A DNA stretch of 64,000 nucleotides, taken from NCBI RefSeq assembly GCF_000698595.1, contig NZ_JFHC01000008.1, positions 62,001-126,000 on the forward strand, given 5' to 3'. Of this stretch, positions 1 to 64,000 are shown piece by piece. How positions within the stretch are numbered: the first letter of the stretch is position 1; every line of letters starts with the position of its first letter. The DNA is from Caballeronia glathei. GTDB lineage: Bacteria; Pseudomonadota; Gammaproteobacteria; Burkholderiales; Burkholderiaceae. Under the pieces are notes generated by a model. The model saw only the letters and a program-made list of their open reading frames with translations, was not told the DNA's origin and did no database searches. The position numbers and the translations under genes are program-made.

Positions 1-868
1 TCCGGTTATCGCCGAGACGTTCACCGAAGCATCCGATGTGCTGGCACGCGACGTGTCCCGCCTCGATGACGCCGGCGCACTGCGCTCGACGGTCGCGGTG
101 CAGATCGCGCTCCTCGTCGCGGGCGTCGCGGCCACGCGCGCGCTCTGCGCCGAAGGCATCGGACCGGATGCGGTCGCGGGCCTCTCGGTGGGCGCGTACG
201 GCGCGGCGGTCGCGTGCGGCTCGATTGCATTCGACGACGCCCTGCGCCTCGTTCAGCTGCGCGCGCAACTGATGGAGCAGGCGTATCCGTCGGGCTACGG
301 GATGCTTGCCGTCGTCGGACTGAACGAGCGCGAGATCGGGCGCGCGATCAGCGAGAGCGGCGCGAAGGCGTATATCGGCAATCTGAACGCGCCGCGCCAG
401 ATCGTCGTATCCGGCAGCGACTCCGCGCTCGAGCGCGTGCGGCAGCGCGTCATCGCAAGCGGTGCGCGCAAGGCCGAGCGGCTCACGGTGAACGTGCCTT
501 CGCATTGCGAACTGCTCGACGATGCCGCGCAGCAACTGATCGCAGCCGCCGCGAAGATCGGCTTCGCGGCGCCGCGCATTCCCTACATCGGCAATCGGGG
601 CGCGCGCGTGCTGCGCACGGCCGAGGCCGTGCGCGACGACCTCGCGACGAACCTTCGCTATCCGGTGCGCTGGCACGACGCAACGGTCGTGCTGCGCGAA
701 CTCGGTGTACGCGTCATGGTCGAGATGCCGCCCGGGCACACGCTGAGCCAGCTTGCGGCCGAAGCGTTGTGCGAAGGATCGCCGATCGCGGCGATCGCGG
801 TGGAACAGTCGTCGATCGGCGATGCCGCCGCGCGCATCAGAGCGGAATGCACGCGTAACGCCGACTGA
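1..868 (+). CDS. mdcH: Malonate decarboxylase subunit epsilon (malonyl transferase), 5'-truncated by window edge
   Basis: The reading frame is open from the first bases (frame 2) and ends at TGA 866-868, so the start lies outside the window. The protein is an acyl-transferase of the FabD/MdcH family. The nucleophile elbow GLSVGAYG is visible, followed by a stretch ending LMEQAYPSGYGM that resembles MdcH more than housekeeping FabD. A late PGH motif (EMPPGHTLSQL) also fits malonyl transferases. In malonate decarboxylase, MdcH loads malonyl groups onto the acyl-carrier subunit MdcC during malonate breakdown. The partner mdc genes would lie upstream, outside the window. FabD is the alternative; the Mdc call rests on remembered motif similarity. 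Confidence 0.8.
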   Translation, partial: PVIAETFTEASDVLARDVSRLDDAGALRSTVAVQIALLVAGVAATRALCAEGIGPDAVAGLSVGAYGAAVACGSIAFDDALRLVQLRAQLMEQAYPSGYGMLAVVGLNEREIGRAISESGAKAYIGNLNAPRQIVVSGSDSALERVRQRVIASGARKAERLTVNVPSHCELLDDAAQQLIAAAAKIGFAAPRIPYIGNRGARVLRTAEAVRDDLATNLRYPVRWHDATVVLRELGVRVMVEMPPGHTLSQLAAEALCEGSPIAAIAVEQSSIGDAAARIRAECTRNAD

Positions 869-1182
869 AACGCACTGCCCCGACCGGCGCGCCACCTGCG
901 CGCGCACCGGTTGCAACACGCCTTCCACGACTGAACCGGTCCGTCACCTCGTCGCTTTGAGCCCGTTCGCGGCTCGCCTTCCTTCGTTTGCTAACATATG
1001 CCTTACTGAATTCGCAAAAGACAGGCACGACATCGGCCGCCGGATTCGACGCGCGCGATGCGTCGCGAAATAGGAATTTTCCGGTAGTGCTTCCCTCTGC
1101 TTGTGTCGACCATTCCGCGCTGGCCCGCGAGAACACCTCGCGCACGCCGGTAAAGACACTTTCCAACACAGGTAGGCTCACA
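869..1182. other. Intergenic region with no gene, probable promoter region of the M48 protease
   Basis: These 314 bases separate the mdcH stop from the M48 lipoprotein start. No convincing ORF or strong hairpin was seen. An AT-richer patch around 985-1000 (TTTGCTAACATATG) could hold a -10 element but has no good -35 partner. The M48 frame stays open back to 988, but the lipoprotein signal at 1183 argues that the upstream part is not translated. Confidence 0.4.
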
Positions 1183-1932
1183 ATGAAACTGAATCGTTTC
1201 CTTCTCGCGGCATCGACGTGCGCGATGCTCGCCGGCTGCGCCGGCATGGACCCCAACGCGCTCGTGCAGTCGGGCCAGCTCGCGACGCAGGCGGCCATGC
1301 TCTCCGACGCCGACGTGCGCGCGCTCTCCGACAAGTCGTGCGCGCAACTGGACAGCGAAAACCAGATCGCCCCCGCGAACAGCCCGTACGCGCAGCGGCT
1401 CGACAAGATCGCCGCGCAACTGGGCAACAACATCAACGGCGTGCCGGTCGTCTACAAGGTCTATCTCACGAAGGACGTCAACGCATGGGCGATGGGCAAC
1501 GGCTGCGTGCGCGTCTACAGCGGCCTGATGGACATGATGAACGACGACGAAGTGCGCGGCGTTGTCGGTCATGAAATGGGGCATGTGGCGCTCGGCCACA
1601 CGAAGAAGGCGATGCAGGTCGCGTATGGGACGTCCGCAGTGCGCTCGGTCGCGGCGTCGGGAACCGGCATGATCGCGAGCCTGTCCGCGTCGCAGCTCGG
1701 CGATCTGTCCGAGAAATTCGTCAACGCGCAGTTCTCGCAGACGCAGGAAACCGCCGCCGACGATTATTCGTTCGACATGCAGAAGAAAAAGGGACTCGAT
1801 CCGTCCGGTCTCGTGACGGCGTTCAACAAGCTCGCGCAGAAAGACGGCGGCACGTCGAGCCTGCTCAGCTCGCACCCGGCATCGCCGGCGCGAGCCAAGC
1901 ACATTCAGGATCGGATTGCTTCGGGTAAGTAA
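1183..1932 (+). CDS. M48 family metallopeptidase lipoprotein (LoiP/YggG-like)
   Basis: 249-residue zinc protease. The start was placed at ATG 1183 because it opens a clear lipoprotein signal peptide (MKLNRFLLAAS, lipobox LAGC with Cys19), although the frame is open upstream. The zinc motif HEMGH lies at residues 130-134 and the third ligand is probably E189 in QETAADDYSF, as in the M48 family. The protein is therefore expected at the periplasmic face of a membrane, like LoiP or BepA of E. coli, where such enzymes act in envelope quality control. It lacks the TPR repeats of BepA, so the short LoiP type is the better match. A strong terminator follows directly. The substrate is unknown. Confidence 0.88.
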   Translation: MKLNRFLLAASTCAMLAGCAGMDPNALVQSGQLATQAAMLSDADVRALSDKSCAQLDSENQIAPANSPYAQRLDKIAAQLGNNINGVPVVYKVYLTKDVNAWAMGNGCVRVYSGLMDMMNDDEVRGVVGHEMGHVALGHTKKAMQVAYGTSAVRSVAASGTGMIASLSASQLGDLSEKFVNAQFSQTQETAADDYSFDMQKKKGLDPSGLVTAFNKLAQKDGGTSSLLSSHPASPARAKHIQDRIASGK

Positions 1933-1966
1933 TCGGACGCGATAAGCGGTCGCGAACCCATAAACA

Positions 1967-2000
1967 AAAACCCCGCAGAGCCTTGACTCTGCGGGGTTCT
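1967..2000. terminator. Bidirectional intrinsic terminator
   Basis: A perfect 12-bp stem, AACCCCGCAGAG (1969-1980) with CTCTGCGGGGTT (1987-1998), and a 6-nt loop. It sits between the M48 gene and the tRNA-Ser gene, which converge on it, so it can end both transcripts. Confidence 0.9.
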
Positions 2001-2012
2001 CTCTGCCATCGC

Positions 2013-2106
2013 TGGCGGAGACGGAGGGATTCGAACCCTCGATCCAGGTTTTGGCCCAGATGCTCCCTTAGCAGGGGAGTGCCTTCGACCTCTCGGCCAC
2101 GTCTCC
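2013..2106 (-). tRNA. tRNA-Ser, anticodon GCU
   Basis: Reading the minus strand gives a complete class II tRNA. The acceptor arm GGAGACG (2106-2100) pairs with CGTCTCC (2023-2017), followed by discriminator G and an encoded CCA (2015-2013). The anticodon loop CTGCTAA carries GCT, decoding AGC/AGU serine codons. A long variable arm and the T-loop GGTTCGAATCC are present, as expected for tRNA-Ser. It lies downstream of lysC in the same direction and is followed by a strong terminator. Confidence 0.97.
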
Positions 2107-2262
2107 CAAACTTTCGGTCGCGCAGGGAGTCAGCGCGACGAAGCCAAGATAATAGCGGGTTCGAACGCGCCGGTCAATTTCGCAGACGATTTTTTTCAAC
2201 CATCGAATGCATGCCCTGTGCGTCGAAACCCATCACGGCCGATCGTGACAGTTCGCAACGGT

Positions 2263-2280
2263 GACGGCCCGCGAGCCGTC
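2263..2280. repeat. Short hairpin downstream of lysC
   Basis: GACGGC and GCCGTC arms of 6 bp flank a 6-nt loop, 23 bases after the lysC stop on the minus strand. No T-run follows, so it is at best a weak or factor-dependent transcript end. Confidence 0.35.
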
Positions 2281-2303
2281 ATCGTTGCTTCAGGCAGCCC
2301 GCT

Positions 2304-3554
2304 TCAGGCGCGGTCGAGTTCGAACGCCTTGTGCAGCGCGCGCACTGCGAGCTCGGTGTACTTCTCGTCGATCAGCACCGAGATCTTGATCTCCGAAGTC
2401 GAGATCATCTGGATGTTGATGCCCTCTTCCGACAGCGTGCGGAACATCGTGCTCGCGATCCCCACATGCGAGCGCATGCCCACGCCGACCACCGACACCT
2501 TCGACACCTTCGGGTCGCCCAGCACACGCTCGGCCTTCACGTGGTCCTTCACCTGGCCGTTGAGAATGTCCAGCGCGCGATGATAGTCGCCGCGGCCCAC
2601 GGTGAACGTGAAGTCGGTCTTGCCGTCCACGCTCTGGTTCTGGATGATCATGTCGATGTCGATGTTCGCATCGGCCACCGGGCCCAGGATCTGATACGCG
2701 ACGCCGGGCTTGTCGGGCACACCCATGACGGCGATACGCGCTTCGTCGCGCTGGAACGCGATGCCCGAAATCACTGCTTTTTCCATGTTCTCGTCTTCTT
2801 CAAAAGTAATCAGGGTGCCCGAATGCATTTCCTCTTCGAGCGACATCAGCGGGTCGGTCAGGCTGGAAAGCACCCGCGTCTTCACCTGATATTTGCCGGC
2901 GAATTCAACCGACCGGATCTGCAGCACCTTCGATCCGAGGCTCGCCATTTCCAGCATTTCCTCGAAGGTCACGCGGTCGAGCCGGCGTGCTTCTTCGACC
3001 ACGCGCGGATCGGTGGTATAGACACCGTCCACGTCCGTGTAGATCAGGCATTCGTCCGCATCGAGCGCCGCTGCGATGGCGACGGCCGACGTATCCGAGC
3101 CGCCGCGCCCGAGCGTCGCGATATGGCCATCCGGATCGACGCCCTGAAAGCCCGTGATCACGACGATCTTGCCTGCGTCGAGATCGGCGAGCACGCGCGC
3201 GCCGTCGATTTCGCTGATGCGCGCCTTCGTGAACGCGCTGTCGGTCTTGATCGGCACTTGCCAGCCGGCGTAGCTCACGGCTTCGAGGCCTTCGGCGTGC
3301 AGCGCGATGGCGAGGAGCCCGACGCTCACCTGTTCGCCCGTGGAGGCGATCATGTCGAGTTCGCGCGGCTTGGGGTCCGGCGTGATTTCTTTCGCGAGGC
3401 CGAGCAGGCGGTTCGTTTCGCCGGACATCGCCGAGGGCACGACGACCATCCGGTGGCCGGCCTTGTGCCATTTCGCGACGCGCCTGGCGACGTTCTTGAT
3501 GCGCTCGACCGAGCCCATCGAGGTGCCGCCGTATTTATGTACGATGAGTGCCAT
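2304..3554 (-). CDS. lysC: Aspartate kinase
   Basis: 416-residue aspartokinase catalysing ATP-dependent phosphorylation of L-aspartate, the first step towards lysine, threonine, methionine and diaminopimelate. The N-terminal kinase signature KYGGTSM lies at residues 7-13. The C-terminal third carries two ACT regulatory modules (GVPDKPGVAYQIL and VGVGMRSHVGIASTMF). This is the single-function, about 400-residue type, not the fused kinase-homoserine dehydrogenase. The start is ATG 3554 with no strong Shine-Dalgarno sequence. The gene follows tilS and accA on the same strand, separated by a 363-base leader. Feedback inhibition by lysine and/or threonine is expected from the family but cannot be assigned from sequence alone. 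Confidence 0.96.
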   Translation of the reverse strand: MALIVHKYGGTSMGSVERIKNVARRVAKWHKAGHRMVVVPSAMSGETNRLLGLAKEITPDPKPRELDMIASTGEQVSVGLLAIALHAEGLEAVSYAGWQVPIKTDSAFTKARISEIDGARVLADLDAGKIVVITGFQGVDPDGHIATLGRGGSDTSAVAIAAALDADECLIYTDVDGVYTTDPRVVEEARRLDRVTFEEMLEMASLGSKVLQIRSVEFAGKYQVKTRVLSSLTDPLMSLEEEMHSGTLITFEEDENMEKAVISGIAFQRDEARIAVMGVPDKPGVAYQILGPVADANIDIDMIIQNQSVDGKTDFTFTVGRGDYHRALDILNGQVKDHVKAERVLGDPKVSKVSVVGVGMRSHVGIASTMFRTLSEEGINIQMISTSEIKISVLIDEKYTELAVRALHKAFELDRA

Positions 3555-3917
3555 TGTCGTTTTGAACTGGAGGGAAAACCGCGCTGAAGCGCTACTTGCG
3601 TTGCGATCGACGACTTCTGGGTGGCGTTGAAATTAGCAACAAAAACAAGGATGCCGCTCGCGCGAGTGCTCGTGTGAGTCTTCGCAGGAAAGTGCGGTTC
3701 CGGCGGCAAAAAACGCGTCTTTTGGACGGAAATGCTGCGCAAAACGCACGGCGGACAAACGAGTAAACGTACCCGATCGGGGCTCAAAACACAAGCCGAA
3801 ACGGGCTTGGGAGGCCGCTTGCGATTTGCTTCGCGGCCCGGTTTCGGCCACTGCGCGCCGCCGTTGCGGGCGCCCGTTGCGCATTGCGCAAATCAGCACG
3901 CGATCATCGCACAATGC
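3555..3917. other. lysC leader / tilS-lysC intergenic region, no gene
   Basis: 363 bases between the tilS stop and the lysC start. On the minus strand, CAAGCC and GGCTTG form a 6-bp stem followed by TGTTTTG (around 3808-3790), a possible weak terminator for tilS. No convincing sigma-70 promoter was recognised. The architecture of a lysine riboswitch was not seen. Long shadow frames here have no recognisable protein content. Confidence 0.4.
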
Positions 3918-5396
3918 TCACGCAAGCAGCAGGTCCGGCCGCCAGACGATGCGCCGGCAAGGTCCGTGCGTGCCGGAGACCGCGTCTCGATTCACGCCGA
4001 TCAGGGGCACGAACAGCAGTGCGTCGCCGATGAACACGAGCGGCACGTCACGCTTCCAGGCCGGCACGCCGCGCTCCTGAAAGAGATTCTTGAGCGTGCG
4101 GCCCGGCGCGCCCGCGGCGAGCCGCATCCGCTCCCCGCCCGCACGCGAACGCGCGCTGAGCGGCGCGGCGCGCAGCACGCTTTCGGCGATCGCGTCGCTG
4201 GAAGCATTGGTATCTGCGGCATCTGCAGCGTCCACGGGTTCGAACACGAGCGTGCCGCGCCATTGCGGCAGATGCCACACCTCTTCGCCCGCCCATTGCA
4301 ATTCGACCGGCGCTCTCGCAATGGCCGCGCCTTCGTCGAGATCCGGCGCATCGGCGCTGTCGCCTGCCTCCCAGTAGACCGCGCCGCGGTACGCGCGCAG
4401 GCAATGCCCCGCGTGGTCGATCCGCAGCGCATGGCCGTCGCGCGCGCTGCCTGCGTCGCGCAACTGGCGCAGCATGTCGGCGATGCGCGCCGTCGATGCC
4501 GCCGGCAGCCCGCACAGGCGCGTCCAGTAGCGCAGCAGATTGATTGCGCGCTCGTCGTCGAAAGCGAGCAGCGCGTCGAGCGCGAGGGCGCCCTCCTCGT
4601 CGCGATGGTCCCGCCGGGCGCCCGCAAGATCGATGCGCGCGAGGTCGTCGAGCAGACGCTGCGCCGACGCCGCGTGCGACGCCGTGCGCGCGAGCGCATC
4701 GCGAAAACCGGGGAAGTGCACGGCGAGCACGGGCAGCACCTCGTGCCGCAATGCGTTGCGCGCATAACGCGTATCGAGATTCGAGTCGTCGTCGATCCAG
4801 TTCAGGTCGCGCTCGTGCGCGTATTGCTCGAGCTGCGCGCGCAGCAACTCGAGCAGCGGGCGCACGCGCGGTACCGGCAGCGCACCGTCGAGCGTCTGCG
4901 GCGCCATCGCGGCGAGCCCCGCCACGCCCGCCCCGCGCAGCAGTTGCAGCAGCACCGTTTCGGCCTGGTCGTCCGCGTGATGCGCGAGCCAGAGGGCAGC
5001 TGCGCCATGCTCGGCGCAAAGCTCGTCGAGCGCGCGATAGCGCGCATCGCGCGCGGCCGCTTCGAGGCTCTCGCCACCCGCGCGCACCACGTCGACATTG
5101 CGCGCGGCAAAGCGCACGCCGAGCGAATCGGCGAATGCCTCGCCATGCGCGGCCCACGCATCGGCATTCGGACTGAGGCCGTGGTGCACGTGCAGCGCGA
5201 CAACGCGCGCGGCGCCCGCGCAGCGCACGGCCGCATCGAGCAGCACGGTCGAATCGAGGCCGCCGCTCAGGGCAACCGCGAACGTCGAATCGGGGGCGCC
5301 CGGCACGCGACCGAGCGCCGCGCGCACCGCCTCGATCACGAGGCGGCTGGCGGGAGTATCGGTGTCGGAAGTCACGGTAGAGGTGGGCGGATGCAA
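3918..5396 (-). CDS. tilS: tRNA(Ile)-lysidine synthase
   Basis: 492-residue N-type ATP pyrophosphatase that converts the wobble C34 of the CAU-anticodon tRNA-Ile to lysidine so that it reads AUA. The PP-loop SGGLDST is at residues 44-50, and HHADDQAETVLLQLLRG, a conserved TilS segment, follows. The C-terminal part, with LKNLFQERGVPAWKRD, matches the TilS C-terminal domain. The longest frame starts at TTG 5396; GTG 5375 is an alternative start, and both keep the PP-loop. The gene lies 22 bases after accA and is probably cotranscribed with it. Confidence 0.93.
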   Translation of the reverse strand: MHPPTSTVTSDTDTPASRLVIEAVRAALGRVPGAPDSTFAVALSGGLDSTVLLDAAVRCAGAARVVALHVHHGLSPNADAWAAHGEAFADSLGVRFAARNVDVVRAGGESLEAAARDARYRALDELCAEHGAAALWLAHHADDQAETVLLQLLRGAGVAGLAAMAPQTLDGALPVPRVRPLLELLRAQLEQYAHERDLNWIDDDSNLDTRYARNALRHEVLPVLAVHFPGFRDALARTASHAASAQRLLDDLARIDLAGARRDHRDEEGALALDALLAFDDERAINLLRYWTRLCGLPAASTARIADMLRQLRDAGSARDGHALRIDHAGHCLRAYRGAVYWEAGDSADAPDLDEGAAIARAPVELQWAGEEVWHLPQWRGTLVFEPVDAADAADTNASSDAIAESVLRAAPLSARSRAGGERMRLAAGAPGRTLKNLFQERGVPAWKRDVPLVFIGDALLFVPLIGVNRDAVSGTHGPCRRIVWRPDLLLA

Positions 5397-5418
5397 CCCG
5401 CCGGTGAAAAGGCGCCGT

Positions 5419-6390
5419 TCAGGCGCCCGGTAGCGTTTCCTTGAACTTGCCGTAGGCCATCAGCTTCTCGAAGCGGCGCTCGCGCAGATCCGGCACGCTC
5501 ATGCCGTGGAACTGGCGCAGCGAGTCGGCGAGCGCGCGGCGCAAGAGCGCGGCCATGCCTTTCGGATCGCGATGCGCGCCGCCGAGCGGCTCGTTCACGA
5601 TCTTGTCGATGAGATTGAGCGCCTTCAGGCGATGCGCCGTCAGCCCGAGCGCCTCGGCCGCTTCGGGCGCCTTCGCCGCGCTCTTCCACAGGATCGACGC
5701 GCAGCCTTCGGGCGAGATCACCGAGTAGGTGGAGAACTGCAGCATCAGCACGCTGTCGGCGACGGCGACCGCGAGCGCGCCGCCCGAGCCGCCTTCGCCG
5801 ATGATCGTCGTGATGATCGGCGTCTTGAGCTCGGCCATCACGTACAGATTGCGCCCGATCGCTTCCGACTGCCCGCGCTCTTCCGCGCCGATGCCCGGAT
5901 ACGCGCCGGGCGTGTCGACGAACGTGAAGATCGGCAAGCCGAACTTCTCGGCAAGGCGCATCAGCCGCTCGGCCTTGCGATAGCCTTCCGGACGCGGCAT
6001 GCCGAAATTGCGCAGCGCGCGCTCCTTCGTGTCGCGGCCCTTCTGATGGCCGATCACCATGCACGGCTGGCCGTTGAAGCGCGCGAAACCGCCGACGATC
6101 GCGAGATCGTCCGCGAACGAGCGGTCGCCATGCAGCTCGTGGAAATCGGTGAAGAGTTCGCTCACGTAGTCGAGCGTATAGGGACGCTGCGGGTGACGCG
6201 CGATCTGCGAAACCTGCCAGGGCGAGAGGTTCGCGTAGAGATCCTTCGTGAGCTGCTGGCTCTTCTTCGACAGCCGCTCGATTTCTTCCGAAATATCGAC
6301 AGCGGAATCGTCCTGAACGAAGCGCAATTCTTCAATCTTCGCCTCGAGTTCAGCGATCGGCTGCTCGAAATCCAGAAACGTGGTCTTCAT
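5419..6390 (-). CDS. accA: Acetyl-CoA carboxylase carboxyltransferase subunit alpha
   Basis: 323-residue alpha subunit of the carboxyltransferase half of acetyl-CoA carboxylase, which with AccD moves the carboxyl group from biotin to acetyl-CoA to make malonyl-CoA for fatty acid synthesis. The N-terminus [16 protein letters not shown] and the internal [10 protein letters not shown] glycine loop are typical. ATG 6390 was chosen over ATG 6411: it restores the usual AccA N-terminus and has AGGA about ten bases upstream, while the earlier ATG has no ribosome site. A candidate promoter lies at 6462-6500. tilS follows after 28 bases with the same orientation. Confidence 0.96.
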
Positions 6391-6461
6391 TTGTTCGAAT
6401 CCTAGGGGCATCGGGCAGCGCGTATTCTAACCGCGCCGGTCCCGGACAAAGTCGGGTCGCA

Positions 6462-6500
6462 ACTATCAATTATAAGATAACGATAGCGGCTGCCGCCGCT
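6462..6500 (-). promoter_or_regulatory. Candidate accA promoter
   Basis: A consensus -10 TATAAT is read on the minus strand at 6474-6469, about 80 bases before the accA start, in a locally AT-rich patch of otherwise GC-rich DNA. No good -35 is visible, so the call rests on the -10 and the position. Confidence 0.45.
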
Positions 6501-6509
6501 CGGGTGTTT

Positions 6510-7547
6510 TCAGTGACCCGCGGGCGCCGGATCGAGGCTGCGCCACATGTACCACGTCGCGACCGTGCGCCATGGCTCCCAGTTCGCCGCGACCTCGCGC
6601 GCCTCGCTCCTCGTGACCGGCTCGCCGCTGAAGTAATTGACGCTGATCGCCTGGATGAGGCCGAGGTCGTCGAGCGGCAGCACGTTCGGGCGCGACAGGT
6701 TGAAAATGAGGAACATCTCGGCCGTCCACCGGCCGATGCCGCGAATCTGCGTCAGCTCGCCGATCACGGCTTCGTCTTCCATCGACGTCCAGGCGTCGAC
6801 GTGCAGCGCGCCCGACACGAAGTGCTTGGCGAGGTCGAGAATGTATTCCGACTTGCGCTTCGACAGTCCGCACGCCTGCAGCTTTTCGTGGCCGAGCCGG
6901 ATGAACTGCTGCGGCGCGAGCTTCGCGCAGGCGGACTCGACGCGCTCCCAGATGGTCTGCGCTGCGCGCACTGAAATCTGCTGGCCGACGACCGAGCGCG
7001 CGAGCGTCGTGAACGGATCGTCGCGATTGATCAGGTGAACGGGGCCGAACCTCGGAATCAGCTTCTTCAGGATGCGATCGCGTTTCACGAGATCGGCGCA
7101 TGCCTTGTCCCAGTACTCGGGCCGCGTGACCTCGGGCGCGAGTCCGCCGATCTGCACGGGCACGGCCGCGTCGGTCGTGACCGCGCGCGACTTGCGCACG
7201 AGCTCGCCCTCGTGCTGCGGATCGGGCACGAGCGCCTGGGCCGGCGCGCCGTCATCGGCGGCAAGGGCGCCGTTGGCCTTCCTGCGCGATACGGGCACCT
7301 GCGCCGACACGGGCACCTGCGCCGCGCCCATCTTGCGCACGCGTACCGCGCCATTCGCGCGAGCGGCGCCCGCGACGCCATGAGCCGCGCCCTTCCTCGC
7401 GACGCTCTTCTTCGTCACGTCTGCGGCTGCGCCGTTGACTGCCTTCACTGACGATTTGACCTGCATGCGCCGCGTGCTCTTGGTTGCGGGCGCTGCATTG
7501 CTTGCGGACGCGGCTCGTTTCGCCGGCGTCTTCCTGGCCGTTGCCAT
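6510..7547 (-). CDS. DNA-3-methyladenine glycosylase II family protein (HhH-GPD)
   Basis: 345 residues. Residues about 140-340 form an HhH-GPD glycosylase domain: SVVGQQIS (185-192), the helix-hairpin-helix LTQIRGIGRWTAEMF (265-279), and the putative catalytic aspartate D294 in PLDDLGL. This is the AlkA/Mag type, which removes alkylated purines in base excision repair. There is no sign of the Ada-like or AlkA N-terminal fold. Instead the first 110 or so residues are Ala/Lys/Arg-rich low-complexity sequence with a QVPVS duplication (77-81 and 83-87), probably disordered and DNA-contacting. Whether ATG 7547 or an internal start is used in vivo is uncertain, but the long frame has coding character in line with its neighbours. 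Confidence 0.88.
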   Translation of the reverse strand: MATARKTPAKRAASASNAAPATKSTRRMQVKSSVKAVNGAAADVTKKSVARKGAAHGVAGAARANGAVRVRKMGAAQVPVSAQVPVSRRKANGALAADDGAPAQALVPDPQHEGELVRKSRAVTTDAAVPVQIGGLAPEVTRPEYWDKACADLVKRDRILKKLIPRFGPVHLINRDDPFTTLARSVVGQQISVRAAQTIWERVESACAKLAPQQFIRLGHEKLQACGLSKRKSEYILDLAKHFVSGALHVDAWTSMEDEAVIGELTQIRGIGRWTAEMFLIFNLSRPNVLPLDDLGLIQAISVNYFSGEPVTRSEAREVAANWEPWRTVATWYMWRSLDPAPAGH

Positions 7548-7594
7548 CTTGCCTCCTGCCTGGCGAGTCGATTAGAGGGTTTGAAGGGCGGCAT

Positions 7595-8992
7595 TCATAC
7601 GCGGCGCCATTCGGTCGACCCACCCGGTTTGTCTTCGAGCGCAATACCGGCTTCGAGCAACTCGGCGCGAATCCGGTCCGCTTCGGCATAGTTCTTCGCC
7701 TGCTTCGCCGCGGCGCGAGCAGCGATCTTCTCTTCGATCTCGGCGCCCGTCATGCCGCCCGCATCGCCCGTGCCCGCCGCCTGCTGAAGGAACGCGCGCG
7801 GCTCGCGCCCGAGCAGCCCGAGCACGGCGGCCAGCCCCTTCAACTGCCGGGCAAGCGCGGCGTCGCGCGTGCGGTTCACTTCGCTTGCGAGATCGAACAG
7901 CACCGACACGGCGACCGGCGTGTTGAAGTCGTCGTTCATCGCCACATGGAAACGCTGCGCGTTTGCTTCGTTCCAGTCAAGCGGCTGATTGTCCGGCTGG
8001 ACATCCTTGAGCGCCGTGTATAGGCGCGTCAGGGCGCCGCGGGCGTCGTCGATATGCACGTCGCTGTAGTTGAGCGGCGACCGGTAGTGCGCCCGCGCGA
8101 TGAAGAAGCGCACGACTTCCGCGTCGAACCGCGCGAGGACTTCACGGATCGTGAAGAAGTTGCCGAGCGATTTCGACATCTTCTCGTTGTCGATCTGCAC
8201 GTAGCCGTTGTGCATCCAGTAGTTCACGAACGGCTTGCCGGTCGCGCCCTCGCTCTGTGCGATCTCGTTCTCGTGGTGCGGGAATTGCAGATCCTGCCCG
8301 CCTCCGTGGATGTCGAACTGATCGCCGAGCAGCGTGCAGCCCATCGCCGAACATTCGATGTGCCAGCCCGGGCGGCCGCGCCCGAAGCGCGAGTCCCAGC
8401 CGGTGTCGGCGGGTTCGTCGGGCTTCGCCTGCTTCCACAGCACGAAGTCGAGCGGATCTTCCTTCGCATCATTGGCCGCGACCCGCTCGCCCGCGCGCAG
8501 GTCCTCCAGCGACTTGCCCGAGAGCTTGCCGTAGCCCGCGAACTTGCGCACCGCGTAGTTCACGTCGCCGTCCTTCGCCTGATACGCGTAGCCGTTCGCC
8601 TCGAGCATGTCGATCATGCCGAGCATCTGCGGAATGAAGTCGGTCGCGCGCGGTTCGAGATCGGGACGCGCCACGCCGAGCGCATCCGCGTCCTCGTGCA
8701 TGGCCTGCGTGAAGCGCCCGGTGAGCGCCTTGATCGGCTCGCCGTTCTCGACGGCGCGGCGAATGATCTTGTCGTCGATGTCGGTAATGTTGCGCACGTA
8801 GGTCACCTTGTACCCGAGCGTGCGCAGCCACCGCTGCACGATGTCGAACACGACCATCACGCGCGCATGTCCGATGTGACAGTAGTCGTACACCGTCATT
8901 CCACAGACGTACATGCGCACCTCGCCTGCGCGAAGCGGCACGAAAGATTGCTTGTCACGCGCGAGCGTGTTGTAGATGCGCAGTGAATTCAT
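7595..8992 (-). CDS. cysS: Cysteine--tRNA ligase
   Basis: 465-residue class I synthetase charging tRNA-Cys. It has the zinc ligand Cys30, the HIGH motif CHIGHARV (HIGH at 39-42) and the [10 protein letters not shown] loop near residue 268. ATG 8992 was chosen because [10 protein letters not shown] is the usual CysS opening; the frame is open 32 codons further upstream without a family-like sequence. The gene runs divergently from the TPR gene, and the 281-base interval between them (8993-9273) contains a small CCCTCG/CGAGGG hairpin at 9137-9156 and probably both promoters. The glycosylase gene follows on the same strand. Confidence 0.96.
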
Positions 8993-9273
8993 AGAAGACG
9001 GTGCGTGGGTCGGAAAACATCCGTGTCTTTGTGTCGCTGAATCACGTGTTAGCAGAAACGGTGCGAAGACCCAAGATACGCTTTGCAACGAGGGAAGATG
9101 AACCCTGAAACAAAGTGCCGCGGATCAGGCGCGCCGCCCTCGCAAAAACACGAGGGTCACGCTGCGAGCAAGACGGAGACGACCACGAGTGGCGTAAAGA
9201 CAGTCTGGCGTTCGACGGAACGTGCAGACCTTTTGTTAGAATGGGTCGGAGTATAACATCCAGACTTGAGCCT

Positions 9274-10119
9274 ATGAAACCTTCAAGCGGCCGCGCCACG
9301 GGCGTTGCCAACCGAGCCGGAACACGTGCTGCAGGCGGTGTCGCCACGCGTGTGGCGAGCATCGTCGCAAGCGCTTTCGCCACTGCAAGTTTCGGTCTCG
9401 CCGCAAGCTTTCTGGCTGTCGCCCCCGCCCATGCGCAGGTGTCCACGGCGACCGCCGACGGCACGCCGCAGATCGACGCCGCGATCGCGCAGAAGGACTG
9501 GACGAGCGCGCTCGCACAACTGGATGCGCGGCTTGCGACCAATCCGCGCGACGTGCAGGCGAAGTTCAAGCGCGCAACGGTGCTTGCGCGCCTGAACCGC
9601 GACAAAGAGGCGATCGCCGCTTTCACCGAGCTCACTCAGGCTTATCCGGAACTCCCCGAGCCGTACAACAACCTCGCCGCGCTCTACGCGAAAGAGGGCC
9701 GCTACGAAGATGCGCGCGTCGCGCTCGAAATGGCCACGAAGGCGAACCCGGGCTACGCGCTCGCCTACGACAATCTCGGCGACCTGTACCTGCGCCTTGC
9801 CGGCGAATCGTACAAGCGCGCGCAATCGCTCGGTTCGACGAGCCCGCTCACGCGCCAGCGCGTCGCGGACATCCAGAAGATCATCACGCCACCGCCGAAG
9901 AAGCGTGCGGCGCCCACCGGCGCATCCGCCGCGGCTGCGGCGTCCGCGGCGTCCGCGCCGGCGGGGAATGCACAGAACGCACCGTCGTCCGACGAATGGG
10001 CGCCGGCCCAGGAGGGAACGCAGTCGCCGAGCGACATGCAGGTGCCTGGCTCGCCCTTCGGCGGCCCGACCGGCCCCATGCCGACTTCGCCCTACATCGC
10101 GCCGAACTCGCGCCCCTGA
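9274..10119 (+). CDS. Exported tetratricopeptide-repeat protein
   Basis: 281 residues from ATG 9274. This start gives a long signal peptide whose hydrophobic stretch ends at a plausible AHA-Q cleavage site near residue 54. Tandem TPR-like helices follow (KRATVLARLNRDKEAIAAFTEL, PEPYNNLAALYAKEGRYEDA, YALAYDNLGDLYLRLA), then an Ala/Pro-rich C-terminal tail. It is expected in the periplasm as a protein-interaction module. It is immediately upstream of, and collinear with, the exported cyclophilin gene, so the two may be cotranscribed. A possible -10 TATAAC lies at 9252-9257 without a convincing -35. The specific function is unknown. Confidence 0.8.
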   Translation: MKPSSGRATGVANRAGTRAAGGVATRVASIVASAFATASFGLAASFLAVAPAHAQVSTATADGTPQIDAAIAQKDWTSALAQLDARLATNPRDVQAKFKRATVLARLNRDKEAIAAFTELTQAYPELPEPYNNLAALYAKEGRYEDARVALEMATKANPGYALAYDNLGDLYLRLAGESYKRAQSLGSTSPLTRQRVADIQKIITPPPKKRAAPTGASAAAAASAASAPAGNAQNAPSSDEWAPAQEGTQSPSDMQVPGSPFGGPTGPMPTSPYIAPNSRP

Positions 10120-10191
10120 CCTACGCCTGCCTCTCGCCCTATCCGGAACGTGGCCGAACCGTTGTATCCCTAACCAGAGGATCGATTCTTC

Positions 10192-10773
10192 ATGAAATTG
10201 CTGATGTTGGCGCTCGGCAGCGCCGCGCTGATCGCACATGCCCCTGCGTTCGCTCAAGCCGCGCCGCAGGCCGCGCACCCGAGCGTGCTTTTCAAGACCT
10301 CGCAAGGCGACATCCGCGTCGAGCTCTATCCGGAGAAGGCGCCGAAGACGGTCGCGAACTTCCTCGACTACGTGAAGTCAGGCCAGTACACGGGCACGAT
10401 CTTTCATCGCGTGATCCCGGGCTTCATGATCCAGGGCGGCGGCTACAACACGAGCTTCGCGGAGAAGCCCACCCGGGCGCCGATTCAGCTCGAGAGCCGC
10501 AATGGCCTGAAGAACAGCGCCGGCACGATCGCGATGGCGCGCACGAGCGACCCGAACTCGGCCACCGCGCAGTTTTTCATCAACACGGTCGATAATGCGG
10601 GTCTCGACTATCCGAACCCGGACGGCAATGGCTACGCCGTCTTCGGCAAGGTCACGGCGGGCATGGACGTCGTGAAGAAGATCGAAGGAACGCCCACCAC
10701 CACGCGCGGCCCGATGGCCGACGTGCCGCAGAAGCCGGTCGTCATCGAATCGGCGACGGTGGTGTCGAAGTAA
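10192..10773 (+). CDS. ppiA: Exported peptidyl-prolyl cis-trans isomerase, cyclophilin type
   Basis: 193 residues: a signal peptide (about 1-21, ending PAFA-Q) and one cyclophilin domain with FHRVIPGFMIQGG and TAQFFIN, the segments carrying the catalytic Arg and Phe. It should catalyse proline isomerisation of folding proteins in the periplasm. AGAGGA lies about ten bases before ATG 10192. The next gene is a second, leaderless cyclophilin, so the pair appears to be a tandem duplication with divergent localisation. Confidence 0.93.
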   Translation: MKLLMLALGSAALIAHAPAFAQAAPQAAHPSVLFKTSQGDIRVELYPEKAPKTVANFLDYVKSGQYTGTIFHRVIPGFMIQGGGYNTSFAEKPTRAPIQLESRNGLKNSAGTIAMARTSDPNSATAQFFINTVDNAGLDYPNPDGNGYAVFGKVTAGMDVVKKIEGTPTTTRGPMADVPQKPVVIESATVVSK

Positions 10774-10830
10774 GCTGGCGCCCGGGCGCGCGTCACGCAC
10801 CAATCAACCAAAGTCGGAGAGAAATTCATC

Positions 10831-11325
10831 ATGGTCGAACTGCACACGAACCACGGCATCATCAAGATCGAACTGGATGCCGAGAAGGCGCCGAAGTCGG
10901 TCGAAAACTTTCTTAACTACGTGAAGAAGGGTCATTACGACAACACGGTGTTCCATCGCGTGATCGACGGCTTCATGATCCAGGGCGGCGGTTTCGAGCC
11001 GGGCATGAAGCAGAAGTCGACCGACGCGGCGATCGTCAACGAGGCGAACAACGGCCTGAAGAACGAGAAGGGCACCCTCGCGATGGCGCGCACGAACGAT
11101 CCGCATTCGGCCACCGCGCAGTTCTTCATCAACGTGAACGACAACGACTTCCTGAACCACTCGTCGCCGACGCCGCAGGGCTGGGGCTACGCCGTGTTCG
11201 GCCGCGTGGTGGACGGACTCGACGTGGTCGAGAAGATCAAGAAGGTGAAGACGGGCTCGAAGGGCTTTCACCAGGACGTGCCGGTCGACGACGTGGTGAT
11301 CGAGAAGGCCGTCGTCGTCGAGTAA
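10831..11325 (+). CDS. ppiB: Cytoplasmic peptidyl-prolyl cis-trans isomerase, cyclophilin type
   Basis: 164 residues with no signal peptide. It is a complete cyclophilin domain starting [15 protein letters not shown], with [13 protein letters not shown] and ATAQFFINV. It is close in sequence to the exported cyclophilin directly upstream. GGAG precedes the start. Its stop overlaps the lpxH start (TAATG), so the two genes are translationally coupled. The same arrangement occurs in other proteobacteria, where ppiB sits beside lpxH. Confidence 0.95.
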
Positions 11326-12143
11326 TGACGGACGCCACGCATCTCGATGCGCAAACAGCGGGGACTGCGTCGAACACGCGCCCGCTGTTTTTTATTGCGG
11401 ACCTGCATTTGAGCGACGCGATCCCGCACACGGTCGCCGCTTTCGAACACTTCATCGGCGTGACGGCGAACGACGCCGACTCGGTCTTCATCCTCGGCGA
11501 CCTGTTCGAGTTCTGGGTCGGCGACGATGTGCTCGACGAAGCGGTCGATCACGAACGTGCGCGCTTCGCGCGGCGCATGACGAAGCTGATGCACACGCTC
11601 TCCGAGCGCGGCATCGCGCTCTACGTGATGCACGGCAACCGCGATTTTCTGCTCGGCCGCCGCTTCATGAAGGAAGCAGGCGCGCTGCCGCTGCCCGATC
11701 CGTTCGTGATGACCGCGTTCGGCACGCGCATCGTGGTCGCCCACGGCGACGCGCTCTGCACCGCCGACCCCGCCTATCAGCGCTTTCGGCGCTTCTCGCG
11801 CAACCCGCTCGCGCAGCGGCTCTTCCTGAGCCTGCCGCTGAAGGTGCGGCTTTCCATCGCGGAAAAGATGCGCTCGAAGAGCGAGCACGCGCGCACGCTG
11901 CCGATATCGGTGTCAGTGCCGGCAGCGGCGAAATACGACGTGACGCCGGAGGCCGTCGCGCGATTGTTCGCGTCGAGCGGCACCCACACGATGATCCACG
12001 GACACACGCACCGGCCCGCGCGGCATCGCGAACCCGGCGGCACGCGCTGGGTGATGCCCGACTGGGAACTCGATCACGGCGAGCCGCGCGGCGGCTATCT
12101 GCGCATCGACGCCGACGGCATCAGGGCATTGCCGCTCGCCTGA
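11325..12143 (+). CDS. lpxH: UDP-2,3-diacylglucosamine diphosphatase
   Basis: 272-residue calcineurin-fold phosphoesterase that hydrolyses UDP-2,3-diacylglucosamine to lipid X and UMP, the fourth step of lipid A synthesis at the inner membrane. Metal-site motifs are present in order: ADLHLSD (D26, H28), ILGDLFEFWVGDD, MHGNRDFLLG, VVAHGDALCT and MIHGHTHRPA. The start ATG shares one base with the ppiB stop. The N-terminus is about 20 residues longer than usual. The gene converges with cysE after only 33 bases, with no obvious terminator between them. Confidence 0.94.
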   Translation: MTDATHLDAQTAGTASNTRPLFFIADLHLSDAIPHTVAAFEHFIGVTANDADSVFILGDLFEFWVGDDVLDEAVDHERARFARRMTKLMHTLSERGIALYVMHGNRDFLLGRRFMKEAGALPLPDPFVMTAFGTRIVVAHGDALCTADPAYQRFRRFSRNPLAQRLFLSLPLKVRLSIAEKMRSKSEHARTLPISVSVPAAAKYDVTPEAVARLFASSGTHTMIHGHTHRPARHREPGGTRWVMPDWELDHGEPRGGYLRIDADGIRALPLA

Positions 12144-12176
12144 AGCCGCGCCTCAGCAGCGGCCAACCGCCAACGG

Positions 12177-12962
12177 CTAGCGGCGCGCCGCCTCCCCTTC
12201 CATCGCCGCCGACAGACGCTTGAGGTCGAGGAGCGCTGCGCCGTCGATGCCGTTGAGCGCCTCCACGCGCGTGCCGAGTTTCTCCAGCGCCGCGACGATT
12301 TCGTCGATGCGCTGCGTCTCTCGCGACGCGTGGTCGATCAGGCCGTGGATCGCGAGCGAGACGGGATCGTCGGCATTGGGTGTGATGCCGTATGCGCAGA
12401 AGCCCGTGCGCTCGGGCGCGCGGGACGCGGTGGTGGAGCGCGTCGTCGCCGGCATGACCACGCGCGCGGGGTTGCCCACTGCCGTGCCGCCCGCCGGCAC
12501 CGGCTTGACCACGACCGCGTTCGAGCCGATCTTCGCCTCCGCCCCGACCGTAAAGGCGCCGAGCACCTTCGCGCCCGCCCCGACGATCACGCCGCGCTCG
12601 AGCGTCGGGTGACGCTTCGCGCCGCGCGTGAGCGACGTGCCGCCGAGCGTCACGCCCTGATAGATCGTGCAGTCGTCGCCGATTTCCGCCGTCTCGCCGA
12701 TCACGACGCCCATGCCGTGGTCGATGAACACGCGCCGCCCGACGGTCGCGCCCGGATGGATCTCGATGCCCGTCAGGAAGCGCGAAAGCTGCGAGACGAA
12801 CCGCGCGAGCCAGCGCCACTGGGCGCGCCAGCAGGCGTGAGCGAAACGATGCAGCGCGATCGCATGGAATCCCGGGTAGCACGTGAGCACTTCCCAGGCG
12901 CTGCGGGCGGCAGGGTCGCGCTCACGGATGGCGGCGATGTCTTCGCGGAATCGTTTGAACAT
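12177..12962 (-). CDS. cysE: Serine O-acetyltransferase
   Basis: 261 residues. A helical N-terminal segment (about 1-65) is followed by a left-handed beta-helix of hexapeptide repeats ([19 protein letters not shown]... to GNPAR near residue 190). It transfers an acetyl group from acetyl-CoA to L-serine, giving O-acetylserine for cysteine synthesis. The central HGMGVVIGE and TLGGTS motifs are those of CysE/EpsC. A C-terminal region of about 60 residues beyond GNPARVV lacks recognisable motifs, so feedback control by cysteine through a classic C-terminal tail cannot be judged. trmJ lies upstream on the same strand (169-base gap). Confidence 0.92.
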
Positions 12963-13131
12963 GTCGATGCGCTCTGTCAGTGGGAACGAAGCGTGGCGCC
13001 GCCCCGGCCATTAGCACGGAACGCGCAATGCTTATATCGGTTCGGACCGATTTTCGCCGATTGTATGACGCTCCCGCGCCGTCTGCTCGATGCCCTTGCT
13101 GGCAGAACGGTCGATCCGCGTGAAGCGCGCC

Positions 13132-13902
13132 CTACGGCTTCTTCACGCGCAGCAAAATGTGCTTCGCGATGCCGCGCAGGATGTTCACCTCTTCGCGTTC
13201 CAGCCCGGAACGCGCAAAAAGCCGCCGCACGCGCGACATCAGCTTCTTCGGATTCTCCGGGTCGAGGAACTCGAGCGCGACGAGCGCGCTCTCCAGATGC
13301 GCGTACATCCCTTCGATCTCGTCGCTCGACGCGCTCAGCTCCGTTCCCCCGACCGCGGCGAGTCCCGCGGGGGCCGTCTGGAAAGCCAGCCTGAGCTCGT
13401 AGGCAAGCACCTGCACCGCCTGCGCCAGGTTCAGCGAGCTGTACGCCGGATTGGCCGGGATGTGCGCGAGCGCGCTGCAGCGCTCGACATCCGCATTCGA
13501 CAGCCCGGTGCGCTCGTTGCCGAACACGAACGCGATGTCGCCGCGACGCACGAACTCGCGCGCCCGCTCGGCGGCGCCGCGCGGCGGTAGTTGCGGCGGG
13601 CCGTACTCGCGCAGGCGCGCCGTGAGCGCGACCGACCAGTGGACGCCCGTCAGCGCGTGCGCGAGCGTATCGACGACATGCGCCGACGCCAGCACGTCGT
13701 CGGCGCCGCTCGCCATCGCGATCGCCTCGGGCTGGTTCTTGACGTCGGGAACGCGCGGCGCGACGAGCACGAGCCGCGCGAAGCCCATCGTCTTGAGCGC
13801 GCGGGCCGCGGCGCCGACGTTGCCGGGATGGCTCGGCTCGACGAGCACGAAGCGCGTCGACGTGAAGCCGCCGCTCAGATTGGGGGAATCGAGTGAGTTC
13901 AA
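13132..13902 (-). CDS. trmJ: tRNA (cytidine/uridine-32-2'-O)-methyltransferase
   Basis: 256-residue SPOUT-fold methyltransferase. FVLVEPSHPGNVGAAARALKTMG at the N-terminus, the central FGNERTGLSN and the knot segment IPANPAYSSLNLAQAVQVLAYE are typical of TrmJ, which methylates the ribose at position 32 of several tRNAs. The only in-frame start near the domain is TTG 13902; the frame upstream of it is open to a stop at about 13940 but has no usual start codon. In E. coli trmJ lies beside iscR; here it is beside cysE, far from isc. The divergent neighbour is suhB, an order also known from other proteobacteria. Confidence 0.9.
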   Translation of the reverse strand: MNSLDSPNLSGGFTSTRFVLVEPSHPGNVGAAARALKTMGFARLVLVAPRVPDVKNQPEAIAMASGADDVLASAHVVDTLAHALTGVHWSVALTARLREYGPPQLPPRGAAERAREFVRRGDIAFVFGNERTGLSNADVERCSALAHIPANPAYSSLNLAQAVQVLAYELRLAFQTAPAGLAAVGGTELSASSDEIEGMYAHLESALVALEFLDPENPKKLMSRVRRLFARSGLEREEVNILRGIAKHILLRVKKP

Positions 13903-14002
13903 GACGTGAGGGCCGGTTCGGAGAAAAGGGATAACCCGTTATGGTAGCGCCTCCCGCGCCCGCGTCCCGCGCATGCATGCACGGGCGCAATCGGAACCGT
14001 CC

Positions 14003-14038
14003 GAAGTCGGGCGCGGGACGCCCGACTTCGGGTAAAAT
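14003..14038 (+). promoter_or_regulatory. suhB promoter region with 11-bp inverted repeat
   Basis: A perfect inverted repeat, GAAGTCGGGCG (14003-14013) and CGCCCGACTTC (14019-14029) with a 5-nt spacer, ends four bases before a -10-like TAAAAT (14033-14038). The second arm would overlap the spacer of the promoter. It could be an operator or a transcript hairpin. No T-run follows. Confidence 0.4.
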
Positions 14039-14175
14039 ACCGCCTTCGTGCGCCGCGAACGGCTTTTAGTGTTTCGTCGGGCGCCCCGCTCTTCTCCAAT
14101 TCGTCTTTCGCCGACATTGTCGTTGTCGCCAACTTTCCGGCTCTCGTCACGAGCGCCGGCCAGAGGATTTCGCTC

Positions 14176-14979
14176 ATGCACCCGATGCTCAATATCGCTG
14201 TCAAGGCCGCCCGCCGCGCCGGACAGATCATCAACCGCGCGTCGCTCGATCTGGACCGCATCCAGGTCAGCAAGAAGCAGCACAACGACTTCGTGACGGA
14301 AGTCGACAAGGCGTCCGAAGCCGCGATCATCGAGACGCTCACCACCGCCTACCCCGATCACTCGATCCTCGCCGAAGAATCCGGCACGCACGAACGCGAA
14401 TCCGAGTTCCAGTGGATCATCGATCCGCTCGACGGCACGACCAACTTCATCCACGGCTTCCAGTATTACTGCGTGTCGATCGCGCTCGCGCACAAGGGCA
14501 TCGTCACGCAGGCCGTGGTCTACGATCCGACGCGCAACGATCTCTTCACCGCATCGCGCGGCCGCGGCGCGTATCTGAACGAGCGGCGCATCCGCGTCGG
14601 CAAGCTCGACCGCCTGTCCGACGCGCTGATCGGAACGGGCTTTCCGTTTCGCGACGGCTCGGGCCTCGACGCCTACACCCGCCTCTTTTCCGAGATGACG
14701 CTCTCGTGCGCCGGACTGCGCCGCCCGGGCGCGGCGGCGCTCGATCTCGCCAACGTGGCGGCGGGCCGCCTCGACGGCTTCTTCGAACAGGGCATCCATG
14801 CGTGGGACGTCGCCGCGGGCAGCCTCATCATCACCGAGGCGGGCGGGCTCGTCGGCAACTACACCGGCGAATCGGACTTCCTGCATCAGGGCGAGATCGT
14901 CGCGGGCAATCCGAAGGTCTATGCGCAAATGATCAAGATCCTCGATCCGTACACGCGCACGCGCGAGAGCGCCGCGTAA
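14176..14979 (+). CDS. suhB: Inositol monophosphatase family protein
   Basis: 267 residues. The lithium-sensitive phosphatase signatures are complete: LAEESG (metal-binding Glu near 67-69), [15 protein letters not shown] (80-94) and [15 protein letters not shown] in the C-terminal half. SuhB hydrolyses inositol-1-phosphate and also works as a NusA/RNA polymerase-binding factor in rRNA antitermination in E. coli; the second role is inferred by family only. GAGGA lies upstream of ATG 14176. The gene is divergent from trmJ and followed by a clean terminator. Confidence 0.93.
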
Positions 14980-15004
14980 CGCACGAGCCCGCGCACCGGT
15001 CGAC

Positions 15005-15032
15005 AAGGCGGCTTCGGCCGCCTTTTGCTTTT
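15005..15032 (+). terminator. Intrinsic terminator after suhB
   Basis: AAGGCGGC (15005-15012), loop TTCG, GCCGCCTT (15017-15024), then TTGCTTTT. A UUCG-capped 8-bp stem with a U-rich tail. Confidence 0.85.
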
Positions 15033-15271
15033 CGGCGGTGCGCTCTTGCCGCGCTCTTGCAACCGCTCTCGCAACATTACGCCGCACATCGGCCGCATGA
15101 TGCCGCGCACCGGACGCGTTTCCGGTGGCGCTTGCCTTGCCGCCTGCGCGAGCACCGGCCTCTGCACGTAAATCCCGCCTCCGCTACAGTGCACTTTTTG
15201 CCGTCCGCCCGGCGCGCGCACCGTCACGCGCGCCGCCTTCCCGACGCCTTGCGCCGCACGCCCCCTGTTCC

Positions 15272-16570
15272 ATGAAAAAAGGCTTCTACACGATCATCGC
15301 CGCGCAATTCGTCTCGTCGCTTGCCGACAACGCGCTCCTGATCGCCGCGATCGCCATGCTTACGGTGATGCAGTCGGCATCGTGGATCACGCCGCTCCTG
15401 CAGATCTTCTTCACGATTTCCTACGTGCTGCTCGCGCCCTTTGTCGGCGCATTCGCCGATGCGCTGCAAAAGCGCCACGTCATGTTCATCTCGAATGCGC
15501 TCAAGGCGGCCGGCTGCGCGATGATGATCGCCGGCGTGCATCCGATGATCGCCTATGGCGTGGTCGGCCTCGGCGCCGCCGCGTATTCGCCGGCGAAGTA
15601 CGGCATCCTGACCGAGCTCCTGCCGCCCGAGAAGCTGATCCCCGCGAATGCGTGGCTCGAATCGGCGACCGTCGGCTCGACGATCCTCGGCACCGTGATC
15701 GGCGGCGCGCTCGTAAGCCAGTATGTGGACCACTGGGTATCGGGCGCGCACGTTCCGCTCGTTCGCACCGCGGCCGACGCCGCGATGTTCGCCGTCATGC
15801 TCATCTACGCGGCGGCGGCCGTGATCAACGTCGGCATCCCGGATACGGGCGCGCGCTATCCGAACCGGCTCGCCGAGCCGACGAAGCTCGTCGGCGACTT
15901 CTCGCACTGCTTCAGGGTGCTGTGGTCCGACCGGCTCGCGCAGATCGCGCTGTGGGTCACGACGCTCCTGTGGGGCGCGGCCGTCACGCTGCAACTGCTC
16001 GTGCTGAAGTGGGCGGATGCGAACCTCGGCCTCTCGCTCTCGAAGGCGGCGGTCCTGCAGGGGGTCACGGGCCTTGGCATCGCGCTTGGCGCCGCTGCCG
16101 CCGCCGCATGGATTCCGCTGCGGCAGTCACTGAAGGTGCTGCCGGTCGGCGTCGTGACAGGGGCGGTCGCCATCGCGATGGCCTTCTACAACAAGGACCT
16201 CTTTCCCGCCGGCGCCGGCGTGCACGTGGGCGCGCTGTTCGCGCCGGCCTACATTGTGATGGCGTATCCGCTGATGATCCTGCTTGGCAGCCTGTCGGGA
16301 TTCTTCATCGTGCCGATGAACGCGATTCTCCAGCACCGGGGCGCAACGCTCCTTTCGGCGGGCTCCTCCATTGCCGTGCAGAACTTCAACCAGAACCTCG
16401 CCGTGCTCGGGATGCTCGGCTCGTACGCAGTTCTTTTGACGATTAACGTGCCGGTGCAATGGATCATCGTGATTTTCGGGCTCTTCGTCTGCCTGATGAT
16501 GTGGCTCGCGATGCGCCGGCACACCCGAAACGAACGCAAGGTCGATTTGCGCGGGCTCGTCGAGGAATGA
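15272..16570 (+). CDS. lplT: Lysophospholipid transporter LplT-like MFS protein
   Basis: 432 residues with repeated hydrophobic segments typical of a major-facilitator transporter. The N-terminus MKKGFYTIIAAQFVSSLADN is the hallmark of LplT, which flips lysophospholipids across the inner membrane for re-acylation by Aas. ATG 15272 was chosen because this sequence begins there; the frame is open further upstream but is Arg/Ala/Pro-rich and not membrane-like. No aas gene is adjacent, so the partner acyltransferase must be elsewhere or the LplT is not fused here. A terminator separates it from suhB. Confidence 0.9.
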   Translation: MKKGFYTIIAAQFVSSLADNALLIAAIAMLTVMQSASWITPLLQIFFTISYVLLAPFVGAFADALQKRHVMFISNALKAAGCAMMIAGVHPMIAYGVVGLGAAAYSPAKYGILTELLPPEKLIPANAWLESATVGSTILGTVIGGALVSQYVDHWVSGAHVPLVRTAADAAMFAVMLIYAAAAVINVGIPDTGARYPNRLAEPTKLVGDFSHCFRVLWSDRLAQIALWVTTLLWGAAVTLQLLVLKWADANLGLSLSKAAVLQGVTGLGIALGAAAAAAWIPLRQSLKVLPVGVVTGAVAIAMAFYNKDLFPAGAGVHVGALFAPAYIVMAYPLMILLGSLSGFFIVPMNAILQHRGATLLSAGSSIAVQNFNQNLAVLGMLGSYAVLLTINVPVQWIIVIFGLFVCLMMWLAMRRHTRNERKVDLRGLVEE

Positions 16571-16780
16571 ACCTTGCTCAACGGGTGTACTCTCGGCCTG
16601 TCGGGTCGTATCCGCAAAAGCGGGAACGATGAGACAGGGTCGAAGTCGTAAATCGGAAACGTCAGCGAAACGCTGGTTAAACGTTAAGCGAGGGCGCCTC
16701 GTCGGCAGTCTGACGGCATCCGTGCCCGAAATGACCGAACGAGCGCGAATTTCTTTTTCGGCACGTCAAAGGAGCAGCAA

Positions 16781-17149
16781 ATGGGATTGTTCACACGTTC
16801 GACGCTCGACAGCAAGATCAATGGTGCCGCCGACCTCGGCGCGCGGGCCGCGCGCGGCGCGGGCGAAGCGGTCGATACGGCCAGCAGCCAGTTGCGCAGC
16901 CTTCTGGACGAACTGGACAGCTCGATTCGCGACGCCAAGGATGTCGATGCGGACAAGCTTCGCAAGGATCTGCAGGCGAAGCTGAAATCCGTGCGCTCGC
17001 AGATGGACGGCGCCGGCTCGGCGATCTCGGGCCGGCTCGGCGACGCCGCGGGCTACGCGGATGAATTCGTGCACGACAAGCCGTGGCACACGCTCGGCGC
17101 GGTGGCGGGCCTCGCCCTCCTCGTCGGGTATCTCGCCGGTCGCGCCTAG
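16781..17149 (+). CDS. DUF883 family protein (ElaB/YqjD-like)
   Basis: 122 residues. A central amphipathic, charged helix (about 30-80, rich in Asp, Lys and Ser) is followed by HDKPWHTLGAVAGLALLVGYLAGR, a single C-terminal membrane helix with small-residue spacing. This is the architecture of the DUF883 family; E. coli YqjD and ElaB are tail-anchored inner-membrane proteins that bind ribosomes in stationary phase. AAAGGAG lies seven bases before ATG 16781. The gene is monocistronic, with its own terminator. Stress or stationary-phase expression is likely by family but is not shown by the sequence. Confidence 0.88.
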   Translation: MGLFTRSTLDSKINGAADLGARAARGAGEAVDTASSQLRSLLDELDSSIRDAKDVDADKLRKDLQAKLKSVRSQMDGAGSAISGRLGDAAGYADEFVHDKPWHTLGAVAGLALLVGYLAGRA

Positions 17150-17195
17150 CGCCGGTTGTCCTGCGCTTCGTCAATTTGCACGAAGTCGATAGTCA

Positions 17196-17232
17196 GGCAA
17201 ACGCCGGGGCCTCCTCCGGCGTTTGCCTTTTC
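17196..17232 (+). terminator. Intrinsic terminator after the DUF883 gene
   Basis: GGCAAACGCCGG (17196-17207) pairs with CCGGCGTTTGCC (17216-17227), a 12-bp stem with an 8-nt loop, then TTTT. Confidence 0.88.
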
Positions 17233-17425
17233 AAGGGTTTTTTCGCGCGCCTGACGGCATCCGCTTCACGGCACGCTCGCTTTTCCAGGCGTTCGCGCCG
17301 TTCTCCCTTACATCACGTTGGCCATCCGGCCGGGCGGCGCGTGCCGCGCGCGCCGGGTTACACTCTTGCCCTGTATGGTCGGCTCGGTTTCGCGAGCCGG
17401 CCCTCCCGCACCGAACGCACGCACG

Positions 17426-20113
17426 ATGGGCAATCAGACAGCAATCCCCGCATCCACCACCGCCGACGCCACCGATCTGTCGCGCCACACGCCAATGATG
17501 CAGCAGTATCTGCGCATCAAGGCGGAGCATCCCGGCACGCTCGTTTTCTACCGGATGGGCGATTTCTACGAGCTCTTTTTCGAGGACGCCGAAAAGGCCG
17601 CGCGCCTGCTCGATCTGACGCTCACGCAGCGTGGCGCTTCGGGCGGCAACCCCATCAGGATGGCGGGCGTGCCACATCACGCGTGCGAGCAATATCTCGC
17701 GAAGCTCGTGAAGCTGGGCGAATCGGTGGCGATCTGCGAGCAGATCGGCGATCCGGCGACGTCGAAGGGCCCCGTGGAGCGCAAGGTCGTGCGCGTCGTC
17801 ACGCCCGGCACGCTCACCGACGCCGCCCTCCTCTCCGACAAGAACGACGTCTATCTGCTCGCGCTGTGTCCGTCGCACAACCGGCGCGGCGTCGTGACGA
17901 GCGTCGGCCTCGCGTGGCTCAATCTCGCGAGCGGCGCGCTGCGCCTCGCGGAAGTGACACCCGAGGAAGTGGGCGCGGCGCTCGAGCGCATCCGCCCGGC
18001 CGAGACGCTGATCGCGGATTCGATCGCCGACACGGGCGCGTCGTTTGGCGTACCGGGCATCGGCGCGACGACGCGCGTGCCCGCCTGGCACTTCGATGTC
18101 GTCTCGGGCAATCAGCGGCTTTGCGAGCAGCTCGACGTCGCGAGCCTCGACGGCTTCGGCGCGCATTCGCTCACCTGCGCGTGCGGCGCGGCGGGCGCGC
18201 TGCTGCTCTACGCCGCCGCGACGCAAGGCCAGCAACTGCGGCACGTGCGCAGCCTCAAGGTGGAGTACGAGTCGGAATACATCGGGCTCGATCCCGCCAC
18301 GCGGCGCAATCTCGAACTCACCGAAACGCTGCGCGGCACGGAATCGCCGACGCTCTGCTCGCTGCTCGACACCTGCTGCACGACGATGGGCAGCCGGCTC
18401 CTGCGTCACTGGCTGCATCATGCGCCGCGTGATTCGTCGATCGCGCGGGGCCGCCAGCAGGCGATCGGCGCGCTGCTCGACGCGCCGCCGGGCGCGAGCC
18501 TCGATGCGCTGCGCAGTTCGCTGCGGCAAATCGCCGACGTCGAGCGCATCACGGGGCGGCTCGCGCTGCTCTCGGCGCGGCCGCGCGATCTGTCGAGCCT
18601 GCGCGACACGTTCTCCGCGCTGCCCGTACTGCGCGAGCAACTGGGCGCGGTACGCACGAACGCCACCGCTTTGGAACGCATCGACGCCGCGCTCGAGCCG
18701 CCGCCTGCGTGTCTCGAACTGCTCGCCGCGGCCATCGCGCCGGAGCCCGCCGCGCTGATCCGCGACGGCGGCGTGATCGCGCGCGGCTACGACACCGACC
18801 TCGACGAGCTTCGGGACATCTCGGAAAACTGCGACCAGTTCCTGATCGACCTGGAGACGCGCGAACGCGCGCGCACGGGCATCGGCAACCTGCGGGTCGA
18901 GTACAACAAGGTGCACGGCTTCTATATCGAAGTGACGCGCGGCCAGACCGACAAGGTGCCCGACGACTACCGCCGCCGCCAGACGCTGAAGAACGCCGAG
19001 CGCTACATCACGCCTGAGCTGAAGACGTTCGAGGACAAGGCGCTCTCCGCACAGGAACGGGCGCTCGCCCGCGAGCGCGCGCTCTACGACGCGCTGCTGC
19101 AGAGCCTCCTACCGTTCATCGCGGATTGCCAGCGCGTCGCCGGCGCGCTGGCTGAACTCGACCTGCTCGGCGCGTTCGCCGAGCGCGCCCGCGCGCTCGA
19201 CTGGGTCGCGCCGGAGTTCGCCGCGGACGCCGGCATCGACATCGAACAGGGACGGCATCCGGTCGTCGAGGCGCAGGTCGAGCAGTTCATCGCCAACGAC
19301 TGCTGCCTGAGCCAGGAGCGCAAGCTCCTGCTCATCACCGGCCCGAACATGGGCGGTAAATCCACGTTCATGCGCCAGACCGCGCTGATCGCGCTGATGG
19401 CCTACATCGGCAGCTATGTGCCCGCGAAGCGCGCACGCTTCGGCGCGCTCGATCGCATCTTCACGCGCATCGGCGCCGCGGACGATCTCGCCGGCGGCCG
19501 CTCGACCTTCATGGTCGAGATGACCGAGGCGGCGGCGATCCTGAACGACGCGAGCGCGTCCAGCCTCGTGCTGATGGACGAGATCGGCCGCGGCACCTCG
19601 ACCTTCGACGGCCTCGCGCTCGCCTGGGCCATCGCGCGGCATCTGCTGTCGCACAACCACTGCTACACGCTGTTCGCGACGCATTATTTCGAGCTGACGC
19701 AGTTGCCGAACGAGTTCGCGCATGCGGCGAACGTGCATCTCTCGGCGGTCGAGCACGATCACGGCATCGTCTTCCTGCATGCCGTGAACGAGGGCCCGGC
19801 GAACCAGAGCTACGGGCTGCAGGTCGCGCAACTGGCAGGCGTACCGTCGGCGGTCATTCGCGCCGCGCGCAAGCACCTCGTGCATCTGGAGCAGCAGTCG
19901 ATCGGGCAGCCGTCGCCGCAGTTCGATCTGTTCGCGGTGGCACCGTTTGTCGAAGACGCGCCGGATCGCGAGGAGGCGCCCGCCGCCGCGGACCATCCGG
20001 TGCTCGACAAGTTGCGCGCACTCGATCCGAACGATCTGCGTCCGCGCGATGCGCTCGACCTGCTTTACGAATTGCATGAACTGGCGACGCTTGCGCCGGA
20101 TGCGTCGCGTTGA
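17426..20113 (+). CDS. mutS: DNA mismatch repair protein MutS
   Basis: 895 residues. The mismatch-reading motif [11 protein letters not shown] (Phe47, Glu49) is in the N-terminal domain, with the connector, lever and clamp domains following. The ATPase carries Walker [16 protein letters not shown] and the Walker B segment [13 protein letters not shown], and the C-terminal FATHYFELT motif is present. It recognises mismatches and recruits MutL. ATG 17426 was chosen; an open frame to 17318 lacks family features. A short C-terminal extension (about 840-895) precedes the stop. The next gene overlaps its last 14 bases. Confidence 0.96.
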
Positions 20114-21497
20114 AGCGGCTTCGTCCGCCCGCTCGCCGCGCGTGCATCGCGCGGCGGTGTGTGCCGTGCTCGCCGTGCTGCTCTGCGGCGCGCTCGTGCG
20201 GCAGCAGGCCGAAGCCGGGCCGGGCGGTGCGGATGGTGCGGGCAGCGAGGGCACCCCGCTAGGCTTCGCCCTCATCGCCGATGCGCTGACCCGCCCCGCC
20301 GACGAGGCGTCCGTGCGGCAACTCCTCGATGCGATCGCGCGCGAGCGCGACATGTCGTTCATTGTCTACGACGGCAACATCAAAGGCCCGACCGAACCGT
20401 GCCGCGACAACGTCTACGAGTCGCGGCACGACCTGCTCGACGCGTCGCGCACCCCGCTCATCCTGTTGCCCGGCCAGCACGACTGGGCCGACTGCGCGCT
20501 CGCGCAGGCAGGCGGCTACGATCCCGTGGAGCGGCTCGACTTCGTGCGGCAACTCTTCTTCGGCGATGCGACCTCGCTCGGACAGACACCGCTTTCGCTC
20601 GCGAGAGAAAGCGAGGTTGCGCGCTTTCGGCCGTTCCGGGAAAACGTGCGCTGGCAGGCGAACGGCATCGCGTTCATCGGACTGAATGCGCCGAGCCCGA
20701 ACAACCACTATCTGACGGCGGGCGGGCGCAACGGCGAATTCGAGGACCGGTCGGTCGCGAGCACGTTCTGGCTCGAGCACGCGGCGGAATCGGCGCGGCG
20801 CGCGGAGCTGCGCGCGCTCGTCGTGATCATTCAGGGAGACCCGGACTTCTCGCGCTATGAGCGTCGCGACCGGTTCTCGTGGCTGCGGTTCTCGCACGGC
20901 AACCAGGGACGCGACGGATTTCTCGAATTCAAGCGCAGTCTCGTGAAGGCCGCGGAATTGTTTCGCGGTCCTGTCATCGTCATTCACGGATCTGAAACGG
21001 CGCTGCCGAACGGCTTTCGCATCGACCAGCCGCTGCACAACGACAAGGGCGCGGTCGTGGCGAATCTCACGCGCATTGCGATGGCGCTGCACAAGCCACA
21101 GGCGCAATGGCTCGAGGTCGAGACGGACTTCGGCTGGCGGCCGCCGTTTCGCGTGCGGGTACGCGACGTCGCCTTGCGCGAGGGCAGCGCGGCCGCGCCC
21201 GCCGAAGCGTCCCCCGCGCTCCCCGCCGAACCTCCCTCTGAAGCAAGCGCGCCGAATCCCGCGCCCCATTTCCAGCCGTGGCAGAGCCAGCCTCGCAACG
21301 ACCTGCCGGCGTCGCTGCCCGTCGCGCCCCGACTGCCCCCGCCTACGCCGCCGACATCGCCATCGCAGCCGTCGCTGCCGCCGATCCTGAGCCCGCCGCA
21401 AGCCTTGCCGCCGATCCTGCCGACGCCCGCCTCAGGCGTGCCGAATGGCGCGTATGGCACGTATCGCGCGAACCCGTCGGAGGGCGGCGGCGAATAA
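20100..21497 (+). CDS. Exported calcineurin-like phosphoesterase homologue with degenerate motifs
   Basis: 465 residues from ATG 20100, which overlaps the mutS end by 14 bases; in-frame GTG codons just downstream are alternative starts. A basic N-terminus and the hydrophobic stretch [16 protein letters not shown] suggest a signal peptide. The body resembles metallophosphoesterases: LPGQHDW stands where GNHD is expected, and VIVIHGSE near a C-terminal metal motif. The first Asp-x-His is replaced by ALIADALT and no GHTH is visible, so catalysis is doubtful. After about residue 360 the protein is Pro/Ala-rich. It is coupled to mutS by overlap but has no obvious link to mismatch repair. Confidence 0.7.
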
Positions 21498-21535
21498 AAA
21501 GGGCGCACCGCGGTGCGCCCTCTTCCTTTATTCGA
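21496..21535. terminator. Bidirectional terminator between the phosphoesterase gene and slyD
   Basis: A perfect 20-bp palindrome (21501-21520; arms GGGCGCACCG and CGGTGCGCCC) is flanked by AAAAA on the left and a T-rich stretch on the right. The two genes converge here. Confidence 0.8.
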
Positions 21536-21545
21536 TCCAGCCCGG

Positions 21546-22097
21546 TCAATGCAGCGTCGGACCCGACTGCTTGCCCGTTTCGTCTTCCGCGTCGTCTTCG
21601 TCTTCGTCGAGCACTTCGAGGCCCTCGGCGCCGTGCGCGTGCTGATGCTCGATTTCGTCGTCGGTGGCCGTGCGCACTTCCTGCACCGACAGCGCGAAGC
21701 GCAGCGCCATGCCAGCGAGCGGATGATTTCCATCGAGCACGACCTTGTCCTCGGCGACGTCGGTGACCGTGTAGATCAGCGAGTCGGCGTCGTCTTCGCC
21801 GTCTTCGGGCGTGCCTTCGAACTGCATGCCGACTTCGAGCGGCTCGGGAAAGCGGCTGCGCGCCTCGACCTTCACGAGTTCCGGATCGTATTCGCCGAAC
21901 GCGTCCTGCGGTTCGAGCTGAATCTGCGTCTGGTAGCCGGCCTCGTGGCCGTCGAGCGCTTCCTCGATCTTGGGGAACGTGCCATCATAGCCGCCGTGCA
22001 GATAGACCATCGGCTCGTCGCTTTCCTCGATCAGATTGCCCTGCGCATCCGAGAGCTTGTAAGCGACTGATACGACTGTGTCTTTTGCGATTTTCAT
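21546..22097 (-). CDS. slyD: FKBP-type peptidyl-prolyl isomerase, SlyD family
   Basis: 183 residues. The N-terminal FKBP half (MKIAKDTVVSVAYKL, then PMVYLHGG) encloses an inserted IF domain (PQDAFGEYDPELV, a chaperone segment), and the FKBP fold closes with GNHPLAGMALRFAL. The tail is acidic with only a few His residues (HQHAH), so the strong metal-binding tail of E. coli SlyD is reduced here. It folds proline-containing proteins and may assist nickel-enzyme maturation. ATG 22097 is preceded by GGAG seven bases upstream. The divergent neighbour starts only 33 bases away. Confidence 0.92.
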   Translation of the reverse strand: MKIAKDTVVSVAYKLSDAQGNLIEESDEPMVYLHGGYDGTFPKIEEALDGHEAGYQTQIQLEPQDAFGEYDPELVKVEARSRFPEPLEVGMQFEGTPEDGEDDADSLIYTVTDVAEDKVVLDGNHPLAGMALRFALSVQEVRTATDDEIEHQHAHGAEGLEVLDEDEDDAEDETGKQSGPTLH

Positions 22098-22130
22098 TGG
22101 ATTCTCCAAGATACAAGCCTCAATTATACG

Positions 22131-23339
22131 ATGCCAACGCGGCCCCTTGATGCAACCGCCGGCCCGTTCGCGGCGCCGCTCCCCGACGAAATCACCCCCC
22201 TGCTGGGCAATCGCACGCCGGCGCAGTTCATGCGCCGCTACTGGCAGAAAAAGCCGCTTTTGATCCGTCAGGCCATCCCCGATATCCAGGCGCCGCTTAC
22301 GCGCGGCGAACTGTTCGAACTCGCCGATCTCGACGACGTCGAGTCGCGTCTCATCACCCATTTTCGCAGTAGTTGGAACCTCGAACACGGTCCGTTTGCG
22401 CCCGACGAGCTGCCATCTCTGAAAAAGCGCGAATGGACCCTGCTCGTGCAAGGCGTGAACCTGCATCACGACCGCGCGCATGCGCTGATGAACCGTTTTC
22501 GCTTCATCCCGGATGCCCGACTCGACGACCTGATGATCTCCTACGCGACCGACGGCGGCGGTGTCGGCGCGCATTTCGACTCTTACGACGTGTTCCTGCT
22601 CCAGGTCCACGGCAAGCGCCGCTGGCGCATCGGTGCGCAGCGTGATCTCTCGCTAAAACCGGGACTTCCGTTGAAAGTTTTACAGCATTTCGAGCCCGAG
22701 GAGGAATGGGTACTGGAGCCGGGCGACATGCTGTATCTGCCGCCCCACATCGCGCACGACGGTGTCGCCGTCGGCGAATGCATGACGTGTTCGATCGGCT
22801 TTCGCGCGCCGTCCACGCACGAGCTGACCGGCCAGTTTCTCTACCATCTGGCGGAGCGCTCGGGGCAGTCCGCATCCGCCGACGCGCACTATCGCGACCC
22901 CAAGCAGGTGCCTGTCGGTCATCCGGCGCAGCTTCCGCCGTTGCTTGTCGAGCGGGTTGGCGCGATCCTTGCAAACGTGAACTGGGACGAAAACGACGTC
23001 GCCGCGTTTCTCGGCAGCTATTTGAGCGAACCAAAGGCGAATGTCGTGTTCGATCCGCCCGCTCGGCCGATGAATGAGCAAAAGTTTGTTGAACGTGTAA
23101 AGAAAACGGGTGTAAGGCTGGATCGAAAGTCGATTTTGCTTTACGACAAGCGTTCTTATTTCCTCAATGGCGAAGCTGAAAAACTGTCGGCGAAAGCGAG
23201 AAAATGGCTGCCGGAATTGGCCGATACAAGGCGTCTGGAGGCGAAACGCTTTGTAACACTTACAGACGATTCGACAATGACAGTGCTGCTGCACGAGTGG
23301 TATTGTGCGGGCTGGATTCAGGTCGACGCTTACGCCTGA
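22131..23339 (+). CDS. JmjC/cupin 2-oxoglutarate oxygenase (RoxA/YcfD-like ribosomal protein hydroxylase)
   Basis: 402 residues. The Fe(II) site is visible as HFD (His148, Asp150) in GAHFDSYDVFLLQ and a distal His209 in LPPHIAHDG, with the JmjC-like GKRRWRIG between them. YWQKKPLLIRQ near residue 37 matches the opening of E. coli YcfD/RoxA, which hydroxylates an arginine of ribosomal protein L16. The protein is longer than the E. coli one in its C-terminal winged-helix part. The start is uncertain by a few codons because promoter-like sequence reaches up to ATG 22131. The last quarter (about 23080-23280) is less GC-rich, with more AAA and TTT codons than its neighbours. Confidence 0.87.
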   Translation: MPTRPLDATAGPFAAPLPDEITPLLGNRTPAQFMRRYWQKKPLLIRQAIPDIQAPLTRGELFELADLDDVESRLITHFRSSWNLEHGPFAPDELPSLKKREWTLLVQGVNLHHDRAHALMNRFRFIPDARLDDLMISYATDGGGVGAHFDSYDVFLLQVHGKRRWRIGAQRDLSLKPGLPLKVLQHFEPEEEWVLEPGDMLYLPPHIAHDGVAVGECMTCSIGFRAPSTHELTGQFLYHLAERSGQSASADAHYRDPKQVPVGHPAQLPPLLVERVGAILANVNWDENDVAAFLGSYLSEPKANVVFDPPARPMNEQKFVERVKKTGVRLDRKSILLYDKRSYFLNGEAEKLSAKARKWLPELADTRRLEAKRFVTLTDDSTMTVLLHEWYCAGWIQVDAYA

Positions 23340-23411
23340 CGTAAAGCCCGTCTTGGCGTTCCGCTATGTGAAAGTTTGTATGAGAAAGACAACGTATTGG
23401 CCCCGCATTTA

Positions 23412-23440
23412 TCGACGGTCGATACGAAAGTGCATATAAT
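23412..23440 (+). promoter_or_regulatory. Promoter of the Ala/Ser-rich lipoprotein gene
   Basis: A perfect -10 TATAAT (23435-23440) lies 131 bases before the start codon. The -35 region carries the palindrome TCGACGGTCGA (23412-23422) rather than a consensus hexamer, which hints at activator or repressor control. The resulting leader would be about 125 nt. Confidence 0.6.
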
Positions 23441-23571
23441 TTCCGCCCAAGCCGTAGGAAGTCTCACACCAAAATAATCGTGAGTCTCCACAGCGGCCCA
23501 GGTCGGTGTTGGAGCACACATTACCGGTACTTTGCGCTGTTGCTTACCTTTAACCATAAAAGGACGTGATC

Positions 23572-23829
23572 ATGAAGAAATCTCTCCTCGTAGCATCCCT
23601 GTTGGCTGCTGTTGCTCTTGCTGCATGCAACAAGTCTAGCGAAACGGCTGCTCCGAGCGCTGCAAGCGATACTTCGGCTGCTTCGGCACCCGCTGCTGCT
23701 GCTTCGGACGCAACCGCTGCAGCATCGAGCGCAACGGCTGCTGCTAGCGACGCTGGCGCCGCTGCAAGCGACGCTGCTGCCGCTGCTTCGGGCGCGATGG
23801 CTGCTCCGGCATCGGGCGCGAGCCAGTAA
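23572..23829 (+). CDS. Small Ala/Ser-rich lipoprotein
   Basis: 85 residues. The lipoprotein signal MKKSLLVASLLAAVALAAC ends in lipobox LAAC with Cys19, and the mature part is almost entirely Ala, Ser, Asp, Gly and Thr, arranged as irregular ASDAAA-type repeats. There is no Lys or Arg after Lys21, so the mature protein is small, acidic and probably disordered. AGGA is seven bases before ATG 23572. A strong promoter, a long leader and a clean terminator indicate an abundant stand-alone transcript. Similar entericidin-like or Ala-rich lipoproteins occur in Burkholderiaceae; the function is unknown. Confidence 0.85.
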   Translation: MKKSLLVASLLAAVALAACNKSSETAAPSAASDTSAASAPAAAASDATAAASSATAAASDAGAAASDAAAAASGAMAAPASGASQ

Positions 23830-23865
23830 GGCTTGCCCGGGCCTCCTGGCGAGGCCTGAAAAAAG

Positions 23866-23893
23866 AAAACCGGCCTTCGGGCCGGTTTTTCTT
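23866..23893 (+). terminator. Intrinsic terminator after the Ala/Ser-rich lipoprotein
   Basis: AAAACCGGCC (23866-23875), UUCG loop, GGCCGGTTTT (23880-23889), then further T residues. The A-rich left flank also allows use by transcripts from the right. Confidence 0.92.
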
Positions 23894-23970
23894 TGTCTGC
23901 GTCTTTTGTGTATTACGTACTTTTGTGTCTTACATGTTGGACACCTGACGACGGCATGCAACCGGCCGGT

Positions 23971-24744
23971 TCATAGCGCAAGCCAGTCGAAACCGTCGTC
24001 CTGGGTCGCCACGACTACATCCGCCTGTGAAGCCCCCAGCACGGCCGAAAGCGCCGCCTGCGCGAGGTGCGGCAGGTTGTTCTGCTGGCTCAGATGCGCC
24101 GCCACGAGATGACGCAGCTTCGAGCGGTCGAGCGACGCAAGGATCCCGGCGGCGGCATCGTTGTTCAGATGCCCTTGCATACCGCCGATGCGCGCCTTCA
24201 GCGACGCAGGATAACGGCTTTGCGCAAGCATCTGCAGGTCGTGATTGGATTCGAGCACGAGGCCATCGCAGCCCGAGAGAACGCTCGTGATATGCGGCGT
24301 CGACACGCCGACGTCGGTCAGCACGCCGAGACGGCAGGCGCCGTCGGAGAAGACGTATTGCAGCGGTTCGCGGGCATCGTGCGGGACCGTGTAAGGCAGC
24401 ACGCTCAGGTTGCCGATGGCGAGGCTCTCGTCGCCCCACACCACCCGCAAATCGACGGGCGCCTCGTCCGCGCCGATCGCGCGCGCGGTGCCCCAGCTCA
24501 TGTGCAATGGAATCGACCACTTGCGGCCAAGCGTCAGCGCGCTGCCGATATGGTCCGAGTGCTCGTGCGTGATCAGGATCGCATCGATGTCGTCGATGCG
24601 AAGCCCCAGCCGGCCGAGCCGGCGCTCCACTTCCTTCGCGGAAAAACCGCAGTCGAGCAGCACGCGGGTGGTTGTCGTGCCGCTCGTCGCCTCGACGAGC
24701 AATGCGTTCCCTTCACTGCCGCTGCCGAGACTGGCAAACCTCAC
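23971..24744 (-). CDS. Metallo-beta-lactamase fold hydrolase (YycJ-like)
   Basis: 257 residues. The metal-binding motif THEHSDHIGS appears near residue 60, with downstream His and Asp residues of the fold (LTDVGVSTP, LESNHD). The closest family remembered is the YycJ/WalJ group of small cytoplasmic MBL hydrolases, proposed to act on nucleic acids. It starts with GTG 24744 only 8 bases after the bamC stop, so it is the third gene of a dapA-bamC-MBL operon. The substrate is unknown. Confidence 0.87.
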   Translation of the reverse strand: MRFASLGSGSEGNALLVEATSGTTTTRVLLDCGFSAKEVERRLGRLGLRIDDIDAILITHEHSDHIGSALTLGRKWSIPLHMSWGTARAIGADEAPVDLRVVWGDESLAIGNLSVLPYTVPHDAREPLQYVFSDGACRLGVLTDVGVSTPHITSVLSGCDGLVLESNHDLQMLAQSRYPASLKARIGGMQGHLNNDAAAGILASLDRSKLRHLVAAHLSQQNNLPHLAQAALSAVLGASQADVVVATQDDGFDWLAL

Positions 24745-24752
24745 GGCCGCGC

Positions 24753-25895
24753 CTAGTTCAATTGCGCGTGCAGCAGCGACACGATGCGCTGCGCATCCGA
24801 CGAGTTGTCCAGTTGACCGTTCGCATCGACCACCGCGACCTGCGTCACCGAGTCCGCCTTCGGCCGCACGTTGACCAGGAACTGACGTGTCGGCTTCGGC
24901 GAACTGCTGGAGAACAGCTTGCCGAAGAGACCGTCCTTCTTCATCTCCTGCATCGAATCCGAGTAGTGCACGTAATAGATGCCCTTCTCGCGATCGCGGT
25001 TGTCGACCGTGAAGTTCGTGCGATCGAGCGCGAGGCCCACGCGCAGCCAGGCGCGATCGAACGGCTCGGAGATATCGAGCGTCGACGACCCGCCCGTCTG
25101 CTCAACCGCGACCTTCACGCCCGCCGGGCGCGCATCCGTGACGAGCTGCTTCGCCTGCGCCTCGGTCAGGCCGAACTTCTGCATGATCTTGACCAGGAAC
25201 GCCGCTTCGAGCGCCGGGTTGCGCGGCCGCGATTCCCAGCGCGAACCGGTCTTGTCCTGCCCGGTCAGCACTTCCTCCATCGCGCTGTGCGTGACGGAGA
25301 TGTCGGTCGAGCCGTCCGGCGCGCGCTCGACCTGCGTGCGGAACATGTCGCGCGTGCCCGACGAATACGCGAAATCGATCAGCTTGCCGACGCTCTTGCG
25401 GAACCAGTCATCCGGAATGTTCGCGCGGTTCTCGGCCCAGTCGGTCGTCATGATGCCGGTCTGCGGCGCATCCGTTTTCAGCGTGAAGCCGCTCTCTTCC
25501 CAGAACTCCTTGAGCGGGCCCCACAGCTGATCGGGCGTGCGGCCGTCGACGACGAGCCAGCGGCGATCGCCGTCGTTCTCGACGTGCATGCCGTACGGGT
25601 CCTGCGCAGTCGGCACGCCGAGGGTCGCATTGCCCGCCGGCGTAAGCGCGCGCTCGGCGCCGCCGCCGAGCGAGTTGACCTTCGGCGGCGCGGCGTAGCG
25701 CTGGCTGATGTCGGCGGTGGAGAGATCGGACGGCACCGTGAGCGAGGGCGCGGTTTCAGCGGCCTTGTAGTTGACACGATCGGGCGCGAGCCAGTCGTTC
25801 AGCGTGTCGCAACCCGACAGCGCGACGACCGAGGCAAGGCCAAGCGACAACACGCTCAGGCGCGTGGCGTGAGTGGAAAGTGCGGAACGTTTCAT
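24753..25895 (-). CDS. bamC: Outer membrane assembly lipoprotein BamC
   Basis: 380 residues. The lipoprotein signal ends at ALSGC with Cys29. The segment DRVNYKAAETAPSLTVPSDL is the conserved BamC N-terminal stretch that lies along BamD, and two helix-grip domains follow. BamC is an accessory lipoprotein of the BAM complex that inserts beta-barrel proteins in the outer membrane. The start ATG 25895 is set by the signal peptide; the frame reads through for 87 more codons upstream without homology. dapA precedes it by 148 bases, the same pairing as dapA-nlpB in E. coli. Confidence 0.92.
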   Translation of the reverse strand: MKRSALSTHATRLSVLSLGLASVVALSGCDTLNDWLAPDRVNYKAAETAPSLTVPSDLSTADISQRYAAPPKVNSLGGGAERALTPAGNATLGVPTAQDPYGMHVENDGDRRWLVVDGRTPDQLWGPLKEFWEESGFTLKTDAPQTGIMTTDWAENRANIPDDWFRKSVGKLIDFAYSSGTRDMFRTQVERAPDGSTDISVTHSAMEEVLTGQDKTGSRWESRPRNPALEAAFLVKIMQKFGLTEAQAKQLVTDARPAGVKVAVEQTGGSSTLDISEPFDRAWLRVGLALDRTNFTVDNRDREKGIYYVHYSDSMQEMKKDGLFGKLFSSSSPKPTRQFLVNVRPKADSVTQVAVVDANGQLDNSSDAQRIVSLLHAQLN

Positions 25896-26043
25896 GGGGT
25901 CCTTCGTGATGCTGAAAGCGCGTTGCCTGGAGTCGATGCCGGGAACGAGGTCGATGAACGACGGTTGATGACGGGCGACTGAGTGATCTTCTCGGCTGGC
26001 GGCGGCATGCTCTTGTTCGTATGTCGCGTGCCGCCGCGAGCCA

Positions 26044-26949
26044 TCAGCCGAGGAGCCCCGTTTCGCGCAACGCATCGCGCACGATGTCGTGATAACGCGC
26101 GTCGAGCGGCGTGAGCGGCAGGCGAATGCCGCCTTCCATGCGGCCCATTTCGGCAAGCGCCCACTTCGCCGGAATCGGATTGGACTCGCAAAAAAGCTGC
26201 TTGTGCAGCGAGAGCAGGCTCAGGTGAATTCGGCGCGCCGTGATCGCGTCGCCCTCGAGCGCCGCGCGGCACAGCTGGCTCATGGCCTTCGGCGCGACGT
26301 TCGCCGTCACCGAGATGTTGCCGTGGCCGCCGAGCAGCATCAGCGCGATCGCCGTCGGGTCGTCGCCGCTGAAGATCGAGAAGCTTGACGGCGCGTGCTT
26401 GATCAGGTGCGCGGCGCGGTCGATGTTGCCCGTCGCCTCCTTCACGCCGATGATGCCCGGCACGCTCGCGAGGCGCAGGATCGTTTCGTTGCTCATGTCG
26501 GCAACGGTGCGGCCCGGCACGTTGTACAGGATCACCGGCAGATCCACCGATTCCGCGATCTTCGCGAAATGGCGGTACATGCCTTCCTGCGTCGGCTTGT
26601 TGTAATACGGGACGACCTGAAGCGTCGCGTCGGCGCCGACCTTCTTCGCCGCCTTCGAGAGCTCGATCGCCTCAGCCGTGGAGTTGCCGCCCGCGCCCGC
26701 GATGACCGGGAACCGCCCGGCCGTGTGCTCGACCGCGGTCTGGACCATCAACACGTGTTCTTCGACCGAAAGCGTGGCCGACTCGCCGCTCGTGCCGACC
26801 ACGACGAGCCCGTTCGTGCCCTGCTCGACGTGCCAGTCGATCAGTTTTCGAAACGCCGGCAGATCGAGACTACCGTCCTCGTGCATCGGTGTGACGATGG
26901 CAGGAATGCTGCCGCGGATCTGGATGCCGCCGTGTGTTCCGTTTGTCAT
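26044..26949 (-). CDS. dapA: 4-hydroxy-tetrahydrodipicolinate synthase
   Basis: 301-residue class I aldolase-type TIM barrel that condenses pyruvate with aspartate semialdehyde, the first committed step to diaminopimelate and lysine. The Schiff-base lysine is K170 ([11 protein letters not shown]), the catalytic Tyr is Y142 (LYNVPGRT), and the TSGESATL segment (53-60) is intact. It starts with ATG 26949. Together with lysC in this window it covers two steps of the same pathway, though in separate operons. Confidence 0.96.
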
Positions 26950-26991
26950 GAAACGCTATGAATTTAATCGGTAAACCGCGATTGTAGCGGA

Positions 26992-27575
26992 TTAGCCAGC
27001 CAAATCGTAACGGGGCGGGATCGACACGTTGTTACGAATGGTGAGGCCCGTTGAAGGAAGGTCCGGCTCGCGGACCGCGCAGATGCGCTGCACGTAGGAT
27101 GCACGCGGATCGCTCGTGAAGCCATCCTGATAAGCGATGATCCGCAGCGGCGGCCGCAGCGCGTCGATCAGCTCGCCCGGTTTCAGCAGGAACGCTGGAT
27201 TCGACGGCTTGCCGACGCTTTCGTTGCCTGCCGCGAAGGTCTCGTAGAGCAGCACGCCGCCGGGCGCGAGCGCATCGACGAGATGCGGAAAAAGCGGCCG
27301 GTGAAGGTAGTTCGTCACGACGACCGCAGCGAACCTGTCACCGGCTTTCAGCGGCCACGGCGCGTTTTCGAGATCGGCTGAAAGCGTTGTAATGCGCTCG
27401 GCGCCGGCCAGCGAGGCGAGCGCCTCCGCGTCCCGGTCGACGGCGAGCACCGCGTGCCCGCGCGAGGCGAACCACCGCGCGTGCCGGCCGCGGCCCGCCG
27501 CGACGTCGAGCACCGTTGCGCCCGGCTCGACGAGGTGCGACCACTGCCGCACCCAGGCGCTCGCGATGTCCGCCA

Positions 27576-27576
<1 letters not shown>
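26992..27576 (-). CDS. Class I SAM-dependent methyltransferase
   Basis: 194 residues. Motif I is VLDVAAGRGRHARWF (about 22-36), followed by an acidic residue at the end of the second strand (AVDRD) and an LSADLENAPW segment: a Rossmann methyltransferase resembling TehB/thiopurine types. Substrate unknown. The start ATG shares its A with the trpS stop (TGATG), so translation is coupled to trpS. Some annotations of this type call it a tellurite-resistance-like methyltransferase; nothing here proves that. Confidence 0.85.
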
Positions 27577-28778
<1,202 letters not shown>

Positions 28779-28782
28779 GGTT

Positions 28783-29448
28783 TTATAGAAAGAACGAAGC
28801 AAAGGGATTCAGGATCGCCGACACGGCGGCATAGCCGACATTCACGAGCGGTCCGAGCCAGTAGCGCGTCAGCACGCCGGTCACGACGAGCGCCATCACG
28901 ATGAAAAAGCCGTACGGCTCGAGGCGTTGCAGCGCGATCGACGCGCGCACGGGCAAAAGCGCGGCGAGCACGCGCCCGCCGTCGAGCGGCGGCAGCGGAA
29001 AGAGGTTCAGCACGCCGAGCACGAGATTCACGCCGACGCCGGCCGCGGCCATTCGCGTGAAAAACGCCTCTTCGACGTGAAAGCCCGCGAGCAGCACGGC
29101 GATCACGCCCCAGATGATTGCCTGCACGAAGTTGCTGCCCGGGCCGGCAGCGGCCACCCAGAGGCTTCCCCAGCGCGGATTGCGCAGATTGCCGAACGCG
29201 ACCGGCACCGGCTTCGCGTAGCCGAACATGAAGGCGCCGCTCGTCACGAAATAGAGCACGATCGGAATCAGGATCGTGCCGATCGGGTCGATGTGACGCA
29301 TGGGATTGAGTGAGACGCGGCCGAGGACATAGGCCGTATTGTCGCCGAGCATGCGGGCGGCGTACCCGTGTGCGGCCTCGTGCAGCGTGATCGCGAAGAT
29401 CACCGGAAGCGCGTAGACCGCGATTGTCTGTATCAGGGAAGAATCCAT
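28783..29448 (-). CDS. Site-2 protease family protein (M50 peptidase)
   Basis: 221-residue polytopic membrane protease. The zinc motif HEAAH (residues 23-27) lies in the first membrane helix and the partner LPPLDGGRVL is in the C-terminal third, as in site-2 proteases. It lacks PDZ or CBS domains, so it is the minimal FwdE/SREBP-like S2P type. Such proteases cleave substrates within membranes; the substrate here is unknown. The tight M50-trpS arrangement is widespread in proteobacteria. Confidence 0.9.
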   Translation of the reverse strand: MDSSLIQTIAVYALPVIFAITLHEAAHGYAARMLGDNTAYVLGRVSLNPMRHIDPIGTILIPIVLYFVTSGAFMFGYAKPVPVAFGNLRNPRWGSLWVAAAGPGSNFVQAIIWGVIAVLLAGFHVEEAFFTRMAAAGVGVNLVLGVLNLFPLPPLDGGRVLAALLPVRASIALQRLEPYGFFIVMALVVTGVLTRYWLGPLVNVGYAAVSAILNPFASFFL

Positions 29449-29673
29449 AGCTCGCTATTGTATCAAGCGTATCAGGCGGTTCAGGCGCCACTCATGGCGG
29501 TGGAAGTCACGGTTGCGCGGGGCGAGCGTGGGTGGTTCGCCGGTTCGGCGAATGAGGTGAAACATAAGGATGAACGAAGATGATGCCTCCGGTTGAGAAA
29601 ATTCGCCCGACTTTATGTCCTGGTTTTATTTCCCTGCTTCATTTATGTCCGTGCTTCGCTTTGCTTTCCATTC
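29449..29673. other. Intergenic region between M50 and yciO genes, nothing recognised
   Basis: 225 bases that are somewhat AT-richer than their surroundings, with no ORF, strong hairpin or repeat noticed. It probably includes the promoter of the M50-trpS operon. Confidence 0.3.
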
Positions 29674-30303
29674 TCAGGCGGTGAGCCCGAACGGCTCCAG
29701 GCTGCCGCGGCCCGGGCGCACCAGCACGGGCTCGGAGCCCGTCAGGTCGATCACCGTCGAGGGCTCCGCTGCGCACGCGCCCGCGTCGATCACGAGATCG
29801 ATCTGCTTTTCCAGCCGGCCGCGGATTTCCTCGGCGTCGTTGAGCGGTTCGGTGTCGGGCGGCAGAATCAGCGTCGAGCCGAGGAGGGGCTGGCCGAGCG
29901 CCTCGAGCAGCGCGAGCGTGATGGCGTGATCGGGCACGCGCAGGCCGATCGTCTTGCGCGACGGATGCGACAGGCGCCGCGGCACCTCCTTCGTCGCCTG
30001 CAGGACGAACACATAGGGGCCGGGCGTCACCGATTTGATCTGCCGGTACTGGCGGTTGTCGACCATCGCGAAAATGGCGAGCTGCGACAGATCGCGCACG
30101 ACGAGCGACAGCAGTTGCTTCTCGTCGAGTCCGCGGATGCGGCGGATGCGCTCGACGGCGTCCTTGTCGTCGAGATGGCACGCGAGGGCATAGCTCGAAT
30201 CGGTCGGCATCGCGATGACGCCGCCGTCGTTGATGATCTGCACCGCCTGGTTGATGAGGCGCGGCTGCGGATTATCCGGATGAATGCGGAAAAATTGGGA
30301 CAT
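29674..30303 (-). CDS. L-threonylcarbamoyladenylate synthase-like protein (YciO type)
   Basis: 209 residues. The Sua5/YrdC/YciO fold is shown by NDGGVIAMPTDSSYALAC at the N-terminus, KQLLSLVVRDLSQL and TIGLRVPDH. It is the YciO subtype rather than TsaC because of SQFFRIHPDNPQPRL and the absence of the Sua5 C-terminal domain. The role in t6A synthesis is unproven for YciO. ATG 30303 gives the family N-terminus; the frame is open upstream to 30423. The neighbour is an rnm-type PHP gene, as in E. coli where yciO follows trpH/rnm. Confidence 0.9.
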   Translation of the reverse strand: MSQFFRIHPDNPQPRLINQAVQIINDGGVIAMPTDSSYALACHLDDKDAVERIRRIRGLDEKQLLSLVVRDLSQLAIFAMVDNRQYRQIKSVTPGPYVFVLQATKEVPRRLSHPSRKTIGLRVPDHAITLALLEALGQPLLGSTLILPPDTEPLNDAEEIRGRLEKQIDLVIDAGACAAEPSTVIDLTGSEPVLVRPGRGSLEPFGLTA

Positions 30304-30504
30304 GGCGGAACGCTTTTCTTGATATCGCTTGGGCCGGGACGCGGCGGTGCTTCCGTCTGCGCAGCGCTCGCGCAGGCTGGACGATGCGCTTTCGGTCCGG
30401 GTGCGGAGACTGGCGTGGTGCATGATCGGTGTGCAGCTATTGGGATGAACCTTCGATCCTGCCAGAAACGCGCGAGGAATGCGCGGTATCGCGCGCCCGG
30501 GCGC

Positions 30505-31347
30505 TCAGAGCCAGCGTTCCCAGACCGGTTTCAGGTCCGCGGGAAGCGGCGGAAGCTGGCCGAGGTCGATGCGGCCTTCGCCCGCGCCATGAAAATCCGA
30601 GCCGCGCGAGGCGTAAAAGCCGTAGCGGCGCGCCACCTCAGCGTACTCGCGATATTGATCCGGCGTGTGACTGCCCGTCACCACTTCGATCGCGCTGCCG
30701 CCGAGCTGGATGAATTCGTCGAAGAAAGCGGAAAATTCGACCGGCGTGTAGTCGTAGCGCCCCGGATGCGCGATCACCGGCTCGCCGCCCGCCGCGCGGA
30801 TCCACGAAACGGCGTCCGCGAGTTTCGCCCAGCGGTGCCCGACATAGCCCGGCTTGCCCTCGCAGAGAAAGCGCGCGAACACGTCGGAGGTGTTCTGCGC
30901 GTGGCCCGCGTCGACCAGATAGCGCGCGAAATGCGTGCGCGAGATCATGTTCGGGTCGTTCACGTAGCGCAGCGCGCCTTCATACGCGTTCGCAATGCCG
31001 ATGGACGCAAGCGCCTCGCCGATCGCCTCCCCGCGCGCGGCGCGCCCGTTGCGCGTCGCGGCGAGGCCGTCGAGCAGCGCCTGGTTTTCCGGATCGACAT
31101 TCAGGCCGACGATGTGCACCGTGCGCCCCGCCCACGTCACCGAGATCTCGACGCCGCTCAGGTACTGCATGCCGAGCCCCTCGGCCGCCTCGCGCGCCTC
31201 GCGCTGGCCGCCGAGCTGGTCATGGTCGGTGAGCGCCCACAGCGTCACGCCGCCCGCGTGCGCGCGCCGCGCGACTTCGGCGGGCGCGAGCTGGCCGTCG
31301 GAAACAGTGGAATGACAGTGCAGATCGGCGTTCATCGATGGCTTCAT
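30505..31347 (-). CDS. rnm: PHP-domain phosphatase / 5'-3' exoribonuclease AM
   Basis: 280 residues. PHP motifs: ADLHCHSTVSDG (His at 10 and 12), ALTDHDQLGG, GVEISVTW, PVIAHPGRY and SDFHG. This is the TrpH/YciV family: 3',5'-nucleoside bisphosphate phosphatase and the RNase AM that matures 5' ends of rRNAs in E. coli. ATG 31347 was taken, with ATG 31335 an equally good alternative. It lies 201 bases upstream of yciO in the same direction and is probably cotranscribed with it. Confidence 0.9.
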   Translation of the reverse strand: MKPSMNADLHCHSTVSDGQLAPAEVARRAHAGGVTLWALTDHDQLGGQREAREAAEGLGMQYLSGVEISVTWAGRTVHIVGLNVDPENQALLDGLAATRNGRAARGEAIGEALASIGIANAYEGALRYVNDPNMISRTHFARYLVDAGHAQNTSDVFARFLCEGKPGYVGHRWAKLADAVSWIRAAGGEPVIAHPGRYDYTPVEFSAFFDEFIQLGGSAIEVVTGSHTPDQYREYAEVARRYGFYASRGSDFHGAGEGRIDLGQLPPLPADLKPVWERWL

Positions 31348-31425
31348 AGAATTTGCCTAACATTCTACTGCAACGCCGAAATTCACCGCGCCCGCGGGTC
31401 TCGCCCATGTGCCCCGCGCGTGTGC

Positions 31426-32310
31426 CTATGCACAGAATTGCGCGATCAGCGCGGCGACGCGCTCCGGCTGGTCGTGATGCAGCATGTGCCCCGCTTCGTC
31501 GACGATTTCCTCGCGCCAGTCGGGAAACGCCCGGAAGCGGGACTTGAATGCGTCGAGCGGAACGTCCGCTGCGATCGCCGCGAGCGTCGGCGATCCGGCC
31601 GCCTCGACGTGCAGCACCTTCGCGCGCACCTGCGACCAGACGGCCATCACCTCGTCCAGCCGGTACAGCAGCGGTCCGCGCAGCTTGTGCGCGGGGTCGG
31701 CGAGCAGGCGAAAGCGGCCGTCGTCGCCGCGATTCGCCCAGTGTCCGGCGAGAAACCGGGCGCGCCCGCGCGCAAGACGCGGATTCGTGCGCGTGAGGCG
31801 GTCGGCGACTTCGTCGAGCGTCGCGTAGCTTCTCAGCTCGGGCGGCGCGCGCAGGTCGTCGAGCCACTGCGCGATGCGCGCGGGCGAGCGCTTCGGATCG
31901 GCGGCGGCGAGCCCGAAGCCCTCCAGATCGACGACGCGGCGCACCCGCTGCGGCCGCACGCCCGCGTACAGGCCGACGACGTTCGCGCCCATGCTGTGCC
32001 CGACCAGATTCACCTCGCCAGACGGCGCGTAGTGGTCGAGCAGCGCGTCGAGGTCGGCGAGATAGTCCTGGAACCAGTAGTGGCCGCCGCCGCGCTCGGC
32101 GACCGGCCACGCCGACAATCCGAAGCCGCGCGCATCGGGCGCGAGGACCTGCCAGCCGTCGCCGAGCGCATCGACGACGAACTGGAACGACGCCGACACG
32201 TCCATCCAGCCGTGCAGCATGAAGAGCATCGGCGCGTCGGGCGCGCCCCAGCGCCGCACGTGCAGGCGCACGCCGCGCACATTGATGAATTCAGACGACG
32301 AATCGCGCAT
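31426..32310 (-). CDS. Alpha/beta fold hydrolase
   Basis: 294 residues. The nucleophile elbow GHSMGA carries the catalytic Ser, the oxyanion segment LHGWMD is at about 35-40, and the catalytic His is in AGHMLHHDQP. The closest relatives are epoxide hydrolase or esterase-like alpha/beta hydrolases. ATG 32310 was preferred to GTG 32319. It is upstream of and collinear with the rnm-yciO pair. The substrate cannot be told from sequence. Confidence 0.87.
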   Translation of the reverse strand: MRDSSSEFINVRGVRLHVRRWGAPDAPMLFMLHGWMDVSASFQFVVDALGDGWQVLAPDARGFGLSAWPVAERGGGHYWFQDYLADLDALLDHYAPSGEVNLVGHSMGANVVGLYAGVRPQRVRRVVDLEGFGLAAADPKRSPARIAQWLDDLRAPPELRSYATLDEVADRLTRTNPRLARGRARFLAGHWANRGDDGRFRLLADPAHKLRGPLLYRLDEVMAVWSQVRAKVLHVEAAGSPTLAAIAADVPLDAFKSRFRAFPDWREEIVDEAGHMLHHDQPERVAALIAQFCA

Positions 32311-32372
32311 GGTGGCCACCGGAAAAGAATGATCGTTCGATTATAGCGGCCGGCGATGTTTTCGAGATGGAC

Positions 32373-33200
32373 TCAGTCCGCCAGGCCGGCGAGCGCGCGA
32401 AGCTCGGCTTCGTCGAATCCGGCGTCGCGCCGCGCTTCGAAGTTGAACGGGCCGCGCAGTTTCGGCGCGTGATATTGCTCGGCGAGGTGCGCGTAGGTCG
32501 GGTGCGGATCGACGCCCGCGCGCGTGCACAGGAAGCGGAACCAGCGATTGCCGATCAGCACATGGCCGATTTCGTCGCGCAGGATCACGTCGAGAATCGC
32601 CGCGGACGCATGGTCGCCCGCTTGCGCGAGGCGCTTCCTGATCGGCGGCGACGCGTCGAGCCCGCGCGCCTCCAGCGTGCGCGGCACGAGCGCCATGCGC
32701 GCGAGCACGTCGCCGCGCGTGCGCTGCGCCATTTCCCAGAGGCCGTCGTGAGCGGGAAAGTCGCCGTAGACATGCCCGAACTCGCCGAGTCGCGCGCTCA
32801 AAAGCGAAAAATGATGCGCCTCCTCCGCCGCCACTTTCAACCAGTCGAGATAAAAACCGGGTGGCATCGAGGCAAAGCGCCAGATCGCGTCGAGCGCGAG
32901 ATTGATCGCGTTGAATTCGATGTGCGCGAGCGCGTGCAGGAGCGCCGCGCGCCCCGCTTCCGACTGCATGCCGCGGCGCCTGAGCGAGCCCGGCTCGACG
33001 AGGTGCGGCAGCGCAGGGCGGCCGGGCAAGCCGGGCGGCTCGTCCAGTTCGAGCGACGGCTCGACGCTCAGCTCGTGCGCCTCGGTGCGGGCGTGGAGGT
33101 GCCTCGCCTGATGGGCCTTCGTCGCGGGATCGCGCTCCAGCAGGACGGCGAGCGCCGCGCGGCGCAGGGAGGGCTCGGAGGAGTCGGATGTGGAAGACAT
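32373..33200 (-). CDS. DUF455 family ferritin-like protein
   Basis: 275 residues. A ferritin-like four-helix core is suggested by HIEFNAINLALDAIWR, AAEEAHHFSLLSARL and RDEIGHVLIGNRWF, which place Glu and His residues as in diiron proteins. This is the DUF455 family of unknown function. The frame is open 42 codons upstream of ATG 33200 but without homology. It diverges from the gamma-carbonic anhydrase gene. A distant similarity to tRNA hydroxylase MiaE has been suggested for such folds and is only an inference here. Confidence 0.86.
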   Translation of the reverse strand: MSSTSDSSEPSLRRAALAVLLERDPATKAHQARHLHARTEAHELSVEPSLELDEPPGLPGRPALPHLVEPGSLRRRGMQSEAGRAALLHALAHIEFNAINLALDAIWRFASMPPGFYLDWLKVAAEEAHHFSLLSARLGEFGHVYGDFPAHDGLWEMAQRTRGDVLARMALVPRTLEARGLDASPPIRKRLAQAGDHASAAILDVILRDEIGHVLIGNRWFRFLCTRAGVDPHPTYAHLAEQYHAPKLRGPFNFEARRDAGFDEAELRALAGLAD

Positions 33201-33391
33201 GGAACGCAGCACAGGAAATCGACGGTCGGCGCGCACTTTCGCGGCGGGTGGCCGGGCGCGCCACGGCGTTTCGCCGCAACCGGCTAAAATGGCACTTTCG
33301 ACGCCCGGCGCCGCCCGCGGCATCATCCTTTAGCCCGGCATTGTAGCGCCGGCGGCATCGGAGCGGCCCGCTCAACCGATCAGGAGACAAA

Positions 33392-33916
33392 GTGGCAATC
33401 TACAAACTCGGCGAAGACGCCCCGACCATCCACGAAAGCGTTTTTCTCGCGGACACCGCGACCATCATCGGCCGCGTGACGCTCGAGGAAAACTCGAGCA
33501 TCTGGTTCGGCGCCGCGCTGCGGGGCGACAACGAGCCGATCGTGGTGGGACGCGGCAGCAACGTCCAGGAAGGCGCGATCCTGCACGCCGACCCCGGCTT
33601 TCCGCTGACGATCGAGGCGAACGTGACGGTCGGCCATCAGGCGATGCTGCACGGCTGCACGATCAAGGAAGGCGCGCTGATCGGAATTCAGGCGGTGGTC
33701 TTGAATGGTGCGGTCATCGGCCGCAACTGTCTGGTTGGCGCGGGCGCGGTGGTGACCGAAGGCAAGGTGTTCCCCGACAACACGCTGATCCTCGGCTCGC
33801 CCGCGAAGGCGATCCGCGAGATCACCGAAGCCGACATCGCCCGCATGCAGGCGGCGACGAGCAGCTACGCCGACCGGCGCGAGTACTACAAGGCTCAACT
33901 CGTGCGGATCGGCTGA
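33392..33916 (+). CDS. Gamma-carbonic anhydrase family protein
   Basis: 174 residues, a left-handed beta-helix with zinc ligands His65 (ILHAD), His82 (VGHQ) and His87 (LHG). It belongs to the YrdA/PaaY/CaiE group, which lacks the acidic loop of Cam. Enzymatic activity is uncertain. Start codon GTG 33392 with AGGAGA nine bases upstream is convincing. A TAAAAT motif about 100 bases upstream (33285-33290) may be a -10. hslO follows with a 50-base gap and may be cotranscribed. Confidence 0.9.
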   Translation: MAIYKLGEDAPTIHESVFLADTATIIGRVTLEENSSIWFGAALRGDNEPIVVGRGSNVQEGAILHADPGFPLTIEANVTVGHQAMLHGCTIKEGALIGIQAVVLNGAVIGRNCLVGAGAVVTEGKVFPDNTLILGSPAKAIREITEADIARMQAATSSYADRREYYKAQLVRIG

Positions 33917-33966
33917 CGATCGACGATGCGCGGCAGATTGACGCCACATTTATCAAGGAACGAGTT

Positions 33967-34917
33967 GTGAACGACCAGTTGCAGAAATTCATGTTTAACG
34001 CGGCGCCCGTGCGCGGCGAGATCGTCTCGCTGCAGAACACGTGGCAGGAAGTGCTCGCGCGCCGCTCGTATCCGGCGCCCGTGCGCAACGTGCTCGGCGA
34101 GATGATGGCCGCGTGCGCGCTGCTGTCGGCGAATCTCAAGTTCGACGGCACGCTGATCATGCAGATCTACGGCGACGGCCCGGTGCAGATGCTGGTCGTG
34201 CAGTGCAACTCGGATCTGTCGCTGCGCGCGACCGCCAAGCTCGCCGAAGGCGCCGCGGACCGCATCACCGACGACATGACGCTTCCCGTCCTGCTCAACC
34301 AGCACGGCCGCGGACGCTGCGTGATCACGCTCGATCCGGCCGACAAGAAGCCCGGGCAGCAGCCGTATCAGGGCATCGTGCCGCTTTCGGGCGAGCATGG
34401 GCCGCTCGCGACGATGGCCGAGGTGCTCGAGCACTACATGCATCACTCGGAGCAGCTCGACACGCGCCTGTGGCTCGCGGCCAACACCGATCGGGCGGTC
34501 GGCATGCTGCTGCAGAAGCTGCCCGGCGACGGCGGCATCGTGCCGCATCCGGGCGAGCACGACGCGGACACGTGGCAGCGCGTCTGCCATCTGGGCGGCA
34601 CGCTTTCCACCGAGGAATTGCTGAAAGAAGAGCCGCAGACCGTGTTCCGGCGTCTTTTCTGGCAGGAGAACGTGCAGCATTTCGAGCCGGCGGCGACGCG
34701 CTTCCAGTGCTCCTGCTCGCGCGAAAAGGTGGGCGCGATGCTCAAGATGCTCGGACGCGAGGAAGTGGACAGCGTGATCGAGGAACGCGGCGATGTCGAA
34801 GTGCATTGCGAGTTCTGCAACCAGCGCTACGAGTTCGACCCGGTCGACGTTGCGCAACTTTTTGTCGCAAGCGAAATCTCACAAGGAGTGGTCCAGGCAC
34901 CTCAGCAGCGGCACTGA
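33967..34917 (+). CDS. hslO: 33 kDa redox-regulated chaperone Hsp33
   Basis: 316 residues from GTG 33967. The N-terminal chaperone core includes GTLIMQIYGDGPVQML. The C-terminal redox switch has the four zinc cysteines as C-x-C (CSCSREK) and C-x-x-C (CEFC). On oxidation and unfolding stress the cysteines form disulfides and the protein becomes an active holdase. It is slightly longer than E. coli Hsp33 (292). AAGGA precedes the start. The DNA between the two Cys pairs shows no break. Confidence 0.94.
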   Translation: MNDQLQKFMFNAAPVRGEIVSLQNTWQEVLARRSYPAPVRNVLGEMMAACALLSANLKFDGTLIMQIYGDGPVQMLVVQCNSDLSLRATAKLAEGAADRITDDMTLPVLLNQHGRGRCVITLDPADKKPGQQPYQGIVPLSGEHGPLATMAEVLEHYMHHSEQLDTRLWLAANTDRAVGMLLQKLPGDGGIVPHPGEHDADTWQRVCHLGGTLSTEELLKEEPQTVFRRLFWQENVQHFEPAATRFQCSCSREKVGAMLKMLGREEVDSVIEERGDVEVHCEFCNQRYEFDPVDVAQLFVASEISQGVVQAPQQRH

Positions 34918-35064
34918 GCCTTGCCTGGCAAGCAGTCTGGCGGAAAGGCCCTTGAAGGGCCGGTAACGGGCGGTCATCCATGCGCGTCGCTGTCGGCTCC
35001 TCGGGAGCGTGCCGGCGCGCTATGATCCGGTTCCGTTTAGTTGTCCGACCCGGTGGAGGTCGAA

Positions 35065-35421
35065 ATGAAGAGCGCTCAGTCGTCGTTGCCCTGGAAGGTG
35101 TCGTTGCCGTTCATCGGCGCCGCCTTGCTCGCGGGCTGCATGATGGATCCGCCGGGCCCCTCGCCCATCTACAGCCGGCTGCCCTCCGCGCAGACGCAGC
35201 CGCCGCAGCCGCTCTCGAAAGAGGAGCAGGAGCGCTATAACCAGATCGACCACCAGGTGCTTGCCGAACAGCAGCAGGCGATGGCCGCCGATGCCGCCGC
35301 GCAGGCGTGGTCGCAGTATTACCGCATGCCGGTCAGCGTGTATGGCAGCTATTACAGCGGCGGCGGATGGGGCCCGCGCTGGGGCACGGGAGTCGGCTTC
35401 GGGACGGGCTACTGGTGGTAG
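35065..35421 (+). CDS. Small lipoprotein, Gln-rich middle and Gly/Tyr-rich tail
   Basis: 118 residues from ATG 35065, chosen because GGAGG lies six bases upstream; TTG 35041 would add eight residues. The signal ends at LLAGC (Cys25). A Pro/Gln-rich part (QTQPPQPLSKEEQERYNQ) and a tail of GSYYSGGGWGPRWGTGVGFGTGYWW follow. No known domain was recognised. The tail resembles those of small outer-membrane-associated lipoproteins of Burkholderiaceae, such as the Gly-rich one at 62958. Followed by a strong terminator. Confidence 0.82.
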   Translation: MKSAQSSLPWKVSLPFIGAALLAGCMMDPPGPSPIYSRLPSAQTQPPQPLSKEEQERYNQIDHQVLAEQQQAMAADAAAQAWSQYYRMPVSVYGSYYSGGGWGPRWGTGVGFGTGYWW

Positions 35422-35442
35422 CCATTCCTGTCGCTGCAAAGT

Positions 35443-35476
35443 AAAAAAGGCGCGGTCTGAACCGCGCCTTTTTTTC
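35443..35476. terminator. Bidirectional intrinsic terminator between the lipoprotein gene and ftsB
   Basis: AAGGCGCGGT (35447-35456), loop CTGA, ACCGCGCCTT (35461-35470), with A-run on the left and T-run on the right. It serves the plus-strand lipoprotein gene and the minus-strand eno-ftsB transcript. Confidence 0.92.
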
Positions 35477-35535
35477 CCGCCTTCCTTATCCTGGCTCTTT
35501 TTCCTGCGTCTTTTCCTGCGACTTTTCCCGATCCC

Positions 35536-35994
35536 TCAGCCGCCCGGCTTCTTCTTCGCGGCCTCTTCCTTCTCTTTCGTCGCCTTCTTTTCGAGCGCCC
35601 TGCGCTCTTCCTTCGATCGCGACACCGGGTTCGGCACCACGCGCATCGGCGCTGCGGAGACCTGGCCGCGCGTGGACGAACTCGCCGCCGGCGCATTCGC
35701 CGAATTGGCGGGCGCGGCCGAGTTGGGCGAGACGAACTGCACGAACACCTCGCTGTCCTTCATCATGCCCATTTCGTAGCGCGCACGCTCCTCGACGGCA
35801 GCCGTGCCGCTTTGCAGATCCTGCACCTCACCCTGCACGCGTTCGTTGCGCAGCTTCAGGTCGGCATTTTTCTTGGTCTGCTGCACGAGTTGCTGCTGCA
35901 ATTCATGCACGCGCAACCAGCCACCGTGCCCCCACCAAAGCGGATATTGGATCAGCGCCAGCAGGAGAACGAGGACGACAGTAACAAGCCGCAT
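35536..35994 (-). CDS. ftsB: Cell division protein FtsB
   Basis: 152 residues. A single N-terminal membrane helix ([18 protein letters not shown]) is followed by a periplasmic coiled coil ([21 protein letters not shown]) and [18 protein letters not shown], the FtsB core that binds FtsL and FtsQ in the divisome. The last 60 residues or so are an added Ala/Ser then Lys/Glu-rich tail with no counterpart in E. coli FtsB (103 residues). It follows eno by 88 bases, the conserved eno-ftsB order. Confidence 0.9.
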
Positions 35995-36082
35995 GTAAGA
36001 GCCAAAATAAGCGCCGCCCGGCGTCGTGAAAACGCGGGGCGGCGGGCTGAAAAATTAACTAACGTCCAATTCGGCCAAAGCT

Positions 36083-37396
<1,314 letters not shown>

Positions 37397-37485
37397 TCAG
37401 ATCGCTTCAGTTGACTTCACTCAGCGTTGACATGGTTGCGCCGCGGTTATGACCGCGCGCGGGCCCCGGCGTTCGATCGAACCGC

Positions 37486-37773
37486 TCAGACCCCTTCGAC
37501 GACCATCATGTTCAGCTGCGCCGCGCCTTCGCGCGCGCGGCGCGCCGCTTCGTATTCGGCGGAGTGGTACCACTTTTTGGCGGTTTCGTAATCGGCGAAT
37601 TCGAGAACGACCGCGCGCGGGAAGAGCGACCCTTCGAGCGTCTCGCTCTGGCCGCCGCGCACGAGCACCTTTCCGCCGAAGGCTTCGATCGCCTTCGTGG
37701 AAAGCGGCCGGTAATCCGCGTACTTTTCCGGATCCGTGACGTTCGCGTTCACGATGATGTAACCCTTCGGCAT
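37486..37773 (-). CDS. DUF1330 domain protein
   Basis: 95 residues, a single ferredoxin-like DUF1330 domain: MPKGYIIVNANVTDPEKY, GGKVLVRGG, and PRAVVLEFADYETAKKWYHS. Related proteins are dimeric alpha-beta barrel folds of unknown activity. ATG 37773 is preceded by a GGAGGAGA ribosome site, which lies inside the longer GTG frame and settles the start. It sits between kdsA and eno; an added gene at this point is a feature of Burkholderiaceae relatives, as far as I recall. Confidence 0.9.
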   Translation of the reverse strand: MPKGYIIVNANVTDPEKYADYRPLSTKAIEAFGGKVLVRGGQSETLEGSLFPRAVVLEFADYETAKKWYHSAEYEAARRAREGAAQLNMMVVEGV

Positions 37774-37799
37774 TCCACTCTCCTCCACCTTTATGACGG

Positions 37800-37827
37800 C
37801 ATGAGCGCCGGGGGTCCGGCGCTCATG
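37800..37827. repeat. Perfect 12-bp hairpin between kdsA and the DUF1330 gene
   Basis: CATGAGCGCCGG (37800-37811), loop GGGT, CCGGCGCTCATG (37816-37827). No T-run on the minus-strand side, so it is not a plain intrinsic terminator. It may slow polymerase, protect upstream mRNA or mark a processing site. Confidence 0.75.
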
Positions 37828-37843
37828 TGACTTTTTCGGCTGA

Positions 37844-40467
<2,624 letters not shown>

Positions 40468-40490
40468 TTACACGTCGCCGCGCGCTTTTT

Positions 40491-41393
40491 TCAGCGATTC
40501 ACGCCCTCGCGCCCGGCGCTCGCTTCCTGCTTCGGGGCCGCGTTCAGTGCATCAGGTGCGTCAAGCGCACCAAGCGCGCCAAGTGCATTAAGCAGCCGCT
40601 GCACTGCGCGCGCCGTATCGATCGGGCGTTCCATCGGAAACAGGTGGCTGCCCTCGACCCATTCGAAATGCTCACCCGCGATGCGCCGCGTCGCCGCGAG
40701 CCCCACCTGGCGCACCTCTTTCGAATGCGTGCCCGCGACGAAGCCGACGGGCACCGGCACGCCGCGCGCGACACGCGCACCGAGCGTGTGCGGCAGGGTC
40801 CTGTAGACCAAGTACTCGACGTCGCGGTCGAACGCGAGCGAGCGCGCTCCGTGGGCATTCGTTTGCGGAATCGCGAAGTCGATGTAGTCGGACAGCATGC
40901 GTTCGTCCCAGCGCGCGAACGCGGGCTTCGCATGGAAATGCCGCCACGCCTCATCGCGGTTCGCCCACTGCGTGCGGCGCTTCCTGGTCGCGGCCGCGGG
41001 CGACAGGCGCTCGTCGAGCCCCGTCCACTGCGACACGCGCAGGAGGCTGCTGCGCCAGCCGCCGATCACCGGCGAGTCGAGCATCACCACGCCCTTCACC
41101 CACTGCGGGCGCTTCATCGCCGCCATCAGCGACAGATAGCCGCCAAGCGAATGGCCGACGAGCCACACGTTCGGCGGCGCGCGGCGATCCCCGGCGTCGT
41201 GGCGCGTGCTCGCGACGTCCTCGAGCAGCTGGTCGACGAGATGCGGCCAGTCGCGCGTGACGGGAAAGCGCGGATCGTGCCCGTAGCGTTCGAGCGAGCG
41301 TATCTCGAAGTCGTCGGCGAGTTCGGCGAAGATCGTCCGGTACGTGGACGCCGGAAAACCGTTCGCGTGGGAAAAATGAATGATGTCCTTCAA
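40491..41393 (-). CDS. Alpha/beta fold hydrolase
   Basis: 300 residues. The nucleophile elbow GHSLGG, preceding HANGFPA (oxyanion) and a C-terminal GSHLFPMERP with the catalytic His, fit alpha/beta hydrolases of the esterase type. The only in-frame start near the domain is TTG 41393. The C-terminus ends in an Ala/Leu/Asp-rich tail (LLNALGALGALDAPDALNA) coded by five 9-bp repeats at 40542-40586. It lies 45 bases after comEC on the same strand. Confidence 0.85.
   Translation of the reverse strand: MKDIIHFSHANGFPASTYRTIFAELADDFEIRSLERYGHDPRFPVTRDWPHLVDQLLEDVASTRHDAGDRRAPPNVWLVGHSLGGYLSLMAAMKRPQWVKGVVMLDSPVIGGWRSSLLRVSQWTGLDERLSPAAATRKRRTQWANRDEAWRHFHAKPAFARWDERMLSDYIDFAIPQTNAHGARSLAFDRDVEYLVYRTLPHTLGARVARGVPVPVGFVAGTHSKEVRQVGLAATRRIAGEHFEWVEGSHLFPMERPIDTARAVQRLLNALGALGALDAPDALNAAPKQEASAGREGVNR
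40542..40586. repeat. Five 9-bp direct repeats in the hydrolase tail
   Basis: Units GTTCAGTGC, ATCAGGTGC, GTCAAGCGC, ACCAAGCGC and GCCAAGTGC run in series. In frame they code Leu/Ala/Asp triplets. Length change by slippage would keep the frame. Confidence 0.75.
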
Positions 41394-41438
41394 GTGGCTC
41401 TCGGCTCCCCTTCCGGGTTCTGGTCGTGTCCTTCAGCG

Positions 41439-43985
41439 TCAGCGGTCCATCCAGTAGCGCGCGCGTGCCTGCCGGAAGCGCTCGAGCGTGATCGCCGATG
41501 ACACCTCGACGCGCGCGGCGCCGTCGCCGTCACTGCGCGCAAGCTCGATGGCGCGCAGCCGGTAGCGCTCGAAGACGCCCGGATGCGGGTGACGAAAACG
41601 GTTGCGATAGCCTACCTGAAATACCGCGACGAGCGGACCGACGGAATCGAGGAAAGGCTCGGTCGAGGACGTCCTGCTGCCGTGATGCGGAACGACGAGC
41701 ACGTCCGCCTGCAGTGCAGCAGCGTCGCGGCGCAGCAGTTCGCGTTCGACGTCCGCTTCGATGTCGCCGGTCAGAAGCGCGGACCGCCCTTGCGCACTCG
41801 TCACTTTCAGCACGCACGACTGCGCGTTCGGCTTGCCCGCGAGCGCATGCGCGTCGGGCCACAGCATCGCGAATTCGACCCCGTCCCAGTTCCAGCGCTG
41901 GCCCGCCGCGCACCGCAGCGCCTCCCCGCCGCGCGCGCGGGCGGCGTCCCACAACGGGTGGCGCGGCGCAAGCGAGCCCAGCAACTGCATGACGCGAACG
42001 TCCTCGATCACCGCCTGTGCACCGCCCGCGTGATCGGAATCCGAATGGCTGACGACGAGCGCATCGAGCGTCGCGATGCCTTCGGCGGCCAGATATGGCG
42101 CGACGATCCGCTCGCCCGCGTGCGTCGACTCGGGACCGGGGCCAGCATCGAACAGCAGGGTGTGGCGCGCGGTCTCGACGACGATCGACGACCCCTGCCC
42201 GACATCCAGCGCCGTCAGACGAAACGTGCCCGGCGGCGGCGCATGCGGCGCGGGAAATACGAGCGGCAGCCACGCGAGCGGCGCGGCGAAGCGCAGCGGC
42301 CAGCCGCGCGGCGCGAGCGCCCACGCGACGCCCGCCGCCGCGGCGGCGAGCGCGAACGCATCGGGCTGCGGCAGCCGCCAGAGCGCCCACGCCGGGCTCG
42401 CGAGCCACGCGAGGACGTCGCACATGAGCGTCAGCAGGCCGTGCGCGGCGCGATAGGCGAATGCGTCGAGCGGCGCGGGCAGCAGCACGCCGGCGAGCAC
42501 GACCGGCGTGACGAGCACGCTGACCCACGGAATCGCGACGGCATTGGCGAGCGGGCCCACGAGCGGAATCTGCGAGAACCAGTAGGCGGTGAGCGGCGCA
42601 AGACCGATCGTGACGGCGTACTGCACCCGTGCGCCCGACGCGATCCGCGTGCGCAGCCGCCAGGCGATCAGACCCGCACGCCGGAGCACGCTGCTGCGTG
42701 AGCGCGTGACGGCGCGGACCGCCGCCTCCTCGTCCGTCCCGCTGCCGGCCCCGACCGGCACGTGCGGCTCTGCCCCGCCGCCAGCGTCGTCGCTGCCCTC
42801 ACCGTGCCATCTCGACGCGCGCCGCCCGTGCGCCGCTGTCGCGAGAAGAATTGCGGCGACCGCGCAGAACGACAGCCAGAAACCCGCTGCCGTGACCGCC
42901 CATGGGTCGACGAACAGCACGAGCGCGAGCGCCCACGCCAGCACCAGCGACGACGCGGGGCGACGCCCGCCCAGAAACGCGATCGCGGCGAAGACGAGCG
43001 TCCAGAGCGCCCGCTGCGCCGGCACGTTGAATCCTGCGAGGCCCGCGTAGACGGCGGCGAACAGCGCGCCGCCGGCTGCGGCCGCCTTCGGCGCTGCCAC
43101 ACACAGCGAAAGAGGCACGCCACGCCAGCGCACGCGCCGCCAGAGAAAGCCGGCGAGCGCCGCGGCGAGCCCCGCGACAAAGGCGATATGCAGCCCCGAG
43201 ATCGCGACGAGATGGCTCGTGCCGGTGGCGCGCATCAGCGTCCAGTCGTCGTCGCGGATCCCGTCCTGCGCACCTACCGCGAGCGCCACGACGATGCCGC
43301 GATGCGGCGCATCGCCGAGTGCGGCACCGATGCGCTCGCGCAGATGCGCACGCCACCGGTCGAGCGTGAGCGCGATGCCCGACGCATCGCGGGGCAGCTT
43401 GCGTGCCGCCGATGCGTTTGCGACATAGCCCGTCGCGCGGATGTTGCGGGCAAGAAGCGATGCCTCGGCGTCGCGCAAGCCGAAGTTCGCGTTGCCGTGC
43501 GGGCGCTTGAGCCGAACGGTCAGCACCCAGCGCTGCCCCGCCCGAAGCTCGGGCGGTGGCGCCTCGGCAGGCTTGCCGCCGCCGTCGAGCGCAAGCCACG
43601 ACAGCTGCACGATGCGCGGAAAGTCGTTCAGCCCCGCATCGTTCGATTCGGATTCGAAGAGAAACCGCGTGCTGCCGGCGCCGATCGAAGGCAGTCCGCG
43701 CACGAAGCCCGTCACTTCGATATTGCGCCCTTCGTACGCGGGCGGAAGTTGCGTCCGCAGCCGCATGTCGGCGCGCAGCGCGGCGTACGCGAAGCCGAAC
43801 ACGAACGCCGCGAGCGGCAAGGCGACGGCGCGCCAGCGCGCGCATGCCCGGCCACCTGCACAGGCCCATGCACATGCGCCGCAAAACGCCGCGGCGAGCG
43901 CGGCCCAGCCGATCCCGCCCGGCAACGCGCCCTGCTGCTGCAGACACCAGACCCCCAACGCGAAGCCAAGCAGGACGACACGCAC
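41439..43985 (-). CDS. comEC: DNA internalisation competence protein ComEC/Rec2
   Basis: About 850 residues. Order: an N-terminal DUF4131-type membrane part, a middle block of many hydrophobic helices around the Competence domain (GTSHLVAISGLHIAF), and a C-terminal metallo-beta-lactamase domain with SHSDSDHAGG and VVPHHGSRTSS. It forms the inner-membrane channel for single-stranded DNA uptake. No ATG exists at the N-terminus: GTG 43985, with GGGGG upstream, was chosen over TTG 44000. No comEA or other competence gene is near. A Gly/Asp-rich loop (GEGSDDAGGG) interrupts the membrane block near residue 410. Confidence 0.9.
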   Translation of the reverse strand: MRVVLLGFALGVWCLQQQGALPGGIGWAALAAAFCGACAWACAGGRACARWRAVALPLAAFVFGFAYAALRADMRLRTQLPPAYEGRNIEVTGFVRGLPSIGAGSTRFLFESESNDAGLNDFPRIVQLSWLALDGGGKPAEAPPPELRAGQRWVLTVRLKRPHGNANFGLRDAEASLLARNIRATGYVANASAARKLPRDASGIALTLDRWRAHLRERIGAALGDAPHRGIVVALAVGAQDGIRDDDWTLMRATGTSHLVAISGLHIAFVAGLAAALAGFLWRRVRWRGVPLSLCVAAPKAAAAGGALFAAVYAGLAGFNVPAQRALWTLVFAAIAFLGGRRPASSLVLAWALALVLFVDPWAVTAAGFWLSFCAVAAILLATAAHGRRASRWHGEGSDDAGGGAEPHVPVGAGSGTDEEAAVRAVTRSRSSVLRRAGLIAWRLRTRIASGARVQYAVTIGLAPLTAYWFSQIPLVGPLANAVAIPWVSVLVTPVVLAGVLLPAPLDAFAYRAAHGLLTLMCDVLAWLASPAWALWRLPQPDAFALAAAAAGVAWALAPRGWPLRFAAPLAWLPLVFPAPHAPPPGTFRLTALDVGQGSSIVVETARHTLLFDAGPGPESTHAGERIVAPYLAAEGIATLDALVVSHSDSDHAGGAQAVIEDVRVMQLLGSLAPRHPLWDAARARGGEALRCAAGQRWNWDGVEFAMLWPDAHALAGKPNAQSCVLKVTSAQGRSALLTGDIEADVERELLRRDAAALQADVLVVPHHGSRTSSTEPFLDSVGPLVAVFQVGYRNRFRHPHPGVFERYRLRAIELARSDGDGAARVEVSSAITLERFRQARARYWMDR

Positions 43986-44068
43986 ACACGACCCCCGCAA
44001 CGTTCAAGGCGAACGCGTGCACACTGGATGACCCGCTCATCCGGCGCATGCACCCGAACCGCAAACGA

Positions 44069-44854
44069 TTATGAAGAGATCAGGCGAAGCCGCGGCAGCG
44101 CGGCGTGCGCGTTAGCCGTTGTGCCGATGGAGAGCGCTTCTTCGGAGATGCCGCGCAGCCCGGCGAGCACCGCCGCGATGCCCGCCACCTGGTCCGGCGT
44201 GTTGCGTCCCTTGTAGCGCCACGACGGGGCGATGTCGGGGGCGTCGGTTTCGAGTACGATCGCCTCGAGCGGCAGGTCCGCGGCGAGCCGCCTGATCTGC
44301 CGGGCGCGCTCGAACGTCAGATTGCCGCCGAACCCCAGATGCATGCCGTGCGCGATGAACGCCTCGGCCTGCTGGAAGCTGCCGTTGAACGCATGCGCGA
44401 TGCCGCTTTTCACGCCATGCACGCGCAGGCCCTTGAGCACCTTGTCCTGCGACTTGCGCACGTGGCAGATCACCGGCAGACCGAACTCGCGCGCGAGTTT
44501 GAGCTGCTCGCCGTAGAAGAACTGCTGGCGGGCGTCGTCGAGGGTCGGCACGAAATAGTCGAGACCGATCTCGCCGATGCCCACGAAAAGCGGATCGCCG
44601 AGGCTCGCTTCGATTTCCTCGCGCAGCACGCGCAGGTCGTCGTCCGCGGCGCGCGGCGTGAAAAGCGGATGGATGCCGAGCGCGTACGCGCCGCCGATGC
44701 GATGCGCGAGCTTGCGCACCGTCGCGAAGTTCTCGCGCGCGACGCCCGGAATCACGATACGCGATACGCCCGCCCCGCGCGCCGCCGCGGCGACGTCGTC
44801 GCGGTCTGCGTCGAACTCCGACGCGTCGAGATGGCAGTGCGTATCGATCCACAT
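44069..44854 (-). CDS. tatD: TatD family metal-dependent DNase
   Basis: 261 residues, a TIM-barrel amidohydrolase-type fold. Metal ligands: DTHCHLD (His6, His8), GEIGLDYF, ICHVRK, AHAFNGS and ETDAPDI. TatD/YcfH-type enzymes are Mg-dependent 3'-5' exonucleases. Position between lolD and comEC is conserved in related genomes as I recall. The exact subfamily (TatD versus YcfH) is not decided. It starts 6 bases upstream-side of the lolD stop, so the two are in one transcript. Confidence 0.91.
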   Translation of the reverse strand: MWIDTHCHLDASEFDADRDDVAAAARGAGVSRIVIPGVARENFATVRKLAHRIGGAYALGIHPLFTPRAADDDLRVLREEIEASLGDPLFVGIGEIGLDYFVPTLDDARQQFFYGEQLKLAREFGLPVICHVRKSQDKVLKGLRVHGVKSGIAHAFNGSFQQAEAFIAHGMHLGFGGNLTFERARQIRRLAADLPLEAIVLETDAPDIAPSWRYKGRNTPDQVAGIAAVLAGLRGISEEALSIGTTANAHAALPRLRLISS

Positions 44855-44860
44855 GGCGTC

Positions 44861-46820
<1,960 letters not shown>

Positions 46821-47209
46821 GCGAGTCCTTTCAGCGTTCTTCGATCTTGCGCCGCGCGGTGACGCCTGTCGTGCTTCGTGCATCACGCGCGGCATGGGTC
46901 TTTGTGTTCGTTGCGACCTGCGCCCCTGGCCATTCGACATACACGCCGACATGCACGCATATACGCGCGCGGGCGGGCTCTGGACGCCCTTTCGACGCAA
47001 TTTCGCGCCTCCAGGGCGATTGCGGCCTCCGATCAACCGCGAAGTTTGCCACACAATCCGGTGTGAACCCGCCATCGCCGCCTCGGCGCGGGCCCCGGTT
47101 GAGAAAGCCGTGACGCTGAATTGGTTCAACCGGACGGGCGCGAAACGCGCGGCCGGACGGGCTTCGCGTGCCCGCGATGCGCACTTTTTTCAGCGAAGCC
47201 GCCATCGCC
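46821..47209. other. Long intergenic region between divergent lolC and the SOS-type gene, no gene recognised
   Basis: About 390 bases. Overlapping frames exist on both strands but have no recognisable protein features or good starts. The only regulatory signal noticed is at its right end (LexA box and promoter). lolC promoter elements should lie here on the minus strand but were not identified. Confidence 0.4.
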
Positions 47210-47229
47210 TATACTGTACATCCATACAG
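47187..47229 (+). promoter_or_regulatory. Promoter with LexA (SOS) operator
   Basis: -35 TTTTCA (47187-47192), 17-bp spacer, -10 TATACT (47210-47215). The LexA box CTGTACATCCATACAG (47214-47229) matches CTGT-N8-ACAG exactly and overlaps the last two bases of the -10 and the expected transcript start, the normal place for repression. The start codon follows 14 bases later. Confidence 0.8.
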
Positions 47230-47242
47230 TATTCCGACCGGC

Positions 47243-47578
47243 ATGAAGCTCCCCTCGTTCGCCGCGCCCACCCTCGCCGATCTGCGCGACTGGTGGCACA
47301 GGCATCCGCACCCGGACGTGCGCCGGCTGATCCTCGAGGTTCAGCGGCAGCGGCTCGAACTGCTCGAAACCCGCACGCTCTTCGACGAGGGCTTTCGCCA
47401 GGTCGAGCGCGACGCGCCCGCGCTGGCGACCAACGGCATGCCCCTTTCCAGGGTTCGCGTGAGGCTTGCAATCGAGATTCGCCGCGCGGGCGTGATCGAC
47501 GATTCGCCGAAGCCGAAACCGCCGCAAGTGGTGGATTTCCAGAGGATGGCGGCACACGGCAAGCCCGCGACCGATTGA
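47243..47578 (+). CDS. Uncharacterised small protein, probably SOS-inducible
   Basis: 111 residues, not recognised. ATG 47243 was chosen because it follows the promoter and operator; GTG 47168 in the same frame would put the LexA box inside the gene. The protein starts KLPSFAAPTLADLRDWW. A long helical, basic and leucine-rich middle (VRRLILEVQRQRLELLETRTLF, broken by RDAPALATNG) is followed by RVRVRLAIEIRRAG and a Lys/Pro-rich end (DDSPKPKPPQ). Net charge is positive and no membrane segment, signal or metal motif is seen. There is no strong Shine-Dalgarno sequence. No obvious partner gene is adjacent; recJ is 2.4 kb downstream. A nucleic-acid or inhibitor role is possible but unsupported. Confidence 0.7.
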   Translation: MKLPSFAAPTLADLRDWWHRHPHPDVRRLILEVQRQRLELLETRTLFDEGFRQVERDAPALATNGMPLSRVRVRLAIEIRRAGVIDDSPKPKPPQVVDFQRMAAHGKPATD

Positions 47579-47644
47579 TTGATTCAAAGGGTGCTCGCGC
47601 GGACGGCCGCGCCTGGCCTCGAAGCGCACCGGGCCCCCGTGCGC

Positions 47645-48019
47645 CTAAAGATCCGCCAGATCCAGCACCACCGGACTCGACGCGCCGCGCAGCACCTTCG
47701 CGATGGCGGCATCGCGTATCTCGCCGGCATGCCGGATGAAGATCGCGAGCGCAGGTTCCGCGGGCGGCGCCGGCGCAAAGCGGCTGCGCAAGGCGTCGTA
47801 CCCGACGAGCCCTCGATAGGACACGCCCTTCACCTCGAATTCGAAGTTGATCGCTTCGGAATACCAGTCGTCGACGATGGACGTGACGGGCGGACCGGAC
47901 GCGGCGCCGGACGCTCCCTGCGCGGACATCGAGCGCGCCCGCACGATGCGCTGGCGCCTCGCAGCGGCGGCGACGAGCCGCGCGACGCGCAACAGGATCT
48001 GCCTGATTCTAGGTGCCAT
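47645..48019 (-). CDS. Hypothetical protein, possibly DUF1488-like
   Basis: 124 residues from ATG 48019. A basic N-terminus (residues 1-30, RQILLRVARLVAAAARRQR) could be an amphipathic helix. The C-terminal 75 residues (NFEFEVKGVSYRGLVGYDAL, then LAIFIRHAGEIRDAAIAKVL and VVLDLADL) recall the DUF1488 pattern of a short beta-rich half followed by a helix and a final strand. This is a weak match from memory. It converges with the SOS-type gene. The opposite strand has long shadow frames, so a database check would settle it. Confidence 0.55.
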   Translation of the reverse strand: MAPRIRQILLRVARLVAAAARRQRIVRARSMSAQGASGAASGPPVTSIVDDWYSEAINFEFEVKGVSYRGLVGYDALRSRFAPAPPAEPALAIFIRHAGEIRDAAIAKVLRGASSPVVLDLADL

Positions 48020-48147
48020 GACGCGCTCCAGCCGGGCCCGGCGCGCGCCGCGTATGGCACGCCCCGCCGCCCTGCATGCGCAACGCTTGCGCCAGCCCCC
48101 GCCGGACGCACGCCCTCACGCCGCTGGCCGCCGCTTGCGATCCGCCG

Positions 48148-48330
48148 TCACGATTGCGTCCCGTGGCGCGATCGCGCCGAGGCGATGCCTTTCTTTACGC
48201 GGGTCTTCGCGGCCGCGGAGTCGCGCTGCTCGCGCTCCTGGATCGCGCCGCCGCGAATGAATGCGCACAGGCAGATTACGCCGATAGTCCAGATCAGGCC
48301 GATGATGACGGCCACGAGTGTCGTGTTCAT
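48148..48330 (-). CDS. Small single-span membrane protein
   Basis: 60 residues. The N-terminal hydrophobic helix (VAVIIGLIWTIGVICLCAFI) is followed by a strongly charged tail (REQRDSAAAKTRVKKG). AGGGG lies nine bases before ATG 48330. It may share a transcript with the gene at 47645-48019. No family was recognised. Small size makes it easy to miss, but the helix and ribosome site support it. Confidence 0.6.
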   Translation of the reverse strand: MNTTLVAVIIGLIWTIGVICLCAFIRGGAIQEREQRDSAAAKTRVKKGIASARSRHGTQS

Positions 48331-48577
48331 GAGCGAGCCCCTAGAGGCAAAAACAGCGGTTCAGGTTGCGCGCGACGCGCGCCGATCAGCTCGAACGGCC
48401 CGGCGCCCGCAATCGCGCGAGAGCGGGCACGAGGTCGACAAACTCACCCTGAAGCGCCTCGCCCCTGGCCGACGGGCAGGCGTTAGTCCCCGAACACTCT
48501 GTTTCTTGGATTTTTCCGAGTGGCATGTTGGTCTCCAGCTTTTTTGTGCAACATTTTCAGCAGCAGCTTAGAAGCAA

Positions 48578-48600
48578 GGCGCCGCGCAATATGCGGCGCC
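48578..48600. repeat. Inverted repeat, 8-bp arms
   Basis: GGCGCCGC (48578-48585) and GCGGCGCC (48593-48600) flank GCAATAT. No T-run on the plus side; a short T-rich stretch only on the minus side. Role unclear. Confidence 0.6.
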
Positions 48601-48718
48601 GGTCACACTGACATCAAGTTGAACGCCATCGGACGCGCGCGAATGCGGTGCGCCGAACCCAGCCGCACAGTTCCCGCTCATTTGTGCGACCAGACGGAAC
48701 GGCCGGTGCCACGCGGGC

Positions 48719-48778
48719 GGACTTGCAGCCGGACTTACGGCCGGACTCGCAGTCGAACTCGCAGCCGGACTTGCAGCG
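48719..48778. repeat. Five-copy degenerate 12-bp tandem repeat
   Basis: Units: GGACTTGCAGCC, GGACTTACGGCC, GGACTCGCAGTC, GAACTCGCAGCC and GGACTTGCAGCG. The period of 12 is a multiple of 3, and in the frame of the following gene it reads Pro-Asp-Leu-Gln-like tetrapeptides. Confidence 0.8.
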
Positions 48779-48875
48779 TGCATTTCACGCATCGGCCTGC
48801 ATCGCATCGCGTCCTGGGCCCCGCGCGCCGATGCCCGGAAGAACCCGGATCGTTTGCCATACAATGCGCAGCATC

Positions 48876-49970
48876 ATGCCCGTTCAAGACCTTCACCTCC
48901 TGTTGCCGTTCGCGCTGCCATCGGCGGCGGACGCCGCCACCGCGCTCCACAACCTGGAAAGTCCCGCCCTCGAAAGGCTGCTCGCCCGCGCGACGCTCGA
49001 CGAGCGCGTGATCGGCGAGGATTTTCAGCGCACGCTGCCGCACGAGCGCTGGATCGCGCGGCAATTCGGCGCGGTCAACACCGCCGCCGACGCCACGCCC
49101 GCCGACGAAGCACCGCTCGCGCCCTACATGCTGCTCGCCGACGGCGGCACGCCCGGCGACGCGCCGTGGGCGTGCGTCGAGCCGGTGCACGTGCGCATCG
49201 CGCATGACCATCTGGTGCTGATCGACCCGGCCACGCTCCAGGTGTCCGACGACGAAGCGCACACGCTCTTTCAGGTGGTCAAGCCGCTGATCGAGGAACT
49301 GGGCATCGAGGTGCAGGCGCCCGCCGCGACGCGCTGGTACGTGTCGGGCGAGAGTCTCGGCGCGCTCGCGGGCGCCTCGCCGCTGCGCGCGAGCGGACGC
49401 AACATCGAAATCTGGCTGCCGCACGAAGCGAAGACGGGCGAGCGTTCGCGCGCCTGGATGAAGCTGCAGAACGAAGTGCAGATGGCGTGGTTCGAGCATC
49501 CGCTGAACGAGGCGCGCGAAGCGCGCGGCCTGCCCGCGATCAACTCGATCTGGCTGCACGCCCAGGGCACGTTGCGCACCGTGACGAGCCCGTTCGCGCG
49601 CGTGATGTCGGACGCCGCGGCGACGCGGGGCCTCGCGCTCGCCGCCGGTCTCGCGCCGCAGTCGCCGCCGGCGTCGTTTGCAGCGCTTGCAGCGTCGGGC
49701 GATTCAGGCCATTCCGGACGCACGCTCGTCGAACTCGATCCGTTTTCGGCACCCTTCATCGAGCAGGACTGGGCGCGCTGGAACGCGTCGCTGAAGGCGC
49801 TCGAAGCCGCCTGGTTCGCGCCCGCCCTCGCCGCGTTGAGCGACGGCTCGCTCGGCACCCTGCGCTTCACGCTGTGCAGCGACACCGGCTCGGTCACGCT
49901 CACCGCGACGCGCGGGAGCCTGCGCAAGTTCTGGCGCCTCCGGCCGATCGCGGCGCTGTTCATCGAATAA
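48876..49970 (+). CDS. Uncharacterised RpfE-like / phosphoglycerate mutase-like protein
   Basis: 364 residues from ATG 48876 (ATG 48864 is four codons earlier). It begins PVQDLHLLLPFALPSAADA and contains the cluster ISGLTT-like PLIEELGIEVQAPAATRWYVSG and NEVQMAWFEHPLNEARE. From memory this is the family annotated as RpfE-type regulatory protein or, misleadingly, cofactor-independent phosphoglycerate mutase, which often sits upstream of recJ. No alkaline-phosphatase metal motif is visible, so mutase activity is unlikely. It ends 29 bases before recJ and is likely cotranscribed with it. Confidence 0.75.
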   Translation: MPVQDLHLLLPFALPSAADAATALHNLESPALERLLARATLDERVIGEDFQRTLPHERWIARQFGAVNTAADATPADEAPLAPYMLLADGGTPGDAPWACVEPVHVRIAHDHLVLIDPATLQVSDDEAHTLFQVVKPLIEELGIEVQAPAATRWYVSGESLGALAGASPLRASGRNIEIWLPHEAKTGERSRAWMKLQNEVQMAWFEHPLNEAREARGLPAINSIWLHAQGTLRTVTSPFARVMSDAAATRGLALAAGLAPQSPPASFAALAASGDSGHSGRTLVELDPFSAPFIEQDWARWNASLKALEAAWFAPALAALSDGSLGTLRFTLCSDTGSVTLTATRGSLRKFWRLRPIAALFIE

Positions 49971-49999
49971 TCAGTGACTCAACCACGAGCCCCCTTCGC

Positions 50000-51706
50000 A
50001 TGACCCGAATCGTCACCCGCGCCTCCTCCCCCGCCGATGCCGAAGTGCTCGTGCGCCACGGCCTGCATCCGGTGATTGCGCGGCTTTACGCGTCGCGCGG
50101 CGTGTCCTCGCCCGATGACATCGAAACGGAGCTGAAAAAGCTCCACGCGCCCGTCGGCCTGAAGGGGTGCGACGAAGCCGCCGCCCTGCTCGCCGATGCG
50201 CTCGCCGCGAACCGCCGGATGCTGGTCGTCGCCGACTACGACTGCGACGGCGCGACCGCGTGCGCCGTCGCCGTGCGCGGCCTGCGGATGTTCGGCGCGC
50301 GGATCGACTACCTCGTGCCGAACCGCTTCGAGTACGGCTACGGGCTCACGCCCGAGATCGTCGGGCTGGCCGCGCGCCTCCCGCAGGGCCGGCCCGACCT
50401 GCTGATCACGGTGGACAACGGCATTGCGAGCGTCGATGGCGTGCAGGCGGCGAACTCGCTCGGCATCGACGTCCTCGTCACCGACCATCACCTGCCCGGC
50501 GACGAACTGCCGCCCGCGCGCGCGATCGTCAACCCGAACCAGCCGGGCTGCACGTTCCCGAGCAAGTGCATCGCGGGCGTCGGCGTGATGTTCTACGTGC
50601 TGCTCGCGCTGCGCGCGGAACTGCGCCGCCGCAACGCGTTCACCGACGCGGCGCCCGAGCCGCGGCTCGACGGCCTGCTCGATCTGGTCGCGCTCGGCAC
50701 CGTCGCCGACGTGGTGAAGCTCGACGCGAACAACCGCATCCTCGTCGCGCAGGGCCTGAAGCGGATTCGCGCCGGGCGCATGCAGCCGGGGATCGCGGCG
50801 CTCTTTCGCGCGGCCGGACGCGACGCGCGCGCGGCCTCGGGCTTCGACATGGGCTTCGCGCTCGGCCCGCGCCTGAATGCGGCGGGACGGCTCTCGGACA
50901 TGTCGCTCGGCATCGAGTGCCTGACGACCGACGACATCGGCCGCGCCTGGGAGCTCGCGCAGCAGCTCGACGCGATCAACCGCGAGCGGCGCGAAATCGA
51001 GGCGGGCATGCAGCAGCAGGCGCTGGAGGAACTCCAGTCGGTCGATCCCGGCGATTGCGCGACGCTCACGCTCTTCAATCCGGGCTGGCATCAGGGCGTG
51101 ATCGGGATCGTCGCGGGGCGGCTCAAGGAGCGGTTTCACCGGCCGTCGTTCACGTTCGCGCACGCGGACGACAGCGGCGTCCTCTCGAAGGGCTCCGGGC
51201 GCTCGATTCCCGGCTTTCACCTGCGCGACGCGGTCGATCTGATCTCGAAGCGCGAACCGGGCCTCATCCACAAGTTCGGCGGCCACGCGATGGCCGCGGG
51301 CCTCACGATCGCCACCGCCGACATCCCGCGCTTCACGGCGGCCTTCGAGGCGGTCGGCCGCGAATGGCTGAGCGCAGAGGCGCTCTCGCGGGTGGTCGAA
51401 ACCGACGGCGAGCTGGAAGACGCCTATTTCACGCCGCAGTTCGTCGAAATGATCGACGCGGCCGTCTGGGGACAGGGCTTCCCGGCGCCGGTGTTTTCGG
51501 GCGAATTCGACGTGGCGTCGCAGGCGCTCGTGAAGGACAAGCACCTGAAGCTGCAGCTCGTGCGCGGGCGCCAGCGCTTTTCCGCGATCTGGTTCAACCA
51601 CGTCGATCCGCTGCCGGCGCGCACCATCGTGGCCTACCGGCTCGTGAGCGACACCTGGAACGGCGTCGCGCGGGTGCAGATGATCGTGGAGCATGCGCTC
51701 GCCTGA
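50000..51706 (+). CDS. recJ: Single-stranded-DNA-specific exonuclease RecJ
   Basis: 568 residues. DHH-family motifs are in order: VVADYDCDGATA (77-88), LITVDNGI and VTDHHLPGD, followed by the DHHA1 part with SGRSIPGFHLRDAV and GGHAMAAGLTI. It digests single-stranded DNA 5'-3' in recombination and mismatch repair. ATG 50000 is supported by this N-terminus. It leads directly towards prfB, an order (recJ-prfB-lysS) found widely in proteobacteria. Confidence 0.95.
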   Translation: MTRIVTRASSPADAEVLVRHGLHPVIARLYASRGVSSPDDIETELKKLHAPVGLKGCDEAAALLADALAANRRMLVVADYDCDGATACAVAVRGLRMFGARIDYLVPNRFEYGYGLTPEIVGLAARLPQGRPDLLITVDNGIASVDGVQAANSLGIDVLVTDHHLPGDELPPARAIVNPNQPGCTFPSKCIAGVGVMFYVLLALRAELRRRNAFTDAAPEPRLDGLLDLVALGTVADVVKLDANNRILVAQGLKRIRAGRMQPGIAALFRAAGRDARAASGFDMGFALGPRLNAAGRLSDMSLGIECLTTDDIGRAWELAQQLDAINRERREIEAGMQQQALEELQSVDPGDCATLTLFNPGWHQGVIGIVAGRLKERFHRPSFTFAHADDSGVLSKGSGRSIPGFHLRDAVDLISKREPGLIHKFGGHAMAAGLTIATADIPRFTAAFEAVGREWLSAEALSRVVETDGELEDAYFTPQFVEMIDAAVWGQGFPAPVFSGEFDVASQALVKDKHLKLQLVRGRQRFSAIWFNHVDPLPARTIVAYRLVSDTWNGVARVQMIVEHALA

Positions 51707-51762
51707 CAGGCGAGCCCGGGCGCGGGTGGCCCGCCCCCGCCCGTTCGCACCCCCCGATCGGC

Positions 51763-51768
51763 TATAAT
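51763..51768 (+). promoter_or_regulatory. -10 element of the prfB promoter
   Basis: A perfect TATAAT inside GGCTATAATTTC, 32 bases before the prfB start. No good -35 was found, so prfB-lysS may have its own promoter in addition to read-through from recJ. Confidence 0.5.
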
Positions 51769-51799
51769 TTCACCTTTTCACGAAGCCGAAATCGACCAC

Positions 51800-52904
51800 A
51801 TGGAAGCGGAACGTCTCAATTCGATCGAGAGCCTTCTCTCCGACCTGCGTCGCCGCGCAGGCGAGCTACGGGGGTATCTTTGACTACGACGCCAAGGCCG
51901 CGCGTCTAGCCGAAGTCAACAAGGAACTCGAAGACCCGAACGTCTGGAACGACTCCAAGAACGCGCAAGCGCTTGGCCGGGAAAAGAAGCTGCTCGACGG
52001 CGTCGTCACGACCGTCGCTGCGCTCGACGCCGACCTGCGTGATGCGCAGGAGCTGTTCGAAATGGCGCACGAGGAAAACGACGAGGACACCCTCGTCTCG
52101 TGCGAAACCGACGCGGCCGCGCTCGAAAAGCGCGTCGCAGACATGGAGTTTCGCCGGATGTTCTCAAATCCGGCCGACCCGAACAACTGCTTCATCGACA
52201 TCCAGGCGGGCGCGGGCGGCACGGAAGCGTGCGACTGGGCGTCGATGCTGCTGCGCCAGTACCTGCGCTATTGCGAGCGCAAGGGCTTCAAGACCGAAGT
52301 GCTGGAAGAATCCGAAGGCGACGTCGCCGGCATCAAGAGCGCGACGATCAAGGTGGAAGGCGAATACGCGTACGGCTACCTGCGCACCGAAACCGGCATT
52401 CACCGGCTCGTGCGCAAGTCGCCGTTCGATTCGTCGGGCGGACGGCACACGTCGTTCTCGTCGGTGTTCGTGTACCCCGAGATCGACGACTCGATCGAAA
52501 TCGAGATCAATCCGGCCGATATCCGCACCGACACCTACCGCGCATCCGGCGCGGGCGGCCAGCACATCAACAAGACGGACTCCGCCGTGCGCCTCACGCA
52601 CGCGCCCACCGGCATCGTCGTGCAGTGCCAGAACGACCGCTCGCAGCACCGCAACCGCGCGGAAGCGATGCAGATGCTCAAGGCGCGCCTCTACGAGTTC
52701 GAAATGCGCAAGCGGCAGGCCGAACAGGACAAGCTGGAGTCGAGCAAGACCGATGTGGGCTGGGGTCACCAGATCCGCTCCTACGTGCTCGACCAGAGCC
52801 GCGTGAAGGACCTGCGCACCAGCGTGGAAATGAGCAATACGCGCGCCGTGCTCGACGGCGACCTCGACGACTTCATCAGCGCCAGCCTGAAACAGGGTGT
52901 GTAA
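51800..52904 (+). CDS. prfB: Peptide chain release factor 2, with programmed +1 frameshift
   Basis: 367 residues made by joining 51800-51880 and 51882-52904. The first 27 codons end CTT TGA C; ribosomes skip one base at 51881 to read GAC. The SPF codon-recognition motif ([13 protein letters not shown]) and the GGQ hydrolysis motif ([10 protein letters not shown]) are intact. RF2 terminates at UAA and UGA. Because the stop is UGA, RF2 limits its own synthesis. lysS follows after 148 bases. Confidence 0.97.
51870..51884 (+). promoter_or_regulatory. Programmed +1 frameshift site of prfB
   Basis: The Shine-Dalgarno-like GGGGG (51870-51874) lies three bases before the slip codon CTT (51878-51880), followed by TGA (51881-51883) and C. 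This matches the classic prfB signal of an SD-like element, CUU and UGAC. Confidence 0.97.
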
Positions 52905-53052
52905 GCGCGAGCGGCGCGGCCTCGAAAGCCGCGCCGCGTCGCTTTCAGGTGGCGCCGCTCAAGGTGGCACCATTTTCCGGCGCGACCGGCGCGCACCAGG
53001 CCCGGCGCCCCGCGAGAACCGCATTCCCGATCGAATCCAAAGCCAAACCATC

Positions 53053-54579
53053 ATGACCGAACCGACCCAGACGAGTGCCGCTCCCGAACTGGAAGAGAAC
53101 CAGATCGTCGCCGAACGCCGCGAGAAGCTGCGTGCGCTGCGCGAGCAAGGCATCGCCTATCCGAACGACTTTCGCCCGACCCATCAGGCCGCGCCGCTGC
53201 AATCCGAGTACGCCGGCGCCGACAAGGAAACGCTCGAAGCGAATCCGCTGCAGGTGGCGCTCGCCGGCCGGATGATGCTCAAGCGCGTGATGGGCAAGGC
53301 GAGTTTCGCGACGGTTCAGGACGGCAGCGGCCAGATCCAGTTCTTCATCACGCCCGCGGACGTGGGCGCCGAAGTCTACGACGCCTTCAAGAAGTGGGAC
53401 CTCGGCGATATCGTCGCGGCGAAGGGCGTGCTCTTTCGCACCAACAAGGGCGAGCTGTCGGTGCGCTGTACCGAGCTGCGGCTCCTCTCGAAGGCGCTGC
53501 GCCCGCTGCCGGACAAGTTCCATGGCCTCGCCGACCAGGAAATGCGCTATCGCCAGCGCTACGTCGACCTGATCGTGACGCCCGAGGCGCGCGAGACGTT
53601 CATCGCGCGCACGAAGGCGTTCGCGTCGATTCGCAGCTTCATGGCAAAGGCCAACTTCATGGAAGTCGAGACGCCGATGCTGCACCCGATTCCGGGCGGC
53701 GCGGCAGCCAAGCCCTTCGTCACGCATCACAACGCGCTCGACATGCAGATGTTCCTGCGCATCGCGCCCGAGCTGTATCTGAAGCGGCTGATCGTCGGCG
53801 GCTTCGAGCGTGTGTTCGAAATCAACCGGAATTTCCGCAACGAGGGCGTCTCGCCGCGCCACAATCCGGAATTCACGATGATGGAGTTCTACGCCGCGTA
53901 CACGGATTACCAGTGGCTCATGGACTTCACCGAGCAGCTGATCCGCCAGGCCGCCATCGACGCGCGCGGCACCGCGGCGATCACCTACCAGGGGCGCGAA
54001 CTCGATCTCGGCAAGCCGTTCGACCGCCTGACGATCAGCCAGGCGATCCTGAAATACGCGCCGCAATATACGCACGAGCAGCTCGCCGACGCCGCGTTCC
54101 TGCGCACCGAACTGAAGAAATTCGGCGTGGACACGACGCAACCGGCGTTTCTCAACGCGGGCGTCGGCGCGCTGCAACTCGCGCTCTTCGAGGAAACGGC
54201 CGAATCGCAACTGTGGAATCCGACGTTCATCATCGATTACCCGATCGAGGTGTCGCCGCTCGCGCGGGCATCGGACACCGTGGAAGGCATCACCGAGCGC
54301 TTCGAGCTTTTCATTACCGGGCGCGAGATCGCGAACGGCTTCTCGGAACTGAACGATCCGGAAGACCAGGCCGCGCGCTTCCAGAAGCAAGTCGACCAGA
54401 AGGACGCCGGCGACGAGGAAGCGATGTACTACGACGCCGACTACATCCGCGCGCTGGAACACGGCATGCCTCCGACGGGCGGCTGCGGCATCGGCATCGA
54501 CCGGCTGGTCATGCTGCTCACCGACAGCCCGAGCATCCGCGACGTCATCCTGTTCCCGCATCTGCGCCGCGAGGACTGA
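53053..54579 (+). CDS. lysS: Lysine--tRNA ligase (class II)
   Basis: 508 residues. The N-terminal OB-fold (anticodon binding) is followed by class II motifs: [21 protein letters not shown], the motif 2 region [20 protein letters not shown], and motif 3 [16 protein letters not shown] 53053 was chosen; the frame is open upstream into the prfB 3' region but without homology. The protein charges tRNA-Lys. A strong terminator follows. Confidence 0.96.
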
Positions 54580-54606
54580 GGCGGCGCAGGTTGGGTCATG
54601 TGGCGG

Positions 54607-54642
54607 AAAAAAGCGCGTTCGGATCCGGACGCGCTTTTTTTC
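54607..54642 (+). terminator. Intrinsic terminator after lysS
   Basis: AAAAAAGCGCGT (54607-54618) pairs with ACGCGCTTTTTT (54629-54640), a 12-bp stem with a 10-nt loop, followed by more T residues. Confidence 0.9.
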
Positions 54643-54895
54643 GTCCTTAAGTTTGTAACCACCGGTAAGTCCCTGGCGCACCGCTCGCCGCGCTCCCCTG
54701 CCGAAGCATGAATAAACCGGCCTGGCATCCGTTGTGCTTGAATCATGATTGCGCGGGACGCCGATCTTCGTTACAAATTGAAATGCCTGCGGGATCGTTT
54801 TCCCGGAAACTACGTCTCACATAGGTTCGGGAGCATATTCAACGACATGTTCAACAGTATGGCGCTGACATCTGCCCCCGGGACGGAGGTTAAAA
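54643..54895. other. Intergenic region before the glycine-zipper gene, promoter probable
   Basis: About 250 bases without a gene, counted from the lysS terminator. It is less GC-rich than average (TTACAAATTGAAATG, CATGATTGCG), so it may hold the promoter of the next gene. No clear -35/-10 pair or strong hairpin was found. Confidence 0.35.
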
Positions 54896-55681
54896 ATGGA
54901 CAACCGTAACGACAAGCTGGCTGCACCGAATTCCCCGGGCGTGAACGATGCGCACGCGCGTCGCCTGCATCCGCTCATTGCAACGGCGGCAGGCGCCGTG
55001 ATCGTCGCGAGCCTCGCTGCGACGGCCGCGCTCACGGGCCTATTTCCGAAGGCATCGAGCAGCCTCTCGCAGAACGGCCAGACGCAGTCGGCGCAGGTGA
55101 CGCCGCAACCCGCGCCGGGCGCCGCGCAGGCGGCCGCGGCCCAGCAGCAGGCCGCTGAACAGCAGGCAGCGCAACAGGCTGCCGAACAGGCCGCCCAACA
55201 GCAAGCGGCACAACAGGCGGCGGCCCAGCAGGCGGCGGCGCAGCAAGCCGCGCAACAGCAGGTGGCCCAGCAAGCCGCGCAGCAGCAGGCGGCGCAGCAG
55301 GCTCAGCAACCTGCCCGCCAGCCCTCCTACGCGCAGAAGCCCGCCTACTGCTCGACCTGCGGCACGGTCGAGGCAATCACGGCGGTGCGCCATGAAGGCC
55401 AGGGCACGGGTATCGGCGCGGTCGGCGGCGCGGTGGCGGGCGGTGTCGTCGGCAACCAGTTCGGCAGCGGCAACGGCCGCACCGCGATGACGCTGCTCGG
55501 CGCGCTCGGCGGCGGGCTCGCCGGGAACTCGGTGGAAAAGCATGTTCGCAGCGAAACCGACTATTCCGTGCGCGTGCGCATGGAAAGCGGCAAGACACGT
55601 GTTTTCACGTATCGCCAGCCGCCGCCGTTCCAGCAGGGCCAGCACGTGCGCGTGCAGAACGGCACGCTGGTGGCAGGCTGA
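54896..55681 (+). CDS. Glycine-zipper 2TM domain protein with Gln/Ala-rich repeat region
   Basis: 261 residues. A single N-terminal hydrophobic helix (AAGAVIVASLAATAALTGLF, residues about 31-50) is followed by a Gln/Ala-rich low-complexity stretch (about 80-140), CSTCGTVEAI, then the glycine zipper GIGAVGGAVAGGVVGNQFG and GALGGGLAGNSVEK (17-kDa antigen/SlyB type). GGAGG is seven bases before ATG 54896. It is probably anchored in the inner membrane with a periplasmic or envelope-spanning C-terminus. Lacking a lipobox, it differs from SlyB. A 19-bp terminator follows. Confidence 0.85.
   Translation: MDNRNDKLAAPNSPGVNDAHARRLHPLIATAAGAVIVASLAATAALTGLFPKASSSLSQNGQTQSAQVTPQPAPGAAQAAAAQQQAAEQQAAQQAAEQAAQQQAAQQAAAQQAAAQQAAQQQVAQQAAQQQAAQQAQQPARQPSYAQKPAYCSTCGTVEAITAVRHEGQGTGIGAVGGAVAGGVVGNQFGSGNGRTAMTLLGALGGGLAGNSVEKHVRSETDYSVRVRMESGKTRVFTYRQPPPFQQGQHVRVQNGTLVAG
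55140..55310 (+). repeat. CAG/GCG-rich coding repeat of the glycine-zipper protein
   Basis: Irregular tandem repeats of CAGCAGGC, GCGGCGC and GCAACAGG code for Gln/Ala blocks (QQAAQQAAEQ and similar). Length is likely variable between strains through slippage. Confidence 0.75.
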
Positions 55682-55713
55682 TCGGGCTCATCGATACCCT
55701 TTCGCCAGGCTGA

Positions 55714-55755
55714 AACGCAAAACGGCGATTCCTTCCGGAATCGCCGTTTTGCGTT
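55714..55755. terminator. Strong bidirectional terminator between the zipper gene and iscX
   Basis: A perfect 19-bp stem (5' arm 55714-55732, 3' arm 55737-55755) with a TTCC loop. AAAACGG and CCGTTTT place A and T runs inside the stem, so it can end both the zipper gene and the minus-strand isc transcript. Confidence 0.9.
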
Positions 55756-55787
55756 GTGCGGCGCCGCAGGAGCGGGCGCGCGCCGGA

Positions 55788-55985
55788 TCAGTAATCCGCG
55801 TCTTCGATCCACGCGGCCTGAATCGCCTCGAGGATCTTCTCGTTCGACTTCGACGGGTCGTCGTCGAACCCTTCCAGTTCCATGACCCAGCGATGCAGGT
55901 CCGTGAAACGCACATATTGGGGGTCCACGCCCTGATGCGCGTCGGTCAGGGCCATCGCGATGTCCTGCGTGTCTGTCCACTTCAT
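55788..55985 (-). CDS. iscX: Fe-S assembly protein IscX
   Basis: 65 residues, acidic, starting MKWTDTQDIAMAL, with PQYVRFTDLHRWV and a C-terminus of EAIQAAWIEDADY. IscX binds IscS and modulates cluster assembly, possibly as an iron sensor. AGGAG sits eight bases before ATG 55985. It is the last gene of the isc cluster, 13 bases after fdx. Confidence 0.95.
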   Translation of the reverse strand: MKWTDTQDIAMALTDAHQGVDPQYVRFTDLHRWVMELEGFDDDPSKSNEKILEAIQAAWIEDADY

Positions 55986-55998
55986 GAGCGAACTCCTG

Positions 55999-56340
55999 TC
56001 AGTGATTTTCCTTCGCGTGATTGATGGAGTACCGCGGAATCTCGACGACCAGATCTTCCTCGGCAGGCACCATCGCCTGACATGATAACCGCGATGTCGG
56101 CTCGAGCCCCCAGGCCTTGTCGAGCAGATCGTCCTCATCTTCCTCGGACGGTTCCAGCGCGTTGAAACCCTCCCGGATGATCACGTGACACGTCGTGCAC
56201 GCACACGATTTTTCGCACGCGTGCTCGATCTCGATGCCGTGATCGAGCAGATTGTCGCAGATGCTCTTGCTCAGGTCGGCGTCGATCACGGCGCCGTCCG
56301 GACACAGTTCCACATGAGGCAGTACAACGATTTGAGGCAT
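55999..56340 (-). CDS. fdx: ISC-system 2Fe-2S ferredoxin
   Basis: 113 residues. Cluster ligands Cys42, Cys48, Cys51 and Cys87 form C-x5-C-x2-C plus a distant Cys, as in adrenodoxin-type ferredoxins; Cys46 is an extra cysteine in the loop. It donates electrons for cluster assembly on IscU. ATG 56340 starts the family N-terminus; the frame is open upstream to 56373. The hscA stop lies 52 bases upstream. Confidence 0.95.
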   Translation of the reverse strand: MPQIVVLPHVELCPDGAVIDADLSKSICDNLLDHGIEIEHACEKSCACTTCHVIIREGFNALEPSEEDEDDLLDKAWGLEPTSRLSCQAMVPAEEDLVVEIPRYSINHAKENH

Positions 56341-56392
56341 GAGTGCTTCCGTAAATTCGTAATCGATCAGCAACGGCGATTCAGCGGGCCAT

Positions 56393-58258
56393 TCAGACGT
56401 CGTCGAGCTTGCGGCCCGCCAGCGCGCGGCGAATGCTCTTGTTCATCCGGCGCGCGGCGAATTCGTCCGTGGCGGCGGACAGCGCCTTGGTCGCGGTTTC
56501 GATCGCGTCGTGATCGTCCTTCGTCGTGACGGCCGCGAGTTCGCCGACGAGCGCGTCGATCTGTACACGCTCGTCGTCGTCGAGCAGCTCGGCGTCGGCT
56601 TCGAGTGCCGCCTGCGTCGCCTCGACGAGCCGCTGCGCATCCACCTGCGCCTCGCGCAGCGCGCGGGCGCGCATGTCGGTCTCGGCCGTCCTGAAACTTT
56701 CCTCCAGCATGCGGGCGACGTCGTCGTCGGCGAGGCCGTACGACGGCTTAACCACCACCGACGCCTCCACGCCCGATTCCTGCTCACGCGCGAACACCGA
56801 CAGCAGGCCGTCGGCGTCCACCTGATACGTCACGCGGATGCGCGCGGCGCCCGCCGCCATCGGCGGGATGCCGCGCAGCTCGAAGCGCGCGAGCGACCGG
56901 CAGTCGGAGACGAGCTCGCGCTCGCCCTGCACGACGTGGATCGCCATCGCCGTCTGGCCGTCCTTGAACGTCGTGAAATCCTGCGCGCGCGCAATCGGAA
57001 TGGTCGAGTTGCGCGGGACGATCTTTTCCGTGAGGCCACCCATCGTCTCGACACCGAGCGAGAGCGGAATCACGTCGAGCAGCAGCCAGTCGTCGCCGTC
57101 GCCGCGGCGGTTGCCGGCGAGCAGATCGGCCTGGATCGCGGCGCCGAGCGCGACGACCTGATCCGGGTCGAGATTCGTGAGCGGCGGCTGGCCGAAATAG
57201 CCTTCGACGGCGCGCCGGATCACCGGCATACGCGTCGCGCCGCCGACCAGCACGACGCCCTTGATATCCGCGGGCGCGACCTTCGCGTCGCGCAGCGCCT
57301 TTCTCGTCGGCACGAGCGTGCGGGCGACGAGCGCCTCGGCAAGCGTCGCAAACTGCGCTTCGGTGATGGCGACATCGATGCGCTGGCCGCTCGAGAGCGT
57401 CGCCTCGACGCGCGTTTGCGGCACGTCCGAAAGCGCCTCTTTCGCCGAGCGCACGCGATCGAGGAGCAGCCGCACGTCCTCGGGCGTGCCCACCTCGACG
57501 CCCGCCTGGGCGACCACGTGCCGGTACAGCGCGTGGTCGAAGTCGTCGCCGCCGAGCGCCGAATCGCCGCCCGCCGCGAGCACCTCGAACACGCCTTTCG
57601 TGAGCTTCAGGATCGACAGATCGAACGTGCCGCCGCCGAGGTCATACACCGCGTACAGGCCCTCCGACGCATTGTCGAGCCCGTAGGCGATCGCCGCCGC
57701 GGTCGGCTCGTTGAGCAGGCGCAGCACGTTCAGGCCGGCGAGGCGCGCGGCGTCCTTCGTCGCCTGCCGCTGGGCCTCGTCGAAGTAGGCCGGCACCGTG
57801 ATCACCGCGCCGACGAGATCGTCGCCGAGCGTGTCTTCCGCGCGATAGCGCAGCGTCGCGAGAATCTCCGCCGACACTTCGACCGGGCTCTTCACGCCGT
57901 CGACGGTCCGGATCTGCACCATGCCGGGCGCGTCGATGAAGTCGTACGGCGCGTTTTCGGCGCCTTCCACCTCGCTCTTGCCGCGGCCCATGAAGCGCTT
58001 CACCGAGACGATCGTGTTGCGCGGATCGAGCGCCGCTTCGTCCTTCGCGATGCGCCCGATGCGGCGTCCGCCCTTTTCCAGATAGCGCACGACGGACGGC
58101 AGCAGCACGTGGCCGTCCTCGTCGGGCAGCACTTCGGGCACGCTGTTGCGCACGGCGGCCACGAGCGAATTGGTCGTGCCGAGATCGATGCCGATCGCGA
58201 CGCGCCGCTGATGCGGCGCCGGCGCCATGCCGGGTTCGGAGATTTGCAGTAAAGCCAT
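56393..58258 (-). CDS. hscA: Hsp70-type chaperone HscA
   Basis: 621 residues. Hsp70 ATPase motifs: [25 protein letters not shown], and [13 protein letters not shown], followed by a substrate domain with [13 protein letters not shown] and a C-terminal helical lid. It recognises LPPVK of IscU (present at 99-103 of IscU here) and drives cluster transfer with ATP. hscB is 68 bases upstream and fdx 52 bases downstream. Confidence 0.96.
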
Positions 58259-58326
58259 CGTTGATCTATTGGGGGTTGGGTTCGGCGCGGGCCTTCGGAA
58301 CGACGCTTCTCGTCGTGCCTGCGTCC

Positions 58327-58857
58327 TCAAGCGTGTTCGAGCTTCTCGATCTGCGTGCCGATCTCGCTTGCCACGCGCTCGATGAACATCAGCTGGCGCA
58401 CGGCTTCGCCCGCGGCCTGATCCGAATGGCTGTCGAGCAGCGCCGCGAGCTTGTCGAAGCGCACGCGTTCTTCGCCGCGCAACTCGTCGAGCAGCGCCTC
58501 GAGCGCGCCGAGATTCTTCGCGGCCGCCGCATCCTCGATCGTTTCGCGCCATTCCATCTGCTGCATGAGGAACGCGGGCTCCATCGCGGTGTTGTTTTCC
58601 GCGCCGACGTCCACGCCGCGCAGCGACAGCATGTAGCGCGCGCGCTTGAGCGGATCGCGCAGCGTCTGGTACGCCTCGTTCGTGCGCGTCGCCCACTGCA
58701 TCGCGATGCGCCGCTGCGCGTCGCCTGCCGCGGCGAAGCGGTCCGGATGCACTTGCGCCTGCACCGTGCGATAGGCGTCGTCGAGCGCGCTGCTATCGAC
58801 GGCGTAGGCCGGCGGCAGGTTGAACAGGTCGAAGTGACTGTCGGAAAGCGTTGCCAT
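58327..58857 (-). CDS. hscB: Co-chaperone HscB
   Basis: 176 residues. The N-terminal J domain has HPD at residues 37-39, and the C-terminal helical domain ([14 protein letters not shown], then [16 protein letters not shown]) binds IscU. It stimulates the HscA ATPase. ATG 58857 is followed by the usual [16 protein letters not shown] terminator-like hairpin precedes it (see 58901-58921). Confidence 0.94.
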
Positions 58858-58900
58858 AGGTGATGAGGTGAAGCCCAAGCGAAACCAAGACCACGAAAGA

Positions 58901-58921
58901 AAAAGGCGGCACGCGCCGCCT
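58901..58921 (-). terminator. Intrinsic terminator/attenuator between iscA and hscB
   Basis: On the minus strand AGGCGGC, loop GCGT, GCCGCCT, then TTTTCTTTC. The 7-bp GC stem and broken U-run predict partial termination after iscA, lowering hscB-hscA-fdx-iscX relative to iscRSUA. Confidence 0.7.
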
Positions 58922-58943
58922 CTGCCGGCCGGTACTCCCGGCT

Positions 58944-59267
58944 TTATACGCGAAAGGACTCGCCGCAGCCGCACTCGTCCTTCGCGTTCGGGTTGTTGAA
59001 GCGAAAACCTTCGTTCAACCCTTCCCGTGCGAAGTCGAGCTCGGTGCCGTCGAGATAGGCGAGGCTCTTCGGATCGATGATGATCTTCACCCCGGCCGAC
59101 TCGAACACCTGGTCTTCAGGCGCGAGTTCGTCGACATACTCGAGCTTGTACGCGAGGCCCGAGCACCCCGTCGTGCGCACGCCGAGACGCAGCCCGACGC
59201 CCTTGCCGCGTCGCGCCAGATACTTCTGCACGTGCTGTGCTGCCTTATCCGTCAACGTGATTGCCAT
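58944..59267 (-). CDS. iscA: A-type Fe-S carrier IscA
   Basis: 107 residues. Ligand cysteines Cys35 (TTGCSG), Cys99 and Cys101 (CGCGE) fit the A-type carrier pattern C-x(n)-C-x-C. It passes clusters to target proteins. ATG 59267 gives the standard [10 protein letters not shown] start. A longer frame to 59327 was rejected. The gap from iscU is 141 bases, larger than elsewhere in the cluster. Confidence 0.95.
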
Positions 59268-59408
59268 AATCTCTCGTTCTCGCAGCCGCTCGTCCGCCGG
59301 GATCGGTGCTTCCCCGGCCGGTCGCATGCTGCGGCCTTGCCTGAATCGAAAATCAGGGGCGCGCTTTCATCGGATCAACGCGCCCGCGTCCACTTTCGCG
59401 GCTGCTTC

Positions 59409-59837
59409 TTACGCCGCGTGCTGCTTCGCCTCGACGGGTGCCGCTTCGGGCGATGCCGCGCCGTGACGCTGCTTGTAGTCGGCGACCGCTGCCTTGATCG
59501 CGTCTTCCGCGAGGATCGAGCAGTGGATCTTCACCGGCGGCAGCGCGAGTTCCTCGGCGATCTGCGTGTTCTTGATCGTCAGCGCCTGGTCGAGCGTCTT
59601 GCCCTTCACCCATTCCGTCACGAGCGAGCTGGAGGCGATCGCCGAACCGCAGCCGTAGGTCTTGAATTTCGCGTCCTCGATGATGCCGTCCGCGCCCACG
59701 CGAATCTGCAGCTTCATCACGTCGCCGCACGCCGGCGCGCCGACCATGCCGGTGCCGACCGTGTCGTCGTCCTTGCCGAACGAGCCGACATTGCGCGGGT
59801 TTTCGTAGTGGTCCAGAACCTTGTCGCTGTATGCCAT
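59409..59837 (-). CDS. iscU: Fe-S cluster scaffold IscU
   Basis: 142 residues. Ligands Cys37, Asp39, Cys63 and Cys106 and the HscA-binding LPPVK (99-103) are present. It holds nascent [2Fe-2S] clusters built with sulfur from IscS. The last 15 residues or so form an Ala/Glu-rich tail beyond the E. coli length. It lies 38 bases from iscS. Confidence 0.97.
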   Translation of the reverse strand: MAYSDKVLDHYENPRNVGSFGKDDDTVGTGMVGAPACGDVMKLQIRVGADGIIEDAKFKTYGCGSAIASSSLVTEWVKGKTLDQALTIKNTQIAEELALPPVKIHCSILAEDAIKAAVADYKQRHGAASPEAAPVEAKQHAA

Positions 59838-59875
59838 GATTCAAACTCCTTTCGTATTCGTGTGTCCGGGGGCGC

Positions 59876-61099
59876 TCAGTGCGCGGCCCACTGGATGGTC
59901 GAGATGTCGATGCCGTCCTTGTGCATTTCCCAGAGCGGCGACAAATCGCGCAGCTTCGCGATCTTGCTCTTCAGGAGATTGATCACGTAGTCGACGTCCT
60001 GCTCGGTCGTGAAGCGCCCCACCGTGAAGCGGATCGAGCTGTGCGCGAGTTCGTCGTTGCGCCCGAGCGCGCGCAGCACATACGAGGGCTCGAGCGACGC
60101 CGACGTGCACGCCGACCCCGACGACACCGCCACGTCCTTCACCGCCATGATCAGCGACTCGCCTTCGACGAAGTTGAAGCTGATGTTCAGGTTGTGCGGC
60201 ACGCGGCGCTCCATGTCGCCGTTCACATACACTTCCTCGATATCCGAGAGTCCCTTCAGCAGCCGGTCGCGCAGCATGCGGATGCGCTCGTTCTCCGTTG
60301 CCATTTCCTCGCGGGCAATGCGAAACGCCTCGCCCATCCCGACGATCTGGTGCGTCGCGAGCGTGCCCGAGCGCATGCCGCGCTCGTGGCCGCCGCCGTG
60401 CATCTGCGCTTCGATGCGCACGCGCGGCTTCCTGCGCACATACAGCGCGCCGATGCCCTTCGGGCCATACGTCTTGTGCGCCGAGAACGACATCAGGTCG
60501 ACCTTGAGCTTGTCCAGGTCAATGCCGATCTTGCCCGTGGCCTGCGCCGCGTCCACGTGGAAAATGATGCCCTTCGGGCGCGTGATCTCGCCGATCGCGG
60601 CGATATCCTGAATCACGCCGATCTCGTTGTTCACGCTCATCACCGACACGAGCACCGTGTCCGGGCGGATCGCCGCCTTGAGCTTGTCGAGATCGACGAG
60701 GCCGTCGTCCTGCACGTCCAGATACGTGACTTCGAAGCCTTCGCGCTCGAGTTCGCGCATGGTGTCGAGCACGGCCTTGTGCTCGGTCTTCACCGTGATG
60801 AGGTGCTTGCCCTTGCTCTTGTAGAAGTGCGCCGCGCCCTTGATGGCGAGGTTGTTCGATTCCGTTGCACCCGACGTCCAGATGATTTCGCGCGGATCGC
60901 AGTTCACCAGCGCCGCGACGTTCTCGCGCGCTTCCTCGACCGCACGCTCCGCATCCCAGCCGTACTGGTGGCTGCGTGACGCGGGATTGCCGAACTGCTC
61001 GCGCAGATACGGAATCATCTTGTCCACCACACGCGGATCGACCGGCGTCGTCGCGCTGTAGTCCATGTAAATGGGCAGGTGGGGAATATCGTGGTTCAT
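59876..61099 (-). CDS. iscS: Cysteine desulfurase IscS
   Basis: 407 residues, a PLP enzyme. Lys209 in [10 protein letters not shown] binds PLP, and Cys331 in [16 protein letters not shown] is the persulfide cysteine. It supplies sulfur for Fe-S clusters, thiolated tRNA and cofactors. [13 protein letters not shown] opens the family N-terminus. iscR is 78 bases upstream. Confidence 0.97.
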
Positions 61100-61177
61100 C
61101 AGTCGCTCCGGATAAATCGGTCAAATGGCGTTGCCGCCGGCACTTCGGGCACTTCGCGCATGAAGGCGCGCCAGCGC

Positions 61178-61705
61178 TCAGCCCGCCAGGTTGAAAACGG
61201 AATTGGGCCCTTTCGGCACGACGCGCGCGGCTTCCACCGCCGCCGTCTCGGTGCGCCGGTCGCGCAGAATCGCCGACGAACCTTCGCGCGCACGCTGCTG
61301 GTCGACGAGATCCTTCAGCGACACGGAATCGAGATACTCGACCATCTTCTGGTTGAGCGTCGCCCAGAGTTCATGCGTCATGCAATGGCCGTCGTGCTGC
61401 TTCGTGCCTTCGCACGTGCCCTTGCCGCCGCACTGGGTGGCGTCGATCGGCTCGTCGACCGCGATGATGATGTCCGCGACCGTAACGTTCTCCGCGCGGC
61501 GCGCGAGGTTGTAGCCGCCGCCCGGCCCGCGGACCGATTCGACGATCTCGTGGCGCCTGAGCTTGCCGAACAACTGCTCGAGGTAGGAAAGCGAGATGCG
61601 CTGGCGCTGGCTGATACCGGCCAGCGTCACCGGGCCCTGCTCCTGGCGCAATGCCAGGTCGATCATCGCCGTGACGGCGAACCGGCCTTTCGTGGTGAGT
61701 CTCAT
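61178..61705 (-). CDS. iscR: Fe-S cluster-responsive regulator IscR
   Basis: 175 residues, Rrf2 family. The winged helix (1-60) ends GPGGGYNLAR, and the cluster ligands appear as Cys92, Cys98, Cys108 with His111. The spacing C-x5-C-x9-C is four residues longer than in E. coli IscR (C-x5-C-x5-C, as I recall). Holo-IscR represses isc; the operator is visible in its own promoter. It heads the cluster. Confidence 0.95.
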   Translation of the reverse strand: MRLTTKGRFAVTAMIDLALRQEQGPVTLAGISQRQRISLSYLEQLFGKLRRHEIVESVRGPGGGYNLARRAENVTVADIIIAVDEPIDATQCGGKGTCEGTKQHDGHCMTHELWATLNQKMVEYLDSVSLKDLVDQQRAREGSSAILRDRRTETAAVEAARVVPKGPNSVFNLAG

Positions 61706-61741
61706 AATTGGGGCACCGCTAATACTTGATGATTTTCGTCC

Positions 61742-61773
61742 AGTATAAATAGCCTACGGATTTAGTCAAGTAT
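61742..61773 (-). promoter_or_regulatory. isc promoter with IscR type-1-like operator
   Basis: On the minus strand -35 TTGACT (61769-61764), 16-bp spacer, -10 TATACT (61747-61742), about 37 bases before iscR. A 25-bp element (61749-61773), ATACTTGACTAAAT followed by CCGTAGGCTAT, agrees with the type-1 IscR consensus at 23 of 25 positions as I recall it, and covers the -35 and spacer. Confidence 0.75.
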
Positions 61774-61813
61774 GCAGGACGGAAATCTATAGGAATTTAC
61801 TTAAGCGCCCGCC

Positions 61814-62296
61814 CTAAACGACCAGTTGCGCGCGTAGCGCCTTGACGAGGCCCTCACAGGCGTCTTCGCACTGGTCGAGCACGCGCTCGAAACCTTCGTC
61901 GCCGCCGAAGTACGGGTCGACGACGACGCGGCTGTCGTCGCGAGTCGCGAATTCCATCAGCAGACGGATCTTGTCGCGATGCTCCGGCGGGCAGATTTGC
62001 GCGAGGGCGGCGGCATTCATGTCGTCCATCGCGATCAGCAGGTCGAAACGCGCGAAATCGTCGGCGGCGATCTGGCGGCCGCGCAGCGCCGAGAGGTCGT
62101 AGCCGCGCCGCTTCGCCGCGCGCTGCGCCCTGTCGTCGGGGGGGTGACCGATGTGCCAGTCGCCCGTTCCGGCGGAATCGACGATGATCCGGTCCGCGAG
62201 CTTCGCCTGCGCCACCTGATGCAGCATCACTGCCTCGGCACTCGGCGAGCGGCAGATATTGCCCAGACACACGAAGCAGACGGCAATCGAATTCAT
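61814..62296 (-). CDS. Low-molecular-weight protein-tyrosine phosphatase
   Basis: 160 residues. The P-loop VCLGNICRS (Cys10, Arg16) is at the N-terminus and the acid DPYFGG is in the C-terminal part. It dephosphorylates phosphotyrosine proteins; in many Gram-negatives these control capsule export, but no partner kinase is nearby. It is upstream of the isc cluster and in the same direction, separated by 108 bases that contain the isc promoter. Confidence 0.92.
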   Translation of the reverse strand: MNSIAVCFVCLGNICRSPSAEAVMLHQVAQAKLADRIIVDSAGTGDWHIGHPPDDRAQRAAKRRGYDLSALRGRQIAADDFARFDLLIAMDDMNAAALAQICPPEHRDKIRLLMEFATRDDSRVVVDPYFGGDEGFERVLDQCEDACEGLVKALRAQLVV

Positions 62297-62466
62297 CGGA
62301 TTTCAGGTACGGACTTGCTGCATTGCCGGGAGTGCGTCGGGGTTGAGGCCGGATCGTCCGACCCGGCCGGCCAGCCACTCCGCTCGAAACTGTCCCGAAT
62401 TATACAAAGGTCGCGAAAAGCGCGCCTATTCCGACGGACCCGCAGTCGGCGCAGTGCTCACAGCGT

Positions 62467-62706
62467 TCAGAGCACGCGGGGCGCCGCGGCGACTGCCGGC
62501 ATGCTGCCGGCGGGCTGCCAGTCGCCGTCGGCATCGACGAAGCCCAGCGAAATCGCGCGGGCGAACTCGGCACTCACTTCCGCGACGGTCATCTGCTCAT
62601 GCGGCGCGGCGCTCGGCTGATCGGCGCCAACGGTATGCAAATAGCCGGCGAGGGCGATGGGGACGAGCATCGCGACGGGCCAGTAAGTCGATATTGTCTT
62701 TCTCAT
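62467..62706 (-). CDS. Small exported or membrane-anchored protein, unknown
   Basis: 79 residues. The N-terminal hydrophobic part (YWPVAMLVPIALAGYLHTV) could be a signal or anchor, followed by EQMTVAEVSAEFARAISLGFVDADGDWQPAG. GAGG is eight bases before ATG 62706. No family was recognised. It lies alone between the phosphatase and the Gly-rich lipoprotein. Confidence 0.7.
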   Translation of the reverse strand: MRKTISTYWPVAMLVPIALAGYLHTVGADQPSAAPHEQMTVAEVSAEFARAISLGFVDADGDWQPAGSMPAVAAAPRVL

Positions 62707-62957
62707 GGGGTCACCTCAACTGCTGCTTCGCGATGGGCAAGAGGCCCATTTTGCGATTGTTGTGATTCTACGGGTTTATCCCTATCAGATTAAGACGATT
62801 GATAGCAAAGGTTCGTTGCGCTTGCGACAACAAGCTGCCCGCCAGCGCCATTCCGGCCGATAATGCCGCCCCCGGACATAAAAGCTTACAAACTTGTCGG
62901 GACACTCGAATCCGGCGGCTGTCCTAGTAAACAATCGGTCAACTCCTGTTCAGAATC

Positions 62958-63473
62958 ATGAAATTTGCAGTCGCAAGTCTCGCTGTCGTGTCGTCGGCCC
63001 TGCTGGGCGGGTGCGCCGTCTATCCCGACGGCACGCCCGCGTACGGCGGCGGCTATCCGGCCACCTACGACCCCGGCTATGGCTACTACGGCTATCCGGG
63101 CCCGGTGGTGCAGTCGGGCGTCTATATCGGCGGGGGAAGCTATTACGGCGGCCCCGGCCCGCGTTACTGGGACGACAGTCCCGGCTACCGGCACCGGCCG
63201 CCCCCAGGCGGCTGGCAGAACCGGCCGCCGGGCGGCGGTCACGGCGATCATGACGGCAATCAGGGTGGCCGGCCGCCGCAGGCGGGCGGCGGAGGCGGAA
63301 ATCACGGCGGGCCGCCGCCCGCGCCGCCGCCGCAGGCTGGAGGCGGCAGGCCGCCCGCACCGGCGGCGGTCGGCGGCCCGCCGCCCGCGCGCCCCGCGCA
63401 ATTGCCGCAGCCGAACATCAGCACGCCGGGCGGGCCGCCGCAGCGGCAAAATCTGGGGCGCTACGGCGGATAA
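62958..63473 (+). CDS. Gly/Pro-rich lipoprotein
   Basis: 171 residues. The signal ends LLGGC (Cys19). A Gly/Tyr stretch (GYGYYGYPGPVV) and a long Gly/Pro/His-rich, probably disordered part with PPPGG and QAGGGG repeats follow. There is no recognised domain, and codon use is heavily GGC and CCG. Probably outer-membrane attached. A terminator follows immediately. Confidence 0.85.
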   Translation: MKFAVASLAVVSSALLGGCAVYPDGTPAYGGGYPATYDPGYGYYGYPGPVVQSGVYIGGGSYYGGPGPRYWDDSPGYRHRPPPGGWQNRPPGGGHGDHDGNQGGRPPQAGGGGGNHGGPPPAPPPQAGGGRPPAPAAVGGPPPARPAQLPQPNISTPGGPPQRQNLGRYGG

Positions 63474-63510
63474 CGGCCGGCGGCGGACCGGCAGCGCTGC
63501 CGCAAAAGAG

Positions 63511-63549
63511 AAAAGCCGCGCGGGATCGACGATCCCGCGCGGCTTTTTC
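63511..63549. terminator. Strong terminator between the Gly/Pro-rich lipoprotein and lutB
   Basis: A perfect 17-bp stem: AAAAGCCGCGCGGGATC (63511-63527), loop GAC, GATCCCGCGCGGCTTTT (63531-63547). A and T runs at both ends allow use by either convergent transcript. Confidence 0.93.
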
Positions 63550-63571
63550 GCGTCCGCCTGGCGCGCTCGCC

Positions 63572-64000
63572 TCAGCCGATATGCGACCGCTGCGCCTTGT
63601 ACAGTTCGCGAAACGTTCGCCCGACGGGCGCCGGCATGTCGCGCGTATGGGTCCAGCCGCCGCCGAGCGGCAGGCGCGAGATCGCCTTGCGGCTGCCGCC
63701 CATCCGTTCGAGGATCCGCACTGCGAGCTTCGTGAACGTCGCGTACCAGCCCGGGTGAAGCGCGAGGAAGCCCCACATGGCAAGCGCCACGCGTTCTCCC
63801 CACGGCCTCAGGCGCCGCTCCATCTGCTTTTCGCGCAGTTTTCGCAGCAGATCCGACAGCGGAATGCCCACCGGGCACACGCTGTTGCACTCACCGCACA
63901 ACGTGGCTGCCTGCGGCAGGTCGAGCGCGCGGTCGATGCCGGTATAAGCCGGCGTCAGCACCGAGCCCATCGGCCCCGGATAGACCCATCCGTAGGCGTG
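63572..64000 (-). CDS. lutB: Iron-sulfur protein of the L-lactate utilisation system (LutB-like), 5'-truncated by window edge
   Basis: The frame is open to the window end (starting HAYGWVYPGPMGSVLTPAY), so the N-terminal part is outside. It contains CGECNSVCPVGIPL, a 4Fe-4S ligand cluster, then a C-terminal segment with a hydrophobic stretch (WGFLALHPGWYATF). This agrees with the C-terminal end of LutB/YkgF, part of a lactate dehydrogenase complex with LutA and LutC. The partner genes would be further upstream. Confidence 0.8.
   Translation of the reverse strand, partial: HAYGWVYPGPMGSVLTPAYTGIDRALDLPQAATLCGECNSVCPVGIPLSDLLRKLREKQMERRLRPWGERVALAMWGFLALHPGWYATFTKLAVRILERMGGSRKAISRLPLGGGWTHTRDMPAPVGRTFRELYKAQRSHIG

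Follow-up and report, generated by a model that had tools for sequence, protein, structure and literature searches.

A mobile family of small proteins under predicted LexA control, often encoded beside SRAP genes in Burkholderiaceae and their phages

Introduction

SRAP proteins (YedK/HMCES) cap abasic sites in single-stranded DNA by covalent crosslink. The crosslink formed by YedK is reversible, according to PMC9436759, and PMC3765255 describes SRAP as associated with mutagenic polymerases and as already noted in a Burkholderia prophage. Excerpts of PMC12926913 add that SRAP-like proteins occur with UmuC-like or Y-family polymerases, and that the small arm-bearing subunits of Y-family polymerases have only the N-terminal arm in common. 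A 2012 study of beta-proteobacteria predicted that the hypothetical genes hypA and hypB are under LexA control, hypB being said to be exclusive to Burkholderia (PMC3323433).

Here, a 111-residue gene under a LexA box in a 64-kb stretch of the Caballeronia glathei genome (the whole of which is termed the window) is assigned to an unnamed, predicted LexA-controlled family. The family shares its neighbourhoods (SRAP, UmuDC, ImuA and DNA ligase) and its SOS setting with the SRAP/YedK/HMCES cassettes outlined in the accessible text of PMC3765255, although it is not itself SRAP, and that text makes no mention of it. Among the papers searched, some of them available in part, none was found that names the family or reports its phage and plasmid spread or its linkage to SRAP. 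It could be that hypA or hypB, as far as the available portion of PMC3323433 describes them, is a family member, in which case LexA control of that one member had already been predicted.

Results

Promoter of the window gene

An exact LexA palindrome overlapping a TATACT element, a start codon and a 111-residue open reading frame had been proposed from the sequence, and the positions of all of them were confirmed (Table 1), with 13 bases between the end of the box and the ATG at 47243. The palindrome as such carries little weight. The pattern CTGTN8ACAG occurs once in the window against 0.33 expected, and at least once in 28 of 100 window shuffles; across the 8.6-Mb genome it was found at 44 sites, compared with 45 for a reversed control pattern, so the bare consensus is weak evidence for a real LexA box. 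A chance palindrome was kept open at first on account of this equality and was then rejected, because the exact box is conserved before homologous genes; it is on that conservation, and not on the consensus alone, that the window box is judged to be real. When extended, the window site agrees with 17 of the 20 bases of a longer consensus, a score reached in 0/100 shuffles. Some boxes elsewhere in the genome adjoin ORFs that we take to be recA, lexA, dinB and imuA-like, indicating that this type of site is functional in this genome.

Table 1. Coordinates of the features discussed, numbered within the window
Feature	Position	Strand	Remarks
LexA (SOS) box CTGTACATCCATACAG	47214..47229	.	CTGT-N8-ACAG; conserved in homologous loci
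-10 element TATACT	47210..47215	+	overlaps box; majority sequence over 61 distinct boxed promoters
Putative -35 TTTTCA	47187..47192	+	17-bp spacer to TATACT; low confidence
111-aa protein P0001 of an unnamed, predicted LexA-controlled family	47243..47578	+	stop TGA ends 47578; pI 10.3
Accessory segment	46821..48875	.	between lolE-like gene and PGM-like gene upstream of recJ (presumed names)

The -10 element finds support in the family, with TA at its start in 36/61 distinct boxed promoters. The initial annotation had also pointed to a TTTTCA -35 at 17-bp spacing; it is present, but homologues lend it no support, as at least four of six matches to TTGACA were seen in 9/61 family promoters against 218/2120 random positions, a lack of clear enrichment that leaves the element at low confidence.

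The 16-mer of the window box recurs at two further places in the genome, C26 and C43, the latter copy preceding an imuA-like ORF. At G000:C26 (L023 2965-3240, box at 37977) the identical 16-mer immediately precedes or coincides with the start of a small Cys-containing ORF without a Pfam match, which is possibly a further unnamed SOS gene. Another LexA box (L021 around 2981, G000:C14:88480) is located between a divergent small ORF and an ORF that presumably resembles CsbD.

Conservation of the box

Conservation of the box upstream of orthologues had been named as a check on the original proposal, and across homologues it proved to be strong. The exact box lies at -25 to -34 in 80/83 testable homologous loci, with distances taken from match starts without use of the box and at least 45 bp of upstream sequence per locus; a further five loci lacked that length, L181 and L208 were excluded as their matches lack the N-terminus, and the set includes a few duplicate records (KS9 and Mana, each twice). 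The three loci without a box are L189, L192 and L200. In a partly overlapping set (L032, L071-L173), where the choice of start made use of the box, 72/106 genes have an exact box no more than 60 bp before the start, compared with a box of at most one mismatch near 27/2080 random positions. The rest of the 106 comprise three genes with a one-mismatch box, ten with an exact box 75-800 bp upstream (six ahead of imuA and four in one subclade) and 21 with none, for some of which the true start is unsure. These 21 include eight genes of one subclade (L086, L087, L091, L092, L098, L102, L113, L116), two whose upstream sequence is truncated or disrupted (L093, L105), one whose box carries an extra base (L157) and one that represents the 3' part of a broken gene (L082).

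The consensus of the 61 distinct boxed family promoters is TATACTGTATATcCATACAGTAtT, from which the window differs by one base. A box that overlaps the promoter and a box conserved upstream of homologues, both of them used as criteria for the LexA/SOS regulon, were found. LexA control of the family is therefore strongly supported by its promoter sequences, and its members are probably DNA-damage-inducible.

Several further features of these promoters were observed. The core of the box is asymmetric, ATCCAT being the majority form, and a Shine-Dalgarno-like triplet occurs in 13/61 promoters, most leaders having none. In the subclade of L154, L156, L158 and L159 the domain starts with MPLNPRPS and an exact box is found 333-336 bp upstream of that start. 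In three Paraburkholderia loci (L189, L192, L093) sequence that resembles the 3' end of a group II intron stands in place of the LexA box; the sequences of L189 and L192 stop 127 bp ahead of the gene.

The protein and its relatives

Searches of Pfam, NCBIfam, PADLOC and PDB with P0001 and relatives returned nothing significant, in agreement with the original description of a protein unlike known families. PHROGs v4 does contain a relative: phrog_17852 (213 positions, annotated as unknown function) is a tandem two-domain member of the family, matched by P0001 over positions 1-90 at 1.7e-14, by all 8 members of alignment A1 and by a 215-aa form at 1.7e-85, whereas the 155-aa L140 and L154, two of 8 forms scanned, did not match it. 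Family proteins consist of a single domain, a tandem (203-217 aa), or a domain with an additional N-terminal region, roughly 70-80 aa long. A profile of this region from the 155-aa form matched the 146-aa L143 at 1e-18 and a further 155-aa form, L142, at 3e-13, and matched eight forms of 138-175 aa weakly, from 0.0017 to 0.035.

In an alignment of 37 rows hand-chosen for diversity, R15, W18, R28, L29, L31, E32, R37 and R81 are conserved in at least 90% of rows, and the N-terminal stretch reads LPxFxPPTLxELRxxW. The protein had been described as basic and helical. The first of these holds (Table 1). The second holds for two of the four conserved segments, the central ones (residues 24-42 and 39-58), in which hydrophobicity peaks at a helix-like 105 degrees, but not for the first and last (residues 10-20, peak at 120 degrees; residues 67-84, peak at 155), where helix is not the best fit; on these periodicities the fold would be mainly helical.

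Basic character is general in the family, 76/102 members having a pI over 7.5, and this bears on the proposal that the protein modulates RecA or LexA in the manner of DinI or PsiB, tuning the SOS response or shielding the single-stranded DNA of plasmids and phages. DinI and PsiB are acidic, unlike most of the family, and no significant profile match was obtained. Some family copies lie near plasmid partition or replication genes, as might be expected if the protein counteracted the SOS response on mobile DNA, yet overall such a modulator seems improbable.

Translesion polymerase subunits are a further point of comparison. Pfam includes a YolD model, to which the family has no significant match, and polymerase genes are less frequent than SRAP as neighbours of the family. 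With respect to ImuB-C, the family gave no significant Pfam match, Pfam coverage of this domain being uncertain. The ImuB-C domain is modelled as a beta-barrel in the excerpted text of PMC12926913, in contrast to the two helical-looking central segments found here. Like the YqjX/YolD subunits as presented in the same excerpts, the family is small and SOS-linked and has, ahead of its first predicted helix, a conserved N-terminal stretch that contains Pro; the LPxFxPPTLxELRxxW stretch is accordingly a candidate N-terminal arm, by resemblance only.

Distribution and selection

A homology search of the 111 residues had been suggested at the outset and uncovered a diverse family in Burkholderiaceae genomes, plasmids and phages. 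With P0001 as the single query, 9/58 genomes of the genus Caballeronia matched, including its own; one of the eight other matches, L037, was discarded for four stops. An eight-row profile matched at least 116/398 Burkholderiaceae genomes (roughly three in ten) from 10/25 genera, a lower bound in that about 11 first-look candidates were scored in most genomes, and a count that contains some matches with stops. The 37-row profile applied class-wide matched 1/369 genomes, that of P0001 itself; about 12 candidates were scored per genome and Pseudomonas plasmids do match, so this figure is not proof of absence. Plasmid records matching the 109-aa L040 form (E up to 0.01) number 89, from Pseudomonas (81), Caballeronia (4) and Paraburkholderia (4), with 3/89 covering at least 80% of the query.

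Paraburkholderia homologues are 42-44% identical to P0001. A homologue is present in P. xenovorans LB400, among others. Purifying selection is evident among them, with a median dN/dS of 0.077 (range 0.03-0.22) over 105 pairs, a value taken on 15/17 full-length Paraburkholderia homologues and not on the window gene. In the tree P0001 occupies a long branch at an open fork and is not placed as an ortholog of the Paraburkholderia clade.

The 155-aa form is present in 49 viral contigs and matches six records of three named Burkholderia phages, KS9, Mana and Magia. P0001, the 109-aa L040 form and the tandem L112 form found no match among named phages, viral scans with four other family members yielded no relatives, and none of 160 pattern stretches obtained for P0001 in GTDB-220 contigs was confirmed.

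This viral occurrence raises the question of a phage-type antirepressor or lysogeny switch that lifts prophage repression upon damage and has been captured by chromosomes and plasmids. Tum of phage 186 is a LexA-controlled small protein of this kind; the exact box is present in 45/45 viral contigs with enough upstream DNA, and 17/49 viral matches start 0.7-0.9 kb from a contig end, which speaks for such a role. Against it, members of the family are also encoded after imuA with umuDC alongside, on plasmids, and alone on chromosomes, where they are subject to purifying selection, while the three annotated phages have SRAP or an SRAP-like gene as the divergent neighbour and no repressor annotated beside the gene. 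The antirepressor is consequently rated an unlikely explanation for the family.

SRAP and translesion neighbours

SRAP is divergent to the family gene within 400 bp in 44/59 viral contigs, a count from which L181 was left out because its match lacks the N-terminus. The remaining 15 comprise one SRAP at 478 bp, one convergent SRAP and 13 contigs with none, of which four have at least 900 bp of flank and nine have less. The neighbour is annotated as SRAP in phages Mana (gp62/gp63) and Magia (gp36/gp37), with a single box in the 76-bp spacer between the two genes in Mana; in KS9, gp27 is divergent to gp28 and SRAP is detected there by tblastn (viral contig L210). An annotated SRAP also lies beside the family gene on a P. 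ginsengisoli plasmid.

Beyond the viral contigs, tblastn matches to SRAP (E up to 1e-5, some partial) occur in 47/103 fetched loci. Gene by gene (n=106), the nearest SRAP is within 400 bp in 27 cases (14 divergent, 6 overlapping, 5 convergent and 2 on the same strand), farther away in 21 and lacking from the fetched locus in 58. In Caballeronia, 13/75 SRAP matches are no more than 4 kb from a family member against 0.06 expected, strong housekeeping-type matches having been left out of the 75. SRAP nearness is clustered on a tree of 111 rows (0/500 shuffles as low) and is at the same time scattered over both halves of that tree, forcing at least 13 changes. No SRAP was found in the flanks, some of them short, of 27 Paraburkholderia/Burkholderia loci (26 titled Paraburkholderia and one Burkholderia sp.).

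Translesion genes form the second recurrent neighbourhood. On plasmid pSBC2-6 the family gene directly follows imuA, with H-NS, SRAP, Y-family polymerase, umuD and ligD genes nearby, and it follows imuA in six further loci (L076, L078, L080, L081, L082, L089). An exact box is located 743-755 bp upstream of the family gene, ahead of imuA, in 6/7 of these, L080 having none.

The undescribed SOS effector originally envisaged was offered as a division inhibitor, nuclease regulator or repair accessory. The SRAP, ImuA and UmuDC neighbourhood favours the last of these; nothing was found in favour of the other two. As to a division inhibitor that is SulA-like in role, the gene is small, basic and LexA-boxed and phages encode division inhibitors, but Pfam and NCBIfam, which include a SulA model, gave no significant match and hence no SulA-type curated family, and the linkage runs to SRAP and translesion genes. 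Such a role is very unlikely.

The window copy and its locus

The adjacency to SRAP is a property of the family and is not shared by the window gene: no SRAP match was found in the 64-kb window, and three SRAP genes are present elsewhere in the genome. The lolE-like gene that borders the accessory segment occurs in 58/58 genomes of the genus. Neither the window gene nor its downstream neighbour was matched in the 1500 bp upstream of lolE in 29 congeners, where the PGM-like match begins 138-400 bp from the lolE start in 15/29, at 982-1363 bp in 11/29 and is absent from that stretch in 3/29; the corresponding distance in the window is about 2.06 kb. The absence of the gene at the lolE of congeners and the variable spacer indicate that the gene is accessory in its own lineage and sits in a variable insertion spot. 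A shared chromosomal position was considered and rejected, since no window flank matched L071-L173 by blastn.

In some congeners (L308, L325) the same spacer contains what we presume to be a toxin-antitoxin pair. Together with the patchy distribution of the family, this would suit selfish cargo that rides on the SOS response and plays no part in repair, such as a toxin or addiction gene. The purifying selection on the Paraburkholderia homologues and the recurrent linkage to SRAP and imuA speak against this, and a conserved antitoxin-like neighbour was not noticed in an unsystematic look, making selfish cargo a decidedly poor candidate.

Discussion

The comparison of homologous sequences supports a family that is under selection as coding, with repeated SRAP and translesion linkage and a presence in phages and plasmids; damage induction, and an accessory function with SRAP or Y-family/ImuA modules, are what we infer from this pattern. 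The reading we favour, and consider somewhat probable, is that the family is a mobile, LexA-repressed accessory of the SRAP/translesion lesion-tolerance machinery. Upon DNA damage, RecA-driven cleavage of LexA would free the promoter whose -10 is overlapped by the box and allow synthesis of a protein that is small, basic and largely helical. This protein may bind SRAP, a polymerase or the damaged strand and so help to shield or bypass abasic lesions, its proposed partners being chiefly SRAP, with the translesion modules (ImuA, UmuDC) in addition. Being solitary, the window gene would need to work in trans, with SRAP or polymerase genes located outside the window.

More tentatively, the family could be a dedicated SRAP partner that uses the LPxFxPPTLxELRxxW stretch and its helical core to dock on either a Y-family polymerase or the SRAP-DNA crosslink, and that determines whether an abasic site is shielded or bypassed in an error-prone way; temperate phages and plasmids would carry the pair, arranged across one LexA box, as a means of withstanding abasic-site damage, and lone chromosomal copies would use the SRAP and polymerases of the host. 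To our knowledge it would be the first such partner proposed in bacteria. The SRAP linkage could also come from shared mobility and shared regulation and not from physical partnership.

The analysis describes a LexA-boxed family without a significant Pfam or NCBIfam match in at least about three in ten of 398 Burkholderiaceae genomes and in their phages. The data suggest that the cargo of temperate phages includes an SOS-induced module for abasic sites. Given its frequent adjacency to SRAP, the family may represent a new contributor to DNA damage tolerance, and a small protein whose gene often faces that of SRAP over a common LexA box is a directly testable candidate for the link between the handling of SRAP crosslinks and translesion synthesis.
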